A program made the position numbers and the translations under genes. Positions 1-64,000 of a stretch of DNA of 64,000 bases are shown here, piece after piece. How positions within the stretch are numbered: the stretch's first letter is position 1; each line of letters begins with the position of its first letter. Origin of the DNA: Calothrix sp. PCC 7716 (GTDB lineage: Bacteria; Cyanobacteriota; Cyanobacteriia; Cyanobacteriales; Nostocaceae); assembly GCF_019977735.1 (NCBI RefSeq), contig NZ_AP025018.1, positions 496,001 to 560,000 of the forward strand, written 5' to 3'. The notes beneath the pieces were generated by a model. The model was not told where the DNA came from, ran no database searches, and saw only the letters and a program-made list of their open reading frames with translations.

Positions 1-29
1 TATGAACTGCTATTAGAGGAGAATCACCT

Positions 30-959
30 TTGAACCAAGCCACTCTACACCAGTTAAAGGTGTTCGAGGCAGCGGCACGTCACGGTAGCTTTACCCGTGC
101 TGCTGAAGAACTATTTTTGACGCAACCGACTGTTTCGATGCAAATAAAACAACTTACCAAATCGGTTGGGTTGCCTTTATTTGAGCAGGTTGGCAAACGC
201 TTGTATTTGACTGAGGCAGGAAGAGAGTTATTTGCGACTTGCCGTCAAATTTTTGATACTATAGCTCAATTTGAGATGAAGGTTGCGGACTTAAAAGGTC
301 TGAAACAAGGGCAATTGCGCTTGGCTGTAATTACTACTGCAAAGTATTTTATCCCCCGCCTTCTTGGTCCATTTTGTCAATTATACCCAGGTATAGATAT
401 TGCATTACAGGTAACAAATCACGAGGGTATTCTCGAACGCATGAGCGCGAACCTCGATGATTTATACATCTTGAGCCAAGTGCCTGAGCATATGGACGTT
501 AACTACCAACCATTCCTAGAAAATCCAATGGTTGTTGTGGCGCCAATAAATCATCGACTAGCGAAGGAGAAAAACATTTCCATCCAGCAGCTAGAAGACG
601 AACCGTTTATTATGCGTGAACCAGGTTCGGGAACTCGTCGTTCTATCCAAAAATTATTTGACGAACACAATATTAGCGTGAAAGTCAAATTAGAGTTGGG
701 AAGTAACGAAGCGATAAAACAAGCAATTGCAGGTGGTTTAGGAATCTCAGTACTCTCGCGTCACACCTTGCTACCAGACCTAGCAGACTTGACGATTTTG
801 GATGTTGAGCATTTCCCTATTAAACGCGATTGGTATATGGTTTATCCCAATGGCAAACAACTGTCAATTGTCGCGCGCACTTATTGCGAGTACCTTTTGG
901 ATGCAGCCAAGCAATTTGGTCAAAAAACTATTGGAGTTTATGCCGAAGCCGAAAGATAA
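30..959 (+). CDS. LysR-family transcriptional regulator (RbcR/CmpR-like)
   Basis: A 309-residue LysR-type DNA-binding regulator. The N-terminal winged helix-turn-helix covers about residues 5-65 (LKVFEAAARHGSFTRAAEEL, then TQPTVSMQIKQL), followed by a periplasmic-binding-protein-like effector domain to about residue 295. Overall similarity is to the cyanobacterial RbcR/CmpR/NtcB group, which control carbon- or nitrogen-assimilation genes; the target here is unknown. The start is a TTG at 30, chosen because AGAGGAG lies a few bases upstream and the family's usual N-terminus follows directly. No divergent partner gene is visible because the window begins 29 bases upstream. A hairpin terminator follows the gene. 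Family assignment is firm; the regulon is not. Confidence 0.93.
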   Translation: MNQATLHQLKVFEAAARHGSFTRAAEELFLTQPTVSMQIKQLTKSVGLPLFEQVGKRLYLTEAGRELFATCRQIFDTIAQFEMKVADLKGLKQGQLRLAVITTAKYFIPRLLGPFCQLYPGIDIALQVTNHEGILERMSANLDDLYILSQVPEHMDVNYQPFLENPMVVVAPINHRLAKEKNISIQQLEDEPFIMREPGSGTRRSIQKLFDEHNISVKVKLELGSNEAIKQAIAGGLGISVLSRHTLLPDLADLTILDVEHFPIKRDWYMVYPNGKQLSIVARTYCEYLLDAAKQFGQKTIGVYAEAER

Positions 960-1005
960 ACTTTAATTGGCACTGCTTGATAATGGTATACATGTCGCTA
1001 TATAT

Positions 1006-1031
1006 CGCCATGCGGATGGCGCCGTCTTTTT
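1006..1031 (+). terminator. Intrinsic terminator after the LysR gene
   Basis: Perfect 6-bp stem CGCCAT/ATGGCG around a GCGG tetraloop, followed within a few bases by five T residues. It lies about 45 bases past the LysR stop and would end that transcript before the next gene. Confidence 0.7.
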
Positions 1032-1167
1032 GTACTATAAAAGCAATAATTGCCTGAAGTACACAGAAAAACGCCATCCAACCGTTTAATCCAATTTTAC
1101 CGAAGAGCTAAATTTCGATGCGCGGAATAAAATGCTATAGTCAGTAACCCATAAGGATTTATTAGTT

Positions 1168-2790
1168 GTGGTTAATTCTGAGGCGCTATGCCCAAGCCAA
1201 ATTATCGACACTGAAATTATAGCAGTTACAGTTTACACAGACCAAGCTCTGGTAACACGTCAAGGGAAAATTGAACTATTCGGAAAAGAGCGAGAATTAG
1301 TTATTAATAATGTACCAGTTACGCTCGACACCGAATCGGTACGAGTTGGAGGTAGAGGTCGAATAGTCGTAAAAGTTGGCAATGTGAATGTAGAGCGTGT
1401 TTACGCGACTGAACCATTAGTTGCGCGCGTTGCCCAAATTACCACTCATATTGAGCAATTAGAATCAGAATTGAGTTATGTACAAGCGCAACTCGATGGT
1501 TTAGCACTGCAAACGCGCTTTATTGAAGGATTACGCGAAAAAACCGAAGAACCATTTGCCCAAAGTCTATCGCGAAAAAATCTAAGTTTAAGCGAAACCC
1601 TAGATTTTGTGAATTTTCTTGGTAGTCAATATACCGAATATGGTATTGCTACAAGAGACAGCCAAAACCGCAAACAAGAAATTGACAAAGAATTACAAGC
1701 ATTAAAGCAACAACTTCGTCAAATTCAAACCCCACTACCAAAAGAAAGTTTTAAATTAACAGTAGATATTGAACCTGCGGGTGCAGGAGAATTTGAGTTA
1801 GAAGTAACTTATGTAGTTAAACGCGCTGCATGGGCACCATTGTACGATATGCGTGTTAACAGTACAAATAAAACCCTTAGTCTTAATTACATCGCCGAAG
1901 TTACACAAAACACAGGTGAAGATTGGAATAATGTCGCACTAACTTTATCAACAGCTAAACCAGGACTAGGAACACTGCCACCAAAATTAGAACCCTGGTA
2001 TGTAGGAATACGTGAACCACGAATAATGCCAAGTCCAGCAATGTTAGTACCAGAGAATGCCAGAATGGTAAGGCGCCGCGCGTATAATTTAGAGTTCAAA
2101 GATGATGACGACTCGGAGCAAGAAGATAATTATATAGAAGCAGAAATAGAAAAAGCTGAAGTTTCTACAGAAGGAAGCGTTGTTTCGTTTAAATTAAATA
2201 CCAGTACTAATATACCCAATGATGGGGCGCCGCATAAAGCAACAATTTTTAACAATGATTTTCCCATTCATTTTAGTTATATAGCAATGCCACGTTTGGT
2301 CAGCTTTGCTTATTTACAAGCTACCGTCAAAAATCCTACGGGAGGCGCCACCTTGTTACCAGGTAAAGCCAATATCTTTCGTGATAATGTATTTGTAGGC
2401 ACAGCGCAATTAACGAATGTGGCGCCGGGACAAGAATTTCAAGTCAACTTAGGTATTGACGAAAGCATAAAAATAGAGCGTGACTTGGTAGAACGACAAG
2501 TAGATAAAAAGCTAATTGGCAGTAACCGTAAAATTACTTATGCATATCGGCTAATTCTGACTAACTTACTTAGTCAAGAAGCAAATTTAAAACTAAGTGA
2601 GCAAATTCCAAAAAGTAGACACGAACAAATTAAAATTTATCTTAACCGTTGTAACCCACAAATTCAGCTTGGTGAAATGGGTATATTAGAATGGGAACTC
2701 AGAATGGCGCCGCAATCTAAGCAAGAATTATATTACCAATTCATTATCGAGTATCCACCAAATTTAGATATTGTTGGATTAAATATTTAA
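1168..2790 (+). CDS. MuiA-like protein (DUF4140/DUF4139)
   Basis: A 540-residue protein of the 'mucoidy inhibitor MuiA' family. An N-terminal DUF4140-like segment (about 15-110, starting VTVYTDQALVTRQGKIEL) leads into a predicted coiled coil (about 95-195, rich in E, Q, L) and a C-terminal DUF4139 beta-rich domain (about 205-535, with YVVKRAAWAPLYDMRV and the ending EYPPNLDIVGLNI). No signal peptide or membrane segment is visible. The biochemical function of this family is not established; the name comes from a screen in Pseudomonas. The start is GTG at 1168 with AAGGA about 10 bases upstream. It is flanked by terminators or repeats and looks monocistronic. Confidence 0.85.
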   Translation: MVNSEALCPSQIIDTEIIAVTVYTDQALVTRQGKIELFGKERELVINNVPVTLDTESVRVGGRGRIVVKVGNVNVERVYATEPLVARVAQITTHIEQLESELSYVQAQLDGLALQTRFIEGLREKTEEPFAQSLSRKNLSLSETLDFVNFLGSQYTEYGIATRDSQNRKQEIDKELQALKQQLRQIQTPLPKESFKLTVDIEPAGAGEFELEVTYVVKRAAWAPLYDMRVNSTNKTLSLNYIAEVTQNTGEDWNNVALTLSTAKPGLGTLPPKLEPWYVGIREPRIMPSPAMLVPENARMVRRRAYNLEFKDDDDSEQEDNYIEAEIEKAEVSTEGSVVSFKLNTSTNIPNDGAPHKATIFNNDFPIHFSYIAMPRLVSFAYLQATVKNPTGGATLLPGKANIFRDNVFVGTAQLTNVAPGQEFQVNLGIDESIKIERDLVERQVDKKLIGSNRKITYAYRLILTNLLSQEANLKLSEQIPKSRHEQIKIYLNRCNPQIQLGEMGILEWELRMAPQSKQELYYQFIIEYPPNLDIVGLNI

Positions 2791-2800
2791 AATGTGATCC

Positions 2801-2976
2801 CCCCAACCCCCCTTAATAAGGGGGGCTTTAAATCCTCTTTTTCCCCCTTAATAAGGGGGGCTTTAAATCCTCTTTTTCCCCCTTAATAAGGGGGGCTTTA
2901 AATCCTCTTTTTCCCCCCTTATTAAGGGGGGCTTTAAATCCTCTTTTTCCCCCCTTATTAAGGGGGGTTAGGGGGG
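2801..2976. repeat. Tandem array of CCCCCCTTAATAAGGGGGG palindromes
   Basis: Five palindromic cores of the type CCCCCTTAATAAGGGGG (the last two in the TTATTAAG orientation) are separated by an identical spacer, CTTTAAATCCTCTTTTT, giving a period of about 35 bases. The outer ends read CCCCCCAACCCCCC and its complement. The array lies between two convergent genes (stops at 2790 and 2980). A single unit of the same family is at about 47,632-47,718. The hairpins could act as bidirectional terminators; they look like a mobile or amplifying short repeat rather than a CRISPR, because the spacers are identical. Confidence 0.9.
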
Positions 2977-2979
2977 ATT

Positions 2980-4329
2980 TTAACATCTATAAGCCAAAAA
3001 TGGAATCAACATTTCCGCATGACTCAAACCACCATGAATTCCAACAGGATAATGTTGTGTATCATTCTCAAAACTAACCCAATCACCTTTGGGAATAATT
3101 ATCGCATCACCCAAACGGTTATAACTTAATTCACTTAACTCATTTCCTGGTAATCCCAATAAACCTAATTCTATAGCTTCAGCTTTCGACAAAAGTAAAA
3201 ATTCTTCAGCTAAATTTTCTTGCACATAATCATAAACTTCTTTTTCTTTACCTTTGTGAATATACAAATAGCGTGCTTGAGTTCCTCCTGTAAACGGAGC
3301 AGACAAGTTTTTATTTAAAATTGGGTGATGGTTCAACCAAGTTATTTTATCTGGATGAACCGCGCGCTGTCCGTGGTCTGCTGTAATAAGTAATACAGTA
3401 TCATTACGTCCTGCTAACGGCGCCAATACTTCACGGTAAAGTGAAAAATCAATACTAGCTACTTCTGCCCGGTAGTTTTGACTTAGCGGTTGATAACAAT
3501 GGGCAAAAGTATCAATTTCAGGAATATATAAATAAGTAAAGCTTTTGACATTAGGTGTTTTGCTTGTTAAACGCTGACGCAACTGAGAAAAAGCATCAGC
3601 AGGAGTTCGATAGCCAAAAAAGCTATTGAGCAGAGCATTACTACCAGCACTGGTAAAACGACTAATACTTGTGTTTTGAAATTTATGGAAATTAATAATT
3701 TCAACATCTACACCTGACTTTTCCATCAACACGTAGATATTAGGCATTGGTAAAAGTGTATCAGGGTTAAGTTGAGAATCTAAATAAGGCGCCGATGTTG
3801 GTGTAAAGCTAGGACGAAAACCAATTAAATTTACTAAACTACCAACTTCTTGAAAGTATATATGAGTATTAATTAAACCATGTAGAGCAGGCGCCTGTGC
3901 GGTAGCAGCAGAAGTTAATGCTGTAACAGTTGTACTTGGAAACACAGAAGTAGCGGGCATAAAAAAAGCCTGCGGTGAATTGCAGGCTTGGGTTAAGCTT
4001 GGTATTACACCTTCACTGCTTAACGTTCGGAACTGTTCGTAACCAAAAGCATCTAAAATAATTAATACTACATGATTGATAGGCGCCTGTTGTTGCCAGC
4101 TATGCCAAGCATCTGTTAATGATTTAATCGCTAAAAGTTTAGGATTAAAAGGTGTTACAGTTTTGTGTGCATTTAGTACATAAGGTTCACACAACCATTC
4201 AAGCGTTAAAGCTGCAATATTAGAAAGTCCTAGTCCATCGTAACTAGGCTTTAACATATTAGGCGCCAGTGCTTCTGGTATTTGTTGTCGTTGTATAAGA
4301 GCTTGTTCTACCGCAGTTATGTTATTCAT
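2980..4329 (-). CDS. Alkaline-phosphatase-superfamily phosphodiesterase
   Basis: A 449-residue member of the type I phosphodiesterase/nucleotide pyrophosphatase branch of the alkaline phosphatase superfamily. The metal-binding Asp sits in LIILDAFGYEQF (D93), the probable nucleophile in VFPSTTVTALTS (T133/T134), and a second metal site in LLITADHGQ near residue 318, with a final metal-binding His likely in VGIHGGLSHAEM near the C-terminus. No signal peptide is evident, so the enzyme is probably cytoplasmic; the substrate is unknown. The stop lies at the edge of the palindrome array. Family call is strong, substrate unassigned. Confidence 0.85.
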   Translation of the reverse strand: MNNITAVEQALIQRQQIPEALAPNMLKPSYDGLGLSNIAALTLEWLCEPYVLNAHKTVTPFNPKLLAIKSLTDAWHSWQQQAPINHVVLIILDAFGYEQFRTLSSEGVIPSLTQACNSPQAFFMPATSVFPSTTVTALTSAATAQAPALHGLINTHIYFQEVGSLVNLIGFRPSFTPTSAPYLDSQLNPDTLLPMPNIYVLMEKSGVDVEIINFHKFQNTSISRFTSAGSNALLNSFFGYRTPADAFSQLRQRLTSKTPNVKSFTYLYIPEIDTFAHCYQPLSQNYRAEVASIDFSLYREVLAPLAGRNDTVLLITADHGQRAVHPDKITWLNHHPILNKNLSAPFTGGTQARYLYIHKGKEKEVYDYVQENLAEEFLLLSKAEAIELGLLGLPGNELSELSYNRLGDAIIIPKGDWVSFENDTQHYPVGIHGGLSHAEMLIPFLAYRC

Positions 4330-4402
4330 GGTTGTTTACTCTACCCTGCACCGTATATTCTAACTTCTATACATTTGTATTATACGCTATACGCGAGTTA
4401 AT

Positions 4403-4491
4403 CTTGTGGAGTGTCTTGTGAAGTGGGCATCCTTGCCCGCCTTAATAATAGAATAGTACTAGGACGGGGCTTGCGATGCCCGTTCCACAAG
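4403..4491. repeat. Dispersed GGGCATCC-TTGCCC inverted repeat
   Basis: An imperfect long inverted repeat beginning CTTGTGGA...GTGGGCATCCTTGCCCGCC and ending GGACGGGGC...GATGCCCGTTCCACAAG. Shorter relatives occur at 11,821-11,850, 24,461-24,485, 29,993-30,017, 43,669-43,696, 55,747-55,790, 58,213-58,242 and 62,901-62,963. All are intergenic or at gene 3' ends. This copy lies upstream of the VOC-like gene. Confidence 0.8.
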
Positions 4492-4562
4492 AAAAGTTTG
4501 AAATAATCTGAAATACCTCTTTGTGAAACTGTAGTCAAAGCTACTAAACATAGAGGTACATT

Positions 4563-5039
4563 ATGATTCATCATATTTCGATTTCCGCTCGCAACCCTGA
4601 ACGTGTGGCACAAGCTTTAGCTGAGGTAATGAAAGCAATAGTTGCACCGTTCCCACCTCATCCAGGTAGTTATTTTGTTTTACCACAAGATAATTATGGA
4701 ACGGCAATTGAAGTTTATCCTATTGGTTCTGAGCTTTTGCCAGGTGAAGGAAATTTATCATGTCAGTTTGCAATAAATGATAACGCTTCTCAATTTACTG
4801 CTACTCATGCAGCAATTTCTGTACCTACGAGTCAAGCAGAAATTGAGCAGATTGCAGAACGCGAAGGTTGGCGTGTAGTACGTTGTAATAGAGATGGTAT
4901 TTTTGATGTTATCGAGTTTTGGGTAGAAAATCGATTAATGATAGAATTTTTGACTCCAGAAATGGCATCTCAATATTTAGCGTTTGTAACAAATCCAGAA
5001 ATAATCAAGTCATTTATGCAGGCGCCTGCACTTGCATAA
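4563..5039 (+). CDS. VOC/glyoxalase-like hypothetical protein
   Basis: A 158-residue soluble protein that starts MIHHISISARNPERVAQALA, which matches the first beta-alpha unit of vicinal-oxygen-chelate (glyoxalase/dioxygenase) folds, with His3/His4 as a possible metal ligand. The middle part (GTAIEVYPIGSELLPGEGNL) resembles the central strands of the fold. A complete metal-binding set cannot be confirmed by eye, so enzymatic activity is uncertain. It ends eight bases inside the longest frame of the aldo/keto reductase that follows, and the two may be cotranscribed. Confidence 0.6.
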   Translation: MIHHISISARNPERVAQALAEVMKAIVAPFPPHPGSYFVLPQDNYGTAIEVYPIGSELLPGEGNLSCQFAINDNASQFTATHAAISVPTSQAEIEQIAEREGWRVVRCNRDGIFDVIEFWVENRLMIEFLTPEMASQYLAFVTNPEIIKSFMQAPALA

Positions 5040-5097
5040 GTGGTATTGGGTTAAGATGAGCGATGGTTACATTTACCGTCGATTATCTAAAACACTT

Positions 5098-6132
5098 ATG
5101 AAGTATAACCAACTGGGTGACAGCGACCTGAAGGTTTCTGAAATTTGCCTCGGTACAATGACCTTTGGGCAACAGAATACTTTAGAAGAAGCACATCAGC
5201 AGTTAGATGTTGCAGTTTCACAAGGTGTAAACTTTATTGATACTGCTGAGATGTACCCAGTTCCACCTCGTGCAGAAACTTATAGTAAGACAGAAACTTA
5301 CATTGGGGAGTGGTTAAAAAATCAACAACGTGACAAACTTATTATTGCCACAAAAATGGTCGGAAGAGGAAGGCGTAAGTGGGTGCGCGATGGTAATGTT
5401 GGTGTAGACCGTAAAAATATTACTGAAGCTATTGAAGCAAGTCTCAAAAGACTGCAAACCGATTACATCGACCTTTACCAAATCCACTGGCCCGACCGTT
5501 ATGTACCTACATTTGGACAAACTGTATTTGATTATAAACAAGAGCGTGACTCTACTCCAATTGCAGAACAGTTAGAAGTTTTTGCCGAAATGATTAAACA
5601 AGGTAAAATACGCTCTGTCGGTTTGAGTAACGAAACTCCTTGGGGAGTATGCGAATTTAGTCATGCAGCCAAACAACTCAATTTACCCAAAGTAGTTTCT
5701 ATACAAAACGCTTATAATCTTATCAACCGAGTATTTGATTCAGCATTAGCCGAAGCATGTTACCGTGAAAACATCGGCTTACTTGCGTATAGTCCACTTG
5801 GTTTTGGAATGCTATCAGGTAAATATATAAATAAAAAACCTGAAAATTCTCGTCTTGCTTTATTTGAAGGGTTTGGACAGCGTTACAACAAACCAAATGT
5901 CAAAGAGGCAGTAAACGAATATATAAAGATAGCGAAAAAGTATAATTTAACTCCCATCAATTTAGCATTAGCCTTTGTACGTAATCGCTGGTTCGTTAGC
6001 AGTACAATTATAGGCGCCACAACATTAAAACAACTAAAAGAAAATCTAGCAAGCGTCAATATTAATTTAACTCCAGAAATTTTAGCAGAAATCGACGCAG
6101 TTCATACCCGTTATCCTAATCCGGCGCCGTAA
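5098..6132 (+). CDS. NADP-dependent aldo/keto reductase (Tas-like)
   Basis: A 344-residue aldo/keto reductase. The sequence starts MKYNQLGDSDLKVSEICLGT, has the AKR signature GVNFIDTAEMYPVP (catalytic Asp and Tyr), KLIIATKMVGRG (catalytic Lys) and DLYQIHWPDR (catalytic His), and ends with the cofactor-binding GATTLKQLKENLAS. Length and the YPVPPRAET segment match Escherichia coli Tas (346 residues). The frame is open upstream to 5032, but the ATG at 5098 gives the family's normal N-terminus, so it is preferred. The physiological substrate is unknown. It follows the VOC-like gene by 58 bases. Confidence 0.9.
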   Translation: MKYNQLGDSDLKVSEICLGTMTFGQQNTLEEAHQQLDVAVSQGVNFIDTAEMYPVPPRAETYSKTETYIGEWLKNQQRDKLIIATKMVGRGRRKWVRDGNVGVDRKNITEAIEASLKRLQTDYIDLYQIHWPDRYVPTFGQTVFDYKQERDSTPIAEQLEVFAEMIKQGKIRSVGLSNETPWGVCEFSHAAKQLNLPKVVSIQNAYNLINRVFDSALAEACYRENIGLLAYSPLGFGMLSGKYINKKPENSRLALFEGFGQRYNKPNVKEAVNEYIKIAKKYNLTPINLALAFVRNRWFVSSTIIGATTLKQLKENLASVNINLTPEILAEIDAVHTRYPNPAP

Positions 6133-6349
6133 CTCATATCTTGCACCTAACGGGAAAACCCGTACAAAGCCAATTAGAGAGAGTAAAATTATCACTGCAA
6201 CAAAACATTCGCACTTAGGTATGTAAAAGATATATTTTTAGCTATTGAATACCTAATTAATACTTATTTATTTCTGAAATTTTGATTTCATAACAGCGCC
6301 ATTGAATTGGGAAAATGGCATACAAGTATATTATTAAGAGTGAGTGATA

Positions 6350-6724
6350 ATGGATTTAATTTGCATTGTGGCGCCAAAACATGAGAAAAAGGGCGTTGAA
6401 ATATACGTAAAAATTCAGCAAGAAAAATGGTTTCACTTCTTAGGCGCGGGACAAAATCTAGTTTACACTTTGCTGTCATTGATGCCTTCTACTTACCAAC
6501 ACGAAAATCTCGAAGCTATGTTTGGGATGTTCGTGCGAAGCACAAGGTTATCCTCTACCTCAGCACAGTAAAAGTAAGTCACCCAGCGCGAAGAAGTCGA
6601 TTTTGATTGGGTCTATAAATGGTCAACTAAAAGTGTAATTCGTACTGCTCGTGGCCGTATCCCACGCGGAGATATTGTCTCAGCGTTCGTTGGGCGCCAA
6701 CCGTTTTTGCAAGTCCGAAGTTGA
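6350..6724 (+). pseudogene. Decayed hypothetical coding region (frameshifted)
   Basis: This gene-poor stretch (6133-6851) holds protein-like sequence in more than one plus-strand frame. One frame (6350-6571) reads MDLICIVAPKHEKKGVEIY onward; a second continues plausibly around 6440-6560 (FAVIDAFYLPTRKSRS, then YVWDVRAKHKVILYLS); a third ends at 6724 (VIRTARGRIPRGDIVSAFVG). The pattern fits a gene broken by frameshifts. No family is recognised. The remaining bases to 6851 show nothing identifiable. Confidence 0.35.
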
Positions 6725-6851
6725 CCGGGAGCAATGCGCGAGAAAGTCGGAAAGTTTAAGGCACTTAAAAACTTAATAAGCCTATACCACGGAAAACGGG
6801 GTATCTTATATCTTGCAGCGCGTAGATCTGTTACCCCAAATCCACTTTGGA

Positions 6852-7745
6852 TCATCGCTTTTGATAAGTTTTGGGTGTCATCCCTGTCATCTGACGGAAG
6901 ACTTTTGTTAGATGAGTTTGATTTGCAAAGCCACAATCTAGAGCAATGTCGCTAATTGAAATTGCTTGCTGTTTTAGTAATTGCTTGGCTCGTTCCACAC
7001 GTTGTTGCAGCAAATACTGATAGGGCGTAATTCCCACTGATTGCTTGAAGGATCGGCTAAAGTGGGATTCACTCATGTTGGCCAGGGTCGCCAAATCCAA
7101 GATCGATAAATCCTGCGCCAAATTCGCCTGCATGTAATCAATAACTCGCCTCAACTGTGATTGGGGAAATCCGTTGGCTTTGAACTCAAGCGAAGGTTTG
7201 CTAACTGCATAGTTCTGCACCAAACGAGCAGCAAGCGCTGTTCCCAATGACTCGCCATACAATCTGCTAGACATACAACCCGTTTGGATTTCCGTCTTGA
7301 GTGCAAGGGCTAGTTGCTGGATTACCGGATCATCGATCGAACATTGTGGAATCAGTTCTATTTCACGCTCCATTAATTCCTGAGTGGTTTGATTCAGCAA
7401 TGTTGGACAAATCGTAATCACCGAAAATTCGACTTCCTGATCCCAGTTTGTCCAGTGATTTAGAAATGCTGGGATAACATCTACGCGACCATTGCCATGA
7501 ACATAGTGTTTAAATTTGCCGTCCAAACAACGCTCTGCCTGAAAGCAGCTTTTGGGGTCTGCGAGCACCAGCGAATGTTGTAGAAGGCAATGCTCCACCG
7601 TTTCATGAGGAGGATGGCAGTAGTGGGTGAAGGTTAATCCTTTCCACCCGGTACGATAGCTATCGATCAGGGGTACTTGTGGAAGTACTCGCTTTGCGTC
7701 CTCCTGGTTTGCAAAGTCAATTGTGGAGATTGCAGGATTCACCAT
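6852..7745 (-). CDS. AraC-family transcriptional regulator
   Basis: A 297-residue regulator with an unclassified N-terminal ligand/cupin-like half (about 1-185) and a complete AraC-type double helix-turn-helix at about 195-295: LSILDLATLANMSESHFSRS, then the second helix-turn-helix ISDIALDCGFANQTHLTKVF and the family-end motif GMTPKTYQKR. It is divergent from two SnoaL-like genes that start 126 and 556 bases away and is a reasonable candidate for their regulator. The region is GC-richer than its neighbours and lacks the GGCGCC palindrome, which suggests transfer. Confidence 0.92.
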   Translation of the reverse strand: MVNPAISTIDFANQEDAKRVLPQVPLIDSYRTGWKGLTFTHYCHPPHETVEHCLLQHSLVLADPKSCFQAERCLDGKFKHYVHGNGRVDVIPAFLNHWTNWDQEVEFSVITICPTLLNQTTQELMEREIELIPQCSIDDPVIQQLALALKTEIQTGCMSSRLYGESLGTALAARLVQNYAVSKPSLEFKANGFPQSQLRRVIDYMQANLAQDLSILDLATLANMSESHFSRSFKQSVGITPYQYLLQQRVERAKQLLKQQAISISDIALDCGFANQTHLTKVFRQMTGMTPKTYQKR

Positions 7746-7870
7746 AGGCTTTGCTGAGTCAAGATGTCATATTCCAAGCAGGATTGGGATAATTTTAGCA
7801 GAATTGGATGAGACGGCAGGTTGATGACACCCCTATTGTAGGAGTGTCATCCATTTTCTTTACCGACATT

Positions 7871-8254
7871 ATGCCAAATCAACCTACATCAGAAATCGAG
7901 CTGCTACGTGCAGCCTACACAGCTTTCAATGCGCGTGACCTTGACGCCGCCCTCGCCCTTATGACTCCCGACGTGCATTGGCCGAGGGCGTTCAAAGGCG
8001 GTTTTGTCCGTGGGACAGAAGAAGTCCGTGCTTACTGGACGGAGCAGGGAGGCGAGATTGACGCACACGTCGAGCCGGTTGCCTTCAACCCGCAGGAGGA
8101 TGGGCAGATACTGGTCAAGGTCCATCAGGTTGTGCGCGATCTGGCTGGAGCTGTGCTTGCTGATGAGGACGTTGGTCACTGTTTTACCTTTAAGGATGGT
8201 TTGATTCAAGCTATGGAAATCTGTCTACTTGGATCTTCCGACCTCAGTACTTAG
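7871..8254 (+). CDS. SnoaL-like (NTF2-fold) protein, copy 1
   Basis: A 127-residue protein of the SnoaL-like/NTF2 fold: IELLRAAYTAFNARDLDAAL with LMTPDVHW is the typical first helix pair and strand of the family. The ATG at 7871 gives the family's N-terminus and matches the start of the paralogue at 8301; the frame is open back to 7808. Function of such stand-alone SnoaL-like proteins is usually unknown. It is a tandem duplicate of the next gene. Base composition is GC-rich. Confidence 0.75.
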   Translation: MPNQPTSEIELLRAAYTAFNARDLDAALALMTPDVHWPRAFKGGFVRGTEEVRAYWTEQGGEIDAHVEPVAFNPQEDGQILVKVHQVVRDLAGAVLADEDVGHCFTFKDGLIQAMEICLLGSSDLST

Positions 8255-8300
8255 GGATGCCCACGCACAATAACTGTCCCGTCGCCTTTACCTACAGCTT

Positions 8301-8678
8301 ATGCAAAATCCTGCACCAGAAATCGAGTTGCTACGCGCAGCGTATGCAGCCTTCAACGCGCGTGACGCTGATGCCACCCTCGCTCTCCTGACACCAGACG
8401 TGGCTTTGCCGAGGTTCAAAGGCGGTTTTGCCTATGGACATGAAGAAATCCGTGCTTACTGGGCGGAACTATGGAGTGAGATCGATCTGTATGATGAGCC
8501 GGTTGCCTTTCATTCTGAGGAGGGCGGACGGATTTTGGTCGATGTACACCAAGTCGTTCGTGATTTGACCGGAGCCATACTTGCTGATAAGCATATCGGT
8601 CATCGCTTCACCATTGAGCATGGCTTAATTCAAAGTATGGAAAACTGTCCACTTCCATCGTCCGGTCTCGTTGCCTAA
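8301..8678 (+). CDS. SnoaL-like (NTF2-fold) protein, copy 2
   Basis: A 125-residue paralogue of the preceding gene, 46 bases downstream. The two share the opening IELLRAAY-AFNARD and long conserved stretches such as FKGGF, RAYW and VHQVVRDL, and both end at a similar point, so this is a tandem gene duplication that has since diverged. Fold assignment as for copy 1; no catalytic function can be assigned. Confidence 0.75.
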   Translation: MQNPAPEIELLRAAYAAFNARDADATLALLTPDVALPRFKGGFAYGHEEIRAYWAELWSEIDLYDEPVAFHSEEGGRILVDVHQVVRDLTGAILADKHIGHRFTIEHGLIQSMENCPLPSSGLVA

Positions 8679-8843
8679 CAACGCCCATGCACACCGACCG
8701 TTGAGAGTCCATCGGTATACTAAAAAGGTTCTCTACGGCGGGTGATGGGCAACGTTATGATATCTCCGGCAACGTGACGAAAAGCGCAAACCCTTCAACC
8801 CCAATAAACCGCCAGTCGAGCGCCTTCACAATTTCCCCAGCGC

Positions 8844-9707
8844 CTACAACAAAGCAATCCTATTTTGCAACTCAATCAAATCGGGATGTTCATTTATATT
8901 TATTTGATTAAGTGCCCAATCAAAGAAAGGATTAAGAGAAATATACCGAGATTGCTGTTGCTGCATGGCTTTTTGAATATCCTTGCCATGAAACCAAATT
9001 AAATACTGCCTATTAGACCAAAAATCTGGTTGAGAAAACTGTTGCTGATACGCAGTTATACTTTCTAAAAACCTATTTTGTGTCACGATGCTAGTAGCTT
9101 GTTGGAACTGATTAATTAGTGTCAAAGCTTCAGATTGGCAGTGTTGTAAAGTTAATAAGGATGGAAGTTTACCGCTACCACCTGTCCATGTCGTCCTTAG
9201 TTGCTGTCGGGAAGCACTTAATTGTATCAAATCAGCTAGTGCCCATCTGACAACTTGATAATCTTGTAAACTTTTTGCTGCTTGTTCTATCCATGTCGAA
9301 ATAGCTGCAATTCCTGGGGAATCTCCATGTCCCCACCTAGAAATAGGATTATTTTGTTTTTCTATATATTTTGTAACCCAGTAATTATCGATTAAATTGG
9401 AGTCTAATAAATAATTCTCGACGCAAGCACGATGACTAAGTAACATCGAACCGATTGGAATTAGTTGAATATTATCTGTAGGTTTGGCATCAAAATCACG
9501 GTCACGAAAAACTATATATTTTTTATTTATAGTCTCACTTCTTGAAAAATAGCCTTCAACAAAAACTGAGAATGTGAATTTACTGCCAGAAGGAACTATA
9601 GTAGGTTTATTTATGGAAAGGTTTTCAATAATTCTATTTATTAATCTAAAATCTAAACTCGTTTGCTTACCTTCACAGAAAATAACTTTATCACTAACGA
9701 CGCTCAC
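8844..9707 (-). CDS. DUF4435 protein, AriB-like (candidate PARIS effector)
   Basis: A 287-residue DUF4435 protein. The N-terminus VIFCEGKQTSLDFRLIN carries a TOPRIM-like acidic residue (E12), followed by YIVFRDRDFDAKP (D69, D71, D73), the expected DxD site, and then CVENYLLDSNLI with the E98-NYLL motif typical of DUF4435. In PARIS anti-phage systems a DUF4435/TOPRIM nuclease (AriB) is held by an ABC-type ATPase (AriA) and released on sensing phage anti-restriction proteins. Here the ATPase gene lies immediately upstream, with two bases between its stop and this start, so the pair is cotranscribed. Assignment to PARIS is inference from domain pairing; length and order are compatible. Confidence 0.75.
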   Translation of the reverse strand: MSVVSDKVIFCEGKQTSLDFRLINRIIENLSINKPTIVPSGSKFTFSVFVEGYFSRSETINKKYIVFRDRDFDAKPTDNIQLIPIGSMLLSHRACVENYLLDSNLIDNYWVTKYIEKQNNPISRWGHGDSPGIAAISTWIEQAAKSLQDYQVVRWALADLIQLSASRQQLRTTWTGGSGKLPSLLTLQHCQSEALTLINQFQQATSIVTQNRFLESITAYQQQFSQPDFWSNRQYLIWFHGKDIQKAMQQQQSRYISLNPFFDWALNQININEHPDLIELQNRIALL

Positions 9708-9709
9708 AA

Positions 9710-10771
9710 CTACACCCCTAACCGTATAATATAACCTTCTGGCACTAATTGCTCAATATAATCTGAGTGGGTTGTAATTATAAACTGATTATTATTTCCT
9801 AGTTTAGGCAAAGCGCGTAAAAAAGCTTGTTGCATCGGTGGATGTAAATGTAATTCAATCTCATCAATTAAAATTACTGAGTTATGAATATTCCAACTCG
9901 CAAAATCCATCAACATCGGAAATATCGCACGCTCACCTCCAGACATCTCAGATATTTCATACTGATTTTTACTATCATGTAAATAAAACCAAGGTTCGCT
10001 AAGGATATCATCTGCATTTTCTCGTAAAACTGGCCCAGAGAAGCTGCGTTCTGGAAATACCGTTTTGTAAGTACGTTCAATTTCAGCGTATAAATCCTTT
10101 CGTCCATTACGCGATGAGTGAATTTTACCACTTTCTACATCTTGATGAAACAGGCGCCATTTTGACAGACGGTCACGTAAAAGGTCTTCTGTAATTTCCA
10201 ACTTTAATCCTGGGTCTTCGGTCGTTAAACTTGTAGAAGTTCTTTGTTCTGTGTACCAAAGAATTGTACTCACCTGCTCAAAAACTTCAAACCCTTCAGT
10301 ACGACGAAGTTGTTTCGCGTATTCTCGTCCTCTAAATTGCAGTAACTCAGCATTACTTGTTGCTTGCACTTTTCCATCATGCCATTTGAGAGTGACAATA
10401 TGATTTTTAGCAGCACTCTCTATATTACGTCCCAATTCTAATAGTTTATGCTGTAGATTATGTACAGCTTGAAGTTCGAGAGAAGAAAACTGTACTTTCA
10501 CAGTTACTTCTGGTTCAAAGTTTCCCCAGTTACTACTAAGCAGTTCATAATTAAACCCTGTCCATTGTAAATCAGAAATTTTTTGTAATCGTCCAGTTGC
10601 AGTAGCTAACGTTGCAGCGATAGCTTGTAAAAGACTTGTTTTTCCAGCACCGTTCATTCCCACTAAAATAATCATATCTCTTGCCAACCCAGTTTCTGGG
10701 TCAGTAAAATCAAACTCTGGTGAGGAGCGAAATTTTTTGAAGTGTTTTAGCTGAACAGATTGAACTTTCAT
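9710..10771 (-). CDS. ABC-type/AAA_15-like ATPase, AriA-like
   Basis: A 353-residue SMC/ABC-type ATPase of the OLD/AAA_15 kind. Visible motifs: Walker A LVGMNGAGKTSLLQAIA (residues 36-52), a signature EMSGGERAIFP near residue 275, Walker B NSVILIDEIELHLHP near 300, and the switch histidine in QFIITTHSDYI near the end. The start MKVQSVQLKHFKKF is the usual 'relating to the membrane-free core' opening of this family. It is followed after two bases by the DUF4435 gene, giving the AriA-AriB order of PARIS. Alternatives are other ATPase-DUF4435 retron-like or OLD-like defence pairs. Confidence 0.8.
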   Translation of the reverse strand: MKVQSVQLKHFKKFRSSPEFDFTDPETGLARDMIILVGMNGAGKTSLLQAIAATLATATGRLQKISDLQWTGFNYELLSSNWGNFEPEVTVKVQFSSLELQAVHNLQHKLLELGRNIESAAKNHIVTLKWHDGKVQATSNAELLQFRGREYAKQLRRTEGFEVFEQVSTILWYTEQRTSTSLTTEDPGLKLEITEDLLRDRLSKWRLFHQDVESGKIHSSRNGRKDLYAEIERTYKTVFPERSFSGPVLRENADDILSEPWFYLHDSKNQYEISEMSGGERAIFPMLMDFASWNIHNSVILIDEIELHLHPPMQQAFLRALPKLGNNNQFIITTHSDYIEQLVPEGYIIRLGV

Positions 10772-10800
10772 ATAGTAGCTTAAGGTTTTTCTCTTCTTTC

Positions 10801-10835
10801 CTTTGCGTACTTTGCGTACTTTGCGGTTCGTTAAA
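10801..10835. repeat. CTTTGCGTA tandem repeat
   Basis: Three tandem copies of a CTTTGCGTA-like unit ending TTTGCGGTTCG, related in style to the ACCACAGAGACACAGAG repeats at 16,076, 24,127 and 45,069. It lies in the leader of the ATPase gene. Confidence 0.5.
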
Positions 10836-10894
10836 TAAACGTCATTTTCATATATTCTTATATTAACATTTTTATCAAATTCTAAATCAGGGAG

Positions 10895-10916
10895 GAGACG
10901 TGATATATCACGTCTC
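10895..10916. repeat. Perfect 22-base palindrome GAGACGTGATATATCACGTCTC
   Basis: The palindrome has half-site GAGACGTGATA and is followed by TACA, giving the family pattern TGTAGAGACG...CGTCTCTACA. Relatives lie at 55,790-55,809 (AGACGTTACATGTAACGTCT) and, imperfectly, at 24,415-24,442. The stop codon of the ADP-ribosylglycohydrolase gene (10,908-10,910) is inside it. Confidence 0.85.
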
Positions 10917-11804
10917 TACATTTGGTAAAGTTTCGCGTGCTTGCAACCACTCGGTAGGTATACTTTCGGCGCCCGCAGAACATGCTACAATTCCACCAAC
11001 AATTGCACAAGTTGTATCTCTATCACCCAATCCCCTAACGGTTGTCCAAATTGCCTCTGTATAATTATCAAGGTGTTGTGCTGCACACCATAATGCAAAG
11101 GGTACAGTATCTTGTGCAGAAATTTTGGTGCCTGAACCAAGTATTGCTGCAGCATTTTCTATCGATATATTTTCACTAAAATTACTCGCGTGCTGAATTT
11201 TTGATTTAACTTCGCTATCAGGAATACAATTAATTACTTGGTTAAGAAACTGTTGTTTTGTAACTCTAGAATTAGAAGCAATACCAGCAGCTACTGCAAC
11301 TGCAACTGCACCAGCTATTCCTTCAGGATGTGCATGAGTAATTTCTGCACTTTTTATAGCTTGGTCAACTAATAAATCTATATTATCAGCGAAATATGCT
11401 CCCAATGGCGCCACTCGCATTGCTGCACCATTGCCGTATGAACCTTGTCCATTGAATAAACTTGTAGCTAGCTGGCGCCAGTTTTTATTATCATCACGAA
11501 TATCTGTGAGTAACTTATGCATTGCGGCGCCATAACCGCGTTCTGTATCATAGCGTTGAGCAAAGTCTCTTGCTAGGGCATCTTGATTAATTTCTTGATA
11601 TTGTTGCAATATAGAAACGATTGATAATGCCATTTGAGTATCGTCTGTGTAATACCATACTCCGCTTGGCAACGCGCGTAAGTTAATTAAGTTTTCTGCT
11701 ACATCTGGATGCACGAAGAATTTTTCTCCAAATGCATCTCCTACTGATAATCCTTGTAATGAGTTTATTGCACGAGTTAAGCGCGCTTCTTTTGTAGATT
11801 CCAT
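10908..11804 (-). CDS. ADP-ribosylglycohydrolase family protein
   Basis: A 298-residue ADP-ribosylglycohydrolase (DraG-like fold). Key motifs: LQGLSVGDAFGEKF at the start, the metal-binding WYYTDDTQMAL (about 50-60), GSYGNGAAMRVAPLGA (about 120-135), HAHPEGIAGAVAVA with the conserved His, and LGDRDTTCAIVGGIVACSAGA near the C-terminus with the second metal site. Such enzymes remove ADP-ribose from proteins or small molecules; there is no nearby nif or DraT gene, so a nitrogenase role is not indicated. The last residues (NVET) and the stop are encoded by a dispersed palindrome. Confidence 0.9.
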   Translation of the reverse strand: MESTKEARLTRAINSLQGLSVGDAFGEKFFVHPDVAENLINLRALPSGVWYYTDDTQMALSIVSILQQYQEINQDALARDFAQRYDTERGYGAAMHKLLTDIRDDNKNWRQLATSLFNGQGSYGNGAAMRVAPLGAYFADNIDLLVDQAIKSAEITHAHPEGIAGAVAVAVAAGIASNSRVTKQQFLNQVINCIPDSEVKSKIQHASNFSENISIENAAAILGSGTKISAQDTVPFALWCAAQHLDNYTEAIWTTVRGLGDRDTTCAIVGGIVACSAGAESIPTEWLQARETLPNVET

Positions 11805-11860
11805 AATTATATATTATGTTTCTTGTGGGATGGGCATCCTTGCCCGTCCTTTTAATAACA

Positions 11861-11930
11861 TAGAGAAACCAGGTTTCTTGTTATAATGTTCATACTTATT
11901 ATAGTTAGTCAAGAAGAAACCTGGTTTCTG
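11861..11930. repeat. Paired AGAAACC-GGTTTCT palindromes
   Basis: Two copies of the palindrome AGAAACC(A/T)GGTTTCT about 40 bases apart. Related pairs occur at 28,828-28,903 and 54,391-54,460. The right copy encodes the last residues and stop codon of the TolC-like gene. An R2-type GGGCATCCTTGCCC repeat abuts at 11,821-11,850. Confidence 0.85.
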
Positions 11931-13540
11931 AAGGTTTCTGATGTAGTACCTAGTAGTTGGTCTAAATTCGCCAAAGCATTTAAATATTTTACAGTCACTT
12001 CAACTTCATTATTCTGTGCCTGCGCTAATTCATCTATTCTATTAATTAATTCAGATTGAGAAGCTTTACCGAGTTTAAACTTTTGTTGTTCTATATTGAG
12101 TTGCTGTTCTGATAATTTAACAGCTTGTCTGGCGCCTTCTACCTGTGAGTAAATAGAATTAATATAGTTTATACTGTTTTGTAAGTGCGTATCTAATTGC
12201 AATGTGGTATTTTTTAGTGTTTCAGCTTTAAGTTCTTTATTTTTATTTACAAGTTGGCTTATTTCAAAGTTAAATAGGTTACGCAAGTAGTTTGGCTGAT
12301 AAGTAAAGGCAATTTTTTGTAAATTCTCGAATTCTAAAGATATTGGCTCAATCACAGGAATTTCACCTGCTATTATTTCTATATTATTTATTTCTAATAT
12401 AGATGCTAATTCTAAGCGTCTTGCTTTTACTTCATTTTGGGCAGCTAATAAAGGAATGCGATAATTTCTATTTTGTAACCCTTCGACATTTTTCAATGAT
12501 AATTCAGCTATTTTGACTTTTTGTTGCGATTGAAGTAATTTATTGTACGTTAAAACTACGTTTGTAATTTTACTGTTCAATGCGTTTCTTGAGTCTTGTT
12601 TGTTAATGAGTTCGTTCAAACGCACGATTTTTTTATCTGTGTCTTTGGTTAAAGATAATTTTATATCCAATTGCTTAGATTGATTAATATTACTTACATC
12701 ATTCCATTTATATCTTGGCTTTAATGTACTTGGTTTTGTTTTAATATTTACTAAGTAAGCATTTTTATCGGCGCCTTGAGCTAATGCTAAGTATACAGCA
12801 TCTCCTACTGTCATGGAAATTTGTTGAATTGGCTTTGTTTCTGGTGTATTAGTTTTATGAGATGATTGACTATAAAGTTCGTATGTACCTTGAAATATTC
12901 CAGAAGCAATGGTTTGAGGTTTATTTCGTTGAGATGTAATAGGGGTATTTTTTTTCTCTACTGGTGTTATTGGTATAAAAATATCGGTTCGGTTTAAGGA
13001 AGAACTAATATTTGTATTTAAGTTATAAGACTCAATATTAGAACTGGGAGAATTAAAAATTGTCATACTGAACGGAGTACAGCGGAGTGAAGCATCTTGT
13101 AAATTTTTAAATTTTGAAGATTCTAGCCTTCGGCAAATGCTCCGCATTACGCTGCGCTGAGAATGACATACTTTATTATAACTAGTATAACGATAATTAT
13201 CTTGTTGTAAGTTTAACTCAGGTAAGTCTTCTGGTTGCGAATCATCATTTTGAAACGGGTTAGGAGGTAAACAGCTAAATACCTCACACTTTTGAGTTTC
13301 AGCGTTGGGAATGGGAAGTAAGCTGAGTTTAAAGTTAGGTTTATTGAGATTATTGGGAATATTTAGTTTATATTGATTAAAAGATAAATTAAATGGCTCT
13401 TTATCAGGTTGGGGTATTTTAACAGGTGATGGAGCTTGGGTAAGTATAATTGCTTGTACAGTACCAAAGGTGGCAACGATAAAGGCAACACTGTTTAAAC
13501 TCCAGTACCATATTGAAGTGAGCGAATATTGTTGTTTCAT
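11909..13540 (-). CDS. TolC-like outer-membrane efflux protein
   Basis: A 543-residue protein with a hydrophobic N-terminal signal (about 12-33) and long helical C-terminal half. The segments VGDAVYLALAQ (about 250) and YNKLLQSQQKVKIAEL through LNIEQQKFKLGKASQSELIN, then LDELAQAQNNEVEVTVKYLN-type ending, match the coiled-coil hairpins of TolC/outer-membrane efflux proteins. The N-terminal 240 residues are low-complexity and poorly conserved. Residues about 124-160 are encoded by an inserted dispersed repeat (13,061-13,171) kept in frame, and the C-terminal FRNQVSS plus stop come from another repeat. The start ATG overlaps the stop of the upstream PhoD-like gene by four bases. Confidence 0.75.
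   Translation of the reverse strand: MKQQYSLTSIWYWSLNSVAFIVATFGTVQAIILTQAPSPVKIPQPDKEPFNLSFNQYKLNIPNNLNKPNFKLSLLPIPNAETQKCEVFSCLPPNPFQNDDSQPEDLPELNLQQDNYRYTSYNKVCHSQRSVMRSICRRLESSKFKNLQDASLRCTPFSMTIFNSPSSNIESYNLNTNISSSLNRTDIFIPITPVEKKNTPITSQRNKPQTIASGIFQGTYELYSQSSHKTNTPETKPIQQISMTVGDAVYLALAQGADKNAYLVNIKTKPSTLKPRYKWNDVSNINQSKQLDIKLSLTKDTDKKIVRLNELINKQDSRNALNSKITNVVLTYNKLLQSQQKVKIAELSLKNVEGLQNRNYRIPLLAAQNEVKARRLELASILEINNIEIIAGEIPVIEPISLEFENLQKIAFTYQPNYLRNLFNFEISQLVNKNKELKAETLKNTTLQLDTHLQNSINYINSIYSQVEGARQAVKLSEQQLNIEQQKFKLGKASQSELINRIDELAQAQNNEVEVTVKYLNALANLDQLLGTTSETFRNQVSS
13061..13171. repeat. GTCAT-CTGA...TGAGAATGAC repeat inside a coding region
   Basis: An element bounded by GTCATACTGAACGGAG on the left and CTGCGCTGAGAATGAC on the right, which are near inverted complements, with internal CTTCACTCCGC/GCTCCGCATTACGC features. 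It resembles the common cyanobacterial 'GTCATTCTGAGCG' repeats. It is read through in frame by the TolC-like gene. Confidence 0.75.
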
Positions 13541-16011
13541 TTTCCTTTCATCCTCACTTCCTTTAACACATCAGTTATTGGACAGTCTTTGTCATCAAAA
13601 CTTAATGAAACTTCATAGCGAGTTAGTGGGAACGGTTCTAGAAGTTTACCTTTTTCGTGACTTTCCAGGCGCCACCATAACGTTTGGACAGCTATTTGTT
13701 TGGTATCATCGAATTCAAAGGTGATTTCGGCAAGATTGTTAACACCGACAACTTCTTTACCATGTCCCCATAGTCCTTTATATTCGTGATGGTTTTTTGC
13801 CATTGATAAATAATGGTTTAATGGTTTTAAACGGTCTTGTCGAGGTAAGGGAGCTACAATTGATTGCGTGTTATGTAAGTTAGGATTAGATGAATAATGA
13901 AGATTCTCTAAAAGTGCTGGCAAAAAATCTACACGATACCACCATTCAGGTTTTTTAGTAATATCAGGCAGTCTAAACCAACTACGTTCTTCAACTATAT
14001 TAATTAGTGCGGGACTTTTTTCGATGTGCAAAGGTAGACATTGCATAAAAGCATCAGCGTATGTACATACGACTCCAACTTCTTGCTTCTTCGCTTCTGG
14101 GTTAGACCATCCTAAAATTTCAGCTTTGGGATGATAGTCTATTAATTGGAATGGCACAAAACCTTTGAGGTGTAACGAGTAGCTTCCACCTGGTTCGCGT
14201 TTCTCGTTTCGCAATGAACTACTGGTAAACTGGGCAATAACTAATTGTGGGTTTGCGGGTAGTGGAAACTCGAATGGTTGATTTGCTGAATATTGTAAGC
14301 GTGCGGAGAAACTATAGTGAACATCACCACTAAGCATAACGATGCGACTACTTTGTCTTGGTGTTCGCAGTGCTAAACGTGCGATAAATTTTTCAAATGA
14401 AGAAGCTTGTAGTCCCCACGCTTCTGGGTCAAACCCCCAAGCAGCAGTGCCTAATTTTTCAGCAACTGCTTTCGCTGACTTTTGAATACCTTCGAGAAAA
14501 GGTAAACCGACAACGGGGCTAGGTGAGATAACTATTGTAACTTTATTGTCGTCGGATATTTCTCTTAGTTGTTTTTCTAAAGCTTCGTCGCTTAAAAGTT
14601 CTGGAAAGTCAAAGTCTTCACCAGGAAAACCTCTTAAAGTGCGGGTGTCGAGAAATACGACTTCGTAACCTGGGCCTGTAACTGTGTAATTCCAATTTAT
14701 ACTATTATCTAAATTTGGCAGGCGCCTGGGGTTAGTTTTTCTAATTTCTGTAACAGTGGGTAAACCAAGTCGTTTGGAAATTTCGGTTTCGGAGTCAGGG
14801 TCATTACCTTTACTTTTCGACCAAGTTTGTAAAGCTGAAAGAAGTGCTGCACCAGGTTTATCGTTGCTAAACTCCAATGGAGTGTTACCCCAAGCTTGGC
14901 AAATGCTATATCCTAGTAAACCATTTTGAATGACACGGCGCCCAAGTGGTTTAGAAAGAACACGGTCGCACCATGCCATATTCAAATTCCAGTCGTCAGT
15001 AATTTCATGGTCATCGAATATCATGTATGTAGGGATATTCGCTAACGCACGTCGCACTTGTTTAATAGTCGAAATAAATTCCTTGAGATAAGTAACTTCT
15101 TTATCAAAATCTGATTCTTTTTGTTTATCCTGACTTGTTGCTTCTTGGGGATAAATATCATTATAATGTGGAACATCTTCTTCGTTTACCCAAAGTACAT
15201 CACTCCAAGCAAACAAATACATTGCCATAAATTCGCCAAATGTAAACAAATGGCTTTTAGCAATATCAGTAATTCTATTCAATTTATCTAAACTAGCTGT
15301 CAACCCAGCAACATTTGTAGCTAAATTATTACGTTGACCAGGTTTAAGCTCATCTAAATTTGTTACACCTGGTAAAGGTTCTGACCATCCTAAAAGCGTT
15401 TCTGCTGCATCCATTAGCATAAACAACAACGCATCGGCAACATCATCTACATAAATTTGGTCACCTGTAAGAAAAAGCTGATGTGGACGTTGTTCTACTG
15501 ATACTGCTAAAGCTTCGCGTATCATTTTATCCAAACTCGCCATTGCATCCAAGCTTTCACCGTGCAGCTTGCGACAAGAACCATGAACAATACGTAAATT
15601 ATTTATATCATTAGGAGGAAGCGCAAAAGAAGGTAAATTATATTCAGAATGTACATCTGGATAGGCAATTTCTAAAATAGAACCTTCAGAATTTAGCACC
15701 CCAGGAGTATTTAAACTTTCACCTGGATTAAAAGCTATATTATATAGATAATTTTCACCGTCTCTAAGTATGGAATAATTAGATTGTGCAGTAATCGCGA
15801 CAACATGTAAATTATCGCCAACTTGCGTAGTCTTTTGTCTAGCAGTAATTAAAGCATTTTTATTAGTATCTAAAATTACTAAAGTCACTGTGCGACTTTC
15901 TTTTAAAGCAATCCACACAGTCACCGAATAGTTGTCAGTTCGTCGTAGAATAGGCCCAGCGAGAACCAAGGGTAATGTATTAATTCGTTCTCGTAACGGA
16001 ATCCAGTTCAT
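13537..16011 (-). CDS. PhoD-like metallophosphatase
   Basis: An 824-residue protein with an N-terminal fibronectin-like/Ig domain (about 10-140: AGPILRRTDNYSVTVWIAL) and a PhoD-like phosphatase domain: LRIVHGSCRKLHGESLD (about 145), HQLFLTGDQIYVDDVADAL (metal-binding D near 184), YMIFDDHEITDDWNLNM (DDHE, about 330) and RIVMLSGDVHYSFSARL (GDVH, about 575). No clear Tat or Sec signal is seen, unlike classical PhoD, so location is uncertain. The C-terminal 200 residues are family-specific. Translation is coupled to the TolC-like gene by an ATGA overlap. Confidence 0.85.
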   Translation of the reverse strand: MNWIPLRERINTLPLVLAGPILRRTDNYSVTVWIALKESRTVTLVILDTNKNALITARQKTTQVGDNLHVVAITAQSNYSILRDGENYLYNIAFNPGESLNTPGVLNSEGSILEIAYPDVHSEYNLPSFALPPNDINNLRIVHGSCRKLHGESLDAMASLDKMIREALAVSVEQRPHQLFLTGDQIYVDDVADALLFMLMDAAETLLGWSEPLPGVTNLDELKPGQRNNLATNVAGLTASLDKLNRITDIAKSHLFTFGEFMAMYLFAWSDVLWVNEEDVPHYNDIYPQEATSQDKQKESDFDKEVTYLKEFISTIKQVRRALANIPTYMIFDDHEITDDWNLNMAWCDRVLSKPLGRRVIQNGLLGYSICQAWGNTPLEFSNDKPGAALLSALQTWSKSKGNDPDSETEISKRLGLPTVTEIRKTNPRRLPNLDNSINWNYTVTGPGYEVVFLDTRTLRGFPGEDFDFPELLSDEALEKQLREISDDNKVTIVISPSPVVGLPFLEGIQKSAKAVAEKLGTAAWGFDPEAWGLQASSFEKFIARLALRTPRQSSRIVMLSGDVHYSFSARLQYSANQPFEFPLPANPQLVIAQFTSSSLRNEKREPGGSYSLHLKGFVPFQLIDYHPKAEILGWSNPEAKKQEVGVVCTYADAFMQCLPLHIEKSPALINIVEERSWFRLPDITKKPEWWYRVDFLPALLENLHYSSNPNLHNTQSIVAPLPRQDRLKPLNHYLSMAKNHHEYKGLWGHGKEVVGVNNLAEITFEFDDTKQIAVQTLWWRLESHEKGKLLEPFPLTRYEVSLSFDDKDCPITDVLKEVRMKGK

Positions 16012-16064
16012 ACATCATTGATTAGGAGTACACTTCGAGTATATTTCGCCTTCCCTAAAAAGTG

Positions 16065-17438
16065 TCAACTGTAAATTCTCTCCTCTCTGTGCCCTCCGTG
16101 TCTCTGTGGTAAAATAGAATTTCCCAAAATCTTTAAAATAATTTTTGGATGATAAAGAGCAAGTGGTGACTTTAATAAATGCGAAACCTCAGTAAACAAG
16201 CTGTATAAACTTGGGTCAACACCGATATTCGCAATAAGCTTACGGTTGTACCATCCAATAAAATCTTGAACAAAATTGCTTTTACTAGCTTTGGCGCCAA
16301 TAGTAGTGGGAAACTGAGAATCTTGCTGTGTTGCCAGCATCCAATGCAACTGGTTACTTTTGGCTAAACGTTGTTGAAAGCGTGAAGTCACCAATTTCTT
16401 CGCTTGCAACCAATCTCGTAATACCATAGCCGATAAAGCACCAACTGTCATCCCCTGTCCGTAAACAGGACATAACGCACAAACAGCATCACCTAAAGCA
16501 ACAAAACCAGATGGCATTTCAATTTTCTCATAATGGCGCCAACGGTTAGCGGTAGCACGGTGAGCATATATAGGTGAAGTTGGTTCAGCGTTTTTTATCG
16601 CTTCATAAAATTCTGGACTTGCCAAAGAACGAGCAAATTCCAAAAACCCTGCATCATCCAGTGGTGGATAGTCATGTCCATAACCACCAAGTGTTGCTAT
16701 CCATTCTCCATTTTCAATTTTAGCTAAATATCCCAAGCGTTTATGAGAAGGCGCCTCTTGGGCAATTAGCATAACTTTCCAATCATCAGTAAAATTATGA
16801 GGTTGCTTGTAGCGTCGAGTTGCATAACCCAAAAATGGATTAATAACAGTTTCAGTAGGGACGGCAAAACCTAATGTATTCAACCACTGCGGAGCATTAG
16901 ACGCGCGTCCACTGGCATCGACAACCAAATCAGCTGATAATTCTTGTATATTACCACTAGCTATATCTTGTATTTTTAGACCAGTGACTTGCATATTCTC
17001 CAAGTCACCAATTAAACCAACAACACGATGTTCCTCAACAAACTTGATATTTGCTATCTCGCGTAACTGCGTGCGAACTGCCCATTCCAGTAACGGACGT
17101 GAACAAGTGAAAGAAACAACGTCAGAAACAGTATCAAGTTTTGGACTCCAATTTCCATGAGCAAAGTAATGAAACTCACGCACCCAATCAATTTTTTGGG
17201 CGCCTTTTGTGCTAAGTTCTACACCAATGCCAGGAAATAGCTCTTCAAGAATTCGATAACCGCGTGTCAATAATACATGTGGCTGTACAGACTGTGGTAC
17301 ACCTCTGCGCTTTTCAGGATATAATGGTAATTTATCACGTTCGATTATCGTCACCGAAGCAAAATGTTCACTTAGAACGCGCGCACTGAGTAAACCTGCT
17401 ATACTGGCGCCAATTACAATAGCATTTTTAGAGTTCAT
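16065..17438 (-). CDS. FAD-dependent monooxygenase/hydroxylase-like protein
   Basis: A 457-residue flavoprotein of the UbiH/2-polyprenyl-6-methoxyphenol hydroxylase type. The dinucleotide site AIVIGASIAGLLSARVLS is at the N-terminus, VVDASGRASN follows near residue 180 and GFVALGDAVCALCPVYGQGM (the GD motif) near 315. Substrate unknown. The ATG at 17,438 is preferred; a TTG five codons upstream has AAAGGGA closely in front and is possible. The C-terminal tail LPQRHGGHREERIYS and the stop are encoded by an ACCACAGAGACACGGAG-type repeat and are unlikely to be ancestral. Confidence 0.82.
   Translation of the reverse strand: MNSKNAIVIGASIAGLLSARVLSEHFASVTIIERDKLPLYPEKRRGVPQSVQPHVLLTRGYRILEELFPGIGVELSTKGAQKIDWVREFHYFAHGNWSPKLDTVSDVVSFTCSRPLLEWAVRTQLREIANIKFVEEHRVVGLIGDLENMQVTGLKIQDIASGNIQELSADLVVDASGRASNAPQWLNTLGFAVPTETVINPFLGYATRRYKQPHNFTDDWKVMLIAQEAPSHKRLGYLAKIENGEWIATLGGYGHDYPPLDDAGFLEFARSLASPEFYEAIKNAEPTSPIYAHRATANRWRHYEKIEMPSGFVALGDAVCALCPVYGQGMTVGALSAMVLRDWLQAKKLVTSRFQQRLAKSNQLHWMLATQQDSQFPTTIGAKASKSNFVQDFIGWYNRKLIANIGVDPSLYSLFTEVSHLLKSPLALYHPKIILKILGNSILPQRHGGHREERIYS
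16076..16113. repeat. ACCACAGAGACACGGAG-type repeat at gene end
   Basis: On the minus strand it reads TACCACAGAGACACGGAGGG then CACAGAGAGGAG. Relatives: 24,127-24,157 (inside an ATPase gene) and an inverted pair at 45,069-45,140. It encodes the C-terminal tail of the FAD monooxygenase. Confidence 0.8.
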
Positions 17439-17471
17439 TTCAGTACCTGGCAAATCATCCCTTTATAAAAA

Positions 17472-19328
17472 TTATATTGCAACAAAACCTGCCTCTTCAA
17501 TCACTTTCCGACGTGGCGCCGTTTTAAGTAGCTTAATATAAGCAGTACCCACTTGCTTTGAAATCGGATTATTTTGATTGTAAATGACAAAGAGCCGGTT
17601 TGTAAGCGGGTATGTTTCATTTTTAAATGCAGCAACATTCGGTTTATTTCGATTTGTAGGTGTACATTTTGCCAAGGGTACTAGTGGCTTTTTATAGGGA
17701 GATACTAAATTTGAAGAGTTTGTACCAATAGCTAAAGCTTTTCCTTGACATTGACGAGCTAAATGTGCAGATGAAACTAGAAAAATACCGTTTTCATCAC
17801 GAAATACCTTTACCATTCCTTCAGTAATACCTGGAGCATTCTCTATTTTATTCACATCTTCACGAAGTTCATTACCTCCCAAAACCTTAAGTTTTAATAT
17901 TTCATTAACACTAGAATTGCTTCCTTCATAAATATTTATTTTATTTATTTTTAAACTATTTGCGACTCCAACTTGATTCCAATTATTAATTTTACCTGTC
18001 AGAATATCACGAAGTTGATTAATGGTTAAACCATCAATTGGTAAATTTTGATTAACTCCAACAGCAATTCCATCAATTGCGATAGGTTCTTCTACTAACA
18101 GCGCTCCCTGACTTTGAGCTTGTTTATTTTCTTCATCTGAAATATTACGAGAAGAAATGGCAAAATTAACCTGTTTTTTCAATAATGATTGAATTCCATA
18201 TCCTGAACCTGGTCTATTTCCCGGACGAGGTGAAAAATTCAATTTAAACTGAGGACAAGTATTTTCAATACTTTTTTCTACATCATCCCTAAAAAGTTGC
18301 CAAGTAGTACTGCCACTATAGCTAAAGTTACCTTCTGGAACGCTGTTTAGTATACAAATTAAAGGAGAATCATTTGCGAAAACTGATAACATCGAAAATA
18401 AACTTACAATTGTAAAACCAGCTAAAATCCATTTGAAAAACTTTAAAATTTTTTTGTTTGCTTTTGTAGGTGAAATTTGGGTATCAGGAATTTGCGTTAA
18501 TCGTTGCTGCGGTTGATATTCAAGCTGTTCAAGTGCTTTTAGTACTTCAAATGCAGATTGATATCTTTGGCTTGACTGAATACGAACCATATTATTTAAA
18601 ACGTTTTTCAATCCAGTCGAAGCCTTTGTATTAACTAACTCATTTATATTATCATCAATATTTCTCGTTAATTTTCCGGGATGTACACCAGTCAAAGCTT
18701 GAATGGCAACAATACCCAAAGCATAAATATCACTACAAGGCAAAGGTCTTTTTTGGAGTTGTTCTAATGGCATGTAGTCAGGAGTGCCAATAGCTACCGT
18801 GCTTGGGTCATTTAAAGCTTCTTGAAATTTTTCTTTAACGGCGCCAAAATCAATTAAAACTATTTTATTATCTTTACTGCGTCTAATTAAATTTGCTGGT
18901 TTAATATCACGATGAATAACCCGATTATTATGATTATGAATAAAATCTAAAACTTTCAAAACTTGCTTTAACAAATCTATAACTTCAAATTCAGACAGCG
19001 TTCTTTCCAAAAAAATGTCTGTTAAAGTAGCTCCTTCAATATACTCTTGAACTAAATAAAATTCTTGATTCTCTTCAAAATAAGCATATAATTGAGGTAT
19101 TTGCTCGTGTTCATCACCCAATTCGCGAAGCGTTCTGGCTTCACGGTCAAACAATCTTCTTGTTATCTCTAAAACAGAAAAATTGATTTGTGGTCTAAGC
19201 CTTTTAACAACACACAAACAGTTGAAACGTTTTAAATCCTCTGCTTCATAAGTTTCGCCAAATCCTCCAATACCTAAAAGCCGAATGATTTTATAACATC
19301 CACCCAAAACAGTTCCAGGTACAAGCAT
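17472..19328 (-). CDS. Ser/Thr kinase fused to a PstS-like phosphate-binding domain
   Basis: A 618-residue membrane protein. The N-terminal Hanks-type kinase (about 12-265) has GIGGFGETYEA (glycine loop), K42, HRDIKPANLI (139-148) and IDFGAVKE (DFG at 160-162). A transmembrane helix lies at about 297-318 (FKWILAGFTIVSLFSMLSVF). The C-terminal half (about 330-618) resembles PstS/SphX phosphate-binding proteins: SGSTTWQLFRDDVE, NFAISSRNISDEE, EPIAIDGIAVGVN and LTINQLRDILTGKINNWNQVG. The layout suggests an extracytoplasmic ligand sensor driving a cytoplasmic kinase; ligand binding is inferred. It lies 33 bases upstream of the FAD monooxygenase on the same strand. Confidence 0.88.
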   Translation of the reverse strand: MLVPGTVLGGCYKIIRLLGIGGFGETYEAEDLKRFNCLCVVKRLRPQINFSVLEITRRLFDREARTLRELGDEHEQIPQLYAYFEENQEFYLVQEYIEGATLTDIFLERTLSEFEVIDLLKQVLKVLDFIHNHNNRVIHRDIKPANLIRRSKDNKIVLIDFGAVKEKFQEALNDPSTVAIGTPDYMPLEQLQKRPLPCSDIYALGIVAIQALTGVHPGKLTRNIDDNINELVNTKASTGLKNVLNNMVRIQSSQRYQSAFEVLKALEQLEYQPQQRLTQIPDTQISPTKANKKILKFFKWILAGFTIVSLFSMLSVFANDSPLICILNSVPEGNFSYSGSTTWQLFRDDVEKSIENTCPQFKLNFSPRPGNRPGSGYGIQSLLKKQVNFAISSRNISDEENKQAQSQGALLVEEPIAIDGIAVGVNQNLPIDGLTINQLRDILTGKINNWNQVGVANSLKINKINIYEGSNSSVNEILKLKVLGGNELREDVNKIENAPGITEGMVKVFRDENGIFLVSSAHLARQCQGKALAIGTNSSNLVSPYKKPLVPLAKCTPTNRNKPNVAAFKNETYPLTNRLFVIYNQNNPISKQVGTAYIKLLKTAPRRKVIEEAGFVAI

Positions 19329-19481
19329 GAGTTAAGAGTTAAGCCTAATTATATAAAAAAGTATACACGCATAGACTCATTTTACACTTAATTAAAAGGT
19401 AAAATTAGGCTTAACCATACGTTAACTAAGCGTTACGCACCAACTCTTAATAATGCCATTTTGAACGTAGTGTAGTAGACA

Positions 19482-20980
19482 TTATAACGGTGGCGCCGGA
19501 AGTGGTTTTGGTGGCGCCGACATTGGGTCTATACCACCTTGTCCGACTTCAAACTGGCTCATCATGTCATGGTCTTCGTGAACCATGTTATGGCAATGGT
19601 ACATATACTTACCGATGTGAGGTTTAAACTTGCCAATTATTCGCACAGTCTCGTTTTCACCAACATAGAAGACATCCTTCAAGCCACGTTCGTAAGCAAA
19701 AGGAGGCTGACCATTGCGGTCAAGAATTTGACCTTCAATAAGGTGAAGGTGAACAGGATGAAACCATAATCCTGAAGTGTTTTGTAGCTTCCAAATCTCC
19801 ACCTCTTCGAGTCGTGGGTTTGCGTCCACTCTATTTTTATCCCATCCCTTATCGTTGATGAGCCACATTCGGTTGCTCCGATCAAATATAAACTCGCGCG
19901 TTCTTACAGCATCTGATTCTGAAAGAAATGCAATATTGCGTAATGTGCTAGGAATAGAACTGTTATCAACTTCAGAACGCACAACATCAAAACGCATAAT
20001 CTTGTTTGTGTTGCCAGTATTATCGTTATTGGGGAGTCCTAGATTTTGCAGTTCTACTTGAGTTCCTATGAAGTATTTGGAAAAGTCAATAATCAAGTCA
20101 TATCGCTCTGCCATTCCAAGACGCATATCTTTAGTATTAACTGGTCTAGGCATTAACCCATCATCAGTACCAATGACAGTTATGTCATCCCCTGTACTCA
20201 GAGCTAGTTTGTAAGAGCGAGAAATTGATGCGTTTAACACGCGGAAGCGGTACTTACGGTTTGCAACTTCCATACGAGGCCAAGGAACACCGTTGACAGT
20301 AATTACCTCCCCCATCAAACTATGTTGAGCTTGGTCATCAAAAATGAGTGAACCATCAGCAGCGAATTTTTTATCGTGAATAATTAGAGGAATATCATAA
20401 TCTCCGGATGGGAGCGGCAAATTCAGTTCCTCATCATCCTGAACAATATACATCCCCGCCAAACCCATGTACGCATTGAAAGAAGTCTTTCCAAGTGCAT
20501 GGTCGTGGTACCACATAATAGAGGCAACGCTGTTTGGATATGATATACGTAATCTTTGTAAAACCCCGGAGATATCAAATCTTCAGCGTAGCCATCATAC
20601 TGAGGTTGGGATGGCATTCCATGCAAATGAACTGATGTATTTATACTAAGATTATTAATAAATCTGACAACAGATTGCCTATTCTTACGTTGTTTAATCG
20701 TGGGTCCGGGGAAGATACCGTTATAGCCCCAAATTTGAGTTCTTCGTCCTGGTAAAATCTCTAAGAGAGCTATCTGCATTGCTATCTCATAGTAGTCAGT
20801 GCTAGAATCGCTACGCACAGGGTTCAATACTGGTGGTTTACGAAAGGCAAGTCTAAACGGTTCTACTCGCTCATCAGTTCTTTGAGCATATCCCCGATAC
20901 TGAAGTCCTATAGGTAGCAAAATACCACCACCCGCAAGCGCTGCAATCTTTAATAATTCACGCCTAGTAACTTTCTTCAT
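19482..20980 (-). pseudogene. Multicopper oxidase with Tat signal, frameshifted
   Basis: Two overlapping frames form one multicopper oxidase of the bilirubin-oxidase/CotA type. The N-terminal frame (20,423-20,980) has a twin-arginine signal (MKKVTRRELLKIAALAGGG) and the first copper motif HLHG. The second (to 19,482) has WYHDHALGKT, HPVHLHLIEGQ and YHCHNMVHEDHDMM, covering type 1, 2 and 3 copper ligands. The frames change at about 20,536-20,547: adding one base there restores ...YVYHYPNSVASIMWYHDHAL. All copper motifs are otherwise intact, so this is either a recent loss, a programmed event or a base-call error. No partner genes; a 500-residue periplasmic enzyme if repaired. Confidence 0.85.
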
Positions 20981-21626
20981 GATTAACCTCCTTAATAAGG
21001 AAGCTGTATAAATTTGATTAGTTTAATTGTTTAATCATTGTTAAAAAATTTTAACAGTGTATTTTTTGTCACAGTGTAATTATTACAGAAATAAAATCAT
21101 GGCTTATTATACTTTTGTCAAGAAATCAAAATAAATATAAAGTTAGAAAAAACAGTTTTTAAAAATAAATTTTAAGATAAGTTACACTTCTCTCATTAAT
21201 ACCTTTTTAACCACACTTGTTAATGAGATGTAAGGGTGTAAGGGAAAATAGTATTTTTTGATTCTTAAAGACAGATTTATGGAGTATATTGGTGGTCAAA
21301 AGCTGAAAATCTTTATTTAAAACCATTTTTGATTAAATATGTACTAAATACTCAAAAATTTATACTTTTTATCAAAAATAATCTTAGTTGCAGTAAAAGC
21401 TAATTATTGAGAAAAACGGGCAAATATTTAATAAAACTTTATTTTCTCAAACCACTATTGTTAATTTTATTAAATAAAAACAAATGTATTCAATTTTTAA
21501 ATTTTGTAAAGATTTTATTTTTTAAGAAAAAAATATCAAAAAATGTGTCAATAAAATTGCGGAAAGGTAGAGTATGTGTACTGACGCTCTCATTCGCACC
21601 ACCTTCCACTCTTAGCTATAAGCGAT
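20981..21626. other. AT-rich intergenic region
   Basis: About 645 very AT-rich bases between the divergent or tandem minus-strand genes. I see no convincing gene, RNA or repeat. A short plus-strand frame at 21,407-21,643 lacks a ribosome site and family resemblance and is not called. Confidence 0.6.
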
Positions 21627-24341
21627 TCAATTTATATTACTAAGTTGCAATATCCAACGTCGAAATAACTCTACAACAATTCGCCATCGTCCCTGATGTT
21701 GCTCAACTACATCATGGCGTTGCAGTGCCATCAATGCTTCCATTATGGTAATATCGTTTGCATCAGTAATAAGTTGAGTGATTTCTTCTATGCCAAGACC
21801 TTCTTGATGTGGCGCCAAGACTAGCAGTATAGCTTGTTGTCCTGATGCACCTTGCATTGCTTGCCCCCAAACTCCATCAAAGTAGTAACGTCCTTGCTGG
21901 AAAAATACCGAGTTATCAACTACTGTCTCTACATCTTTTAATGTAAAAACAGGATTACGCTGGTGTTGCATTTCAAACACTTGGTCATTATAACGTCGCA
22001 CTAACTGAAACCCAAGTAACTGAACTAAAAAAGGTTGTCCGTGGGTAAGAGCATAGATTTCATCAAGAGCTTCTGGTGCATAGTCAAGAGGAAAATCATC
22101 GACACTAGGATTTGCTAAAATTACATGCGTTGCACTCAATTGCATGAAGCTAACTTTGATAGGTGGGATAAAACTAGCGTATAAAGGCTGAAAATAATCT
22201 GATGTCATCTCCTCTAAAGTGTGCAACCCTGCCAGCGCAAATCCTATTTTTGAGCTTGTCTGTATCCAACTACGAAGGTACTGCATAAAATTACTAGAAA
22301 TTTTACCAGCAACAATAAGCTCCTCAATTTTCTCAAACTCATCAAGGGCAATAATTAAACTTTGTTGTGATGTTTGTAAAGCATCCGCTACCCGCTCTAA
22401 ATAGCGTCGAAATGTCGGGTAGGGTAAATTTAATAAATCATCGTCGTTAGGCGCCTCAACATTTACAGCTTGTGAAATTGCATCACTCATTGCCATTAAA
22501 AACTCACCCTCAGCCTGAGCAATATCTCCGACTCCAAGTAAATTAACATACGCTACCTTTACTCCTGCACCAAGTCGCTGCGATAAATTGCGAAGTATCG
22601 AAGTTTTTCCCATACGTCGATGCCCGTAGAGTACTACCGACTGCATTTGAGTTCCCATTAACCAAAGTTCTTCAAGTTGACGCATAATATCTTGGCGCCC
22701 AACAAAAAATTCTTCTTCTACAGGGTCGCCAACAGTATAAGGATTTTTTACAGGCTTTGTAATTTCGATTTGTCCAACTTCCCTTGCTTGACGTTCAAGG
22801 GCTGTTTTCCAATTTTGCGCGATGTCAACTATTAACCCTCGTTCAGCTTCAGGTAATGTATCAGCATTATCTATTATTTGCGTAACTTCGCCAATAGCAC
22901 GGTTAAGAGCAAACGCGCGTGCTGCACGAGAAGTAGCATTTTGAATAATTTGGGTATTGTTTATAATACGACGAAAACTATGAAGTGCTTGCCAAGTAGT
23001 AGGGCGAAGTAAAGGTTCTGTAGGGAAAGCAGGAAGCGAAAGGGTAGATATGTTTGACAATGCTTTGACATCGTTACACATCATAAGAACTTCGGTGAGA
23101 GTATATATTTCTTCGCCATACAAGTAACAACGAACTATAGCAAAACATTGTTTTGCTTCTACAGGTTTTTTTTTATAGAGATTATAAAAGCCCTTTGCAG
23201 TGGCGTGCATAGGATGTAAGGTTGTAATATCATTTGTTTGTGCAGAAGCTAAAAGGCAATTAAGTAAATTCCAACCATGTGGAGATTCAATTAACTGGGT
23301 TAAGCGATATATAATTTGTTCTTCGGGTATTTCTATAAAAACTTTATTTAAAGCTTTAGCTACAGATGTAAATTGGAAAGAATATTGCAATAAATTTAGA
23401 ACATTATTCCATCCAATTTCCCAATCTTTTTGAAACCATTTTTTTATTTTTAAAGATAAAAATAAAGAAGGAATAGAACTTGTATTAAGAAAGTACAAGT
23501 ATTTTTCCCACCGACTCAATAATGTTATAATTAGATTTAATAAATAGGCATCAGGACGAAGTATAAAGAAAGTTAATCCAATTAAAACCCAAACCTCTGT
23601 CTCAGCACCTTTTGTTAAAGCTATTACTAGACCAGGAAAAATTCCTAATATCACGTATAGTGACAGCATATATCTATACTGAATGTCTATTCCTCCTGAT
23701 AGGCTCCACGCAAATGCCCACGATATAATTGGCATCCATCTCCATATTAATTTTAATAAATATCCGCAAGTTAAAAATATTAATAAATATGATATTAAGT
23801 TACTTATAAATGTTAAAATAAAAATATTTAAAAAAATATAAAATATTAGAATTAGTATCAAAATTACAACTATAAGCATAAAACTAGCTTCTCCTATAGT
23901 AGTTAGCATTAATACGCTTGAAGTTATAAAAAGTGGTAATGCAAGTAAAATTTGTTTCTTTAAAATCGTTAATAGAGAAGCTATAAATACAAATACTATT
24001 CCTTGGGCAAATAAGTTACGTTGAATGTCACTCGCAATTAATGATTCTAAACTTTTACGTAAGATTGATGTTTGATTAAACACATATGATAATCCTGATA
24101 CATTTGTGAAGAAATTTATAGAACGAACCACAAAGGACACAAAGGGCACAAAGAAAGATGGAAAAGAAATTTTTACGACTGATTTAGTGTTGCTATTTGT
24201 GTCTTGAGTATCAATATACCATTGCAATGCTTGAGGAAAGTAAAATACCCAGTAGAGTAAACGTAAATAATCAAGGGGATTCCATACCGAGAGTGGGCGC
24301 CTGAGTTTGGGTGCTAAGTCTAAACGAGGAACAGAGGTCAT
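21627..24341 (-). CDS. Membrane-anchored AAA/STAND-type ATPase
   Basis: A 904-residue protein. The N-terminal 260 residues are hydrophobic, with about eight membrane segments. A helical linker follows, then an ATPase of the archaeal/AAA_16-like type: NPYTVGDPVEEEFFVGR near 530, Walker A VVLYGHRRMGKTSILRNL near 573, Walker B LIIALDEFEKIEEL near 667, and a C-terminal winged-helix-like end (GLGIEEITQLI, ALQRHDVVEQHQGRWRIV). This architecture is known from predicted NTP-dependent conflict systems and is paired here with a protease-ATPase and a Trypco1 protein upstream on the same strand. Residues about 62-72 (FPSFFVPFVSF) are encoded by a dispersed repeat. Confidence 0.82.
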   Translation of the reverse strand: MTSVPRLDLAPKLRRPLSVWNPLDYLRLLYWVFYFPQALQWYIDTQDTNSNTKSVVKISFPSFFVPFVSFVVRSINFFTNVSGLSYVFNQTSILRKSLESLIASDIQRNLFAQGIVFVFIASLLTILKKQILLALPLFITSSVLMLTTIGEASFMLIVVILILILIFYIFLNIFILTFISNLISYLLIFLTCGYLLKLIWRWMPIISWAFAWSLSGGIDIQYRYMLSLYVILGIFPGLVIALTKGAETEVWVLIGLTFFILRPDAYLLNLIITLLSRWEKYLYFLNTSSIPSLFLSLKIKKWFQKDWEIGWNNVLNLLQYSFQFTSVAKALNKVFIEIPEEQIIYRLTQLIESPHGWNLLNCLLASAQTNDITTLHPMHATAKGFYNLYKKKPVEAKQCFAIVRCYLYGEEIYTLTEVLMMCNDVKALSNISTLSLPAFPTEPLLRPTTWQALHSFRRIINNTQIIQNATSRAARAFALNRAIGEVTQIIDNADTLPEAERGLIVDIAQNWKTALERQAREVGQIEITKPVKNPYTVGDPVEEEFFVGRQDIMRQLEELWLMGTQMQSVVLYGHRRMGKTSILRNLSQRLGAGVKVAYVNLLGVGDIAQAEGEFLMAMSDAISQAVNVEAPNDDDLLNLPYPTFRRYLERVADALQTSQQSLIIALDEFEKIEELIVAGKISSNFMQYLRSWIQTSSKIGFALAGLHTLEEMTSDYFQPLYASFIPPIKVSFMQLSATHVILANPSVDDFPLDYAPEALDEIYALTHGQPFLVQLLGFQLVRRYNDQVFEMQHQRNPVFTLKDVETVVDNSVFFQQGRYYFDGVWGQAMQGASGQQAILLVLAPHQEGLGIEEITQLITDANDITIMEALMALQRHDVVEQHQGRWRIVVELFRRWILQLSNIN
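24127..24157. repeat. ACCACAAAGGACACAAAG repeat inside a coding region
   Basis: A member of the ACCACAGAGACACAGAG family read in antisense by the membrane ATPase gene, where it encodes a Phe/Val-rich stretch in the N-terminal hydrophobic region. Confidence 0.7.
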
Positions 24342-24478
24342 TTTAAATTTGGGATTGAGTAAATGATTGTGTAAGTTAAATAATTTTCTGTATCATATAG
24401 GGTTGGGAATGAATGTAGAGACTAAATATGGTTAATCTCTACAAATGGTTTATTTTTGTTTAGGGACAGGCAAGATGC

Positions 24479-25786
24479 CTATCCTACGCTTTTATCTCGG
24501 TAATCGTTATAAAGACGATGGCACATTTGCATTACTTCTCTAGGATATCCACGACTAGCGGTTATAACCTTTGCGATATCTTCTTTGCTAAAATAAATCG
24601 GGTTGAATACCATACGTTGGTCTATGAACTTCTGGATAGTTTTTGCATCCCATAAGTTAATTGCCTCCTCAATACAAATTCCTTGAAAGGGTGAAGTCAT
24701 GCCAATTTCGTTGCTATCGGGGAATAGCTTGTTTAACGAAGTTGAGGCGCCAATAACTAATCTTAGTGGTGCATCACTACCTTCTGCTAACCCACGCAAC
24801 TGTGAGCGAACTTGGTTGGTAAAACCTTTCCATGCCATTTTTTCAATTTCGTCGAGGACAAGTAGAAGACGTTGTTGTTGCAACGCGCGCGTAAGAGTAT
24901 ATCCTTTACATTCCTTAATACCAATTTCGTAACAAAGAGCGGCGTAAAAATCTTTCTCGTCAGACACATGGTTTAAATTAAGGTAGATGGGTTTACGAGG
25001 TGTACAAAGCCGGATTTCTGCTTGCTGACAAATTGCCCATAATAGCGATGATTTTCCTATACCTCTTTCGCCAATAACAGCAACGCTACTGCCGCTATTT
25101 AGTGTCTCGAAAACACGGCTTAACTCCCGTTCTCGTCCAAAAAATTGACGCGGGTTTTCAACACGTCCATTTAGGGGTAAAAAAGGATTTGGTGGAATAT
25201 CAATTTTTGTTTGCTGTTGAGCAAGTGCAGGAAAAGTTGCGAAAATAACACTGGTAGGAACAGCACGTCCACCAAGGTCAAATTCAACATCGCGCGAGCG
25301 TTTAACTACACCACAGATTTTTCCAGTTTTTTGGTTGAGCAAGGGTGAACCACTAAACCCAGGACGTACTTGTCCGGCTTTAAACTTGAGTAAAGGTGGT
25401 TCATTACCATCAAATCCTTCACATACGAAAGTCGCTGGTTCACCATTTTCATATTCCCTGGTATAGCCAAAGGTATAGAGTTCATCGCCAACTGCAACAT
25501 GTTCACTTAAATTGACACAACTATGATTTATATGAGCGTTATTTAACCTAAGAAGCGCCAGGTCTACAGTCTCAGGGTTTGTTGGTAACGACTCAATGAT
25601 GGCTATATATTTCTGGTTTTGCCACCACATTAGAATTGGTTGTTGTTGGGTATATGCTGCTTTTACTACATGAAAACAAGTAAGAATCAATCCTGGTGAT
25701 ACAAAAAAACCCGTTCCCAATTCATCATCTGCACCCTGCAACCGCACCGTACATTCACTGAGATTTGCTGCTAACGAATCATCCAT
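24479..25786 (-). CDS. Trypsin-like protease fused to a STAND/AAA NTPase
   Basis: A 435-residue fusion. The trypsin-like domain (1-190) has the full triad: H39 in LILTCFHVVKA, D75 in PETVDLALLRL and S145 in RPGFSGSPLLN. The NTPase domain follows from about 200: NPRQFFGREREL, Walker A AVIGERGIGKSSLL (236-249) and Walker B RLLLVLDEIEKMAW (D312/E313), ending with a helical lid (ASRGYPREVMQMCHRL). Fusions of this kind, next to Trypco domains, are described as predicted conflict/immune systems in which NTPase sensing activates the protease. The gene lies 69 bases after the Trypco1 gene and 137 bases before the membrane ATPase. The stop codon is inside a dispersed repeat. Confidence 0.87.
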   Translation of the reverse strand: MDDSLAANLSECTVRLQGADDELGTGFFVSPGLILTCFHVVKAAYTQQQPILMWWQNQKYIAIIESLPTNPETVDLALLRLNNAHINHSCVNLSEHVAVGDELYTFGYTREYENGEPATFVCEGFDGNEPPLLKFKAGQVRPGFSGSPLLNQKTGKICGVVKRSRDVEFDLGGRAVPTSVIFATFPALAQQQTKIDIPPNPFLPLNGRVENPRQFFGRERELSRVFETLNSGSSVAVIGERGIGKSSLLWAICQQAEIRLCTPRKPIYLNLNHVSDEKDFYAALCYEIGIKECKGYTLTRALQQQRLLLVLDEIEKMAWKGFTNQVRSQLRGLAEGSDAPLRLVIGASTSLNKLFPDSNEIGMTSPFQGICIEEAINLWDAKTIQKFIDQRMVFNPIYFSKEDIAKVITASRGYPREVMQMCHRLYNDYRDKSVG

Positions 25787-25855
25787 ATGTTTCTGGCGTT
25801 ACCAGTGTTTGTAAGCAAAGCGTAAGTTAAGAAAGCATTTTCACTGAGATAGCTG

Positions 25856-26170
25856 TTATGTTGTCGGTTTGTTCTCCCACTCCATAGTTATTTTTAAGTT
25901 TCCTTTCTTTTCGCCGCTTACTAGTAATGTTAGTATTTCACCACTCTTTACTGTCACCTCTAAACCAAACTCTATTGCTACTTTATCCGGTTTGATTTTT
26001 TCTACCGTTGTCGCAACTTGGGTTGCAATTGCTTCTATAGCATCAGTTACAGGCTTAAAAGACAAAAACTTACTCGAAACATCTTCTTCACCTCCAAGCG
26101 TGCGTGCTTCTACTAATAACGTTAGTGTATCTGTTACCTTAACAGGAATAACTTTGGTTCGCGGCTCCAT
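25856..26170 (-). CDS. Trypsin-co-occurring domain 1 (Trypco1) protein
   Basis: A 104-residue protein matching the trypsin-co-occurring domain 1 family (CU044_2847-like): KVIPVKVTDTLTLLVEA at the start, a central helix IEAIATQVATTVEKIKPDK, then VAIEFGLEVTVKSGE and the terminal strand GNLKITMEWENK. Such domains are thought to be substrates, regulators or guards of the linked protease (established only by genomic association). It is the first gene of the minus-strand unit followed by the trypsin-NTPase fusion. Confidence 0.85.
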   Translation of the reverse strand: MEPRTKVIPVKVTDTLTLLVEARTLGGEEDVSSKFLSFKPVTDAIEAIATQVATTVEKIKPDKVAIEFGLEVTVKSGEILTLLVSGEKKGNLKITMEWENKPTT

Positions 26171-26681
26171 GATTTTACCTAGATAAATATACTGGTATTA
26201 TTATGTACTCTTAACTATTACTTAATATGTGATTAGCATCACAGCGTACATTTTATACGACTAATGTACGTATATATTTTTGCTTTTTCAGTGTCTTCAG
26301 CATTCTAGAATAACGGAGACTATACAGTCAAACAGTCTCTCTGTAAAGAATAAGGTGTAATCTTATAAATTTATAACAAAATCTTAGTCTGACGTTATTT
26401 TAATTACTTTAATTTACGTATTTTCATTTAAGTAATATTACGCAATAACTCTAGGCTTCATATGCTTTATTAAATCTTGTTGTGAGGTTCACAATATTTT
26501 TTTGAATATATAATCCGTATTTATACGTAATACCACCCAAGCACACTTCTGATAAATATCTAATTTTGTTACAACTATTTCGTATTTTAAAAATCAAGTA
26601 TAGTAATTAATTACTATCAACAATATGAAAAAGTGGCGCCGTAAAATTAAAATGTAAATTAACAGCAAGTTATGATAGCTT
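26171..26681. other. Intergenic leader of the Trypco operon
   Basis: About 510 AT-rich bases. The only feature I can support is the CRP-type palindrome at 26,228-26,243; the remainder shows nothing recognisable. Confidence 0.6.
26228..26243. promoter_or_regulatory. Perfect CRP/SyCRP1-type palindrome
   Basis: TGTGA-TTAGCA-TCACA exactly fits the CRP-family consensus TGTGA(N6)TCACA used by cyanobacterial SyCRP1. The near edge is 58 bases upstream of the Trypco1 start codon, a distance compatible with direct promoter control by cAMP-CRP. Confidence 0.6.
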
Positions 26682-26831
26682 ATGACACGTACTTCAAAAT
26701 TGGAACAAGTGATAGAAAGTGTAGAAGCATTATCATTGGAAGAGTTATAACTAGAAGTCATAAAACAATGACATTGCCGTAAAAAGACCTACATTTCCTG
26801 ATAAAGTGAGGTGTCCTAAATTTTTGCGTAA

Positions 26832-27473
26832 ATGTTGAAGTATGTACCACCAAGAGTGGCTGCTGCCCAACTGGGAGTTTGCAGCAAAACCCTTGAACGC
26901 TGGGAATCAGAGGGAAAAATCAAATCCTACCGAACCCAAGGAGGTCAAAGAAGATACGACATCGATTCAGTTATCGCTTCTTCACCTGCCTCTAAACCCA
27001 CCGTCCTCTACGCTAGAGTTTCCAGCCATAGTCAAAAAGCTGACTTGCTTCGACAGATTGAGTTTCTTATCTCTCGTTACCCCAGTTGCGAAGTCGTTAG
27101 AGACATCGGGAGTGGACTCAACTTCAAAAGAAAAGGTTTGCTTGCCTTACTGGAACGAATTTTGTCAGGTGATGTCGGAATGGTTGTCGTTGCCAACAAA
27201 GACCGACTTTGCAGATTCGGGTTCGATCTTATCTCATGGATCGCAGACCGCAGTGGGTGTAAAATTTTGGTTCTCAACAACCACGTACTTAGCCCAGAGC
27301 GAGAGATGCTGGAGGATGTTCTTGCCATCATCCATGTGTTCTCTTGTAAATTATATGGACTCAGAAAGTACAAACAAAAAATTAAAGAAGACTCTGACTT
27401 ACCGAGTTTATCCAAAGGGAAAAACGAAGAAAATATGGATGCTGAGGATACACGCATACCGCAAAGTTTATAA
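26832..27473 (+). CDS. tnpA: IS607 serine recombinase TnpA
   Basis: A 213-residue IS607-type transposase. A MerR-like helix-turn-helix (YVPPRVAAAQLGVCSKTLER, with KSYRTQGGQRRYD) precedes a resolvase catalytic domain starting PTVLYARVSSHSQKADLLRQ, in which the Ser of RVSS is the nucleophile; GSGLNFKRKGL and VVANKDRLCRFGFDL follow. The C-terminal 25 residues overlap the start of tnpB in another frame. Motifs appear intact. Confidence 0.92.
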   Translation: MLKYVPPRVAAAQLGVCSKTLERWESEGKIKSYRTQGGQRRYDIDSVIASSPASKPTVLYARVSSHSQKADLLRQIEFLISRYPSCEVVRDIGSGLNFKRKGLLALLERILSGDVGMVVVANKDRLCRFGFDLISWIADRSGCKILVLNNHVLSPEREMLEDVLAIIHVFSCKLYGLRKYKQKIKEDSDLPSLSKGKNEENMDAEDTRIPQSL

Positions 27474-28656
27474 CAATGCCATCGCGTATTTGAATCAGCA
27501 TCAATCTTTTGAATACTTCAATAAAAAGGGAAAAAAGACGGGAGGGAAAACAGCATTTAGAAGTTTTTGTAAAACATTGGGTGAAGAAATAATTCCAGCT
27601 TGGTGTAAAGAACTAAAAATAGCTCATGCATTAGATAATGCTTTATTTGAAGCTTATACAGCATGGAGTAAAACCAAGCGCCAAGATAAATTTATTGGGA
27701 AAGGTCAAGATAAAAAGCCTAACCCAACGGCAGGATTAAAGCTGGCAAAGTTTAAGTCAATCCGTGACCAAAAACAGACAATTCAATTTGATCCTGGCGA
27801 TTATAACGACGGGCATTTTATGTCTGTTTCTTCTTCATGTTTAGAAAAGCCTGAATACTGTGGTCAAGATTATTGTTTGATTAATTATGACTCTGCAACT
27901 GAACTAACATACAACAAAGGTAGATGGTACGCTAACTTTCCTATCGATGTTGATGTAGAAAATGTCTCAAAGCAGCCAAAAATCATTGCGCTTGACCCAG
28001 GATTAAGATGTTTTATGACGGGTTTTGATGGCAATAACTTCACTGAGTTTGCGAATGGTGATTTCTCGAAAATTGCTAAATTATGCTACTCACTTGATAA
28101 ATTAAAGTCAAAACATGATAAATCAAAGGGTGGTAAGTTTAAACGCTTCCGCCATCGGTTGAAACAAGCAATGGAACGAGTTAGAACAAGAATTAAAAAT
28201 TTACGCATCGAAGTGCATAAACAAGTTGCCTCACATCTAGCTCGTAACTATGACACGATTTATTTACCAACATTTGAGACTTCGCAAATGGTAGCCAAGA
28301 AAAAGCGCAAACTTAAAAGTAAATCCGCGCGCGCTATGATGACTTGGGCGTTTTATGAATTTAGTCAAACCCTGCAACATCTCTGTAATCGTTACGGTTC
28401 GAGATTAGTTCGAGTGACTGAAGAGTACACATCGAAGACGTGCAGTAAATGCGGTCATGTCCACCACAAGTTAGGTGGAAATAAAAAGTTTAAATGCCCA
28501 AATTGTGGGTATGAAATTAAACGCGATTTTAATGGAGCCTTGGGAATTTTTCTTAAGGCGTTGTGGGATACCACCTTTATTCACGACGTGTTCGAGGATA
28601 ATGTTGTATTCAGACTGTCCAAGAATGTCTTAGATATTCGGGGTTGTCTGGATTAA
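27355..28656 (+). CDS. tnpB: TnpB RNA-guided nuclease of IS607 element 1
   Basis: A 433-residue TnpB. The frame is open upstream to 26,842, but that part is a shadow of tnpA; the ATG at 27,355 (MDSESTNKKLKKTLTYRVYP) starts the real protein, overlapping tnpA by 119 bases. RuvC motifs are KIIALDPGLRCFMTGF (first Asp), YLPTFETSQM (Glu) and EIKRDFNGALG (last Asp). The zinc ribbon is CSKCGHVHHK...FKCPNCGYE. All catalytic residues are present, so it may be active. It would use a guide RNA from the element's 3' end, which overlaps the gene's end. Confidence 0.92.
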   Translation: MDSESTNKKLKKTLTYRVYPKGKTKKIWMLRIHAYRKVYNNAIAYLNQHQSFEYFNKKGKKTGGKTAFRSFCKTLGEEIIPAWCKELKIAHALDNALFEAYTAWSKTKRQDKFIGKGQDKKPNPTAGLKLAKFKSIRDQKQTIQFDPGDYNDGHFMSVSSSCLEKPEYCGQDYCLINYDSATELTYNKGRWYANFPIDVDVENVSKQPKIIALDPGLRCFMTGFDGNNFTEFANGDFSKIAKLCYSLDKLKSKHDKSKGGKFKRFRHRLKQAMERVRTRIKNLRIEVHKQVASHLARNYDTIYLPTFETSQMVAKKKRKLKSKSARAMMTWAFYEFSQTLQHLCNRYGSRLVRVTEEYTSKTCSKCGHVHHKLGGNKKFKCPNCGYEIKRDFNGALGIFLKALWDTTFIHDVFEDNVVFRLSKNVLDIRGCLD

Positions 28657-28827
28657 AAGTATCAGCAAGAAATATTAATTAATGTAGTGAAGCGAAGGTT
28701 AATAGAAAGGCGCCGTGACGAAATTGCTCTTAATATTTCTCAGGCACAGGTGGAGTATGATTCAGGTCAGGTTTTTCGTGGGACGGTTGAGCAGTTAATG
28801 GATGAATTTGGTAACTGAGAAATTTTC

Positions 28828-28903
28828 GTTGGCACTGAGAAACCCGGTTTCTTTTCGTTTTGTTGAGAGTTGTTATGTTCAGTGATGAAGAAACCGGGTT
28901 TCT
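28828..28903. repeat. Paired GAAACCCGGTTTC palindromes
   Basis: GAGAAACCCGGTTTCTTTT and GAAGAAACCGGGTTTCTTGG, about 45 bases apart, close to the 3' end of the permease gene whose stop lies a few bases further. Same family as 11,861-11,930 and 54,391-54,460. Confidence 0.85.
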
Positions 28904-28907
28904 TGGG

Positions 28908-29936
28908 TTAGTAGCGGATACGGGGGTCTACGTAGGCGTTGAGGATGTCGATGGTGATGCTTGCCATTACTACTATGGTGCCGAAGAATACCATGATTCC
29001 TTGTACGGTTGGGTAGTCGCGTTCATTGATGGCTTCAAATAGGCGGTTTGCTAGACCGGGCCATGAGAATGTAACTTCGGTAAGGACGGCGCCACCTAGT
29101 AGGGAAGCGAAGGTTAAGCCTAGAACGGTGATGACTGGAATTAGGGCGTTTTTTAGTGCGTGGGAGAAGAGAATTTTGTTTTCGGGGATGCCTCTTGCTC
29201 TTGCGGCTTCTACGTAGTCTGATTGTAAGGTTTGTTTGAGGTTGACTCGAACGATGCGCTCGAAGATGCCGCTTAATAGTATTCCTAGGGTACAGCTTGG
29301 TAGTATCAAATATTTAATGGCTGTAAAGAACTCGACAAATTTACCACGAAGCAAACTATCTATAGTATATAAACCTGTGAGTTTTGCAGGCGCCTCTAAA
29401 GTTACAGGAAAGCGACTTCCTAATGGTAGTATATCTAAACTAACGGCAAAGATTAATTGTAATAACATTCCTGCCCAAAACATTGGCAGCGCATAAGTAA
29501 TAATGCCAAATAATCTACCACCAATATCAAGTGAGGTACCAGGACGTGAAGCAGAAAGTGTACCAACGGCAATACCAACTACTAATGCCACAATGATACT
29601 AAATACTGCTAACTCAGCAGTTGCGGGGAAGTGTTCACCAATAATATCCCAGACGCTTTTACCACGACTTGATATAGATTTACCCATATCCAATTTGAAA
29701 ATCAAGTTTCCCAAGTAGTTGAGATATTGTAAAGGCAAAGGTAAATCTAATCCTAGTTGTTTCCGCATTGCTTCTTTGGCACTATCAGGCGCCCGACCAC
29801 CAAGAATAGCATCAACAGGGTCGCCAGGTGTTGCACGCAGTAACAAAAACACCATTGTGACAATTGTTAGTATTTGTAGTGGCGCCAGTAGTAAGCGCGT
29901 CACCACATAATATGTAAGAGCCTTTGAACGTGACAT
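28908..29936 (-). CDS. Peptide/nickel-type ABC transporter permease (DppB-like)
   Basis: A 342-residue inner-membrane permease of the DppB/OppB family. The N-terminal QILTIVTMVFLLLRATPGDP is the family's first helix and the RATPGDPV motif; the EAA loop is DYVEAARARGIPENKILFSH near 250, and the end is DILNAYVDPRIRY. About six membrane helices are visible. It follows the solute-binding protein gene by 76 bases; the second permease and the ATPases are not in the window. Substrate is a peptide or similar solute by family. Confidence 0.93.
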   Translation of the reverse strand: MSRSKALTYYVVTRLLLAPLQILTIVTMVFLLLRATPGDPVDAILGGRAPDSAKEAMRKQLGLDLPLPLQYLNYLGNLIFKLDMGKSISSRGKSVWDIIGEHFPATAELAVFSIIVALVVGIAVGTLSASRPGTSLDIGGRLFGIITYALPMFWAGMLLQLIFAVSLDILPLGSRFPVTLEAPAKLTGLYTIDSLLRGKFVEFFTAIKYLILPSCTLGILLSGIFERIVRVNLKQTLQSDYVEAARARGIPENKILFSHALKNALIPVITVLGLTFASLLGGAVLTEVTFSWPGLANRLFEAINERDYPTVQGIMVFFGTIVVMASITIDILNAYVDPRIRY

Positions 29937-29941
29937 AGATT

Positions 29942-30017
29942 TTAGTGCTGAGTTATGAGTGCTGAGTGATGAGTGATGAGTTTAGTAACTCGTAAGGTGG
30001 GCATTGCCCACCCTACT
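29942..30017. repeat. Heptamer tandem repeats plus GTGGGCATTGCCCAC palindrome
   Basis: Iterations of GAGTGCTGAGT/GATGAGT in the spacer between two transporter genes, then AGGTGGGCATTGCCCACCCTA, a palindrome of the dispersed GGGCA-family. The stop of the upstream binding-protein gene (TAG) is inside it. Confidence 0.8.
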
Positions 30018-31650
30018 TTGTAATTCCGCTGTAAATTAATAATTGGCTTGCGTCTTGTTTGACACCTTTGACTCCGTTTTGGGCGAACAAATAATCTTGT
30101 TCTTGCCATAGGGGAATATATGGTACGTCTTTTGCGAGGATGTCTTGAATTTGGGCGAATATTTGTTTGCGTTTTGCTGGGTCTTGTTCTTTGCGCTGTG
30201 CTTCGATAAGTTGGTTCATGTTGTCGTTATAGTAAAATGAACCTTGAGAAACACTACCGCCTTTTTCACAGCCTTTTTCGGGTGTACCTTTTTCGCACTG
30301 TAGGAATGGTTGTACGTAGTTGTCTGGGTCTAGAAAATCTGGATACCATTCAACTAAACTTAATGGATACACTCCTTGAGGAGCATTTTTATAAAAGCTG
30401 GTTGAGTCAATACCATTCGTTTGAATTTGTAATAAACCATCCATTGTTTTATTCGCAATGGCTTTGATTACTACTGCCGTCAAACCTGTTGTAGGAATAT
30501 TAGAACGATACCAAAGTTCTACTTTTGCTGGGTTTTCTCTTGTAAAACCAGCTTGTTTGAGCAGTTTTTGGGCTTTTTCTGCATTACCATTGGCGCCATA
30601 TTCTTCTCTAAACACGGGTTTATAAACATCAAAGGTATTGGGAACCATGCTAAATAGTGCTTGTCCTTGCCCGTATAATACCCGCTCTAACACTATGCTA
30701 CGGTCAAGCATTGCAGCTATTGCTTGTCTTACCAATGGGTTATCAAGAGGTTTTTGGTTACGGTTGACTGCCATAAATGATATAACGCTACCGTTATTGG
30801 CAATTGCCTGCCAATCACCTTTTTCAACGTTTTTTTGCAAGCTACGAATTTGGTCAGCATCCATCGACATACCAGCTACGTCAATCGATTTTTTCCTAAA
30901 CGCATTATATATATTGACACCACTACTCAATATTTGAACTGTTACACCTTGATTTAATGGCTTTTTACCCCAATATTTATCAAAAACATCAAACTGGATT
31001 TTATCGGTGGCAAAATTTACTAATTTATAAGGGCCAGTACCAATAAAAACATTCGGAGTAAATTTACCTTCACCTATTTCGTAAGCTTTAGGAGATACAG
31101 CACATACCCCGGCAAAAGCAAGCAACGAAGGAAAAGCCGCAAATTGTTTTTTTAATTTTATTGTTAATTCATACTCACCTGTAGCTGTGGCAGATTCAAC
31201 AATATCTCCTAGTAAAAAAGCTGGTTTACCTCCATTCTTAATAAACCGTTCTAAACTAAACGCCATTGCTTTGGCATTAAACGGTGTACCATCATGGAAT
31301 ACAACTCCCTGACGTATAGGCATAGTATACGTCAAACCATCTGCGCTAATTTTGGGTAAAGCTGTTGCAAGCTGTGGTTCAATCTCTGTACTTCCAACTT
31401 TATACGTATAAAGCCTATCGCTCATGTTATAAATTAAACCTAGTGACCCTGTTTCATAAGCATCTGCTGGGTCAAGAGTTCGGGGTTTATTTGTCGTACC
31501 AATCGTAATACGACTATCATTCGCTGATACAGGAGTCGTTAATTGTGGACTCAGCGCACTACCCACAGCTATAAGTAAACATAAACAAAACAAACTGATA
31601 ACTAATTTGGCTCGACCAAAACGTCGCATAAAAGGCGCCATCCTATACAT
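30013..31650 (-). CDS. Peptide-type ABC transporter solute-binding protein
   Basis: A 545-residue extracytoplasmic solute-binding protein of family 5 (DppA/OppA). A signal anchor lies at about 15-43 (LVISLFCLCLLIAVGSALSP). The mature part begins RITIGTTNKPRTLDPADAYE and has RQGVVFHDGTPFNAKAMAFS and NRNQKPLDNPLVRQAIAAML, all typical. The C-terminus is QDYLFAQNGVKGVKQD. It is the first gene of a unit with the DppB-like permease. Start codon could be one of several near-cognate Met codons; the most upstream is used. Confidence 0.9.
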   Translation of the reverse strand: MYRMAPFMRRFGRAKLVISLFCLCLLIAVGSALSPQLTTPVSANDSRITIGTTNKPRTLDPADAYETGSLGLIYNMSDRLYTYKVGSTEIEPQLATALPKISADGLTYTMPIRQGVVFHDGTPFNAKAMAFSLERFIKNGGKPAFLLGDIVESATATGEYELTIKLKKQFAAFPSLLAFAGVCAVSPKAYEIGEGKFTPNVFIGTGPYKLVNFATDKIQFDVFDKYWGKKPLNQGVTVQILSSGVNIYNAFRKKSIDVAGMSMDADQIRSLQKNVEKGDWQAIANNGSVISFMAVNRNQKPLDNPLVRQAIAAMLDRSIVLERVLYGQGQALFSMVPNTFDVYKPVFREEYGANGNAEKAQKLLKQAGFTRENPAKVELWYRSNIPTTGLTAVVIKAIANKTMDGLLQIQTNGIDSTSFYKNAPQGVYPLSLVEWYPDFLDPDNYVQPFLQCEKGTPEKGCEKGGSVSQGSFYYNDNMNQLIEAQRKEQDPAKRKQIFAQIQDILAKDVPYIPLWQEQDYLFAQNGVKGVKQDASQLLIYSGITK

Positions 31651-32146
31651 ATACTTAATATTGATACTTTTTTAAACTAGATGGTGAGACATTTTACTAC
31701 AAAGTAGCTTTTATAGCTTGCTAAATTCCTGCAATGTATAAATGTACGTTTCACAGTAAGCACACAATTAATCTTAACATAGTTAATCCATATACGTACA
31801 AAAATAACTACAGTCTCTAATGATATCGCACTAATTCTCAATAAGTCTGGCGCCGACATTGAATTGTTCCAAACTTCAAAAAGGTTTTAACTAATTTTCA
31901 ATAAAGCTTTATTGCGCTTACGTAATATCACTGATATATTAAATAGTAAAGTCGCTAAAGACACTGATTATTTACTGGTACTAATTAATAATTGGTGAGC
32001 CTAAAGCTTAAAATTTCATAAAAATTAGCTTTTAGGATATATCTGTGTCTGCAAAAAATGATACAGGCATTCATGGAGTAAGGAAAGTATTTAGGTCTTC
32101 AATATTTACACTGTTTTAAGTCCATTAATAAATTATTTAGGAGTGA
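31651..32146. other. Intergenic region
   Basis: About 500 AT-rich bases between the binding-protein gene and a short truncated gene start. It must hold the promoters of both; I cannot assign specific elements. Confidence 0.5.
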
Positions 32147-32242
32147 ATGATGTCTACCGCTCAAAAAAGTATGTCCATATCTACCCACAAGTGGATAAAT
32201 ATTGACAACCGGAAAGATAGCAGTCAATCTTTCCTACCTTGA
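32147..32242 (+). pseudogene. Truncated 5' end of a gene at the IS607 junction
   Basis: A well-formed translation start (TTTAGGAGTGAATG then ATGATG) leads into MMSTAQKSMSISTHKW and terminates shortly after, inside the sequence that belongs to the element. On the far side of the element a vWA/SdrD gene begins MSIPVKK without a good ribosome site. The likely explanation is that the element separated the original start from the body of that gene; the similarity of ATGTCCATATC and ATGTCAATACC is compatible with this but not proof. Confidence 0.45.
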
Positions 32243-32290
32243 AGGAGTCACACCTTCACGAACTAATGGAGAGAATTGGACTCTCTTGCT
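32195..32290 (-). ncRNA. Candidate omega (guide) RNA of IS607 element 2
   Basis: In the minus-strand transcript just past the tnpB stop there are three successive hairpins: GAGAG/CTCTC (32,269-32,285), GAAGG/CCTTC (32,241-32,257) and a perfect 8-bp GGAAAGAT/ATCTTTCC stem (32,211-32,234). The transcript then runs out of the element into flanking DNA near 32,195. That layout is what is expected for a TnpB guide RNA, whose 3' tail beyond the element is the guide. Existence is inferred from structure and position. Confidence 0.5.
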
Positions 32291-33876
32291 CATGCTGAAG
32301 CTTTGCTCGTCCTTTTAACCACCTTGTTGATGGTACGAACGGTGTTCACTGAGCCGTCACTAGTAGAACCTGTTAGATTAGGTGAGGCAAACCAAGCATT
32401 ACGAGAACCTATCTTCAGGTAATACTTATTAAAGCGTTGCCAATGTGCAAAGACGTGCTTACGAGCTTCAGGACGAACTGAAGTCTGAAAGGCGTATCTC
32501 GCCAGCAACCACTCATGATAAATTCGCATTCCACGGCGAGCAATAACTAAAGCCGCAGAACTATCACTTCCCATGCCATAACGACGCATGTATTTTACAA
32601 CGCCAATCTGGCTTGAATATTTAGGACTTACTTCTATAACTTGAATGCCTAATTTTAAGCATCGAGATTTTAACAATTCAAAAAATTTGGCATAAGCAAA
32701 CCCAGATAACATGCGATTATATTTACGACCACGCAAAAAAAGTTTCTTTTTTGAGGAGAAATCTAATTTTTCAATCACAATTGGTTTAAAGGTAGCCAAA
32801 GCTCTAGATGTAATTTCCGTAATGGCAACAGCCAGTCGCGCTTCTGTTTGCTCAGTAGAACACGAATGTAAATCTAAATTAATTTTCCCCCACCCAATCG
32901 GATTACCGTGATGATTTGTAGTACACCAACCAATAGACCCAGGATTAATATCTAAGCCAATACACCCCCCAAGAGGGCTATTACTAGTAATTACAAAATC
33001 GACCAATGTGGTAATAGCTACTACCCATTTACCTTTTTTATTTTTACTAAATACATAGGTAAGAGCTTTGTTTAATGCCCAAGCAGTAAGTATTTTATCA
33101 TATCCATATTCATTGATTTTGTGGAGTGGTAAAGTCACATATTCCCCAAAAGTTTCTTCTAAGAAATAGGGAACGCGAATTGTTAAGGTTGTCACAACAC
33201 CTGGTGTGAGTTGACATATTTGATTTCCGCTACTTTCAGAGGTACTACCAACAAAAGCAATTTTACCTAAATTACCCAAATTTACCTTAACGCCTGTTTT
33301 AATTACTTTAGATTTTCGGTCTATGTACATTTGTAATTGGCGTTTTTTCTGAAACAATTGCTGCTTTGCTAACTGTAAATATGTCTTGCCATGAGATTTT
33401 CCATTTATGGGGCAAGCATCATCAAACTCAGATTTTTTCTTAAGAAGTGGAACTTTTTTTGGTTTTCCAGATTCAGTATTAACCGGATATTTGATAGCTT
33501 TATTACGTTTCTCCACAGCATGAACGTACTCTTTGTGTAATTTGAGTCTTTTATTTAATCTCGCAATCTCCGAGGAGATTGATGCGATTTTTTCCGACAA
33601 TATTTCAATATGTGAAGAGTGAGATTTGGCTGCTGATTCTAATTCACCTCCTACAAAACTAATCACACTGTTTGCATAGCGTTTGTTGACTCCAAATGCA
33701 TTTTGTATTTGAGAATTTAATGAACCTCGTTCCATATGACTCTCCAAACCAATCAATGCCATCTCAGACATCTTTGCTGCAATTGGAGATAATGACTCTA
33801 ACAAAGTTATGGCTTCAGTTTCGCCCTTTAAATTGTTCTCTATCTGACTTACATATGACCGATAAACAGTAGGCAT
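32290..33876 (-). CDS. Zinc-ribbon-less TnpB/Cas12-like nuclease
   Basis: A 528-residue TnpB-related protein. The N-terminal 200 residues are helical, then RuvC-like motifs appear: CIGLDINPGSIGW (D309), PIVIEKLDFSSKK (E369) and MGSDSSAALVIARRG (D438). No CxxC pairs exist between the second and third motifs, so the zinc ribbon of ordinary TnpB is missing, and the protein is about 100 residues longer. Catalytic acidic residues are all present. The start ATG follows the recombinase stop with no gap (TAAATG) and GAGGAGG lies ahead of it. Closest in spirit to cyanobacterial TnpB variants from which type V-U effectors are thought to derive. Confidence 0.82.
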   Translation of the reverse strand: MPTVYRSYVSQIENNLKGETEAITLLESLSPIAAKMSEMALIGLESHMERGSLNSQIQNAFGVNKRYANSVISFVGGELESAAKSHSSHIEILSEKIASISSEIARLNKRLKLHKEYVHAVEKRNKAIKYPVNTESGKPKKVPLLKKKSEFDDACPINGKSHGKTYLQLAKQQLFQKKRQLQMYIDRKSKVIKTGVKVNLGNLGKIAFVGSTSESSGNQICQLTPGVVTTLTIRVPYFLEETFGEYVTLPLHKINEYGYDKILTAWALNKALTYVFSKNKKGKWVVAITTLVDFVITSNSPLGGCIGLDINPGSIGWCTTNHHGNPIGWGKINLDLHSCSTEQTEARLAVAITEITSRALATFKPIVIEKLDFSSKKKLFLRGRKYNRMLSGFAYAKFFELLKSRCLKLGIQVIEVSPKYSSQIGVVKYMRRYGMGSDSSAALVIARRGMRIYHEWLLARYAFQTSVRPEARKHVFAHWQRFNKYYLKIGSRNAWFASPNLTGSTSDGSVNTVRTINKVVKRTSKASA

Positions 33877-34518
33877 TTACTTCACCTCCTCAACCACTTT
33901 GGTGATTCCATCAATCATCTGTTTATTCTTTTTGCTTCTCGCTCCATAAAGCCTTGCTGAAAATACTGTTACGAGTTCAATCATATCTGAAACTAGTTCT
34001 TGTTCAAATGTTACTTCTTCGGAGGATTTATTAATAATTACTACCTCAACCTCATACTCCTCACACATTGAAAATACTAATTCTGCTCCAAATCGTAAAA
34101 GCCTATCTTTGTGTGTTATTACTAGCCGACCAATCTCTCCAGACAGTATCCGCTTTAACAGTTTTTGCAAGCCTTTTTTTTGGTAATTTAATCCACTTCC
34201 TAGGTCTTGAATCGTTTCAAATTGCCAGCCATTCGATGCACTAAAAGACTCTAAAGCCTGCACTTGTCTTACCAAGTCCTGCTTTTGATCACTACTAGAA
34301 ACACGAGCATAATTTATTGTCACACGTGAATCTAACTGTTTTAAATCCCGTGGGGTTATTCGTTTAATGTCTGCTAAATAAAATCTTCTTTGTCCCGTTG
34401 GAGACCGTTCAGAACGTATTTTTCCTGAATCTGCCCACCGTCTTAATGTTTTAACCGAGATGCCTAACTCACTAGCGGCATCTCCAATACTAACTATTGC
34501 GCCCGAATTGTTCTCCAT
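33877..34518 (-). CDS. tnpA: IS607 serine recombinase TnpA, element 2
   Basis: A 213-residue IS607 transposase: MerR-like helix-turn-helix (IGDAASELGISVKTLRRWA, RSPTGQRRFY) and resolvase domain (INYARVSSSDQKQDLVRQ with catalytic Ser, GSGLNYQKKGLQ, ITHKDRLLRFGAEL). It is the same length as the recombinase of element 1 but clearly diverged. Its stop abuts the start of the TnpB-like gene. Confidence 0.92.
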   Translation of the reverse strand: MENNSGAIVSIGDAASELGISVKTLRRWADSGKIRSERSPTGQRRFYLADIKRITPRDLKQLDSRVTINYARVSSSDQKQDLVRQVQALESFSASNGWQFETIQDLGSGLNYQKKGLQKLLKRILSGEIGRLVITHKDRLLRFGAELVFSMCEEYEVEVVIINKSSEEVTFEQELVSDMIELVTVFSARLYGARSKKNKQMIDGITKVVEEVK

Positions 34519-34571
34519 ATCAAACTCAACTGATATAGACTATTATTCTATTAATACCTTTTTGGGCATAA

Positions 34572-35651
34572 ATGTCAATACCTGTCAAGAAAATTAATTA
34601 CAGCTACTTCCCCCAACCACAACCACAACCCCAACCCCAACCACAACCAACTGGTGAAATTGCAGGACTCGTCTGGAATGACTTCAATGCGAATGGAGTT
34701 AAAGACTCTGCACTAATTCAAGGCGCCAGTCCAGATGTTGTTTTTGTAATTGACGTATCTGGAAGCACAAGCGGCTCTTTCGGTGGTACACCAGTCGGAG
34801 ACCTAAATGGAGATAGAGCAGCTAATACAATCTTAGATGCTGAAATCGCTGGCTTTATTGCTCTCAACCAGCAGCTAATTAAGCAAGGTTTAGGGCAAAC
34901 AGCAAGAGTATCTTTGGTTCAATTTGATAGCACAGCTTCTAGAGTAGATTTAAATCCGGGTCTATCTGGGCTACAGTTGACGACAAATCCTAGCGCTGAT
35001 AATAACAACAACGGAACGTTAGATATCGAAGAAGCTCTCAAGTCACTTCGGGCAGGAGGTGGTACTAATTTTGAAGCTGCTTTGCAAGCATCTGAAAGTG
35101 TCTTTAATACTTTGGGAACAACTGCTGGTAATGGGAACCTTGTTTTCTTGTCAGATGGTTTTGGTTCAGGTAATTTTACCGATGAAGTTACACGTTTGCG
35201 AGCGCGCGGAGTAAACTTATCTGCTTTTGGTGTTGGAACAGGTGCTTCGCTAACCCAATTGCAACAGATTGACCCAAATGCGATTCGATTCAACAATACA
35301 GACCAGATTTTAAATACATTCAGTGGTATAGGTGGAGGGAAGAATACTCTAGAACCAGGTCTAGCTGGTGTGTCAGTTTATTTAGACCTCAACAATAACG
35401 GAGTTTTTAACGCAGGTGAACCAAATCAAATAACCTCAACCGATAACCCTAGTACAAGTAATATTGATGAAACAGGTTTTTATCGGTTCACTGGTGTGTC
35501 TGCTGGAAGTTACACTGTACGCCAAGTAGTACCATCCGGTTTTACACAAACATTCCCCAATGCTGGTAGTGGAACTAACATTACTCTCACTCCTGGTCAA
35601 GTCATTGAAGGTATTAATTTTGGCGCCCATAACCCAAGTATTACTTTCTAA
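34572..35651 (+). CDS. vWA domain nested in an SdrD-B/Cna-B-like protein
   Basis: A 359-residue protein. A PQ repeat (residues 14-26) is followed by IAGLVWNDFNANGVKDS, the first half of an SdrD B-like repeat. A von Willebrand A domain (about 52-250) is then inserted, with the metal-site motif VIDVSGSTSG and GGGTNFEAAL. The B-like repeat resumes as LAGVSVYLDLNNNGVFNAGE and ends YRFTGVSAGSYTVRQVVPSG. No signal peptide is seen, and there is only a weak ribosome site, because the start lies at the edge of IS607 element 2; the true N-terminus may have been lost. Such proteins are normally secreted adhesin-like proteins. Confidence 0.82.
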   Translation: MSIPVKKINYSYFPQPQPQPQPQPQPTGEIAGLVWNDFNANGVKDSALIQGASPDVVFVIDVSGSTSGSFGGTPVGDLNGDRAANTILDAEIAGFIALNQQLIKQGLGQTARVSLVQFDSTASRVDLNPGLSGLQLTTNPSADNNNNGTLDIEEALKSLRAGGGTNFEAALQASESVFNTLGTTAGNGNLVFLSDGFGSGNFTDEVTRLRARGVNLSAFGVGTGASLTQLQQIDPNAIRFNNTDQILNTFSGIGGGKNTLEPGLAGVSVYLDLNNNGVFNAGEPNQITSTDNPSTSNIDETGFYRFTGVSAGSYTVRQVVPSGFTQTFPNAGSGTNITLTPGQVIEGINFGAHNPSITF

Positions 35652-35669
35652 AATTTAAAAACAGGTAGA

Positions 35670-35712
35670 AGCAAAAGGAGAAAACAAGAGTATTTCTCTT
35701 TTTGCTTTTATT
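35670..35712 (+). terminator. Intrinsic terminator after the vWA gene
   Basis: A 14-base stem AGCAAAAGGAGAAA/TTTCTCTTTTTGCT (one G-T pair) with a nine-base loop, followed by TTTATT. It begins 18 bases past the stop. Confidence 0.85.
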
Positions 35713-35716
35713 ACAA

Positions 35717-35975
35717 TTAACCTAAAATCGAATTCGCATAAATAGCAACCTGCGCGCGCTTTTTAAGGTTAAGCCGATTGAAAATACTAGTAATGTGACT
35801 CTTTACAACTAAAACTTTTACATCAGGAAAGCGCTCACTAATAATATGTGTAGCAGCACTGCCATTCATTACAGGCATACGTACATCCATTAATACAACA
35901 TCAGGCTGTAATGCTGCTACTTGCTGGATGGCAACTTCTCCATTATCAGCAGAAAGAATTATGATACACTTGCAT
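35717..35975 (-). pseudogene. Response-regulator remnant (NarL type) with internal deletion
   Basis: On the minus strand the receiver fragment IILSADNGEVAIQQVAAL continues QPDVVLMDVRMPVMNGSA with the phospho-Asp (VLMD), through RFPDVKVLVV. The sequence then jumps in frame to VKSHITSIFNRLNLKKRAQV AIYANSILG, which is the end of a LuxR/NarL helix-turn-helix. The receiver's start, its last third, the linker and the first half of the DNA-binding domain are missing. Confidence 0.8.
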
Positions 35976-36003
35976 TATTAACGGAACGTAAGTAGAGCGT
36001 AAA

Positions 36004-36714
36004 ATGGCACTCAGAGATCACTTTCGCCCTCCTTTAAGCACTAGGCGCCACTGGCACAGTTTTCACAACGCTTGGTCAACGTATCTTGCTGACGATTTAA
36101 ATCAATCTCTTCCAGAGGGTTATTTTGCAGAACCAAACGCCCAATTTGGCATTGAAATTGATGTAGCAGCTTTCAGTGAAAGAATTCCGGTTAATTCAGA
36201 GCGGAAAAATGCAGAACTGCTGGAATGGAAACCAAGCTCACCTACTGCAACCCTGCCGCTTCAACTTACTACAGATATTGTTGAAGTACAAATTTTTAAT
36301 ACTCAAGCAGGTCCTACACTTGTTGGCGCCATTGAGTTAGTTAGCCCCAGTAATAAAGACCGCCCATCACAGCGCTCTGCATTTACTTCTAAATGCCAAA
36401 CTTATCTTCAGCAAGGTATTGGGGTAATTATAGTTGATATTGTTACAACATTGAATGCGAATTTACATAACGAGTTAATGAATCGTTTAAATTTACAAAT
36501 TGACCCACTTGAGGCGCCGTTGTATGCTGTGGCATATCAAGTTGCTCAACATGATGAAACCCCTTACCTCAATTTATGGCAAGAAGCATTTATGGTTGGA
36601 GCTAGTCTTCCAATTTTGCCTTTGTTTTTAAAGGGTGGATTTTATTTGCCAATAAATCTTGAACAGACTTACAGCTATACCTGTGTTCGGCAACGCATTC
36701 CTGAATTTTTCTAG
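36004..36714 (+). CDS. DUF4058 family protein
   Basis: A 236-residue protein of the cyanobacterial DUF4058 family: RRHWHSFHNAWSTYLADDLN at the start, PEGYFAEPNAQFGIEIDV, the conserved GAIELVSPSNKDRPSQRSAF (residues about 108-127) and a C-terminal YLPINLEQTYSYTCVRQRIP. No membrane segment or signal. The ELVSPSNK motif is reminiscent of a nuclease-like core, but function is unknown. The gene is intact, unlike the remnants on both sides, and overlaps the antisense histidine kinase remnant by four bases. Confidence 0.88.
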   Translation: MALRDHFRPPLSTRRHWHSFHNAWSTYLADDLNQSLPEGYFAEPNAQFGIEIDVAAFSERIPVNSERKNAELLEWKPSSPTATLPLQLTTDIVEVQIFNTQAGPTLVGAIELVSPSNKDRPSQRSAFTSKCQTYLQQGIGVIIVDIVTTLNANLHNELMNRLNLQIDPLEAPLYAVAYQVAQHDETPYLNLWQEAFMVGASLPILPLFLKGGFYLPINLEQTYSYTCVRQRIPEFF

Positions 36715-36917
36715 CTAAATAAAGGCAATTTTGCATCTTCGGCTAATGCTTTAACAACTTGGCGTACTTCCTGCATTACGCTAGAGCTAAGTTGATGCGA
36801 TTGTACTAAAAACCTTTGGGCTTTTTCTAAGTCGATGTGCAATAGTGTATTTGCGGTTCGCAGTTGGATATCTAAAGCGCCAATACTTTTAGCAGAACCT
36901 GAAGCAAATAATTCCAA
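36711..36917 (-). pseudogene. Histidine-kinase fragment (HisKA_3 end)
   Basis: The minus-strand frame contains [20 protein letters not shown] and [29 protein letters not shown], typical of the second helix of the HisKA_3 dimerisation domain that partners NarL-type regulators. The histidine itself and the ATPase domain are absent. Together with the response-regulator remnant on the other side of the DUF4058 gene it suggests a dead two-component system. Confidence 0.6.
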
Positions 36918-37194
36918 GACAGACCCAGGTAGATTATCAGGAAAAATACAAATAGACTATGTAACTTTTCGCTACCGTAATGATGGCGCCTTAACGCTCG
37001 ATGATGTGAGTATTCATGCCAAACCAGGAGAGTTTATTGCTCTTGTTGGCCCTTCTGGAAGTGGTAAATCTACATTGTTTCGGCTATTACTAGTATCTGG
37101 TGGTGGTCAAGGTTACAATTTGATCAAGGTTGCTCATGGTTCAAACACTGACGATTTACTTAATTACCTACAAGAAGTAAAGACAAAACATTAA
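36835..37194 (+). pseudogene. Peptide-export ABC transporter fragment (NHLM type)
   Basis: From about 36,876 the frame reads [60 protein letters not shown] and [11 protein letters not shown], the start of the ATPase domain of a bacteriocin-exporting ABC transporter with an intact Walker A. After LLL it switches to an unrelated 33-residue tail ([20 protein letters not shown]). Membrane domain, signature and Walker B are missing. Confidence 0.75.
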
Positions 37195-37226
37195 ACAAGG
37201 CGCCTGATATTGAAATTATAGCAGTT

Positions 37227-37472
37227 TTGCCAAGGCGCCTATTTGTTGTGTCCAAGGATGTTCAGGGTAGCGTAAACAAAAAATATCACTGCTGCCCAAG
37301 TCAAACATTATCATTTGTAGCTCAAGCTGTTAGTAAGGGCGACATGACGGCAAGCTTTGATGATAATTATCATGATGAAATAGGCGAACTTGCAGGAGCC
37401 TTAAAACGAATAAAGTCTAGCTTGAGCATTGCAATGAATTTGCTCAGTAATCAAGCAAACTCAACCAAGTAA
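37227..37472 (+). pseudogene. HAMP-domain protein fragment
   Basis: The frame contains VAQAVSKGDMTASFDDNYHD and EIGELAGALKRIKSSLSIAM, the second half of a HAMP domain as in chemoreceptors and sensor kinases. Membrane helices and the first HAMP helix are missing. The first 30 residues have no recognisable origin. Confidence 0.55.
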
Positions 37473-37626
37473 ACAAAAAATATTAACATCATAGTATATT
37501 TGTAGCTGCAATCACATTATAAAAATAATATAAACAAAAATTAAAAAGGAATTTATATACCTGATAGCTAGGAAATATTGCGTTACTATAAACAGCAATT
37601 TTAGCTATAAAAAAGAGATACTCACC

Positions 37627-37950
37627 GTGAAATACTTCTTTTTGTCTGAAGGTTGGGCTGTTGGTAGGGTATGGGGGTCAGATGGACTTTGGCAATTTGC
37701 AGCATGGCGCCGCGCTCCACAAATCGAACGTGTAAATGTCTGTTTGGTAGAAAAGAACGAAGTGTTGTGGCTAACGAGCGTTGAAGATGCTGTTATAACT
37801 ATTGAGGTAAAACCAACCACTACCGTGACTAACCAAAATATTGGTCAAGTTATTATCAAGCGCTTAATCACCGCCGAACAAGTTTTAGAGCGACTTGGAA
37901 ATGCGGAGACAAGTTGTGCTATGCAAAACTCCCAAGCTGTGCTTATGTAA
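37627..37950 (+). CDS. Conserved hypothetical protein
   Basis: A 107-residue protein starting MKYFFLSEGWAVGRVWGSDG, with GLWQFAAWRRAPQIERVNVC and a helical C-terminus QVIIKRLITAEQVLERL. No signal, membrane segment or known domain. The sequence is well formed (Trp-rich strands, charged helix) and looks like a real cyanobacterial protein; function unknown. GTG start at 37,627. Confidence 0.6.
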   Translation: MKYFFLSEGWAVGRVWGSDGLWQFAAWRRAPQIERVNVCLVEKNEVLWLTSVEDAVITIEVKPTTTVTNQNIGQVIIKRLITAEQVLERLGNAETSCAMQNSQAVLM

Positions 37951-38381
37951 CATCCCTACATAGCTTGATGATAAACGCTGTAATGTTAAGCAATTGTTAC
38001 TTATCTTAATATTTCTTAAAAATCACTCGTTCAGAATTTTGGTTATTCTCATTTAACCTTGACTCTTCCGCGTTTTCCCTGTGTCCTATACCCTACAGGG
38101 TGTTGCCTTTCCCCTTCACCCTTTACCCTTTACCGCCATTCTTTATCCCTCCCCCCGCTTGCAAACAGCTCCATCAATAGTTACACTTTTTAAAACATTC
38201 TCATTTTTGCACTGGTAATTTTGACCACTAGGAGTACATCTCTTGGTAGTCTATTTAAAGTTGCCAATTTGCCTACACACTCTACGTTATAAGACGTGCG
38301 GTGTGGAAGAGCGCAAGCTCTAGCAATAACAAAATCTAAAAATTGCTCTTTAAACAAACCGATTCAGGAGGAGCGTAGTCA
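37951..38381. promoter_or_regulatory. psbB upstream region with pyrimidine-rich heptamer repeats
   Basis: A 430-base region ahead of psbB. It holds a pyrimidine-rich run with repeated ACCCTTT units (about 38,090-38,155) of the STRR style, then the psbB leader, with a strong AGGAGGAG ribosome site 12 bases before the start. Promoter hexamers cannot be assigned with confidence. Confidence 0.55.
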
Positions 38382-39911
38382 ATGGGACTACCTTGGTACC
38401 GGGTACATACAGTTGTTTTGAATGACCCAGGACGGCTGATTTCTGTACACTTGATGCATACAGCCCTAGTGGCAGGTTGGGCTGGTTCGATGGCTTTATA
38501 CGAACTAGCTATTTATGACCCCAGTGACCCTGTTCTTAATCCCATGTGGCGTCAAGGTATGTTCGTGCTACCCTTCATGTCACGCTTGGGTGTAGTGGGT
38601 TCTTGGGGTGGTTGGAACGTAGTTGGAGACCCTAGCTATGACCCTGGTTTTTGGTCTTTTGAAGGTGTGGCAGCTGCTCACATCGTTCTTTCTGGTTTGC
38701 TGTTCTTGGCAGCAGTTTGGCACTGGGTTTACTGGGACTTAGAACTTTTCCAAGACCCTCGCACTGGAGAACCAGCGCTTGATTTGCCAAAAATGTTTGG
38801 TATTCACTTGTTCTTATCTGGTTTACTCTGCTTCGGTTTTGGTGCGTTCCACCTGACCGGATTGTTTGGACCAGGTATGTGGGTTTCTGACGCTTATGGA
38901 ATAACGGGTCACGTTGCACCAGTGGCGCCGGAATGGGGACCCGATGGGTTTAACCCGTTTAATCCTGGTGGTGTAGTTGCTCACCACATTGCAGCGGGTG
39001 TAGTAGGTATTATTGCTGGTTTATTCCACTTGACAGTACGTCCACCCGAAAGGCTTTACAAAGCGTTACGGATGGGTAACATCGAAACCGTACTTTCATC
39101 GAGTATTGCCGCAGTATTCTTTGCAGCATTTGTAGTAGCTGGTACAATGTGGTACGGAAACGCCACAACTCCAATTGAATTATTTGGACCAACCCGCTAT
39201 CAGTGGGACCAGGGATATTTCAAACAAGAAATTGACCGTCGTGTTCAAGCTTCAGTTGCTTCGGGCGCCAGTTTAAATGCAGCATGGTCGCAAATACCAG
39301 AAAAACTAGCGTTCTATGACTATGTAGGAAACAGCCCCGCAAAAGGCGGTTTGTTCCGTGTAGGTCCAATGGTTAAAGGTGACGGTATTGCACAATCATG
39401 GCAAGGTCACGCAGTATTCAAAGACGGTGAAGGTCGCGAATTGACAGTACGTCGTCTCCCTAACTTCTTTGAAACCTTCCCAGTATTGTTAACAGACAAA
39501 GATAATATTGTGCGTGCGGACATTCCATTCCGTCGTGCAGAATCTAGAAGCAGCTTTGAACAAGCAGGTGTCACCGTTAGTTTCTACGGTGGTAACTTAG
39601 GTGGTCAAAGCTTTGATGACCCCGCTGACGTTAAGAAATATGCTCGTAAAGCTCAAGGTGGCGAAATCTTTGAATTCGACCGTGAAACCTTGAACTCTGA
39701 CGGTGTATTCCGTACCAGTCCACGCGGTTGGTTTACCTTTGGACACGCAGTATTTGCACTATTGTTCTTCTTCGGTCACATTTGGCACGGTTCTCGGACA
39801 ATTTACCGAGACGTATTTGCTGGTGTCGAAGCTGATATGGAAGAGCAAGTCGAATGGGGCAGATTCCAGAAAGTGGGTGACAAAACAACCCGCCGTAAAG
39901 AAGCTGTATAA
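38382..39911 (+). CDS. psbB: Photosystem II CP47 chlorophyll protein
   Basis: A 509-residue core-antenna protein of photosystem II, near the usual length. It starts [20 protein letters not shown], has six membrane helices with chlorophyll-binding His ([55 protein letters not shown]), the large lumenal loop (about 250-450) and the C-terminal [20 protein letters not shown]. It binds about 16 chlorophylls and passes energy to the D1/D2 centre. Ribosome site AGGAGGAG. psbT follows, as in other cyanobacteria. Confidence 0.99.
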
Positions 39912-39915
39912 TACT

Positions 39916-40018
39916 TAGTTAGGAGTTAAGAGTGAGGAGTTAGGAGTTAGGAGTTAGAGCTTACTTAACTGAAGTTACAACTCAGCACTCATCACTCAGC
40001 ACTCATAACTCATAACTC
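39916..40018. repeat. Heptamer repeat pair forming a long hairpin (psbB-psbT spacer)
   Basis: TTAGGAGTTAAGAGTGAGGA with further GTTAGGA repeats on the left, and ACTCAGCACTCATCACTCAG-type repeats on the right; the two halves are roughly complementary, so the RNA can fold into a long imperfect hairpin between psbB and psbT. The related GAGTGCTGAGT repeats at 29,942 are the same class of STRR. Confidence 0.85.
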
Positions 40019-40048
40019 TGTTAGTGAAACTAAACAAGAAATTTTGAT

Positions 40049-40156
40049 ATGGAAGCAATTGCGTACATTCTAATTCTCACCCTCGCAATCGGAACATTGT
40101 TCTTTGCGATTGCGTTCCGCGAACCTCCCCGCATTGAGACGAAAAAAGAAGATTAA
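40049..40156 (+). CDS. psbT: Photosystem II protein T
   Basis: A 35-residue single-helix protein: [20 protein letters not shown] followed by [15 protein letters not shown]. This matches PsbT, which sits at the photosystem II dimer interface near CP47. It lies 137 bases after psbB. It is too short for ordinary open-frame cut-offs. Confidence 0.97.
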
Positions 40157-40185
40157 TTTTGATCTCAATCTATATTATTGACATC

Positions 40186-40228
40186 ACAGCCGCTGGTACC
40201 ATAACAGGTAGTGGCGGTTGTTTGATTT
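40186..40228 (+). terminator. Probable terminator of psbB-psbT
   Basis: ACAGCCGCTGGTACC and GGTAGTGGCGGTTGT form a 15-base stem with several G-T pairs around an ATAACA loop, followed by TTGATTT. The T-run is poor, so confidence is moderate. Confidence 0.5.
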
Positions 40229-40462
40229 AAGCTTACTTACAACGCCTGACTGAGAGTTTTAGTACTCATTTAACTTATAACCACTGTTACCTAGGCGCCA
40301 GATATCTGATATAATCTGTTATTTGGAAGTTGATGAGTCAAAAAATCAACTTTTCTGCGCTAGCATAAAAAAGATGTAGGTGTGGACTGTCAGGCAGGCG
40401 CTTGCATGTACATCGCTAGGAGGCATGAAAATTACGGAGACTAACACCAGGAAACAATTAGC

Positions 40463-41539
40463 ATGGTCAATCAGAAATCAACCGCTACTGCTGAAATAGG
40501 ATTTACTCACGACGATTTTGCCGCATTATTAGACAAATACGATTACCACTTTAGCCCTGGTGACATCGTACCCGGTACAGTATTCAGTATCGAGCCGCGC
40601 GGCGCTCTGATTGACATCGGTGCAAAAACAGCAGCATATATACCTATTCAGGAAATGTCAATTAACCGGGTTGATGCCCCGGAAGAAGTTTTACAATCGA
40701 ATGAAACTAGAGAATTTTTTATTCTAACCGACGAAAACGAAGACGGACAACTAACGCTTTCGATTCGTCGTATTGAATACATGCGCGCTTGGGAGCGGGT
40801 ACGACAGTTACAAGCTGAAGATGCGACTGTTCGTTCCGGAGTATTTGCTACCAACCGTGGTGGAGCTTTAGTGCGAATAGAAGGACTGCGTGGATTTATC
40901 CCAGGTTCTCACATTAGCACTCGTAAACCTAAAGAAGAGTTGGTAGGAGAAGATCTACCATTAAAATTCCTCGAAGTAGACGAAGAACGTAATCGTTTAG
41001 TACTATCGCATCGTCGTGCGCTGGTTGAGCGTAAGATGAACCGTCTGGAAGTTGGCGAAGTCGTCATCGGTACAGTACGTGGTATCAAGCCATACGGTGC
41101 ATTTATAGATATTGGTGGTGTGAGCGGATTGCTACACATCTCAGAAATTTCACACGAGCATATCGATACACCGCATAGCGTCTTCAACGTCAATGATGAA
41201 GTTAAAGTCATGATAATTGACTTAGATGCAGAGCGTGGCAGAATTTCGCTATCAACGAAGCAACTCGAACCAGAACCTGGTGACATGATTAAAAATAGGG
41301 ATTTGGTATACGACAAAGCCGAGGAAATGGCAGCCAAATACCGTGAGCAAATGCTTGCTAAACAGCAAGGGTTAGCTAACGGCAATGGTAATGGCGCCGC
41401 AACCGCTGTAGCTCAAGAAATTATAACTGAAGAAATTCCACCAGCAATTGAAGAGGATGAAATTCCACCAGCAATTGAAGATGACGAAATTCCACCAGCA
41501 ATTGAAGAGGAAGAAATTCCAGCAGCAATTGATGAATAG
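40463..41539 (+). CDS. rpsA: 30S ribosomal protein S1
   Basis: A 358-residue S1-family protein with three S1/OB domains: GDIVPGTVFSIEPRGALIDI (about 33-100), a second at about 115-180 (SGVFATNRGGALVRIEGLRG) and the best-conserved third at 195-270 (GEVVIGTVRGIKPYGAFIDI, GGVSGLLHISEIS). This is the usual three-domain size of cyanobacterial Rps1. S1 binds mRNA on the small subunit. The C-terminal 36 residues are an acidic repeat, EIPPAIEEDEIPPAIEDDEI and on, encoded by a tandem 27-base repeat; this tail is unusual. A terminator follows. Confidence 0.96.
   Translation: MVNQKSTATAEIGFTHDDFAALLDKYDYHFSPGDIVPGTVFSIEPRGALIDIGAKTAAYIPIQEMSINRVDAPEEVLQSNETREFFILTDENEDGQLTLSIRRIEYMRAWERVRQLQAEDATVRSGVFATNRGGALVRIEGLRGFIPGSHISTRKPKEELVGEDLPLKFLEVDEERNRLVLSHRRALVERKMNRLEVGEVVIGTVRGIKPYGAFIDIGGVSGLLHISEISHEHIDTPHSVFNVNDEVKVMIIDLDAERGRISLSTKQLEPEPGDMIKNRDLVYDKAEEMAAKYREQMLAKQQGLANGNGNGAATAVAQEIITEEIPPAIEEDEIPPAIEDDEIPPAIEEEEIPAAIDE
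41429..41536 (+). repeat. 27-base tandem repeat at the rpsA 3' end
   Basis: Four near-identical copies of GAAATTCCACCAGCAATTGA plus AGA(G/T)GA(T/A), each encoding E-I-P-P-A-I-E-(E/D)-(D/E). The last copy has GCAGCA in place of CCAGCA and ends in the stop. The repeat number is likely variable between strains. Confidence 0.9.
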
Positions 41540-41572
41540 TTAAGATAATGAGTTTTATCGATAAAGCTTAAC

Positions 41573-41595
41573 AAGGGGGTAGACCCCTTTTTTAT
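41573..41595 (+). terminator. Intrinsic terminator of rpsA
   Basis: AAGGGGGT-AGA-CCCCTTTTTT: a short GC stem with a long T-run about 35 bases past the rpsA stop. Confidence 0.8.
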
Positions 41596-41608
41596 TACCC
41601 CTTTATTT

Positions 41609-41719
41609 TTTGTTGACAAAGATTTAGAAGTTGCTTCACGGATATGCCGCGAGAAACATCCTGATAAAATTCACCATGCTTTTCGGATTAATGAAACTGG
41701 GGCGTGTGGCACAATATGA
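41609..41719 (+). pseudogene. Partial 3' duplicate of the next gene
   Basis: This frame encodes FVDKDLEVASRICREKHPDK followed by IHHAFRINETGACGTI and a stop, nearly identical to the last 37 residues of the gene ending at 42,112 (FVDRDIEVASQKCREKHPHK...). The 5' two-thirds are missing; no start codon is present. Confidence 0.85.
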
Positions 41720-41794
41720 TGGGCGCCATCCACTAGCCATAAGCACGCTGACTGTCATAATATATATAGATGTTGCTTTATAGTGAGAACTCCC

Positions 41795-42112
41795 ATGACT
41801 GAAGCTAAAACAACTCGTACCCTGCGCCGAGGACGCATTTTCCCTGAAATACAGTGGACTCCTGAACAACACGCTCAATGGGAAGCTGAACGCAAAGAAT
41901 TTAAAGAGCGCTGTTTGCCTATATTTAATAAAGTTAAATCGGAAATGATGGAGACTCATTACAACTGGTATGTTGCTGTTGAGCCTGATAGCGGTGATTA
42001 TTTCGTTGATAGAGATATAGAAGTTGCTTCACAGAAATGCCGTGAGAAACATCCTCATAAAAAGCACCATGCTTTTCGGATTAATGAAACTGGAGTGTGC
42101 GGCACGATATGA
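41795..42112 (+). CDS. Small hypothetical protein upstream of a retropepsin-like gene
   Basis: A 105-residue basic/acidic protein without a known domain: MTEAKTTRTLRRGRIFPEIQ at the start, a helical charged middle, and VEPDSGDYFVDRDIEVASQK, CREKHPHKKHHAFRINETG at the end. The ATG at 41,795 is preferred to a GTG four codons upstream. It ends in an ATGA overlap with the aspartic-protease-like gene, so the two are a coupled pair. The C-terminal fragment is duplicated immediately upstream. Confidence 0.65.
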   Translation: MTEAKTTRTLRRGRIFPEIQWTPEQHAQWEAERKEFKERCLPIFNKVKSEMMETHYNWYVAVEPDSGDYFVDRDIEVASQKCREKHPHKKHHAFRINETGVCGTI

Positions 42113-42474
42113 CGATTTCTGGATTTTTTGGTGATGAGGATGCTTTGTATTTTGAGATTGAGCTAATCCCATCGGATGGATTAGGATTTTCTGTTGGTGC
42201 AATGCTAGACACTGGTTTTTCTTATTGGCTGGCAATTGATAACCAGGATTTAGGTGCGCTTGATTGGGTTTTTTTACGGCAACAAGTAATGTATACGGCG
42301 CGAGGGGATTTTGACTTTGATCTTTATGCAGGTAAAATCAAACTTGGTGATCAAGAATATGATATACCTGTGCATGTTGGTGAAGGTTTATCCGAAGTTT
42401 TACTTGGGCGCCAATGGTTAACTACTCGACAATTATTAGTTAATATGCCATCACGTTTATTAACATTGGGATAA
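42109..42474 (+). CDS. Retropepsin-like (clan AA) aspartic protease-like protein
   Basis: A 121-residue protein with the single-copy D-T-G motif AMLDTGFSYWLAIDNQDLGA (Asp near residue 32) and a matching C-terminal psi-loop DIPVHVGEGLSEVLLGRQWL TT, as in small bacterial retropepsin-like domains that act as dimers. The start overlaps the previous stop (ATGA). Whether it is proteolytic is unknown; cyanobacteria carry many such small paired genes. Confidence 0.75.
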   Translation: MTISGFFGDEDALYFEIELIPSDGLGFSVGAMLDTGFSYWLAIDNQDLGALDWVFLRQQVMYTARGDFDFDLYAGKIKLGDQEYDIPVHVGEGLSEVLLGRQWLTTRQLLVNMPSRLLTLG

Positions 42475-42527
42475 TTAAACGGCACCAGTTCATACAAATG
42501 GCATTATGCTATTAAATAGCATTTGCG

Positions 42528-43145
42528 TTAATCAATTTGACTTAACCGTTTTAATATTCTCAACACATCGTATAGTTGATTTCCTCGGTTGCGGACATCA
42601 AAAATATCAGAAGTGCCGTATCTAGGAGGATTACCCTTAACAAGTTTGACAAACATAAAACTTCCCCCACTAGTTATCATCCCGTAAACTTTGTCATGGG
42701 GAGAAGCGAGCAAATAAGCTAAAAGCTGGTCGAGTCCTGCTTCTACTGAATAAGCAACCTGCTTAGATTCAATTACCGTTACCCAAAACTTATCGTTGAG
42801 AAGTAACACATCGATACGTCCCTTAATTTTTGTTTCCCCATCAGCAGTTTCCACTTCAACTGATTTTTCTAACTTGATATGGAAAGGAGGTAGATAAAAC
42901 TTGCCAATGAATAATAATGGAGAAAGGACTACTGCATTCACAGTGTTTTCTAAGAGCGGGGGATAGTTACGCAGATTGATGTAACCAGCTTTTACCTGAT
43001 TAAGTAGCTCTTTGTCTTGTTCGGTTAACTCAGGTAAATTACCTTGCCATTCTGTAAAAAATGTATCATCCTCAACCAATTCCAACTCAAACAAGTCTCT
43101 TAACTGTTCGAGAGTGATTGTTTCGGCTGGAATAGTGCTGGTCAT
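42528..43145 (-). CDS. PD-(D/E)XK-like 'restriction subunit R-like' protein
   Basis: A 205-residue protein of a family common in cyanobacteria and often labelled restriction endonuclease subunit R. The nuclease-like core is KIKGRIDVLLLNDKFWVTVI ESKQ, giving D(x)nExK with Asp near 112 and E-S-K near 126-128. Flanking segments (ENTVNAVVLSPLLFIGKFYL; YGMITSGGSFMFVKL) are typical. No helicase or specificity gene is nearby, so restriction activity is doubtful. It is convergent with the retropepsin-like gene. Confidence 0.7.
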   Translation of the reverse strand: MTSTIPAETITLEQLRDLFELELVEDDTFFTEWQGNLPELTEQDKELLNQVKAGYINLRNYPPLLENTVNAVVLSPLLFIGKFYLPPFHIKLEKSVEVETADGETKIKGRIDVLLLNDKFWVTVIESKQVAYSVEAGLDQLLAYLLASPHDKVYGMITSGGSFMFVKLVKGNPPRYGTSDIFDVRNRGNQLYDVLRILKRLSQID

Positions 43146-43232
43146 AGGTTTACAATAACTAGTTACATAAAATATATTTTATCGCTTCTTCTGTATTATC
43201 GAGAAGGCGCCTCTGTTGCTTTCAAACTAGTT

Positions 43233-43556
43233 TTAACCAACAGCATATTCTGTAAACTGACGTTTAAACGGAGAATGAAAACCAATTACAATATCTTGCT
43301 TGGGAACACCCATGTTTACTAGGTCTTCTGTTACTTCGTTCTCTGTACCATTATGTTGTAGCCAGATTTTGCCGTCTTTAATATCTAAGTGAAGAAAGCA
43401 GCCATATATTCTTCGGTCATTTCTCCAGCCAACATTGAGCAGTTGATAATGATGTCGCTCCGTATCAAAGGCTAACTGAGTTTCGATTTCTGGGTCTGGG
43501 GCGCCAAAACTAGCATATTCTTGTAATAGCTGAGAAGGTGCAAGATGTAAGTTACG
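43233..43556 (-). pseudogene. XisI-like fragment without a start
   Basis: The minus-strand frame reads LAPSQLLQEYASFGAPDPEI, then ETQLAFDTERHHYQLLNVGW, RNDRRIYGCFLHLDIKDGKI, WLQHNGTENEVTEDLVNMGV and PKQDIVIGFHSPFKRQFTEY AVG, which is the conserved body of the XisI family (fdxN element excision controlling factor). A stop lies directly upstream of the frame and no start codon is available, and the partner XisH is absent. XisH/XisI-like pairs are widespread in cyanobacteria beyond the fdxN element and are probably toxin-antitoxin-like. Confidence 0.8.
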
Positions 43557-43668
43557 TTAACTTTGCTTTAATAGCTCGTAAAGGCGCCTATAAATATATT
43601 ATTTTGAATGCTTGGTTTCTCCTCTCTGTTACCTAATAGTATTTGTGGTAAATAAAAACACATTAATG

Positions 43669-43696
43669 CACAGGCAAGGATGCCTGTTCCACAATT
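43669..43696. repeat. GGCAAGGATGCC dispersed repeat
   Basis: CACAGGCAAGGATGCCTGTT CCACAA, adjacent to the stop of the HlyD gene. Same family as 4403-4491. Confidence 0.7.
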
Positions 43697-45044
43697 ATAT
43701 GTCGGCTATCCAGCGCGCTTTTCTGAGAACGAAGGTTAGGGCTGTTTCTTCTCTGGATATAATATCTACTGTTGCGTCCATTCCTGATTGAATTGGATTT
43801 TTGGGGTTATTTTTTAGGAATGTTTTCTCTGGTTGGATGGTTACTTCATAGTATGGCGCCACTGCATTCCCGTTTTCTGATGTAATAGCATCGGCGGATA
43901 TTGACCTAACTGCACCACGTAAACTACCAAAGTCGGGGAAAGGATATGCGGAGAATCTTAATTGAACTTTGCCTTGTTTACAATCTACGACTTTGGCTTG
44001 TTTACAAATAGTGACGTTACTAATATCTGATGCGGGTACGCGCGCTTTAATAACGAGCGGCGCCTGTTGCGGTACTATTTGGGTGATTGGTTCACCAGGT
44101 CTTAGTACTTGAGAAGCGTTTCGTAGTGATAGGTTTATAATTGTGCCGTCGGTTGAGGCGCGAATGACTGTACGATTTAGGTTGACTGCTATTTGCTGGA
44201 TATCTTTGGCGCCACGACGAAGTTGACTTTCTATTTCTGTACGACGTTGGAGGAGTTGCGAACGTTCTTTTTCTAAGGTTGCTATAGTTACTTGTCCACG
44301 TGCTTGTTCTTGGACAATGCGTTCTTTGGCTATGGCTATTGTGGCTGCACTGGGGTCTGCGACTGCTTGCGCGCGCTGAAGTCTTTGTTTTGCTGCTATG
44401 AAGATTTGGTTTTTTTGTTGTGCTTGCAGCTTAGAGACGGCGCCATATGAAGCTAGTCCAGAAAATGCTTCCATTTCGGTTTGGGCAAATTTTACGGCAG
44501 ATTCAGCTTCGGCTATTTCGCTATTTGTACGAACTAACCAGTCTTGATAGTCGCGTTCGTTGCGACTGAGTTCTGCACGTGCGGTTGCTACGGTGCGCGC
44601 GGTGACGTTTTTTTCTGCGACCATTTGGGCGTTTAAGCTGTTTATTTGGTTGTTTATTTCTGCTAGTTGTGATTTGTCTAGTTTGATGTTTCCTTCGAGT
44701 TGGGCTTTTTGAATTTGTAGTTGTGAGTCGTCTAGGTATACTATAGGGGCGCCTTTTTTGACGAGTTGGTTTTCTTTGACTTCGATACGTTTGACTATTC
44801 CTTCGATCGATGCTTGGACTACTTTTAGTTCTCCTGCGGGACGAACGGTTCCTGTTGTTTTGACGGTGATGTTATATTGACTGACTGCTGCGAGTGCTAC
44901 TGTGATACCGAAGGTTGCTACTATGACTAGTCCTCCTATTGATATCCAGGGACTAATGGGGGGGAGGAAGTCTTCTTTTTCTACTTGACGTAGTAGGTCG
45001 GGGTTTATGTTGGGGGTGGTTGAGAGTTGGGTTTTTGTTAACAT
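43695..45044 (-). CDS. HlyD-family membrane fusion protein
   Basis: A 449-residue periplasmic adaptor. The N-terminal cytoplasmic tail ends in a membrane helix (about 33-58: ISIGGLVIVATFGITVALAA). A split biotinyl-lipoyl domain (VVQASIEGIVKRIEVKENQL at about 85, and TVIRASTDGTIINLSLRNAS near 295) encloses a long coiled-coil hairpin (about 110-285). C-terminal beta domain GMDATVDIISREETAL. It lies downstream of the C39 exporter gene in the same unit and would connect the exporter to an outer-membrane channel; no tolC-like gene is adjacent. Confidence 0.9.
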   Translation of the reverse strand: MLTKTQLSTTPNINPDLLRQVEKEDFLPPISPWISIGGLVIVATFGITVALAAVSQYNITVKTTGTVRPAGELKVVQASIEGIVKRIEVKENQLVKKGAPIVYLDDSQLQIQKAQLEGNIKLDKSQLAEINNQINSLNAQMVAEKNVTARTVATARAELSRNERDYQDWLVRTNSEIAEAESAVKFAQTEMEAFSGLASYGAVSKLQAQQKNQIFIAAKQRLQRAQAVADPSAATIAIAKERIVQEQARGQVTIATLEKERSQLLQRRTEIESQLRRGAKDIQQIAVNLNRTVIRASTDGTIINLSLRNASQVLRPGEPITQIVPQQAPLVIKARVPASDISNVTICKQAKVVDCKQGKVQLRFSAYPFPDFGSLRGAVRSISADAITSENGNAVAPYYEVTIQPEKTFLKNNPKNPIQSGMDATVDIISREETALTFVLRKARWIADI

Positions 45045-45068
45045 GATATTTACTTGATATCAATTTTT

Positions 45069-45140
45069 TTATTACCACAGAGACGCAGAGAGCGCAGAGT
45101 TAAGAGAGACTCTCTGTGTCCTCTGTGTCTCTGTGGTAAG
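45069..45140. repeat. Inverted ACCACAGAGACGCAGAG repeat
   Basis: TACCACAGAGACGCAGAGAG on the left and its near complement CTCTGTGTCTCTGTGGTA on the right form a long hairpin between the exporter and the adaptor genes. Same family as 16,076 and 24,127. Confidence 0.8.
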
Positions 45141-45144
45141 AGAG

Positions 45145-47289
45145 TCAAGGTCTTAAAAACTCTAAATGTTCTCCTGGTTGCTTTCTTAAGTCTTCTACTG
45201 TTCCTTGAATTTTCAATTTACCTTGGTCTAAAAATACTATCCAATCCGCGCGTGTTATTACTCTTGGTCTATGGCTAATTAATATTGTGGTTTTACCTCG
45301 ACGATATATTAAGATATTTTCTAAAACTTGTGCTTCGCTCACTGGGTCAAGTCCTGATGTTGATTCATCTAATATTAATATAGGAGGATTGTTAATTAAT
45401 GCGCGTGCTAGTGCTAAACGCTGTCTCTGTCCTCCTGATACATTGGCGCCAAATTCACCTAAGATAGTTTGATATGTGTTGGGAAATTTGCTGATGAATT
45501 CGTCGGCGCCTGCTATTTTACAAGCTTTGATGATATCCTCTAATGAGGCGTTTGGTGAACCGAGTCGAAAGTTTTCTAAAATTGAGCGACTCCAAAAATG
45601 CGCGTCTTGTGGTACGAGTACTACTTGTTGCCGTAAACAGTCTAAGGGAAAGACTCGCTGGTTATATATATCAAAGCTGATATTTCCTGACTGTGCTTGA
45701 TATAAACCTGCTAGTACTTTAGAAAGAGTGCTTTTACCACAACCTGATTTACCTATTAATGCAACGACTTTTCCACCAGGGATGGTTAATGAGAAATCTT
45801 CGAGTAAGTCAACTCTTCCAGGATGATTAAAGTTTACTTTGCCACAAATTATACTTGCATTGTCAGGGATTTGAATGTAGTTGTTACCTACATCATTAAA
45901 AGTTTCTGGAGTAGCATCGATTACTTCTGTTAATCGCTCGGTGGCTGTTTTCGCTTGGGCAAACTCATCAACTAGACTTACTAATGTAGCAATTAAAGCA
46001 ATAAAGTTACCATTCATGCTGTTAAATGCTAATAATTGTCCAATACTTAATTCGTTACTAATTACTAAACTACTACCAAACCAAAGTAACCCTACACTAC
46101 CTATACCTGATACCAATCTCGAAAATGTACTGTTGATAATACCTATTTGAATAGTTTTGAAACGAATATTTGTAATACCTGTAAATCTGGTTTGAAACTC
46201 TTCCCAAAACTGCGTTGTGGCATTTGTGGTTTTGAGCGTCATGGCGCCTTTAAATGTCTCAACTAATACACCTTGGTTCTCTGCTTCTGATACAAGCAAG
46301 CTACGTGTTTTTTGCTGTAACGTTGGCATGAATATTACCGTAGAAACAGTCATTAATGCTGCAATGACTACTGCTGCAACGGTAAGTTTTACACTCGCAG
46401 TCAGCATAAAAGCAAATGAAACAACCGCAATAAATACCTGACTCGGTAAACCAACAACAACCTGTGAGACTAATTGATTAATTTCTTGGATATCGCGCTG
46501 ACGACTAGTTATTTCACCACTACGGCGCCCTTCATAATAAGAAAGTGGTAAATTTAGAATTGAACGTGCGAACTCTAGTACTAATCCCAATTCTAAACGC
46601 TGGGCAAAGTGTGCAACTAAATTCGACTGAACTAAACTCAAAACACTACTAACGATATTCATCACTACAACCGCGATAGCTACCACATTTAGTAACTTCA
46701 TATCGCGTCGCACTAACACATCATCAGTAAGTATCTGTAATAAAAAGGGTGATGCAAGCGATAGTAACCCTGTCACCAACGCACAGATAAATACTTCAAG
46801 TAAAATCGGTAAATACGGTGATACCCTTTGAAAAAATCTACCAAACCCGCCAATTTTATCTTCTGGCATATCGAAAAAGCGTGCGGGGTCTTTTTCGAGA
46901 AGCAGCATTACTCCATCACTCCAACCTGCTGCTAGGTCTTTTTTCGATAGGTAACGAATACCAACAGCAGGGTCAGCAATTACAGCTTTTCTACCACGTT
47001 TGCCGTATAAAATAATCCAATGATAACCACGCCAATGTATAATTGCAGGAAGCGGTAATTTATTAAGTTGTCCCAAAATTTCTGTAGATGCTTTTACAGC
47101 ACGCGCATTAAAACCCAACTTTTCGGCGCCACGACGCAACCCTAATAACGTTGTGCCTAATTGCCCAGTTCCAACAACTTCACGCATTCGATTAAGGGTA
47201 TAATTGCGCCCATAATATTTAGATATAGCAGTTAAACAAGCGGCGCCACAGTCTTCTTCGCTATATTGGCGAACAAATTTATATCGCAT
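45145..47289 (-). CDS. Peptidase-containing ABC exporter (C39, bacteriocin type)
   Basis: A 714-residue exporter. The C39 peptidase (residues about 1-130) has the catalytic Cys in YSEEDCGAACLTAISKYYGR, His in IIHWRGYHWIILYG and Asp in VIADPAVGIRYLSKKDL. Six membrane helices follow (about 155-440), and an ABC ATPase with Walker A VVALIGKSGCGKSTLSKVLA, signature NVSGGQRQRLALARAL, Walker B PPILILDESTSG and the His switch ILISHRPR. It cleaves double-glycine leaders while exporting the peptide. The ATG at 47,289 follows AGGTG and is preferred to the upstream GTG. It starts 9 bases after a precursor-peptide gene. Confidence 0.95.
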   Translation of the reverse strand: MRYKFVRQYSEEDCGAACLTAISKYYGRNYTLNRMREVVGTGQLGTTLLGLRRGAEKLGFNARAVKASTEILGQLNKLPLPAIIHWRGYHWIILYGKRGRKAVIADPAVGIRYLSKKDLAAGWSDGVMLLLEKDPARFFDMPEDKIGGFGRFFQRVSPYLPILLEVFICALVTGLLSLASPFLLQILTDDVLVRRDMKLLNVVAIAVVVMNIVSSVLSLVQSNLVAHFAQRLELGLVLEFARSILNLPLSYYEGRRSGEITSRQRDIQEINQLVSQVVVGLPSQVFIAVVSFAFMLTASVKLTVAAVVIAALMTVSTVIFMPTLQQKTRSLLVSEAENQGVLVETFKGAMTLKTTNATTQFWEEFQTRFTGITNIRFKTIQIGIINSTFSRLVSGIGSVGLLWFGSSLVISNELSIGQLLAFNSMNGNFIALIATLVSLVDEFAQAKTATERLTEVIDATPETFNDVGNNYIQIPDNASIICGKVNFNHPGRVDLLEDFSLTIPGGKVVALIGKSGCGKSTLSKVLAGLYQAQSGNISFDIYNQRVFPLDCLRQQVVLVPQDAHFWSRSILENFRLGSPNASLEDIIKACKIAGADEFISKFPNTYQTILGEFGANVSGGQRQRLALARALINNPPILILDESTSGLDPVSEAQVLENILIYRRGKTTILISHRPRVITRADWIVFLDQGKLKIQGTVEDLRKQPGEHLEFLRP

Positions 47290-47298
47290 AAGCTGCAC

Positions 47299-47610
47299 CT
47301 ATGAAAACATGCTGAATAAAAAACTTAAAAAATTCCCAAATCTTGCTTGTGAACCTCTACGTCTTCTACCTCCACCGAATAATGAACTAAAACCTAATGT
47401 TATTTGTGAGAATGAATAGCCGCTACGTTGCGAGGATGATAAATTACTATTACCACTTGAAATATTTAAATCGTTACTAGCAAAGCTGTTAATATTGGTT
47501 CGTTGGAAAAAGAAGTTATCAAATGTACGACCACCTGTTAATGTTTGTTGTTCGTTTTCTGATAATTCTGTGATAAGTTCTGAGTTTTTGATTTTGTTCA
47601 GTTTGGTCAT
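47299..47610 (-). CDS. Double-glycine leader peptide precursor 1
   Basis: A 103-residue precursor. Leader MTKLNKIKNSELITELSENE QQTLTGG ends in GG (residues 26-27), the usual cleavage point for C39 exporters. The 76-residue core is rich in Ser, Phe and Gly, with the basic GGGRRRRGS and a hydrophobic end FLSFLFSMFS. It has no Cys, so no disulphide or lanthionine. It is the last precursor before the exporter gene. The ATG at 47,610 has GAGG upstream. Confidence 0.75.
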   Translation of the reverse strand: MTKLNKIKNSELITELSENEQQTLTGGRTFDNFFFQRTNINSFASNDLNISSGNSNLSSSQRSGYSFSQITLGFSSLFGGGRRRRGSQARFGNFLSFLFSMFS

Positions 47611-47631
47611 CTTTCTTGCCTCACACATTTT

Positions 47632-47718
47632 GATCCCCCCCAACCCCCCCTTAATAAGGGGGGGCTTTAAGAACTATTTCTTAGCCCCCCTTATCAAGGG
47701 GGGTTGGGGGGATTTTTT
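47632..47718. repeat. CCCCCCTTAATAAGGGGGG element between precursor genes
   Basis: One unit of the array at 2801-2976, with matching outer arms CCCCCCAACCCCCC and GGGGTTGGGGGGAT. It lies between precursor 1 and precursor 2 and could reduce read-through between them. Confidence 0.85.
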
Positions 47719-47950
47719 ATCCTTTCAAGATCAATTCACTTAAACCAAGTGATTTTGTGAAGTCGCGTAATGTTGCAGAACCAGTACTTGCACCCTTATC
47801 GTTAGCAGAAGTTTGAACTACTCGCGCTTCGGTAAGTTTTTCAAAAGCAGATAAATCAATTGCACCAATCATGGCGCCACCTGCTAAATTTTCTTGCTGT
47901 TCGTCGCTTAGTTCAACTAAAAGATTGGATTCGATGATTTGATTAGACAT
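47717..47950 (-). CDS. Double-glycine leader peptide precursor 2
   Basis: A 77-residue precursor: leader SNLLVELSDEQQENLAGG with GG at 24-25, then a 52-residue core AMIGAIDLSAFEKLTEARVV and on, without Cys. It is closely related to precursor 3 (shared IGAIDLSAF, TEAR, TSAN, GLSEL), and both cores are 52 residues. It resembles the cyanobacterial 'CTB-type' bacteriocin precursors; activity is unknown. Confidence 0.8.
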   Translation of the reverse strand: MSNQIIESNLLVELSDEQQENLAGGAMIGAIDLSAFEKLTEARVVQTSANDKGASTGSATLRDFTKSLGLSELILKG

Positions 47951-48027
47951 TGTTTTTACCTTCTAAATAAAGTGTGTGGTTTATATCGTTTGAATGGTGG
48001 AATAATTAATTCCACCGTAGTTTTGGC

Positions 48028-48255
48028 TTAAGGCTTAAAGAATAACTCGCTCAATCCAGTAGTTTTTGTTACCTCTTTGATGGTTGCGGACTTGGTGCTT
48101 GAACCCATACCATTAGCAGAGGTTTCAACTAAGCGCGCTTCGGTAATTTTCTGGAAAGCAGATAAGTCGATGGCGCCTATACCCATACCACCAGCGAGGT
48201 TTTCTTGTTGTTCGTCGTTGAGTTCGACTAGTAAGTTTGTTTGCTCGTTAGACAT
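48028..48255 (-). CDS. Double-glycine leader peptide precursor 3
   Basis: A 75-residue precursor: leader TNLLVELNDEQQENLAGG (GG at 22-23), 52-residue core MGIGAIDLSAFQKITEARLV and on. It is the first gene of the export unit on this strand and a paralogue of precursor 2. The core is acidic at its start and ends ELFFKP. Confidence 0.8.
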   Translation of the reverse strand: MSNEQTNLLVELNDEQQENLAGGMGIGAIDLSAFQKITEARLVETSANGMGSSTKSATIKEVTKTTGLSELFFKP

Positions 48256-48276
48256 TGTTTTTTCCTTTTTTTAATT

Positions 48277-48316
48277 AAGGACTGTAATCCGCAGGATTTC
48301 CCGCAGGGTAGTCCTT
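48277..48316 (-). promoter_or_regulatory. Structured leader of the peptide-export unit
   Basis: AAGGACT...AGTCCTT (outer 7-bp stem) encloses two small hairpins, CCC-TGC-GGG and ATCC-TGC-GGAT on the minus strand, giving a compact three-way junction about 20 bases ahead of the first precursor gene. Either a regulatory leader or a small repeat. The rest of 48,256-48,516 shows nothing definite. Confidence 0.45.
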
Positions 48317-48516
48317 GTAACGTGTATGCTGTGTTTGTGCGGTTTGAACTTCCGTCCTCCACCGTGATTAAACTGTAGCTGTGGTAATTACTCACTTCCC
48401 ATACCAAAATTTGCTCAGTTTTTATCCAATCAATAATTTTCGGCGCCTAATATTTACTCATTTTTAACCAAATAACAGAAAAACTACCTCAGTTGAGTTG
48501 ACAGCATCATCTTGTT

Positions 48517-49362
48517 TTATGAAGACAAATGGTCTAAATCAAGAGGACTACTTTCAATGTAATCCTTTGCTGTAATATCTTCGAGAGTTACAACAGAGCC
48601 ATCTACAGACTTGAAACGCTCAAATGGAGGCATTAAATCTAACCAATATTTCAAATATTGATTCCACATAATTCCTTCATATGTCGCCTGTTCTTGGCTA
48701 AGTATAAACCAAAACACAAGTTTAACTTCTGAAGCATTCCAAGAGGGTTCTGCAGTTACTCTAATTTCACGCAAGGCGCGCAGTGCTTCACCTTCATTAC
48801 TTTGCTTGTCATGCTTGTCTTTCAAGCGCTTCTGTAGCTTTTGAGCAAATTCATTAAAGTCGTCAGGGAAAGCAAATCTAGAACGTTTTCTTGCCAATGC
48901 TTGTCCTAGCACCCTAACTTCTTCGTCGTTAAAACATCCAGATTGACGTTCCCACCCTACTAAAACAGGTTTCTCTATGGTCATTACACGGTCCAGGTCT
49001 GCAACCAAATTTAAGCTAGCAACACCCGCAATATAGGCATATTGAGGGCGCCTACCTTTCTGAACTTCACGCAAAGAAGACTCCGAAACTTCTACAAGAG
49101 GAACAACCTCAATAAAAGGACGCGATATGCATGTCCGAACGATATCGCAAGTTTGTGTAACTACTACAAAACCTTTGACTTCAGACTCGAAAATATCTGT
49201 TTCTTCCTGTACATCGTTTTCAGAGTTCTGCGTGAGAGGACATTGAGGATTAAAACGATGCACAAACCAATGCTCTCCAAGTACATAGTCACCCTGACAC
49301 CACTCTTTAAGGATAGTATCTACTTGCTCTACCCAATCCTCACGTTCATTTCCCACTGTCAT
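48517..49362 (-). CDS. Unknown protein, third gene of the TIGR04255 unit
   Basis: A 281-residue acidic protein without a recognised domain. Visible: FVVVTQTCDIVRTCISRPFI EVVPLV near 65-90 with two Cys, a basic middle (QALARKRSRFAFPDDFNEFA), a charged helix with KLQKRLKDKHDKQ, and a Trp/Phe-rich end. The ATG at 49,362 has AAGGAAG eight bases upstream and is preferred to longer starts at 49,407 and 49,434. It overlaps the HTH gene by 17 bases. Conserved linkage with the two upstream genes is likely; function unknown. Confidence 0.6.
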   Translation of the reverse strand: MTVGNEREDWVEQVDTILKEWCQGDYVLGEHWFVHRFNPQCPLTQNSENDVQEETDIFESEVKGFVVVTQTCDIVRTCISRPFIEVVPLVEVSESSLREVQKGRRPQYAYIAGVASLNLVADLDRVMTIEKPVLVGWERQSGCFNDEEVRVLGQALARKRSRFAFPDDFNEFAQKLQKRLKDKHDKQSNEGEALRALREIRVTAEPSWNASEVKLVFWFILSQEQATYEGIMWNQYLKYWLDLMPPFERFKSVDGSVVTLEDITAKDYIESSPLDLDHLSS

Positions 49363-50050
49363 TTTTTCGCTTCCTTGATGTTCGAGCAATTCGTGTTCTT
49401 CCAACATCACGATGGATAGAGTCTTGCAGAGCATCTACTAAGTCTGCTGGATTTGGTGGCATATTTGACATGCGCGTATCTTCAGATAAAGAAGTTAACC
49501 GTGGTTTTTGAGGTGCGTTTCCTTTACCAAGAATTTGTTTGACTTTTTTATACTCGCCTATTGCTAGGAGGTCGATAAGTGGTTTTCCATCGCTTCCAGG
49601 ACTTATCAAAAGACTACGATTGATGTCGGCACGACCTCGGTCAACATACCGGATAGTCCCCAATAATCGGTTCAAATTCTCTTCGTTAAAGCTAGATAAT
49701 GGCTGACCACTTGCCCAGAAATGCATGGTTCTGCGCGAAACATTAAATATCTTAGCAAGTTGATCCCAGGTTAACCCGCTCAGTTTTCTGAGTTCATTAA
49801 CAGCTTTTCGCGTCGCTTCTGCTGTTTGCGGCGTTTCTGTGGGACTTGTGGATAATACAGTAAATCCACTTGTTGTTATCTCTGATGTGGCTAAAGCATT
49901 TGTATTGATAATGCTTCCAGAGTTAACCATGCTTGGCAGAGCTTGAAAAACTTTGGTAGCAATTAAGCGGTAATTACCTTGATGTTTCATCGAACCAAGT
50001 GCAGAAACTCCAGAATGTGGGTATTGTTTGTGAGGGTAAAAACTGTTCAC
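49346..50050 (-). CDS. HTH-domain protein, second gene of the TIGR04255 unit
   Basis: A 234-residue protein with one helix-turn-helix: ELRKLSGLTWDQLAKIFNVS RRTMHFWASGQPLS near the middle, similar to Xre/MbcA-type antitoxin helices and phage-like regulators. The N-terminal 75 residues are low in recognisable features. The start is a GTG at 50,050, four bases overlapping the TIGR04255 stop (GTGA) and preceded by GGAGG; longer frames are possible but less likely. Confidence 0.7.
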   Translation of the reverse strand: MNSFYPHKQYPHSGVSALGSMKHQGNYRLIATKVFQALPSMVNSGSIINTNALATSEITTSGFTVLSTSPTETPQTAEATRKAVNELRKLSGLTWDQLAKIFNVSRRTMHFWASGQPLSSFNEENLNRLLGTIRYVDRGRADINRSLLISPGSDGKPLIDLLAIGEYKKVKQILGKGNAPQKPRLTSLSEDTRMSNMPPNPADLVDALQDSIHRDVGRTRIARTSRKRKNDSGK

Positions 50051-50841
50051 AACTGACCTCCAAACTGCCTCAAAAATTCTTCCGTGACTGCCCATCGAAA
50101 GAAGGTGTAAATTCTGTCTGTAAAACGTTGTGCTTGTGAAATCAGTTCTGCGACATTAAAATCTCGCTGTTTTGAAAGAGACATATCCAAATCTAGAATC
50201 CAACTAGGTTCAGGTATTGGTTCAATTGCGTCGGGGTCAAATGTTGAATTAGTAGGAACTAATCCCCATCTCGCAATTATTCGATCTTCTCCACCTGGCA
50301 CATTAAACAAAGATTCGTTAATTGTTTGCTTTAGATGAGTCCCAAATGCCGTCACAATACCACTAATTTCTGGACGTACTAGTTTTGATACGTCTTTTGA
50401 AGACAAATCGACTAGTCTGTTAATATGACGTATCCCAAATCTTTCAACAATTTTAGGTTGAATATGTTCGCCAAGCGCTGTCAATAAGTTTTCCAGACGC
50501 GCAATAAAGTCGCTGCTACTTGAATAAGCTATTGTTTCAAGCGCCATAAAATCTGGCGCCAGTGAAACTCGCCATTTGTCTTCGGTATCTATAAATCTCC
50601 AAGTTGTTTGAGGAACAGTTTGTACTAACCCTTGAGGATTGTAGACTAATCCTTGAGTTTGCTCTGGCTGTAAGATCGGATACTGTTCTCGAATCGCTTC
50701 CTGAAAAGAAGCGACAAAGGGTCTTTGCTCTATTGAGAGAATAGCTGGAAAACGTACCTGTGTAATAACACGAATAAGAGGCGCCTCTTTTAACGGTACC
50801 TCTGGGGGTGGTTGTGCAGTAAGTGGGTTGTAACTAACCAC
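50047..50841 (-). CDS. TIGR04255 family protein, first gene of the unit
   Basis: A 264-residue protein of the sporadically distributed family TIGR04255: PPEVPLKEAPLIRVITQVRF near the start, then FQEAIREQYPILQPEQ, VERFGIRHINRLV and the C-terminal IYTFFRWAVTEEFLRQF, all typical. The molecular function is not established, but the family often appears with small helix-turn-helix proteins. It is coupled to the next gene by a GTGA overlap. Confidence 0.75.
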   Translation of the reverse strand: MVSYNPLTAQPPPEVPLKEAPLIRVITQVRFPAILSIEQRPFVASFQEAIREQYPILQPEQTQGLVYNPQGLVQTVPQTTWRFIDTEDKWRVSLAPDFMALETIAYSSSSDFIARLENLLTALGEHIQPKIVERFGIRHINRLVDLSSKDVSKLVRPEISGIVTAFGTHLKQTINESLFNVPGGEDRIIARWGLVPTNSTFDPDAIEPIPEPSWILDLDMSLSKQRDFNVAELISQAQRFTDRIYTFFRWAVTEEFLRQFGGQL

Positions 50842-51156
50842 GAAGGACTATCCTTTTTTTGAGGTCTTGAAAAGTTGGGACAAGTCTTGGGTTATGTCCC
50901 TAAAGTCATTATAAGGCAAAGTGTGAAGTATCGTGTGAAGCATTAACATTTTGTAGGCATAGAACCAGGCGCCTTTATTGCCCATGCTGTAGAGAGCATA
51001 TTAATATAGCCTACATCTGACAGAACTGTACCTTAATATAATTGTGTGTACTCGTAAAATAAAGCTTAAATGAGATTCATAGGGCTTTTTTGGGAATAGT
51101 AATAATAATGGTTTTCTCCAAAAAACCATATATTGCTATGCCTTTAACGTGGAACC
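50842..51156. other. Divergent intergenic region
   Basis: A 315-base region between the TIGR04255 unit (leftward) and the histidine kinase (rightward). It must hold both promoters. I see no clear operator or repeat. Confidence 0.5.
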
Positions 51157-53733
51157 ATGACCAACCAATACGCAAATCAGCCGGAAACTAAGAATAAGCA
51201 AGCTTTTGAAGCATTTTACTCAGACGATAATATCTATCAGCAGATTTTAGATGCGATTACTGATATGGTGTTGGTTAAGGGTTCAAAGTCGCAAATTATC
51301 TGGGCAAATAAAGCATTTCGCGATTATTACGGTATGAGTGTGGAAGAATTGAAAGGTATTGTTGATGCGCCGTTTAATGAATCTGACTATACTCAGCAAT
51401 ATGTCAAAGATGATGCTTATGTTTTTGAGACTGGAAAAACTCTAGAAATTAAAAGCGAGCCAGTAACACGTTATGATGGTGAGGTACGCTTTTTTGAAAC
51501 TTTTAAATCTCCTATTTACGACAGCGATGGTCAAGTAGTAATGACGGTTGGTGTATCCCGTGATATTAGCGCGCGTCGGGAAGTAGAAGAGAAGTTGCAC
51601 CGCAGTCAGTATTTACTAGAGGAAGCACAAAGATTAGCTCATATTGGTAACTGGGAATTAGATGTGGCAACTGATACCGTTAGCTGGTCAGAAGAAATAT
51701 TTAGAATTCACGGGTTGGAACCCTCTAATGTTAGTCCTTCTAGAAAAGAACAAATTTGCTTAATACATCCAGAAGATTTAAATAACTGGTATAATACGGT
51801 TACAAATGCAGCGCAACAAGGAACATCCTTTAATTTAGATTTTCGCATCTACCGTACAGATGGCTGTTTGCGCTATCTCAATGCTTTAGGAGAAGCAGAG
51901 GTCAATAACCAAGGACAAGTAGTACGCTTGTTTGGAACAGTAATGGATATTACAGAGCGTAAAGAAGCAGAAATTACTTTAAAAGAAAAATCTCTCCATT
52001 TGCAGAATATTAATAGTGTTGTACCAGGAGTCATTTATCAATTTCAAAACAATTTACTCACTACTGAAAGTTGTTTTACTTACATGAGTCCTAAAGTAAG
52101 AGAGATTTTTGAATTACGTGAAGATGCGGAAATAGAAAATAATAACCCTTTGACAGAATTAATTCATCCTGAAGATTATATTTTTGTAGCAACTTCTATA
52201 TTTGAAGCTGTTAGTAATAAAACTTATTGGTGTGAAGAATTTCGCGTTGTTACTCCAAGTGGTAAGGTAAAGTGGATTCGCGGTCAGTCTGAGCCAGTAG
52301 AGGCGCCTGATGGTTTTTCATTGCACAATGGCATTTTTATTGATATTAGCGCGCGCAAACAGCAAGAAGAAGCTACACATGCTTTAAATAAAGTAACTAA
52401 TTTAATTCGTAGCAGCTTAGATTTTGATACTATATTAACTACAGCGGTTGAAGAAATAAAAAATTATTTAGATGTAGACCGTGTACACTTTGCTTGGTAC
52501 TTTCACAAATTTGAAGAGCAATACTGGGAAGTCGTTAAAGAATCGCGTAAACCAGAATTACCTGATTTTTCTGGTGCCTATCCTGTTTTAAAGATTGGAG
52601 TATTTGCAGATAAACTACTAAATTTAGAAGTTGTCAAGATTGATGATACTGAGCTTATAGAATATTTGGTATCTCAACAATTTTTTCAAGAATTGTGTTA
52701 TAAATCATTACTTATTGTTCCCATCAAATTAAATACTGGAAAAATTGGCGTTATTGCTTGTTGTAACACATACTCAATTAGAAATTGGCAAGATAGTGAG
52801 GTAGAATTTATACAATCAATTATGGCTCAATTAGAAATAGCACTTTACCAAGCCGAACTATTGAAAGCAAGCCAAATAAAAACACAAGAGCTAGAAAAAA
52901 CTCTCCAGCAATTAGCTTCGACTCAAGCACAATTAGTTCAAAATGAAAAAATGTCTTCTTTGGGGCAATTAGTTGCAGGTGTTGCTCATGAAATTAATAA
53001 TCCCACAAGTTTTATTTATAGCAACATTCTGCCAGCTAAAGAATATATAGATGATTTACTTAATTTAATACAACTTTATCAAGAATACTATCCTCAACCT
53101 CACCCAAAAATTATTGATGAAATAGAAATCATAGAACTAGATTTTTTAATCTCAGATTTGCCTAGACTGCTTGATTCTATGCAAGTAGGTGCCGAACGCA
53201 TCAAAAAAATAGTAGCATCTTTACGTACATTTTCCCGTATGGATGAATCTGAATTAAAACCAGTTAATATCCATGAAGGCATAGATAGTACTTTGATGAT
53301 TTTACAGCATCGCCTGAAAAAGCAACCTCAGCGCGCAGAAATAGAATTAATTAAGCAATATGATAATCTCCCATTAGTCGAATGCTATGCTGGGCAACTA
53401 AATCAAGTATTTATGAATTTGCTCACAAATGCTATTGACGCACTAGAAGAAGCTAAAATAGCAACTCCCCAAATTTGCATTTCTTCAAAATTTGATAGCG
53501 AGCAAGTAGTTATCGAAATAGCTGACAATGGCTCTGGCATTCCTGAAAATATACAAAAAAGGATTTTCGACCCATTTTTTACAACTAAACCTGTGGGCAA
53601 GGGAACAGGGATGGGTTTATCTATTAGTTACCAAATTATAACTCAAAAGCATGGTGGAACACTTGATTGTATTTCGGTGCCCAGCCAAGGAACCACTTTT
53701 GTTATTAAAATACCTCTAATTTACTCTACTTGA
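51157..53733 (+). CDS. PAS/GAF sensor histidine kinase
   Basis: An 858-residue cytoplasmic sensor kinase. Three PAS domains with PAC ends (about 25-145, [20 protein letters not shown]; 160-275, [20 protein letters not shown]; 285-400), a GAF domain (about 410-575, [20 protein letters not shown]), a coiled-coil linker, then HisKA with the phospho-His in [15 protein letters not shown] (near 611) and a HATPase domain with [26 protein letters not shown] and [11 protein letters not shown]. No transmembrane segment. Signals are unknown; no response regulator is adjacent. It is divergent from the TIGR04255 unit. Confidence 0.93.
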
Positions 53734-53741
53734 TGAAAAAA

Positions 53742-53767
53742 CCGTCTCAATTTAAGAACTGAGACGG
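53742..53767 (-). terminator. Bidirectional-looking terminator
   Basis: CCGTCTCA/TGAGACGG 8-bp stem with an 8-base loop. The minus-strand side has a TTTTTT run, so it best serves transcription from the right; on the plus strand the T-run is weak. Confidence 0.7.
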
Positions 53768-53809
53768 AAATATTCTGTGCAGAACGTTTAAAACTTGTTG
53801 AACGGCGCC

Positions 53810-54235
53810 TCAATGCTTCATTCTCTTTAACCCAAACACCATACCGCTAACCACCAAACCCACTACAACCCCCTTGGCTAAATCATGTGTCCTGCATAGC
53901 GAATATCATTGTTATGGGCATAATTACAGCTTGCGAAGGCGCCACTTCACGTAGTAATTTCAAAGATTTCCAGTCAAAAGTCTCAAAAGCAACCATTATC
54001 ATCACACCAACTAAAGCTGCCATTGGTATTTTGACGTGTATAAAGCAACCATTGGTGGAACCTTTGCTATTGCAGCAAAAGCCAATGACTCAGGTATCAA
54101 CGCTAGTGCAACGGTTATTCCCGCTAACACTTCTGTTTTAATATTGGCTATGTCTAAATTTTGATATTCTCCTATTTTAAGTTTTTCAGCTAACTTAATA
54201 TTAATTTTTTTGGCCTGGTCTTTGAATGATACCAC
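53810..54235 (-). pseudogene. SulP-family anion transporter remnant
   Basis: The minus-strand sequence starts [20 protein letters not shown] and has [20 protein letters not shown], the usual SulP opening. After a large deletion it continues in another frame with [26 protein letters not shown] and, after a further frame change, DLAKGVVVGLVVSGMVFGLK RMKH and a stop. Only the first helix, one central segment and the last helix before the STAS domain remain. Confidence 0.85.
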
Positions 54236-54390
54236 TACTTATTCCCCGCATAACTCAAATTTCGCCGAAATCGTTACATTTTGATTTAAGCAATGGTATC
54301 ATCATTCGTTTACATTCCAAGATTGAACTGTATGAAAACTATAAATTTCATCAATAATTTATTGTTTGTATATTAAATATAAATTTTCTA

Positions 54391-54460
54391 TATAGAAACC
54401 TGGCTTCTGTTTAAAATTGTGATTTATATCACAAAATATGATAAAGAAACCCGGTTTATT
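54391..54460. repeat. AGAAACC-GG repeat pair with a CRP-type palindrome between
   Basis: ATAGAAACCTGGCTTCTGT and AAGAAACCCGGTTTATTT, members of the paired palindrome family, enclose TGTGA-TTTATA-TCACA at 54,418-54,433. Confidence 0.75.
54418..54433. promoter_or_regulatory. Second perfect CRP/SyCRP1-type palindrome
   Basis: TGTGA-TTTATA-TCACA exactly fits the CRP-family consensus. It lies 183 bases upstream of the SulP remnant's start and just past the stop of the L,D-transpeptidase gene, so it may be a relic of SulP control. Confidence 0.5.
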
Positions 54461-54461
54461 T

Positions 54462-55151
54462 CTATCTGACAAATGCTACAGGTAAAGTGTTCTCGTACCA
54501 GTTAGGGGGCAGGTTTGCATTAGCTCCAGCTTTTTTAATTATTGTCATAAATCGTTGCATATCTTCTACATGATGACGATAGCAACCATTTGAACCACCC
54601 CCAGCCATTAAGTTACCTTCACGTCCATGAAGCCCAATATTTACTGGGTTTCCATTTTTATCTTTTTTGCCTTTCGGAGAATAAAAGTTGGCGTATGCGG
54701 GTTTAAAGCTAGGGCTATTATCTGATTTAATATAATCTAGAGTATACATCCCTGCTTCTGGATACCATTGTTGATAACGGGCGCCTACTGCTTTAAACTT
54801 TTCTTGGATAATTTGATTTTTGATTTTGTAAATAATGGTAGTTGTAATAGTATGCGATGGTTTGCCCACCTCAAAAACTATCATGACAGGAGATTTTATG
54901 TTAGTGTCGGGGTTATAGCCAAATGTGTTAAGGCAAGCTTCAGTCGTTTCTTTATCTCCGTTTTGAGGTAGTCGCTTTAATAGCCCGTCTAAGCATTTAT
55001 TATTTTCTGAAGTTATACTAGGGTCATAATAAGTATTGTCTATATAATACAAATTATCTAGATTATATGTATATATTTGTGCTGAATTAGCCTTTGAAAT
55101 AGTCGCAGTGAAAATTAATGCGGCTATGAATAGTTTATTGAATTTGAACAT
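54462..55151 (-). CDS. Secreted L,D-transpeptidase-like (YkuD) protein
   Basis: A 229-residue exported protein. The signal peptide is MFKFNKLFIAALIFTATISK A (ATG at 55,151; a longer frame exists but gives no signal). The C-terminal part carries the YkuD catalytic pattern: GLHGREGNLMAGGGSNGCYR with His, the S-x-G-C-x-R motif and nucleophilic Cys, so a role in peptidoglycan cross-linking or modification is likely. The first 120 mature residues are unassigned. It follows the next secreted-protein gene by 5 bases. Confidence 0.8.
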   Translation of the reverse strand: MFKFNKLFIAALIFTATISKANSAQIYTYNLDNLYYIDNTYYDPSITSENNKCLDGLLKRLPQNGDKETTEACLNTFGYNPDTNIKSPVMIVFEVGKPSHTITTTIIYKIKNQIIQEKFKAVGARYQQWYPEAGMYTLDYIKSDNSPSFKPAYANFYSPKGKKDKNGNPVNIGLHGREGNLMAGGGSNGCYRHHVEDMQRFMTIIKKAGANANLPPNWYENTLPVAFVR

Positions 55152-55156
55152 GGCTA

Positions 55157-55714
55157 TTAATATGTAAAATTTATTTCCCAGCCTTGGTTGTATGGTAAAT
55201 TTAAATTTAAGTGCTGTTGAGGCAAGGGTCTGATTAATTTGAGATTTCTTCCAAAGATACGATAGGCACCGACAGCACATTTAGTTTGTGCATCTAATAA
55301 TAATGTATTACTTTCTTCAACTTGAATTGGAATTGAAGGATGGCGCCCAATTTGTAAAAGCATGACTTTGGTTTCTCCTCCTTCGTAGTCTGTTAGTTGT
55401 GACTTCCAAGGTCGTTTATATTCAGTTCGCCATGCTGGAAGTGTTTGACCAGAACCTGCGAAATAATAAGGAGTAGAAAGAATTGTGCCGTCATTTAAAT
55501 AGTTAGTGTAAAAAGCTGTTTTGAGGAAACAACTATTTTGACGAGTGAATGTCACAGTTCCAGGGTTAATTTCACGTTTGATTATTGTGGCATGGGGAGC
55601 TTCGATTTGTAGCGCTTGTGCATTTGAAGCTTGAACTTGTGCTGTTGCTATTGTATAAGGTGTAAATCCAAGAATTATAGAGATTATGGCTATATAAATA
55701 TTTTTAATTTTCAT
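55157..55714 (-). CDS. Secreted hypothetical protein
   Basis: A 185-residue protein with a clear signal peptide (MKIKNIYIAIISIILGFTPY TIATAQ) and no known domain. Mature part is beta-rich with one pair of Cys (NSCFLKTAFY; AQTKCAVGAY). It is five bases upstream of the L,D-transpeptidase gene and 106 bases after the Asn-rich protein gene, so the three secreted genes probably form one unit. Confidence 0.75.
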   Translation of the reverse strand: MKIKNIYIAIISIILGFTPYTIATAQVQASNAQALQIEAPHATIIKREINPGTVTFTRQNSCFLKTAFYTNYLNDGTILSTPYYFAGSGQTLPAWRTEYKRPWKSQLTDYEGGETKVMLLQIGRHPSIPIQVEESNTLLLDAQTKCAVGAYRIFGRNLKLIRPLPQQHLNLNLPYNQGWEINFTY

Positions 55715-55746
55715 TTTAATGTACCCTTTTTATTTAAATTTGATTT

Positions 55747-55814
55747 CGTAGGGTGGGCACTGCCCACCGTACAGACGTGCCCACCGTACAGACGTTACAT
55801 GTAACGTCTCTACA
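55747..55814. repeat. GGGTGGGCACTGCCCACC repeat and AGACGTTACATGTAACGTCT palindrome
   Basis: A GGGCA-family palindrome, a second copy of CGTACAGACG, and a perfect 20-base palindrome (55,790-55,809) of the GTAGAGACG family, all between two secreted-protein genes. Confidence 0.85.
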
Positions 55815-55820
55815 TTTGTG

Positions 55821-56846
55821 TTAATTACAACCGCGCGCTGTGCATGTACGTGGTTTTTCGGTAACTTCACGTCGAATAATCACTGTTCCATCGTTTGAAA
55901 CGTTGCGAACAACAGGAGTGGTAGGAGCGCAATTAGCAATGGAACGAGTTTGCGCTTCTGCTAGGGTTACAGTGCCTAAGTTTAAACGTTTCTCAAATGC
56001 TTGTTGAGTATCAACTACATTTAACGCTGTTTCAAAAGCGCTGTCCATTTTTCTTTGAACACCCGAACGATTATCGAGTGTATCTATATCTGTACTGGAA
56101 ATATCGAGCGCAAAACCTAAACCACCACCACCAAAACGCTTGGGTTTGAGCGCAAAACCTTGACGATAACCAACCGATGCTCCACAAGCTGAACGATATT
56201 GGAAAGAAAATGCTTCTCCACCTGTTCCAGGCGCCTGATTACCAAACTGAATATTATTATATTGGTCGCCGTCAACTTTAACTCGTGTAGAAGGCGAAAC
56301 TGATGTTCCACCAGTACTTATGTTTCCAACGCTGGCGCCGCTACTTGCATTACCACCAGCACTGTTTGAGGTGTTTGTATTTTTGCTCGATACGCTGTTA
56401 TTTATATCTACGTTAGAGCTTGAATTACTTGAAGAATTAGCTGTGTTAGGAGTAATGACAGTTGTATTGCTTCCACCATTGGAGACGTTCTGATTCAAGG
56501 TTGGAGGAATATTATTGTTATTGTTATTGTTATTGTTATTGTTATTATTGTTGTTATTATTATTGTTATGACCACCTGTGCCATGCTGACCATAGATTGC
56601 AATATTACGTCCATCGCAGCGTGGGTCAATAGGTACAGTGTTTCTAGCTTCGCAATCAATCTTCTGATTTAAAGTACCTGTGGGATTAACTGTAAAGTTA
56701 GTGATATCAACAAATGTGTCAGGTCCGATAGCACGACCATTAAGTTCTTGGTTTACGGTTTGAGCAATAGCTGCGTTCCCGAATAAAATAGAAGTCGCAG
56801 AAAAACCAGCTAAACTAATCAAAGCAAATTTCTTAGATAAAAACAT
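55821..56846 (-). CDS. Secreted protein with a long poly-Asn tract
   Basis: A 341-residue protein with a signal peptide (FALISLAGFSATSILFGNAA IAQ). After about 70 mature residues there is a run of 19 Asn (residues about 94-112) encoded by AAC/AAT triplets, then an Asn/Ser-rich linker and a C-terminal domain (about 195-341) with FQYRSACGASVGYRQGFALK and four Cys. No known family recognised. First gene of the three-gene secreted unit. Probably surface or periplasmic. Confidence 0.75.
   Translation of the reverse strand: MFLSKKFALISLAGFSATSILFGNAAIAQTVNQELNGRAIGPDTFVDITNFTVNPTGTLNQKIDCEARNTVPIDPRCDGRNIAIYGQHGTGGHNNNNNNNNNNNNNNNNNNNIPPTLNQNVSNGGSNTTVITPNTANSSSNSSSNVDINNSVSSKNTNTSNSAGGNASSGASVGNISTGGTSVSPSTRVKVDGDQYNNIQFGNQAPGTGGEAFSFQYRSACGASVGYRQGFALKPKRFGGGGLGFALDISSTDIDTLDNRSGVQRKMDSAFETALNVVDTQQAFEKRLNLGTVTLAEAQTRSIANCAPTTPVVRNVSNDGTVIIRREVTEKPRTCTARGCN
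56512..56573 (-). repeat. Trinucleotide microsatellite (poly-Asn)
   Basis: About 20 consecutive GTT/ATT triplets on the plus strand (AAC/AAT in the gene). Slippage would change the Asn count without a frameshift. Confidence 0.9.
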
Positions 56847-57048
56847 AGTGAAACCCTGTTTAATTTAAGTAGATAAAAGTTTGGTAAGTGAACAGTACAT
56901 ATATACTGATTTTACATGCAGCCAACGTTATATATATGCGTAGCTTAATGTATTTATTCAGTGTTATTACTGTGATGAAATAGACTTCAGGTACAGCCAG
57001 AAGCATTTCGGAAAATATACTTATAAAACTTTCTAGCAATATTTATCA

Positions 57049-57915
57049 ATGAAAGAAAAAATGTCTAGTCAAACATTACGCCAGTTACTCGCACGTCCGT
57101 CTATTATTGTTATCCCAGGTGTGTACGACTGTATAAGTGCTAAACTTGCCGAGCAGTCAGGGTTTGCAGTTGTGGCAACTAGTGGTTTTGGTATTGCTGC
57201 ATCAACGCTTGGTTTACCTGACTATGGGTTTATGACTGCTACTGAAGTACTTGATAGTGTTGGTAAAATTGCTCAGTCGGTAAATATTCCCGTCATCGCT
57301 GATATGGATACTGGTTACGGGAATGCTTTAAATGTGATGCGGACTGTAAAAGATGCTGTTAAGGCAGGTTTAGCTGGTGTAATTTTAGAAGACCAAGAGT
57401 TTCCTAAAAAATGCGGACACTTTGAAGGTAAGCGTGTTATTCCAACAATTGAACATGTTAATAAAATTAAAGCAGCAGTTCAAGCGCGCGGTGATAGCGG
57501 TTTGGTAATTATTGCTCGTACTGACGCGCGTGCTGTGTTGGGTTTGGATGAAGCTATACAACGTGGACGTGCGTATATTGATGCAGGTGCTGATGTACTG
57601 TTTGTTGAGGCGCCGCAGTCTGTGGAAGAATTACAAGTAATTGCAGCAGCGTTTCCAAATGTACCCTTGGTTGCAAATATCATAGAAGGAGGCAAAACAC
57701 CTCAACTTTCCGCAGCAGAGTTGGAAAAGATGGGTTTTAAAATCGTATTCTTTGCACTTTCAACATTGCTAGCTGTAACTAAAGTGATGAAAGCTTGTTT
57801 GCAAGAGTTGAGGGAGAAGGGGACAACAAAAGATTTTACAGAAATGATGACCTTTGATGAGTTCAAAGAACTGATAGAAGTTTCTAAATATCTAGATTTG
57901 GAAAAGCAGTTTTAA
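57049..57915 (+). CDS. Isocitrate lyase/PEP mutase-family enzyme
   Basis: A 288-residue TIM-barrel enzyme of the PEP mutase/methylisocitrate lyase superfamily. Key motifs: IVIPGVYDCISAKLAEQSGF, the metal site IPVIADMDTGYGN (near 85), LEDQEFPKKCGHFEGKRVIP with the catalytic Cys in KKCGH (near 120) and IIARTDARAVLGLDEAI. KKCGH supports a lyase rather than phosphonate mutase; exact substrate unknown. A second ATG four codons on (57,061) is equally possible. No prp genes adjacent. Confidence 0.9.
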   Translation: MKEKMSSQTLRQLLARPSIIVIPGVYDCISAKLAEQSGFAVVATSGFGIAASTLGLPDYGFMTATEVLDSVGKIAQSVNIPVIADMDTGYGNALNVMRTVKDAVKAGLAGVILEDQEFPKKCGHFEGKRVIPTIEHVNKIKAAVQARGDSGLVIIARTDARAVLGLDEAIQRGRAYIDAGADVLFVEAPQSVEELQVIAAAFPNVPLVANIIEGGKTPQLSAAELEKMGFKIVFFALSTLLAVTKVMKACLQELREKGTTKDFTEMMTFDEFKELIEVSKYLDLEKQF

Positions 57916-58110
57916 ATTAACATGGTGCATGACGCTTTTTTGAGCAACTCCTATTTCCATGAGGACTTTCCTCGCTAGTTCTTGCTTGGGTTTCGCTGTG
58001 GTCGCTATTTCCGAGCGTACTTCCTTTGAAGATTGTTGCTGAAAATTGGCGCCACATGCCATAGATAACATACAAGACGCAAGAATTAACTTTGAATTGA
58101 CCATATACAT
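57892..58110 (-). CDS. Small lipoprotein-like hypothetical
   Basis: A 72-residue frame: MYMVNSKLILASCMLSMACG, a short hydrophobic signal with a lipobox-like ACG, then NFQQQSSKEVRSEIATTAKP, a charged tail. It overlaps the end of the PEP mutase-family gene by 24 bases on the opposite strand. Ribosome site GGAG about 8 bases upstream supports expression; no family known. Confidence 0.4.
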   Translation of the reverse strand: MYMVNSKLILASCMLSMACGANFQQQSSKEVRSEIATTAKPKQELARKVLMEIGVAQKSVMHHVNLKLLFQI

Positions 58111-58212
58111 CTCCTTTTATAAACTAATACTAAGACTTTTAGAATACTTAAAAGACTTGTGTATATGTTACTACGCAAGATACTTGTATATGTGGGATTG
58201 TTAAATTTTTTT

Positions 58213-58242
58213 AGAGGCGGGCAGGGATGCCCGCTCCACAAG
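58213..58242. repeat. GGGCAGGGATGCCCGC dispersed repeat
   Basis: AGGCGGGCAGGGATGCCCGC TCCACAAG, just past the CHAT-WD40 gene's stop. Same family as 4403. Confidence 0.8.
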
Positions 58243-58255
58243 AGGGAATATTAAA

Positions 58256-61200
58256 TTAAATGTTCCCCTTTCCCTTTACCAGGCAAGTATTAAATTGTGT
58301 TTTTTGTTGAGGATTACTTTTAAAATAGTCTTGTAGCCAGGTACATCCTTCAAAAAGTAGTTGATTTAAATCTTTAATTTGCCATATTATAGCGGCGCCA
58401 TCTTCGCTTGCTGTACCTAAAAGCTTACTATCAGGGCTAAAGTTTACACTTCTAATAATGCCTTGATGTCCTCTTAATTCTGCTAGCTGTTTTCCAGAGG
58501 ATGTCCATAGTCTTACGGTTCTATTCGTTGAACCTGTCGCAACTAGCTTGCCATCTTCACTAAAAGTTATATTTTCAACTTTACCTTGATAAGTTTTAAA
58601 TTCGACTAATTGTTTTCCAGAATCATTATCCCAAATTCTAACTGTACTATCATCTCCAGAGGTTGCAAGTTGCTTATTGTTGTAACCAAAATTAAGTGTA
58701 TTAACCCTGCCTTTATGTCCGTTGAGTGTTTTCAAAATTTTACCTTCATTGTTCCATAACTTGACCAAACCATTATTATCTCCTGTTGCAACAAGCTTAC
58801 TGTCTGAGCTAAATCTAAAATTTTTAATGTTATCATCAGGTAGTAATAAGGAATTTTTAAATTTACTATCAAGTTTCCATAGCTTTACTGTACCATCTTT
58901 TCCAAGTGTACCGATTACTTTGGCGTTTTGATATTCTCCAAAATTAATACTTGTGATTCCACCTTGTTCGGTATGAATTGGTTCTCTAAATAATTTCAGT
59001 TCAAGTTTGCTATCATCAATTTTCCAAATTTTTAGCCAGTCGTCTTTTCCACCTGTAGCTATAAATTTTCCATCTGGGCTAAAACGGACGCTTTGAACCG
59101 TACTTTCAGCATCAAATTCTTTTAATTTTTCTCCATTGCGACTCCACAATATTATTTTACCATCTTCAAAAGATGTGGCAATTATTTTACCATCTTTGTT
59201 AAAACGGATACTTGAAACAGCAGAAATATTATTATCTTGGCGCCGTGCTAATCTAGTTAACGGCTTTTCTTGAAGGTTCCACAATCTAATAGTACTATCC
59301 TCTTTTCCAACTGTAGCAAGCATTGTTTCATCACCTGGGTTAAAACGAATACTTTCAATACTGCCTTGATGCGCTCTAAATTCTTTCAAAAGCTCACCAT
59401 TTAAATTCCACGTTTTGAGTGTTCCGTCTTTACCAGATGTAATTAATTTTTCATCACCTTTGCTAAAACGAACGGTTTCAGTACTACCTTGATTAGCTCT
59501 AAAGTTTAATATCTCTTTTCCTGATAAATCCCAATGTCTAACTGTACCATCTTCGCCTGCTGTTGCAATTGAGGCGCCACTACTACTAAATTGCACACTG
59601 TTTACAGAACCTTGATGACCTTTAAATTCTGCCAGTAACACTCCATTCAAATCCCATAGTTTTGCTGTACCATCTTCACTTGATGATACAATTTGCTTTC
59701 CATCCTGACTCAAAATAAGGCTTTTAATACTTTTTGTATGAGCTTGAAATTCTTTTTCCTGGCGCCCTGATAAATTCCATAGTCTAACTGTACCATCATC
59801 TCCAGATGTTACAACCCGTTTGCTATCAGGAGTAAAACGAACATGGTTAACACTACCATCATGACCATTAAATATTGCTATTAACCTTCTTTCTCCTGCC
59901 GACGATTTCTCAGCATCCCACAATTTTGCCGTACCATCACTTCCTGCTGTAGCTATATATCTCTCATCTGAACTCAAACGAACACTTTTGACGGCATTAT
60001 TTCCATGAGCCTTAAATTCTTCGGGTGAATTTTTTCCAGATAAATCCCATAATTTGACAGTACCATCCTTTCCACCTGTGGCAAGTGTTTTACCATTTTT
60101 GTCAAAGCTGACGCTGTTAATACCATCTTGGTAAGTTTCGATTTGGTTTGTTTGGCTAATACTGTCTAAAATTGTTTGCAATACTAGTAGTGGGCTGACT
60201 GCTGGATATTTTTCTGTCGAGCGACTGTTTTTGATAAAGCTTAATGGCTCTTTAATTAAGTCTTGTAGTTGTTGCCCGGTTTGCATCGCTGCTAATAAAG
60301 CTTCTATTTGTACAAATTCAAATTGTTGTAAAGCTGTGTAACCTGCGCGCTCAAGTTGTGTCGCTTTAGCTTCTTGTTGTTGCCAAACTGTCCCCCACGC
60401 CAAGCTTAATGCTAAAAACACTCCAAAAACTAATCCAGCAATAATACTTCTTCTTTGATATTTCTCTTTTTGTCGTAGTCTTATACTTTTTTGAATGAAT
60501 ACCTGCTGTGGTTTACTAATTTCTGCACTGCGTTTTTGCAAGTAGTCTTCTGCTGCTACTAAAGGCGCCCCTCTTAACAAAGCTCCATTATCCTGTTTAC
60601 TATCTATCCATTGCTGCAACGCTATTTTCAAGCCTTCTTGCCAAGTGCGAAATTTACGGTTTAGAAGCATCCAACCACTTAGGCGCCCCCAATGTTGAAT
60701 TAATGCTTCATGCACAAGTTCGACTGTTTCCTCAAAAGTTGATTCATTTCTATTTGTAACAACCAAACGTTCGGATGCTAAATATATAACTAAATCCCAA
60801 TTTTCGTCCAATATATCCTCGCGCGTTGCTAACTTGCGGGTATCTTGTGTACCTTCACCAGGTTGTACCAACTGAATAAAAATTTGTTGGGCTGTTTTTT
60901 GTTGTTCCTCGCTTAAAGAAGTGTAAACTGCTTCAGCATAATTAGCCAGCGCTTGCTCAACTCTTCCTATTTTTTGATATGCTTGATATGTCAAACGTCC
61001 TGATTGTTGCTGCTTCCATAGTTGAGTCAGTGTAAACTCTAGTAATGGTAGGCGCCCTTCTCCATCTTGAATATGATTAATTATTGTTTGGCATAAACCT
61101 GGCTCGAACTCAAAGCCTAATTTAGTTGCAGGTAGTGAAATAGCACGTTTTAATTCTTCTTTGTTCATCCGTACAAGTAGTTCTTGCTGATACTCTTTAA

Positions 61201-62761
61201 GTGCTTTGCCAAATGGTTCATAATCAAGTAATTTGCTCAAAAAGTCTATCCGTAAAGTCAGTACTACCGTACAAAATGAAGAGTTATTTATTACGTTTAA
61301 TAATTCATCTAAAAAGATTTTGCGTTCAGATGTATCTGTGCAAAGAGTGAAAATTTCTTCAAATTGGTCTATAACGAGTAAAAGTCGATGGTTAGGTGCA
61401 GCGTTATTATGTTGTAATGCGTTTGTTAAAGACTTTAGGGGATTGTTGAGGGGACGAAATGATATTATATGCCAAGTATTTACCGTATCTTGACGTAATT
61501 GAGGAATTAAACCGGCAAATACTAGTGATGACTTGCCACTTCCAGAGGCGCCGACAACAGCTACTAATGGTTTATTATTAACAGCAGCTACTAAATCAGA
61601 CGTAGCTTTTTCTCTACCAAAAAAGTATTGAGCATTTTTTTCGGTAAATGCAGCTAACCCTTGGTAAGGGCAAAACGAAATTATACCTAAGCTTTGCCAG
61701 GTTGGTGGTGTTTCTGTTTGATTTTGAATAATTATAGGCAACCAGCTTGCACAAGGAAAATATTTTTCTTGCTTCCGTAAAAGTTGACGCGCGTTTTTTA
61801 CAGAAGCGTACAACGACTCTCCACGAGTAAAATGTAATAAAAAAGATTTTAAGAATATTTGTGCGACTTTATCAGGAACAGGTTCACGCATAACAATTAC
61901 TTGGGGAATATGTAATTGTTCTAACTCATAGGCAATACCCAACCCATCACAAGAATTAAAAAATGCTATTTGTAAGCGCTTTGTAATTGCAACTTGTAAA
62001 GCATCATTTAATTCCCCCATCGTCAAGCTATCATAGCTATTTATCAAAATTCTACCATGTATAGTACCTTGGTTATGAGTTCGGGAATGTCCAGAGAAAA
62101 AGAGAATATCCCAACCGATGTTATCTTGTAAGTGGTGACTTAATTCTTCACGCGAAGGTTGTTTGAGCAAGACAATTTCTGCCTCACCGCAATACTGTTC
62201 CAACTCAATTTTATCAACATCTACATTGATTCCGGTAGTGTCACCCAGAATAATCAAAATTCTAATTTTTTCGCGCAAAGGTCGTTCACCCCGTTTAGCA
62301 TTAGGCGAACTCAAAGCCACTTCTGCCCGTGTATACTTATTTATGGCGCCGCACAAATGCCAAGGTAGTTGACGTAGTTCGTGACAAGAGCTACAAATAA
62401 TAACTCTAATTTCATCTTGATGGTGCTTTAACTCCTTGAGACAGTTAATAACAGGACTAAAATCATCTGAATTTAACCAGGAATTAAAATTACTTAACAA
62501 ACTCTGCGACTTACGTTTAAAATCTTTACTTAGCGTATCAATATTTACGCTTCTACTATTAATCGCTTTAATCCTGAAATCACCAAACTGACCACGGTAA
62601 CTATTTTGCCAATCATTCAATAAAGAAAAGAGAGCAGTATTTGCAGGTAACTTCGCTGTCACCATGCGATAAGCTCGTTCTCCTTCATTGGCAATTTCTA
62701 AGCTTACATTAAAGTCAGTCCCCGAATCACCATCAAACTTGAGAATTATCATTTTTTTCAT
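58256..62761 (-). CDS. CHAT protease - STAND NTPase - WD40 repeat protein
   Basis: A 1501-residue multidomain protein. The N-terminal CHAT (caspase-like) peptidase (about 1-345) has His227 in ILFFSGHSRTHN and Cys273 in AFFNSCDGLG. A novel-STAND NTPase (about 365-790) follows: YQGLAAFTEKNAQYFFGREK, Walker A VVGASGSGKSSLVFAGL and Walker B LLVIDQFEEIFTLC. One membrane-like helix (about 800-820) precedes about fourteen WD40 repeats (VKLWDLSG, VRLWNLSG-type). This is a predicted caspase-like conflict/cell-death switch: WD40 sensing, NTPase oligomerisation, protease activation. Start: ATG at 62,761 is preferred; a TTG two codons upstream is possible. Confidence 0.9.
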   Translation of the reverse strand: MKKMIILKFDGDSGTDFNVSLEIANEGERAYRMVTAKLPANTALFSLLNDWQNSYRGQFGDFRIKAINSRSVNIDTLSKDFKRKSQSLLSNFNSWLNSDDFSPVINCLKELKHHQDEIRVIICSSCHELRQLPWHLCGAINKYTRAEVALSSPNAKRGERPLREKIRILIILGDTTGINVDVDKIELEQYCGEAEIVLLKQPSREELSHHLQDNIGWDILFFSGHSRTHNQGTIHGRILINSYDSLTMGELNDALQVAITKRLQIAFFNSCDGLGIAYELEQLHIPQVIVMREPVPDKVAQIFLKSFLLHFTRGESLYASVKNARQLLRKQEKYFPCASWLPIIIQNQTETPPTWQSLGIISFCPYQGLAAFTEKNAQYFFGREKATSDLVAAVNNKPLVAVVGASGSGKSSLVFAGLIPQLRQDTVNTWHIISFRPLNNPLKSLTNALQHNNAAPNHRLLLVIDQFEEIFTLCTDTSERKIFLDELLNVINNSSFCTVVLTLRIDFLSKLLDYEPFGKALKEYQQELLVRMNKEELKRAISLPATKLGFEFEPGLCQTIINHIQDGEGRLPLLEFTLTQLWKQQQSGRLTYQAYQKIGRVEQALANYAEAVYTSLSEEQQKTAQQIFIQLVQPGEGTQDTRKLATREDILDENWDLVIYLASERLVVTNRNESTFEETVELVHEALIQHWGRLSGWMLLNRKFRTWQEGLKIALQQWIDSKQDNGALLRGAPLVAAEDYLQKRSAEISKPQQVFIQKSIRLRQKEKYQRRSIIAGLVFGVFLALSLAWGTVWQQQEAKATQLERAGYTALQQFEFVQIEALLAAMQTGQQLQDLIKEPLSFIKNSRSTEKYPAVSPLLVLQTILDSISQTNQIETYQDGINSVSFDKNGKTLATGGKDGTVKLWDLSGKNSPEEFKAHGNNAVKSVRLSSDERYIATAGSDGTAKLWDAEKSSAGERRLIAIFNGHDGSVNHVRFTPDSKRVVTSGDDGTVRLWNLSGRQEKEFQAHTKSIKSLILSQDGKQIVSSSEDGTAKLWDLNGVLLAEFKGHQGSVNSVQFSSSGASIATAGEDGTVRHWDLSGKEILNFRANQGSTETVRFSKGDEKLITSGKDGTLKTWNLNGELLKEFRAHQGSIESIRFNPGDETMLATVGKEDSTIRLWNLQEKPLTRLARRQDNNISAVSSIRFNKDGKIIATSFEDGKIILWSRNGEKLKEFDAESTVQSVRFSPDGKFIATGGKDDWLKIWKIDDSKLELKLFREPIHTEQGGITSINFGEYQNAKVIGTLGKDGTVKLWKLDSKFKNSLLLPDDNIKNFRFSSDSKLVATGDNNGLVKLWNNEGKILKTLNGHKGRVNTLNFGYNNKQLATSGDDSTVRIWDNDSGKQLVEFKTYQGKVENITFSEDGKLVATGSTNRTVRLWTSSGKQLAELRGHQGIIRSVNFSPDSKLLGTASEDGAAIIWQIKDLNQLLFEGCTWLQDYFKSNPQQKTQFNTCLVKGKGNI

Positions 62762-62900
62762 AGGCAATGCTTTTTATCATCCTAAAGATAGATTGACATA
62801 ATATCTTTATTGGTATGGGCGCCGGATTAACATAACAACCCTAAACAGTAATACAAATTTAATCGCAGTTTTTATGCAAGGACTTCCAAAAAATAATATA

Positions 62901-62963
62901 TTGTGGAATGGGCATCCCTGCCTGTTCTATACATGAGGCGGGCAAGGATGCCCACCCCACAAG
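62901..62963. repeat. Pair of GGGCATCCCTGCC repeats
   Basis: TGTGGAATGGGCATCCCTGC C and GGCGGGCAAGGATGCCCACC CCACAAG, in inverted orientation, between the CHAT gene and the methyltransferase gene. Confidence 0.85.
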
Positions 62964-62978
62964 AAATAATAGAAATAA

Positions 62979-63746
62979 TCAAGAATGCTTTCTGCCAACA
63001 CGCAGGTAAATAGGCCATTGAACAGTTCGTCTAGAATTTTCAGAAATTTCCCAAAGCTCAGAAATTCGTCCAAACAGTCTCAAAATATACTCTTCCCCCT
63101 CCGAAGCAATGCATCTTTGAGTTGCAGACCAAGTTCTGAGATAACCTATTAACTCATTAACCTCCCACTCAGCAGTCATTGAAAAAATAGGAGTCTCTAT
63201 TTCGACCAAGGGAAAAGGAACAGTTAAGTATCGGTCATCTACCAATTGCCTTTCTGGAGGCCAAAAAGATTTTATCCTGTCGTAAAACACAAGAAAGCTA
63301 TCTTGCAATTCCTCCGAAGCATCTAATATATTAAAAAACCCATAGCACCAAATCGCTAGAACTCCTTCTGCTTTCAGAACTCGGTTTGCTTCATTATAAA
63401 AGCGGTTAAAATCAAACCAGTGAAAAGCTTGTCCAACAGTAATGAGGTCAATTGAACTACTAGGAAGCGAAGTTGACTCAGCACGAGTAACAAAGTACTT
63501 AATACGCTTGTTTTTCAAAGCATTGGCAATCTGTTCTGAACTAGCATCAGAAGCATAGACAGATGAAAAATATTTTACCAGTCCTTGTGCAACCTGACCA
63601 TTACCAGTTCCACAGTCCCAGGCTAATTCATGAGATTGAACTAATCCACTTAGATACTTAAAGAGTTCTTCTGGATACAAGGGACGATAGCGAACATACT
63701 CGCGCGCGTGCTTAGAAAAGTAATCTTTGAAGCTCATTACTGACAT
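62979..63746 (-). CDS. Class I SAM-dependent methyltransferase
   Basis: A 255-residue methyltransferase. Motif I is AWDCGTGNGQVAQGL (about 43-57), then YASDASSEQIANAL, IDLITVGQAFHWFDFNRFYN and LKAEGVLAIWCYGFF. Full length for the family (Methyltransf_11/25-type). The QAFHWFD motif is like that of small-molecule or trans-aconitate-type enzymes; substrate unknown. It is 18 bases after the TIM-barrel gene on the same strand. Confidence 0.9.
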   Translation of the reverse strand: MSVMSFKDYFSKHAREYVRYRPLYPEELFKYLSGLVQSHELAWDCGTGNGQVAQGLVKYFSSVYASDASSEQIANALKNKRIKYFVTRAESTSLPSSSIDLITVGQAFHWFDFNRFYNEANRVLKAEGVLAIWCYGFFNILDASEELQDSFLVFYDRIKSFWPPERQLVDDRYLTVPFPLVEIETPIFSMTAEWEVNELIGYLRTWSATQRCIASEGEEYILRLFGRISELWEISENSRRTVQWPIYLRVGRKHS

Positions 63747-63764
63747 CCTTTCCTGCCTGTTGAC

Positions 63765-64000
63765 TTAATTATCTCTAAAGGCAGCAGCACAAGCAATATA
63801 CTCTTCTGCTCTGTAACCTCTGTCAAGAGCATCTACAATTAACTTCCCTCGATAAGAATGCTTATCAAGTGCAGCAAGAATTTGATGAACTGGAAGATTT
63901 CCTTTGCCTAAAGGAAGATGAAGATGCTGATTATCATATGTATCTGCCAAGTGGCAGTTCCTTGTAAAAGGAAGTAACTTTTCTAGAGTTGCAAAGGGGT
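63765..64000 (-). CDS. Sugar phosphate isomerase/epimerase-like TIM barrel, C-terminal part
   Basis: The window ends inside this gene. The visible 78 residues include PFATLEKLLPFTRNCHLADT YDNQHLHLPLGKGNLP and YRGKLIVDALDRGYRAEEYI ACAAAFRDN, typical of the last strands and helix of xylose-isomerase-like TIM barrels (AP endonuclease family 2), with likely metal ligands His and Asp/Glu. The start lies beyond 64,000. Confidence 0.75.
   Translation of the reverse strand, partial: PFATLEKLLPFTRNCHLADTYDNQHLHLPLGKGNLPVHQILAALDKHSYRGKLIVDALDRGYRAEEYIACAAAFRDN

Follow-up and report, generated by a model that had tools for sequence, protein, structure and literature searches.

Exchangeable front domains on a conserved two-NTPase gene pair, encoding a predicted membrane protein, at a Trypco1-trypsin locus of Calothrix sp. 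PCC 7716

Introduction

Three minus-strand genes of Calothrix sp. PCC 7716, here termed A, B and C, raise the question of whether a Trypco1 protein, a trypsin-NTPase fusion and a membrane NTPase form one unit and, if so, of what kind. The genes lie in a 64,000-nucleotide stretch of DNA (the window), for which a first-pass annotation made from the letters had proposed a complete sense-signal-kill unit. The same annotation held that the association of Trypco1 with trypsin is known from computational work only, and the open literature searched agrees with it on this point, as far as the accessible text of the relevant papers extends (PMC7159879, PMC10907252). A description of the B-C pair was not recognised in the open literature searched.

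Results

Organisation of the locus

The three open reading frames (ORFs) are arranged in the order A-B-C, with gaps calculated from the ORF coordinates of 69 nt between A and B and 137 nt between B and C. ORFs and profile matches agree with the gene set as annotated, namely a Trypco1 protein, a trypsin-NTPase with a complete catalytic triad and a membrane NTPase with several hydrophobic helices. Gene A (25856..26170, minus strand; 104 aa) matched trypsin-co-occurring domain 1 (Trypco1; Pfam PF19493, E 1.4e-16; NCBIfam NF041216) and was assigned to the CU044_2847 family by the NCBIfam search. The Trypco1-trypsin association is present at this locus, where A adjoins the trypsin-like domain of B. 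Holding or positioning the protease is a guess at the role of Trypco1, since the structural model of A, with a mean pLDDT of 52.8, was not good enough for use. The B-C gap contains a perfect palindrome with a 12-bp stem (24414..24443, minus strand), found at 2 places in the genome, and the RNA fold of the whole 137-nt gap had a z-score of -4.04.

Gene B (24479..25786, minus strand; 435 aa) was defined by its ORF and Pfam matches as a fusion of a trypsin-like protease with a STAND-like NTPase. The front module at aa 24-160 (25307..25717, minus strand) matched Trypsin_2 (E 4e-14), and a column check placed the triad at H39, D75 and S145. All three residues were kept in 11 of 12 aligned trypsin-type B proteins, the window protein counted; in the sole exception, L148, most of the protease domain is gone. 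The NTPase half at aa 199-435 (24482..25192, minus strand) is constant across front classes and matched AAA_22 (E 2.7e-9), nSTAND1 (E 8.1e-9) and also NACHT in Pfam; matches to B in other genomes fell mainly over aa 199-430. Its Walker A motif, GERGIGKSS, is intact and its Walker B is DE. As a P-loop NTPase with Walker A and B motifs and a STAND profile match, B belongs to the STAND class. All 57 B relatives matched nSTAND1 at E 0.01, and the Walker A lysine was kept in 56 of these, Walker B DE in only 27. B terminates directly after the NTPase, and Pfam found no C-terminal repeat or sensor domain on it, nor any repeat domain on C; a divergent sensor could have escaped this search.

Gene C (21627..24341, minus strand; 904 aa) is predicted from its ORF and a Pfam match to ATPase_2 (E 6.3e-9, aa 546-689) to encode a membrane NTPase. 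The N-terminal signature at aa 5-42 (24216..24329, minus strand; family consensus NPLDYLRLLYWVFYFPQALRWY) was defined by near-invariant columns among 48 aligned C proteins. The predicted membrane segment follows at about aa 60-262 (23556..24164, minus strand); a Kyte-Doolittle scan found six hydrophobic segments within the first 261 residues, and model confidence was low in this part. An all-helical middle domain at about aa 290-522 (22776..23474, minus strand) was delimited as a block of the AlphaFold2 model with pLDDT mostly 78-97. The remainder, aa 536-904 (21630..22736, minus strand), is an ATPase with a winged-helix end; HTH_IclR was matched in 22 of 48 C relatives and nSTAND1 in 5 of 48. 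Structural matches to STAND/ORC-type folds spanned aa 540-904 and not the middle domain, and the STAND match is not specific because ORC/Cdc6 chains score equal or higher. The KAP family did not match C at E up to 1, and the hydrophobic part of C precedes the ATPase, in contrast to the inserted transmembrane helices of KAP.

The window protein has an intact Walker A (GHRRMGKTS) and a Walker B of DE, and the Walker A lysine and Walker B DE were kept in all 48 C proteins. The signature and the ATPase are conserved, and the membrane segment is hypervariable. Runs of at least five units with glycine at every fourth residue were present in 35 of the 48 proteins, the longest comprising 32 units; the membrane segment of the window protein has no such array. 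Proteins made of the membrane and middle domains but lacking an ATPase also occur on their own (L142-L145).

Gene C regularly accompanies the NTPase of B

Of the 65 informative loci in survey 1, whose regions came mainly from C matches and in a few cases from B matches, 55 carried a B-type NTPase linked to C: at 54 it lay next to C, upstream and in the same orientation, and at one the two were fused. Survey 2, which took the best 80 of 202 matches and overlaps survey 1 through genomes partly common to both, gave 65 of 70. Each survey held 20 overlapping B-C gene pairs, and L107 is a B-C fusion. The recurrence of the pair in other genomes rules out chance. The first-pass annotation had staked its unit on the co-occurrence of the third gene, and C does co-occur with B. 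C loci without B numbered 10 of 65 and 5 of 70, respectively, and at L150 B was present without a recognised C. Over 51 pairs, the trees of the B NTPase and the C ATPase mirrored one another with r 0.82, a value reached in none of 2000 permutations; five B loci lacking a usable C were left out. The result fits partnership or common descent alike.

The other half of the proposed unit proved to be variable. Trypsin-type B proteins made up 9 of 54 adjacent pairs in survey 1 and 3 of 65 in survey 2. Trypco1 was present at 8 of these 9 pairs, the contig of the ninth ending inside B, and at 3 of 3. It was found at no non-trypsin pair by BLAST with the window A, which a divergent Trypco1 could escape; the sole exception is one locus, recorded as both L122 and L206 (contigs of equal length), where Trypco1 lies beside C and no B was found. 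Since Trypco1 was found among the pairs only at those of trypsin type, and these are a minority, Trypco1 and trypsin together constitute a replaceable head carried by a core of two NTPases, whose constant parts are the NTPase half of B and C. Thus, from the three-gene unit the link between C and the NTPase of B stands, whereas the Trypco1-trypsin part is not fixed. Elsewhere in the surveyed genomes, at least seven trypsin matches had a Trypco1 match at most 60 bp upstream. Occurring both in the B-C pair and at these other places, Trypco1-trypsin is a portable module and not a mark of VMAP systems.

Fronts are exchanged on the constant core

Nine front classes were distinguished on B: trypsin, CHAT, TIR, EAD4 and five HTH-like or helical groups. 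The latter carry our own labels (HTHa, XRE, HTHc, LUXR and KREN), from BLAST clustering of 57 fronts; XRE is named by resemblance (HTH_26, E 0.034 and 0.11), and HTHc is a loose class that possibly holds several families. One front class matched GerE/Sigma70 HTH models. CHAT fronts are present on B in relatives; among 57 B proteins the EAD4 front is confined to L132 (E 7.7e-37), and the window B has no EAD. TIR lies beside C at L221, L228 and the distant L330, with L232 just below the cut-off. HEPN_Swt1 occurs in homologues of B's NTPase considered as proteins alone, and PF26355, which precomputed annotation places on some fronts, was not reported by our Pfam search. After removal of sequence duplicates and of loci with an unclassified front, 67 of 89 loci carried helical or HTH-like fronts.

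Exchange of these modules was frequent. The B-NTPase tree, built without L148, required 20 front changes for eight classes, where the least possible number is 7. Different fronts were seen at syntenic loci within one genus, and front class differed in 80 of 235 locus pairs whose C ATPases are 80-97% identical. The genomes also carry HTH-like fronts at other places, on NB-ARC (17/45), NACHT (10), AAA_35 (8) and TIR (4) proteins.

The order of trypsin-NTPase and membrane NTPase was repeated in a second lineage, in which the C ATPase is 25-29% identical, and 19 of 20 additional distant loci had an upstream NTPase. At seven distant loci B lacks a front module altogether; the front therefore cannot be the sole output there. 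In a trypsin-domain tree of 21 rows, L213 of the first family paired with L316 of the second lineage (95/89), which in so small a tree is suggestive of exchange.

Defence context

The flanks of 48 loci were compared, using PADLOC models at E 1e-20, with control regions of 12 kb taken from 20 surveyed genomes, one per genome. PADLOC matches amounted to 57 families in 120 of 150 flank ORFs and to 18 in 120 of 131 control ORFs. One protein is matched by many models, and 25 of the 57 were among the matches listed. An alignment search with C found no relatives in viral contigs.

Discussion

STAND immune NTPases such as Avs and the NLR resistosomes are single proteins with a C-terminal sensor. Here, by contrast, the front and the presumed sensor are split over two proteins. 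The pair with its swappable front suggests a system of defence or self-destruction that is uncharacterised and changes fast. The reading we favour, at a little less than an even chance, is a STAND-type receptor split over two proteins, anchored in the membrane and serving in conflict or programmed cell death. A sense-signal-kill role for the unit is inferred. C would sit in the membrane and detect damage or invasion there. Its always-intact ATPase would then switch state and nucleate a mixed NTPase oligomer with B, clustering and activating the B fronts, which here means the trypsin domain; the activated protease would cleave cell or partner proteins and so stop the infected cell. The intact motifs of every aligned C protein, set against the less conserved Walker B of the B relatives, read as if C drives and B follows. 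Counted for the receptor are the recurrence of the pair, the mirrored trees, the exchange of fronts, the reuse of HTH-like fronts on NB-ARC, NACHT, AAA_35 and TIR proteins, the STAND/ORC-type resemblance of the C ATPase, the repeated gene order in the second lineage, and fronts that are conflict-system domains (trypsin, CHAT, EAD4 and TIR, with HEPN_Swt1 in homologues of the NTPase). Counted against it are the majority of helical or HTH-like fronts, which could be plain DNA-binding domains, the PADLOC comparison of flanks, which gave no clear defence-island signal, the lack of viral-contig relatives of C, the frontless B proteins, the C loci without B and the one B without C.

A rather unlikely alternative reverses the roles, with C as the executioner whose membrane segment opens a pore or disrupts the membrane in some other way, and B as the trigger whose front receives or relays the signal; the trypsin version would cleave C to activate it. 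The long glycine runs, the frontless B proteins that leave C as the only visible output and the solitary ATPase-less proteins all favour this arrangement. TIR, CHAT and trypsin fronts, however, resemble outputs rather than triggers, the window C lacks the array, and the membrane part was modelled with low confidence.

It is improbable that the pair is a membrane stress or developmental regulator outside immunity, in which B would mostly bind DNA, C would sense at the membrane, and the protease and TIR versions would be specialised offshoots. The predominance of helical or HTH-like fronts and the GerE/Sigma70 matches speak for such a regulator, and the PADLOC flank comparison did not yield a clear defence-island signal. 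Against it, these HTH-like modules are also found on NB-ARC, NACHT and TIR proteins, and regulators do not usually trade fronts rapidly for protease, CHAT, TIR and EAD4 modules. Membership of the three genes in a VMAP-type ternary system, with C next to B by chance, is highly improbable and was rejected on both counts: Trypco1 beside trypsin was originally defined in VMAP systems (accessible text of PMC7159879), but a scan of the three proteins and 14 others from the window found no VMAP, MoxR or ternary-type vWA, and both surveys contradict a chance neighbour.

The domain scan behind this result covered these 17 proteins, in a window that lists 47 ORFs of at least 120 aa, and the only vWA protein found lies 8 kb off and carries an SdrD_B domain. 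The VMAP ternary system brings together a MoxR ATPase, vWA and VMAP-C, whereas here trypsin is fused to a STAND-like NTPase that is followed by a membrane NTPase. In the accessible part of PMC8195603, the nSTAND2 two-gene conflict operon consists of adjacent STAND NTPase genes, both with nSTAND2 modules and one with variable fronts and often degraded catalytic motifs. The B-C pair shares the two adjacent STAND-type genes, one with variable fronts. As to degraded motifs, the B family mostly keeps the Walker A lysine and keeps Walker B DE in 27 of 57, and the window B is intact. It differs in that C is a membrane protein and that the fronts are trypsin, CHAT, TIR, EAD4 or HTH-like rather than GT4. 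Neither B nor C of the window gave an nSTAND2 match at E up to 1. A distant B relative, L333, scored above the cut-off of this profile.

The available text of PMC7159879 also describes a membrane two-gene system in which a single-TM EACC1 gene accompanies a second gene of caspase type. With the EAD/EACC1 systems described there the pair has in common the exchangeable fronts reused across the genome and the membrane-linked two-gene layout, and one B protein outside the window carries EAD4; the constant partner here is instead a membrane NTPase, and neither EACC1 nor caspase was found by Pfam in A, B or C. The MNS-clade 'Npun2340/2341' is a cyanobacterial STAND NTPase family named in the part of PMC8195603 available. 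Its double name hints at two adjacent genes and might denote the B-C pair.

It is possible, if well short of probable, that these loci represent a large cyanobacterial family of split membrane immune receptors, in which a two-NTPase core is re-armed by in-place replacement of the front, a transmembrane array of 12-bp repeats in the membrane partner is a second hypervariable element, and input and output diversify separately at one locus. If so, the pair would offer concrete genes for testing cyanobacterial immunity or programmed death, with effector modules comparable on one constant chassis. The natural front swaps at one locus would be ready-made domain-exchange experiments, and the glycine-repeat membrane array would be a second fast-changing element whose role as sensor or pore could be tested.

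The three genes and their surroundings

As the first-pass annotation had proposed, three genes were found on the minus strand of the window at 21627-26170. Pfam searches identified A as a Trypco1 gene (E 1.4e-16), B as a trypsin-like peptidase joined to a STAND/AAA NTPase, and C as an NTPase of the ATPase_2 type. Walker motifs occurred in both NTPases, the predicted triad of the B protease was complete (H39-D75-S145), and the multi-helix membrane part ascribed to C was borne out by six hydrophobic segments within residues 1-261. The gap between B and C held a perfect palindrome with a 12-bp stem (window 24414-24443), of which the genome had one further copy. Just upstream of the module, and directed away from it, lay an IS607-like element (window 26832-28656, plus strand), in which a 213-aa MerR-HTH and resolvase ORF overlapped a TnpB-like ORF whose TNB domain was Cas12f1-like. 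The minus strand also carried a multicopper oxidase broken into two ORFs that overlap in different frames, as a frameshift would leave it (window 19482-20980), and a Ser/Thr protein kinase joined to a phosphate-binding-protein-like domain, PBP_like_2 (window 17472-19328).

Elsewhere in the 12.37-Mb genome a single other Trypco1 gene was present, with no trypsin-like ORF in the surrounding 3.3 kb. A second C gene was found only as a decayed C-terminal fragment (L005, C1:8935094-8935345) with 54% identity to C residues 807-900 and one internal stop, a sign of turnover.

B and C are paired

Matches to C were found in 94 and matches to B in 79 of the 291 genomes of the order (E ≤ 1e-20), counts that take in distant and partial relatives of both. 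Among 244 genomes sampled evenly across the phylum, 25 had C-type matches at E ≤ 1e-60, and 22 of these belonged to the window's order. Inspection of gene order in the 80 regions retrieved for a first survey yielded 65 informative C loci. A B-type NTPase gene lay on the same strand no more than 600 bp upstream of C in 47, 601-2500 bp upstream in six and further off in one; it was fused to C in one and absent in ten. The second set, which has genomes in common with the first, was drawn from 202 matches in named genomes; the 80 best were taken, every one of them titled as cyanobacterial. Here B preceded C in 65 of the 70 informative loci (within 600 bp in 61) and was absent at five. The two genes overlapped in 20 pairs of each set. 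The predicted co-occurrence of the third gene thus held as regards B, which was upstream of or fused to C in most informative loci. Of the proposed three-gene module, the pairing of the B NTPase with C stood; the trypsin module did not prove a fixed part, the N-terminal modules ("fronts") of B being exchangeable.

Other arrangements were also seen. Locus L086 (7496-15180) was a C-B-C tandem with an additional C upstream of the B-C pair, and at L122 (the same locus as L206; 7830-10955) C was directly preceded by Trypco1, with no B between. In genus g71, four loci without B (L142-L145) encoded C-like proteins that stood alone; these were 484-559 aa long and had the N-terminal signature, a glycine-repeat membrane part and the middle domain, the ATPase being absent. 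PADLOC matched 57 families in 120 flank ORFs and 18 in 120 control ORFs; these are counts of families rather than of proteins, many models having hit one protein.

Fronts of B are repeatedly exchanged

Most strong B matches in other genomes spanned only about residues 199-430. Clustering resolved 57 fronts into eight groups, with Pfam support: HTH-like helical (14), trypsin (12, including one deletion chimera), Xre-like (10), loose helical (9), LuxR/sigma-type HTH (6), a small group (3), CHAT (2) and EAD4 (1). Helical or HTH-like fronts were the majority (67 of 89 deduplicated loci). The named genomes added a TIR front, clear in L221 and L228 and slightly below the cut-off in L232; it also occurred in L330, of a distant lineage. 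Of 620 database homologues of the B NTPase half, 120 were listed; among these occurred HEPN_Swt1 (two) and TIR (one) fronts, known from protein matches rather than gene context. A 1503-aa ORF of the window (58256-62767, minus strand) contained an NTPase akin to that of B, beginning after about residue 360; its N-terminal start was CHAT-like on reading by eye.

Exchange of fronts on B happened repeatedly and locally. When the eight groups were placed on a tree of 56 B NTPases, they required 20 changes, against a possible minimum of 7, and front class differed in 80 of 235 locus pairs with C-ATPases 80-97% identical (89 deduplicated loci). The C-ATPase tree paralleled the B NTPase tree (r 0.82, 51 pairs, none of 2000 permutations as high), a correlation that either partnership or common descent could produce. 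In genus g35, L084 and L085 were about 90% identical to L096 over some 6 kb upstream and 88-89% downstream, yet the first 390 or so bases of B were unalignable; the 566-aa C of L096 lacked a membrane-coding stretch present in the other two. In genus g66, L088 and L150, the latter without C, had different fronts between flanks 95-96% identical, with NTPase DNA at 90%. Also in this genus, C-ATPases 91-93% identical (L088, L092 and L118) accompanied fronts of three classes, and the membrane and middle parts of these C proteins were dissimilar (identities 0.22-0.48). Sister NTPases of family f20 bore CHAT (L120, L127) and trypsin (L126) fronts.

The HTH-like fronts are drawn from a pool that extends across the genome. 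When each module was searched in 12 genomes, the HTH-like helical one had between 3 and 27 matches in a genome, with 12 in that of the window, and the Xre-like one 2-10. Scanning of 45 proteins with either module outside the B of the pairs found NB-ARC in 17, NACHT in 10, AAA_35 in eight and TIR in four. This reuse resembles that of effector-associated domains, as described in PMC7159879 and PMC8195603. In genome G060 (L135) an Xre-like module replaced the membrane part of C itself; the C-type ATPase proteins encoded at L134 and L135, each about 700 aa long, both had this module, of the same kind as the B front elsewhere, in that position.

C combines a conserved ATPase with a hypervariable membrane part

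The 48 aligned C proteins had in common the ATPase and an N-terminal signature, many columns of which were at least 90% conserved. In 35 of the 48, the stretch from the signature to the middle domain contained a run of at least five units (maximum 32) in which glycine recurred every four residues; the DNA behind the run of L093 was a tandem array of 39.9 copies of a 12-bp unit. The window C had hydrophobic helices, but its glycine runs reached 2 units at most and a 12-bp array was absent. The membrane part of C is hypervariable: in pairs with ATPases 90-97% identical, the middle parts had a mean identity of 0.76 and the membrane parts one of 0.60, values that are rough because the repeat alignment is crude. 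The Walker A lysine and Walker B DE were kept in all 48 C proteins; in B the lysine was kept in 56 of 57 and the DE in 27. Structure prediction of C with AlphaFold2 (mean pLDDT 72.4, pTM 0.46) gave a good model of the middle domain and of most of the ATPase and a poor one of the membrane part. The modelled ATPase region resembled NTPases of ORC/Cdc6, SSO1545-type and NLR/Avs proteins, the rmsd across the full stretch being high in most cases.

Distant relatives and a proposed split receptor

At L314-L317, a C protein with an ATPase 25-29% identical followed a trypsin-NTPase of 523-525 aa. The full order Trypco1, trypsin-NTPase, membrane NTPase recurred at L314, and at L316 a Trypco1 match preceded the protease match by 0.3 kb; L315 and L317 had no Trypco1 among the matches listed. 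At 19 of 20 more distant loci C was preceded by a same-strand NTPase gene with a Walker A motif (spacing -38 to 1644 bp, in some with small ORFs between), the twentieth being broken off by a contig end. Fifteen of the 20 C proteins matched a short motif of the YW/FW-F-P type near the N terminus. B was frontless in seven distant loci (L333, L335-L340), and that of L333 matched nSTAND2, a link to the nSTAND2 two-gene operon described computationally (PMC8195603). To judge from the name 'Npun2340/2341 family', these NTPases may already have been recognized as a family in 2004; the open-library literature yielded no experiment on the pair.

The main rival reading is that C would be a pore and B its trigger. 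We favor a split STAND receptor, for which the pairing, the exchange of fronts and the hypervariability of the membrane part are established and oligomer formation, activation, target and trigger are what we infer. In such a receptor C would serve as membrane sensor and driver, and B as the partner bearing an effector or adaptor, in the window a protease with Trypco1.
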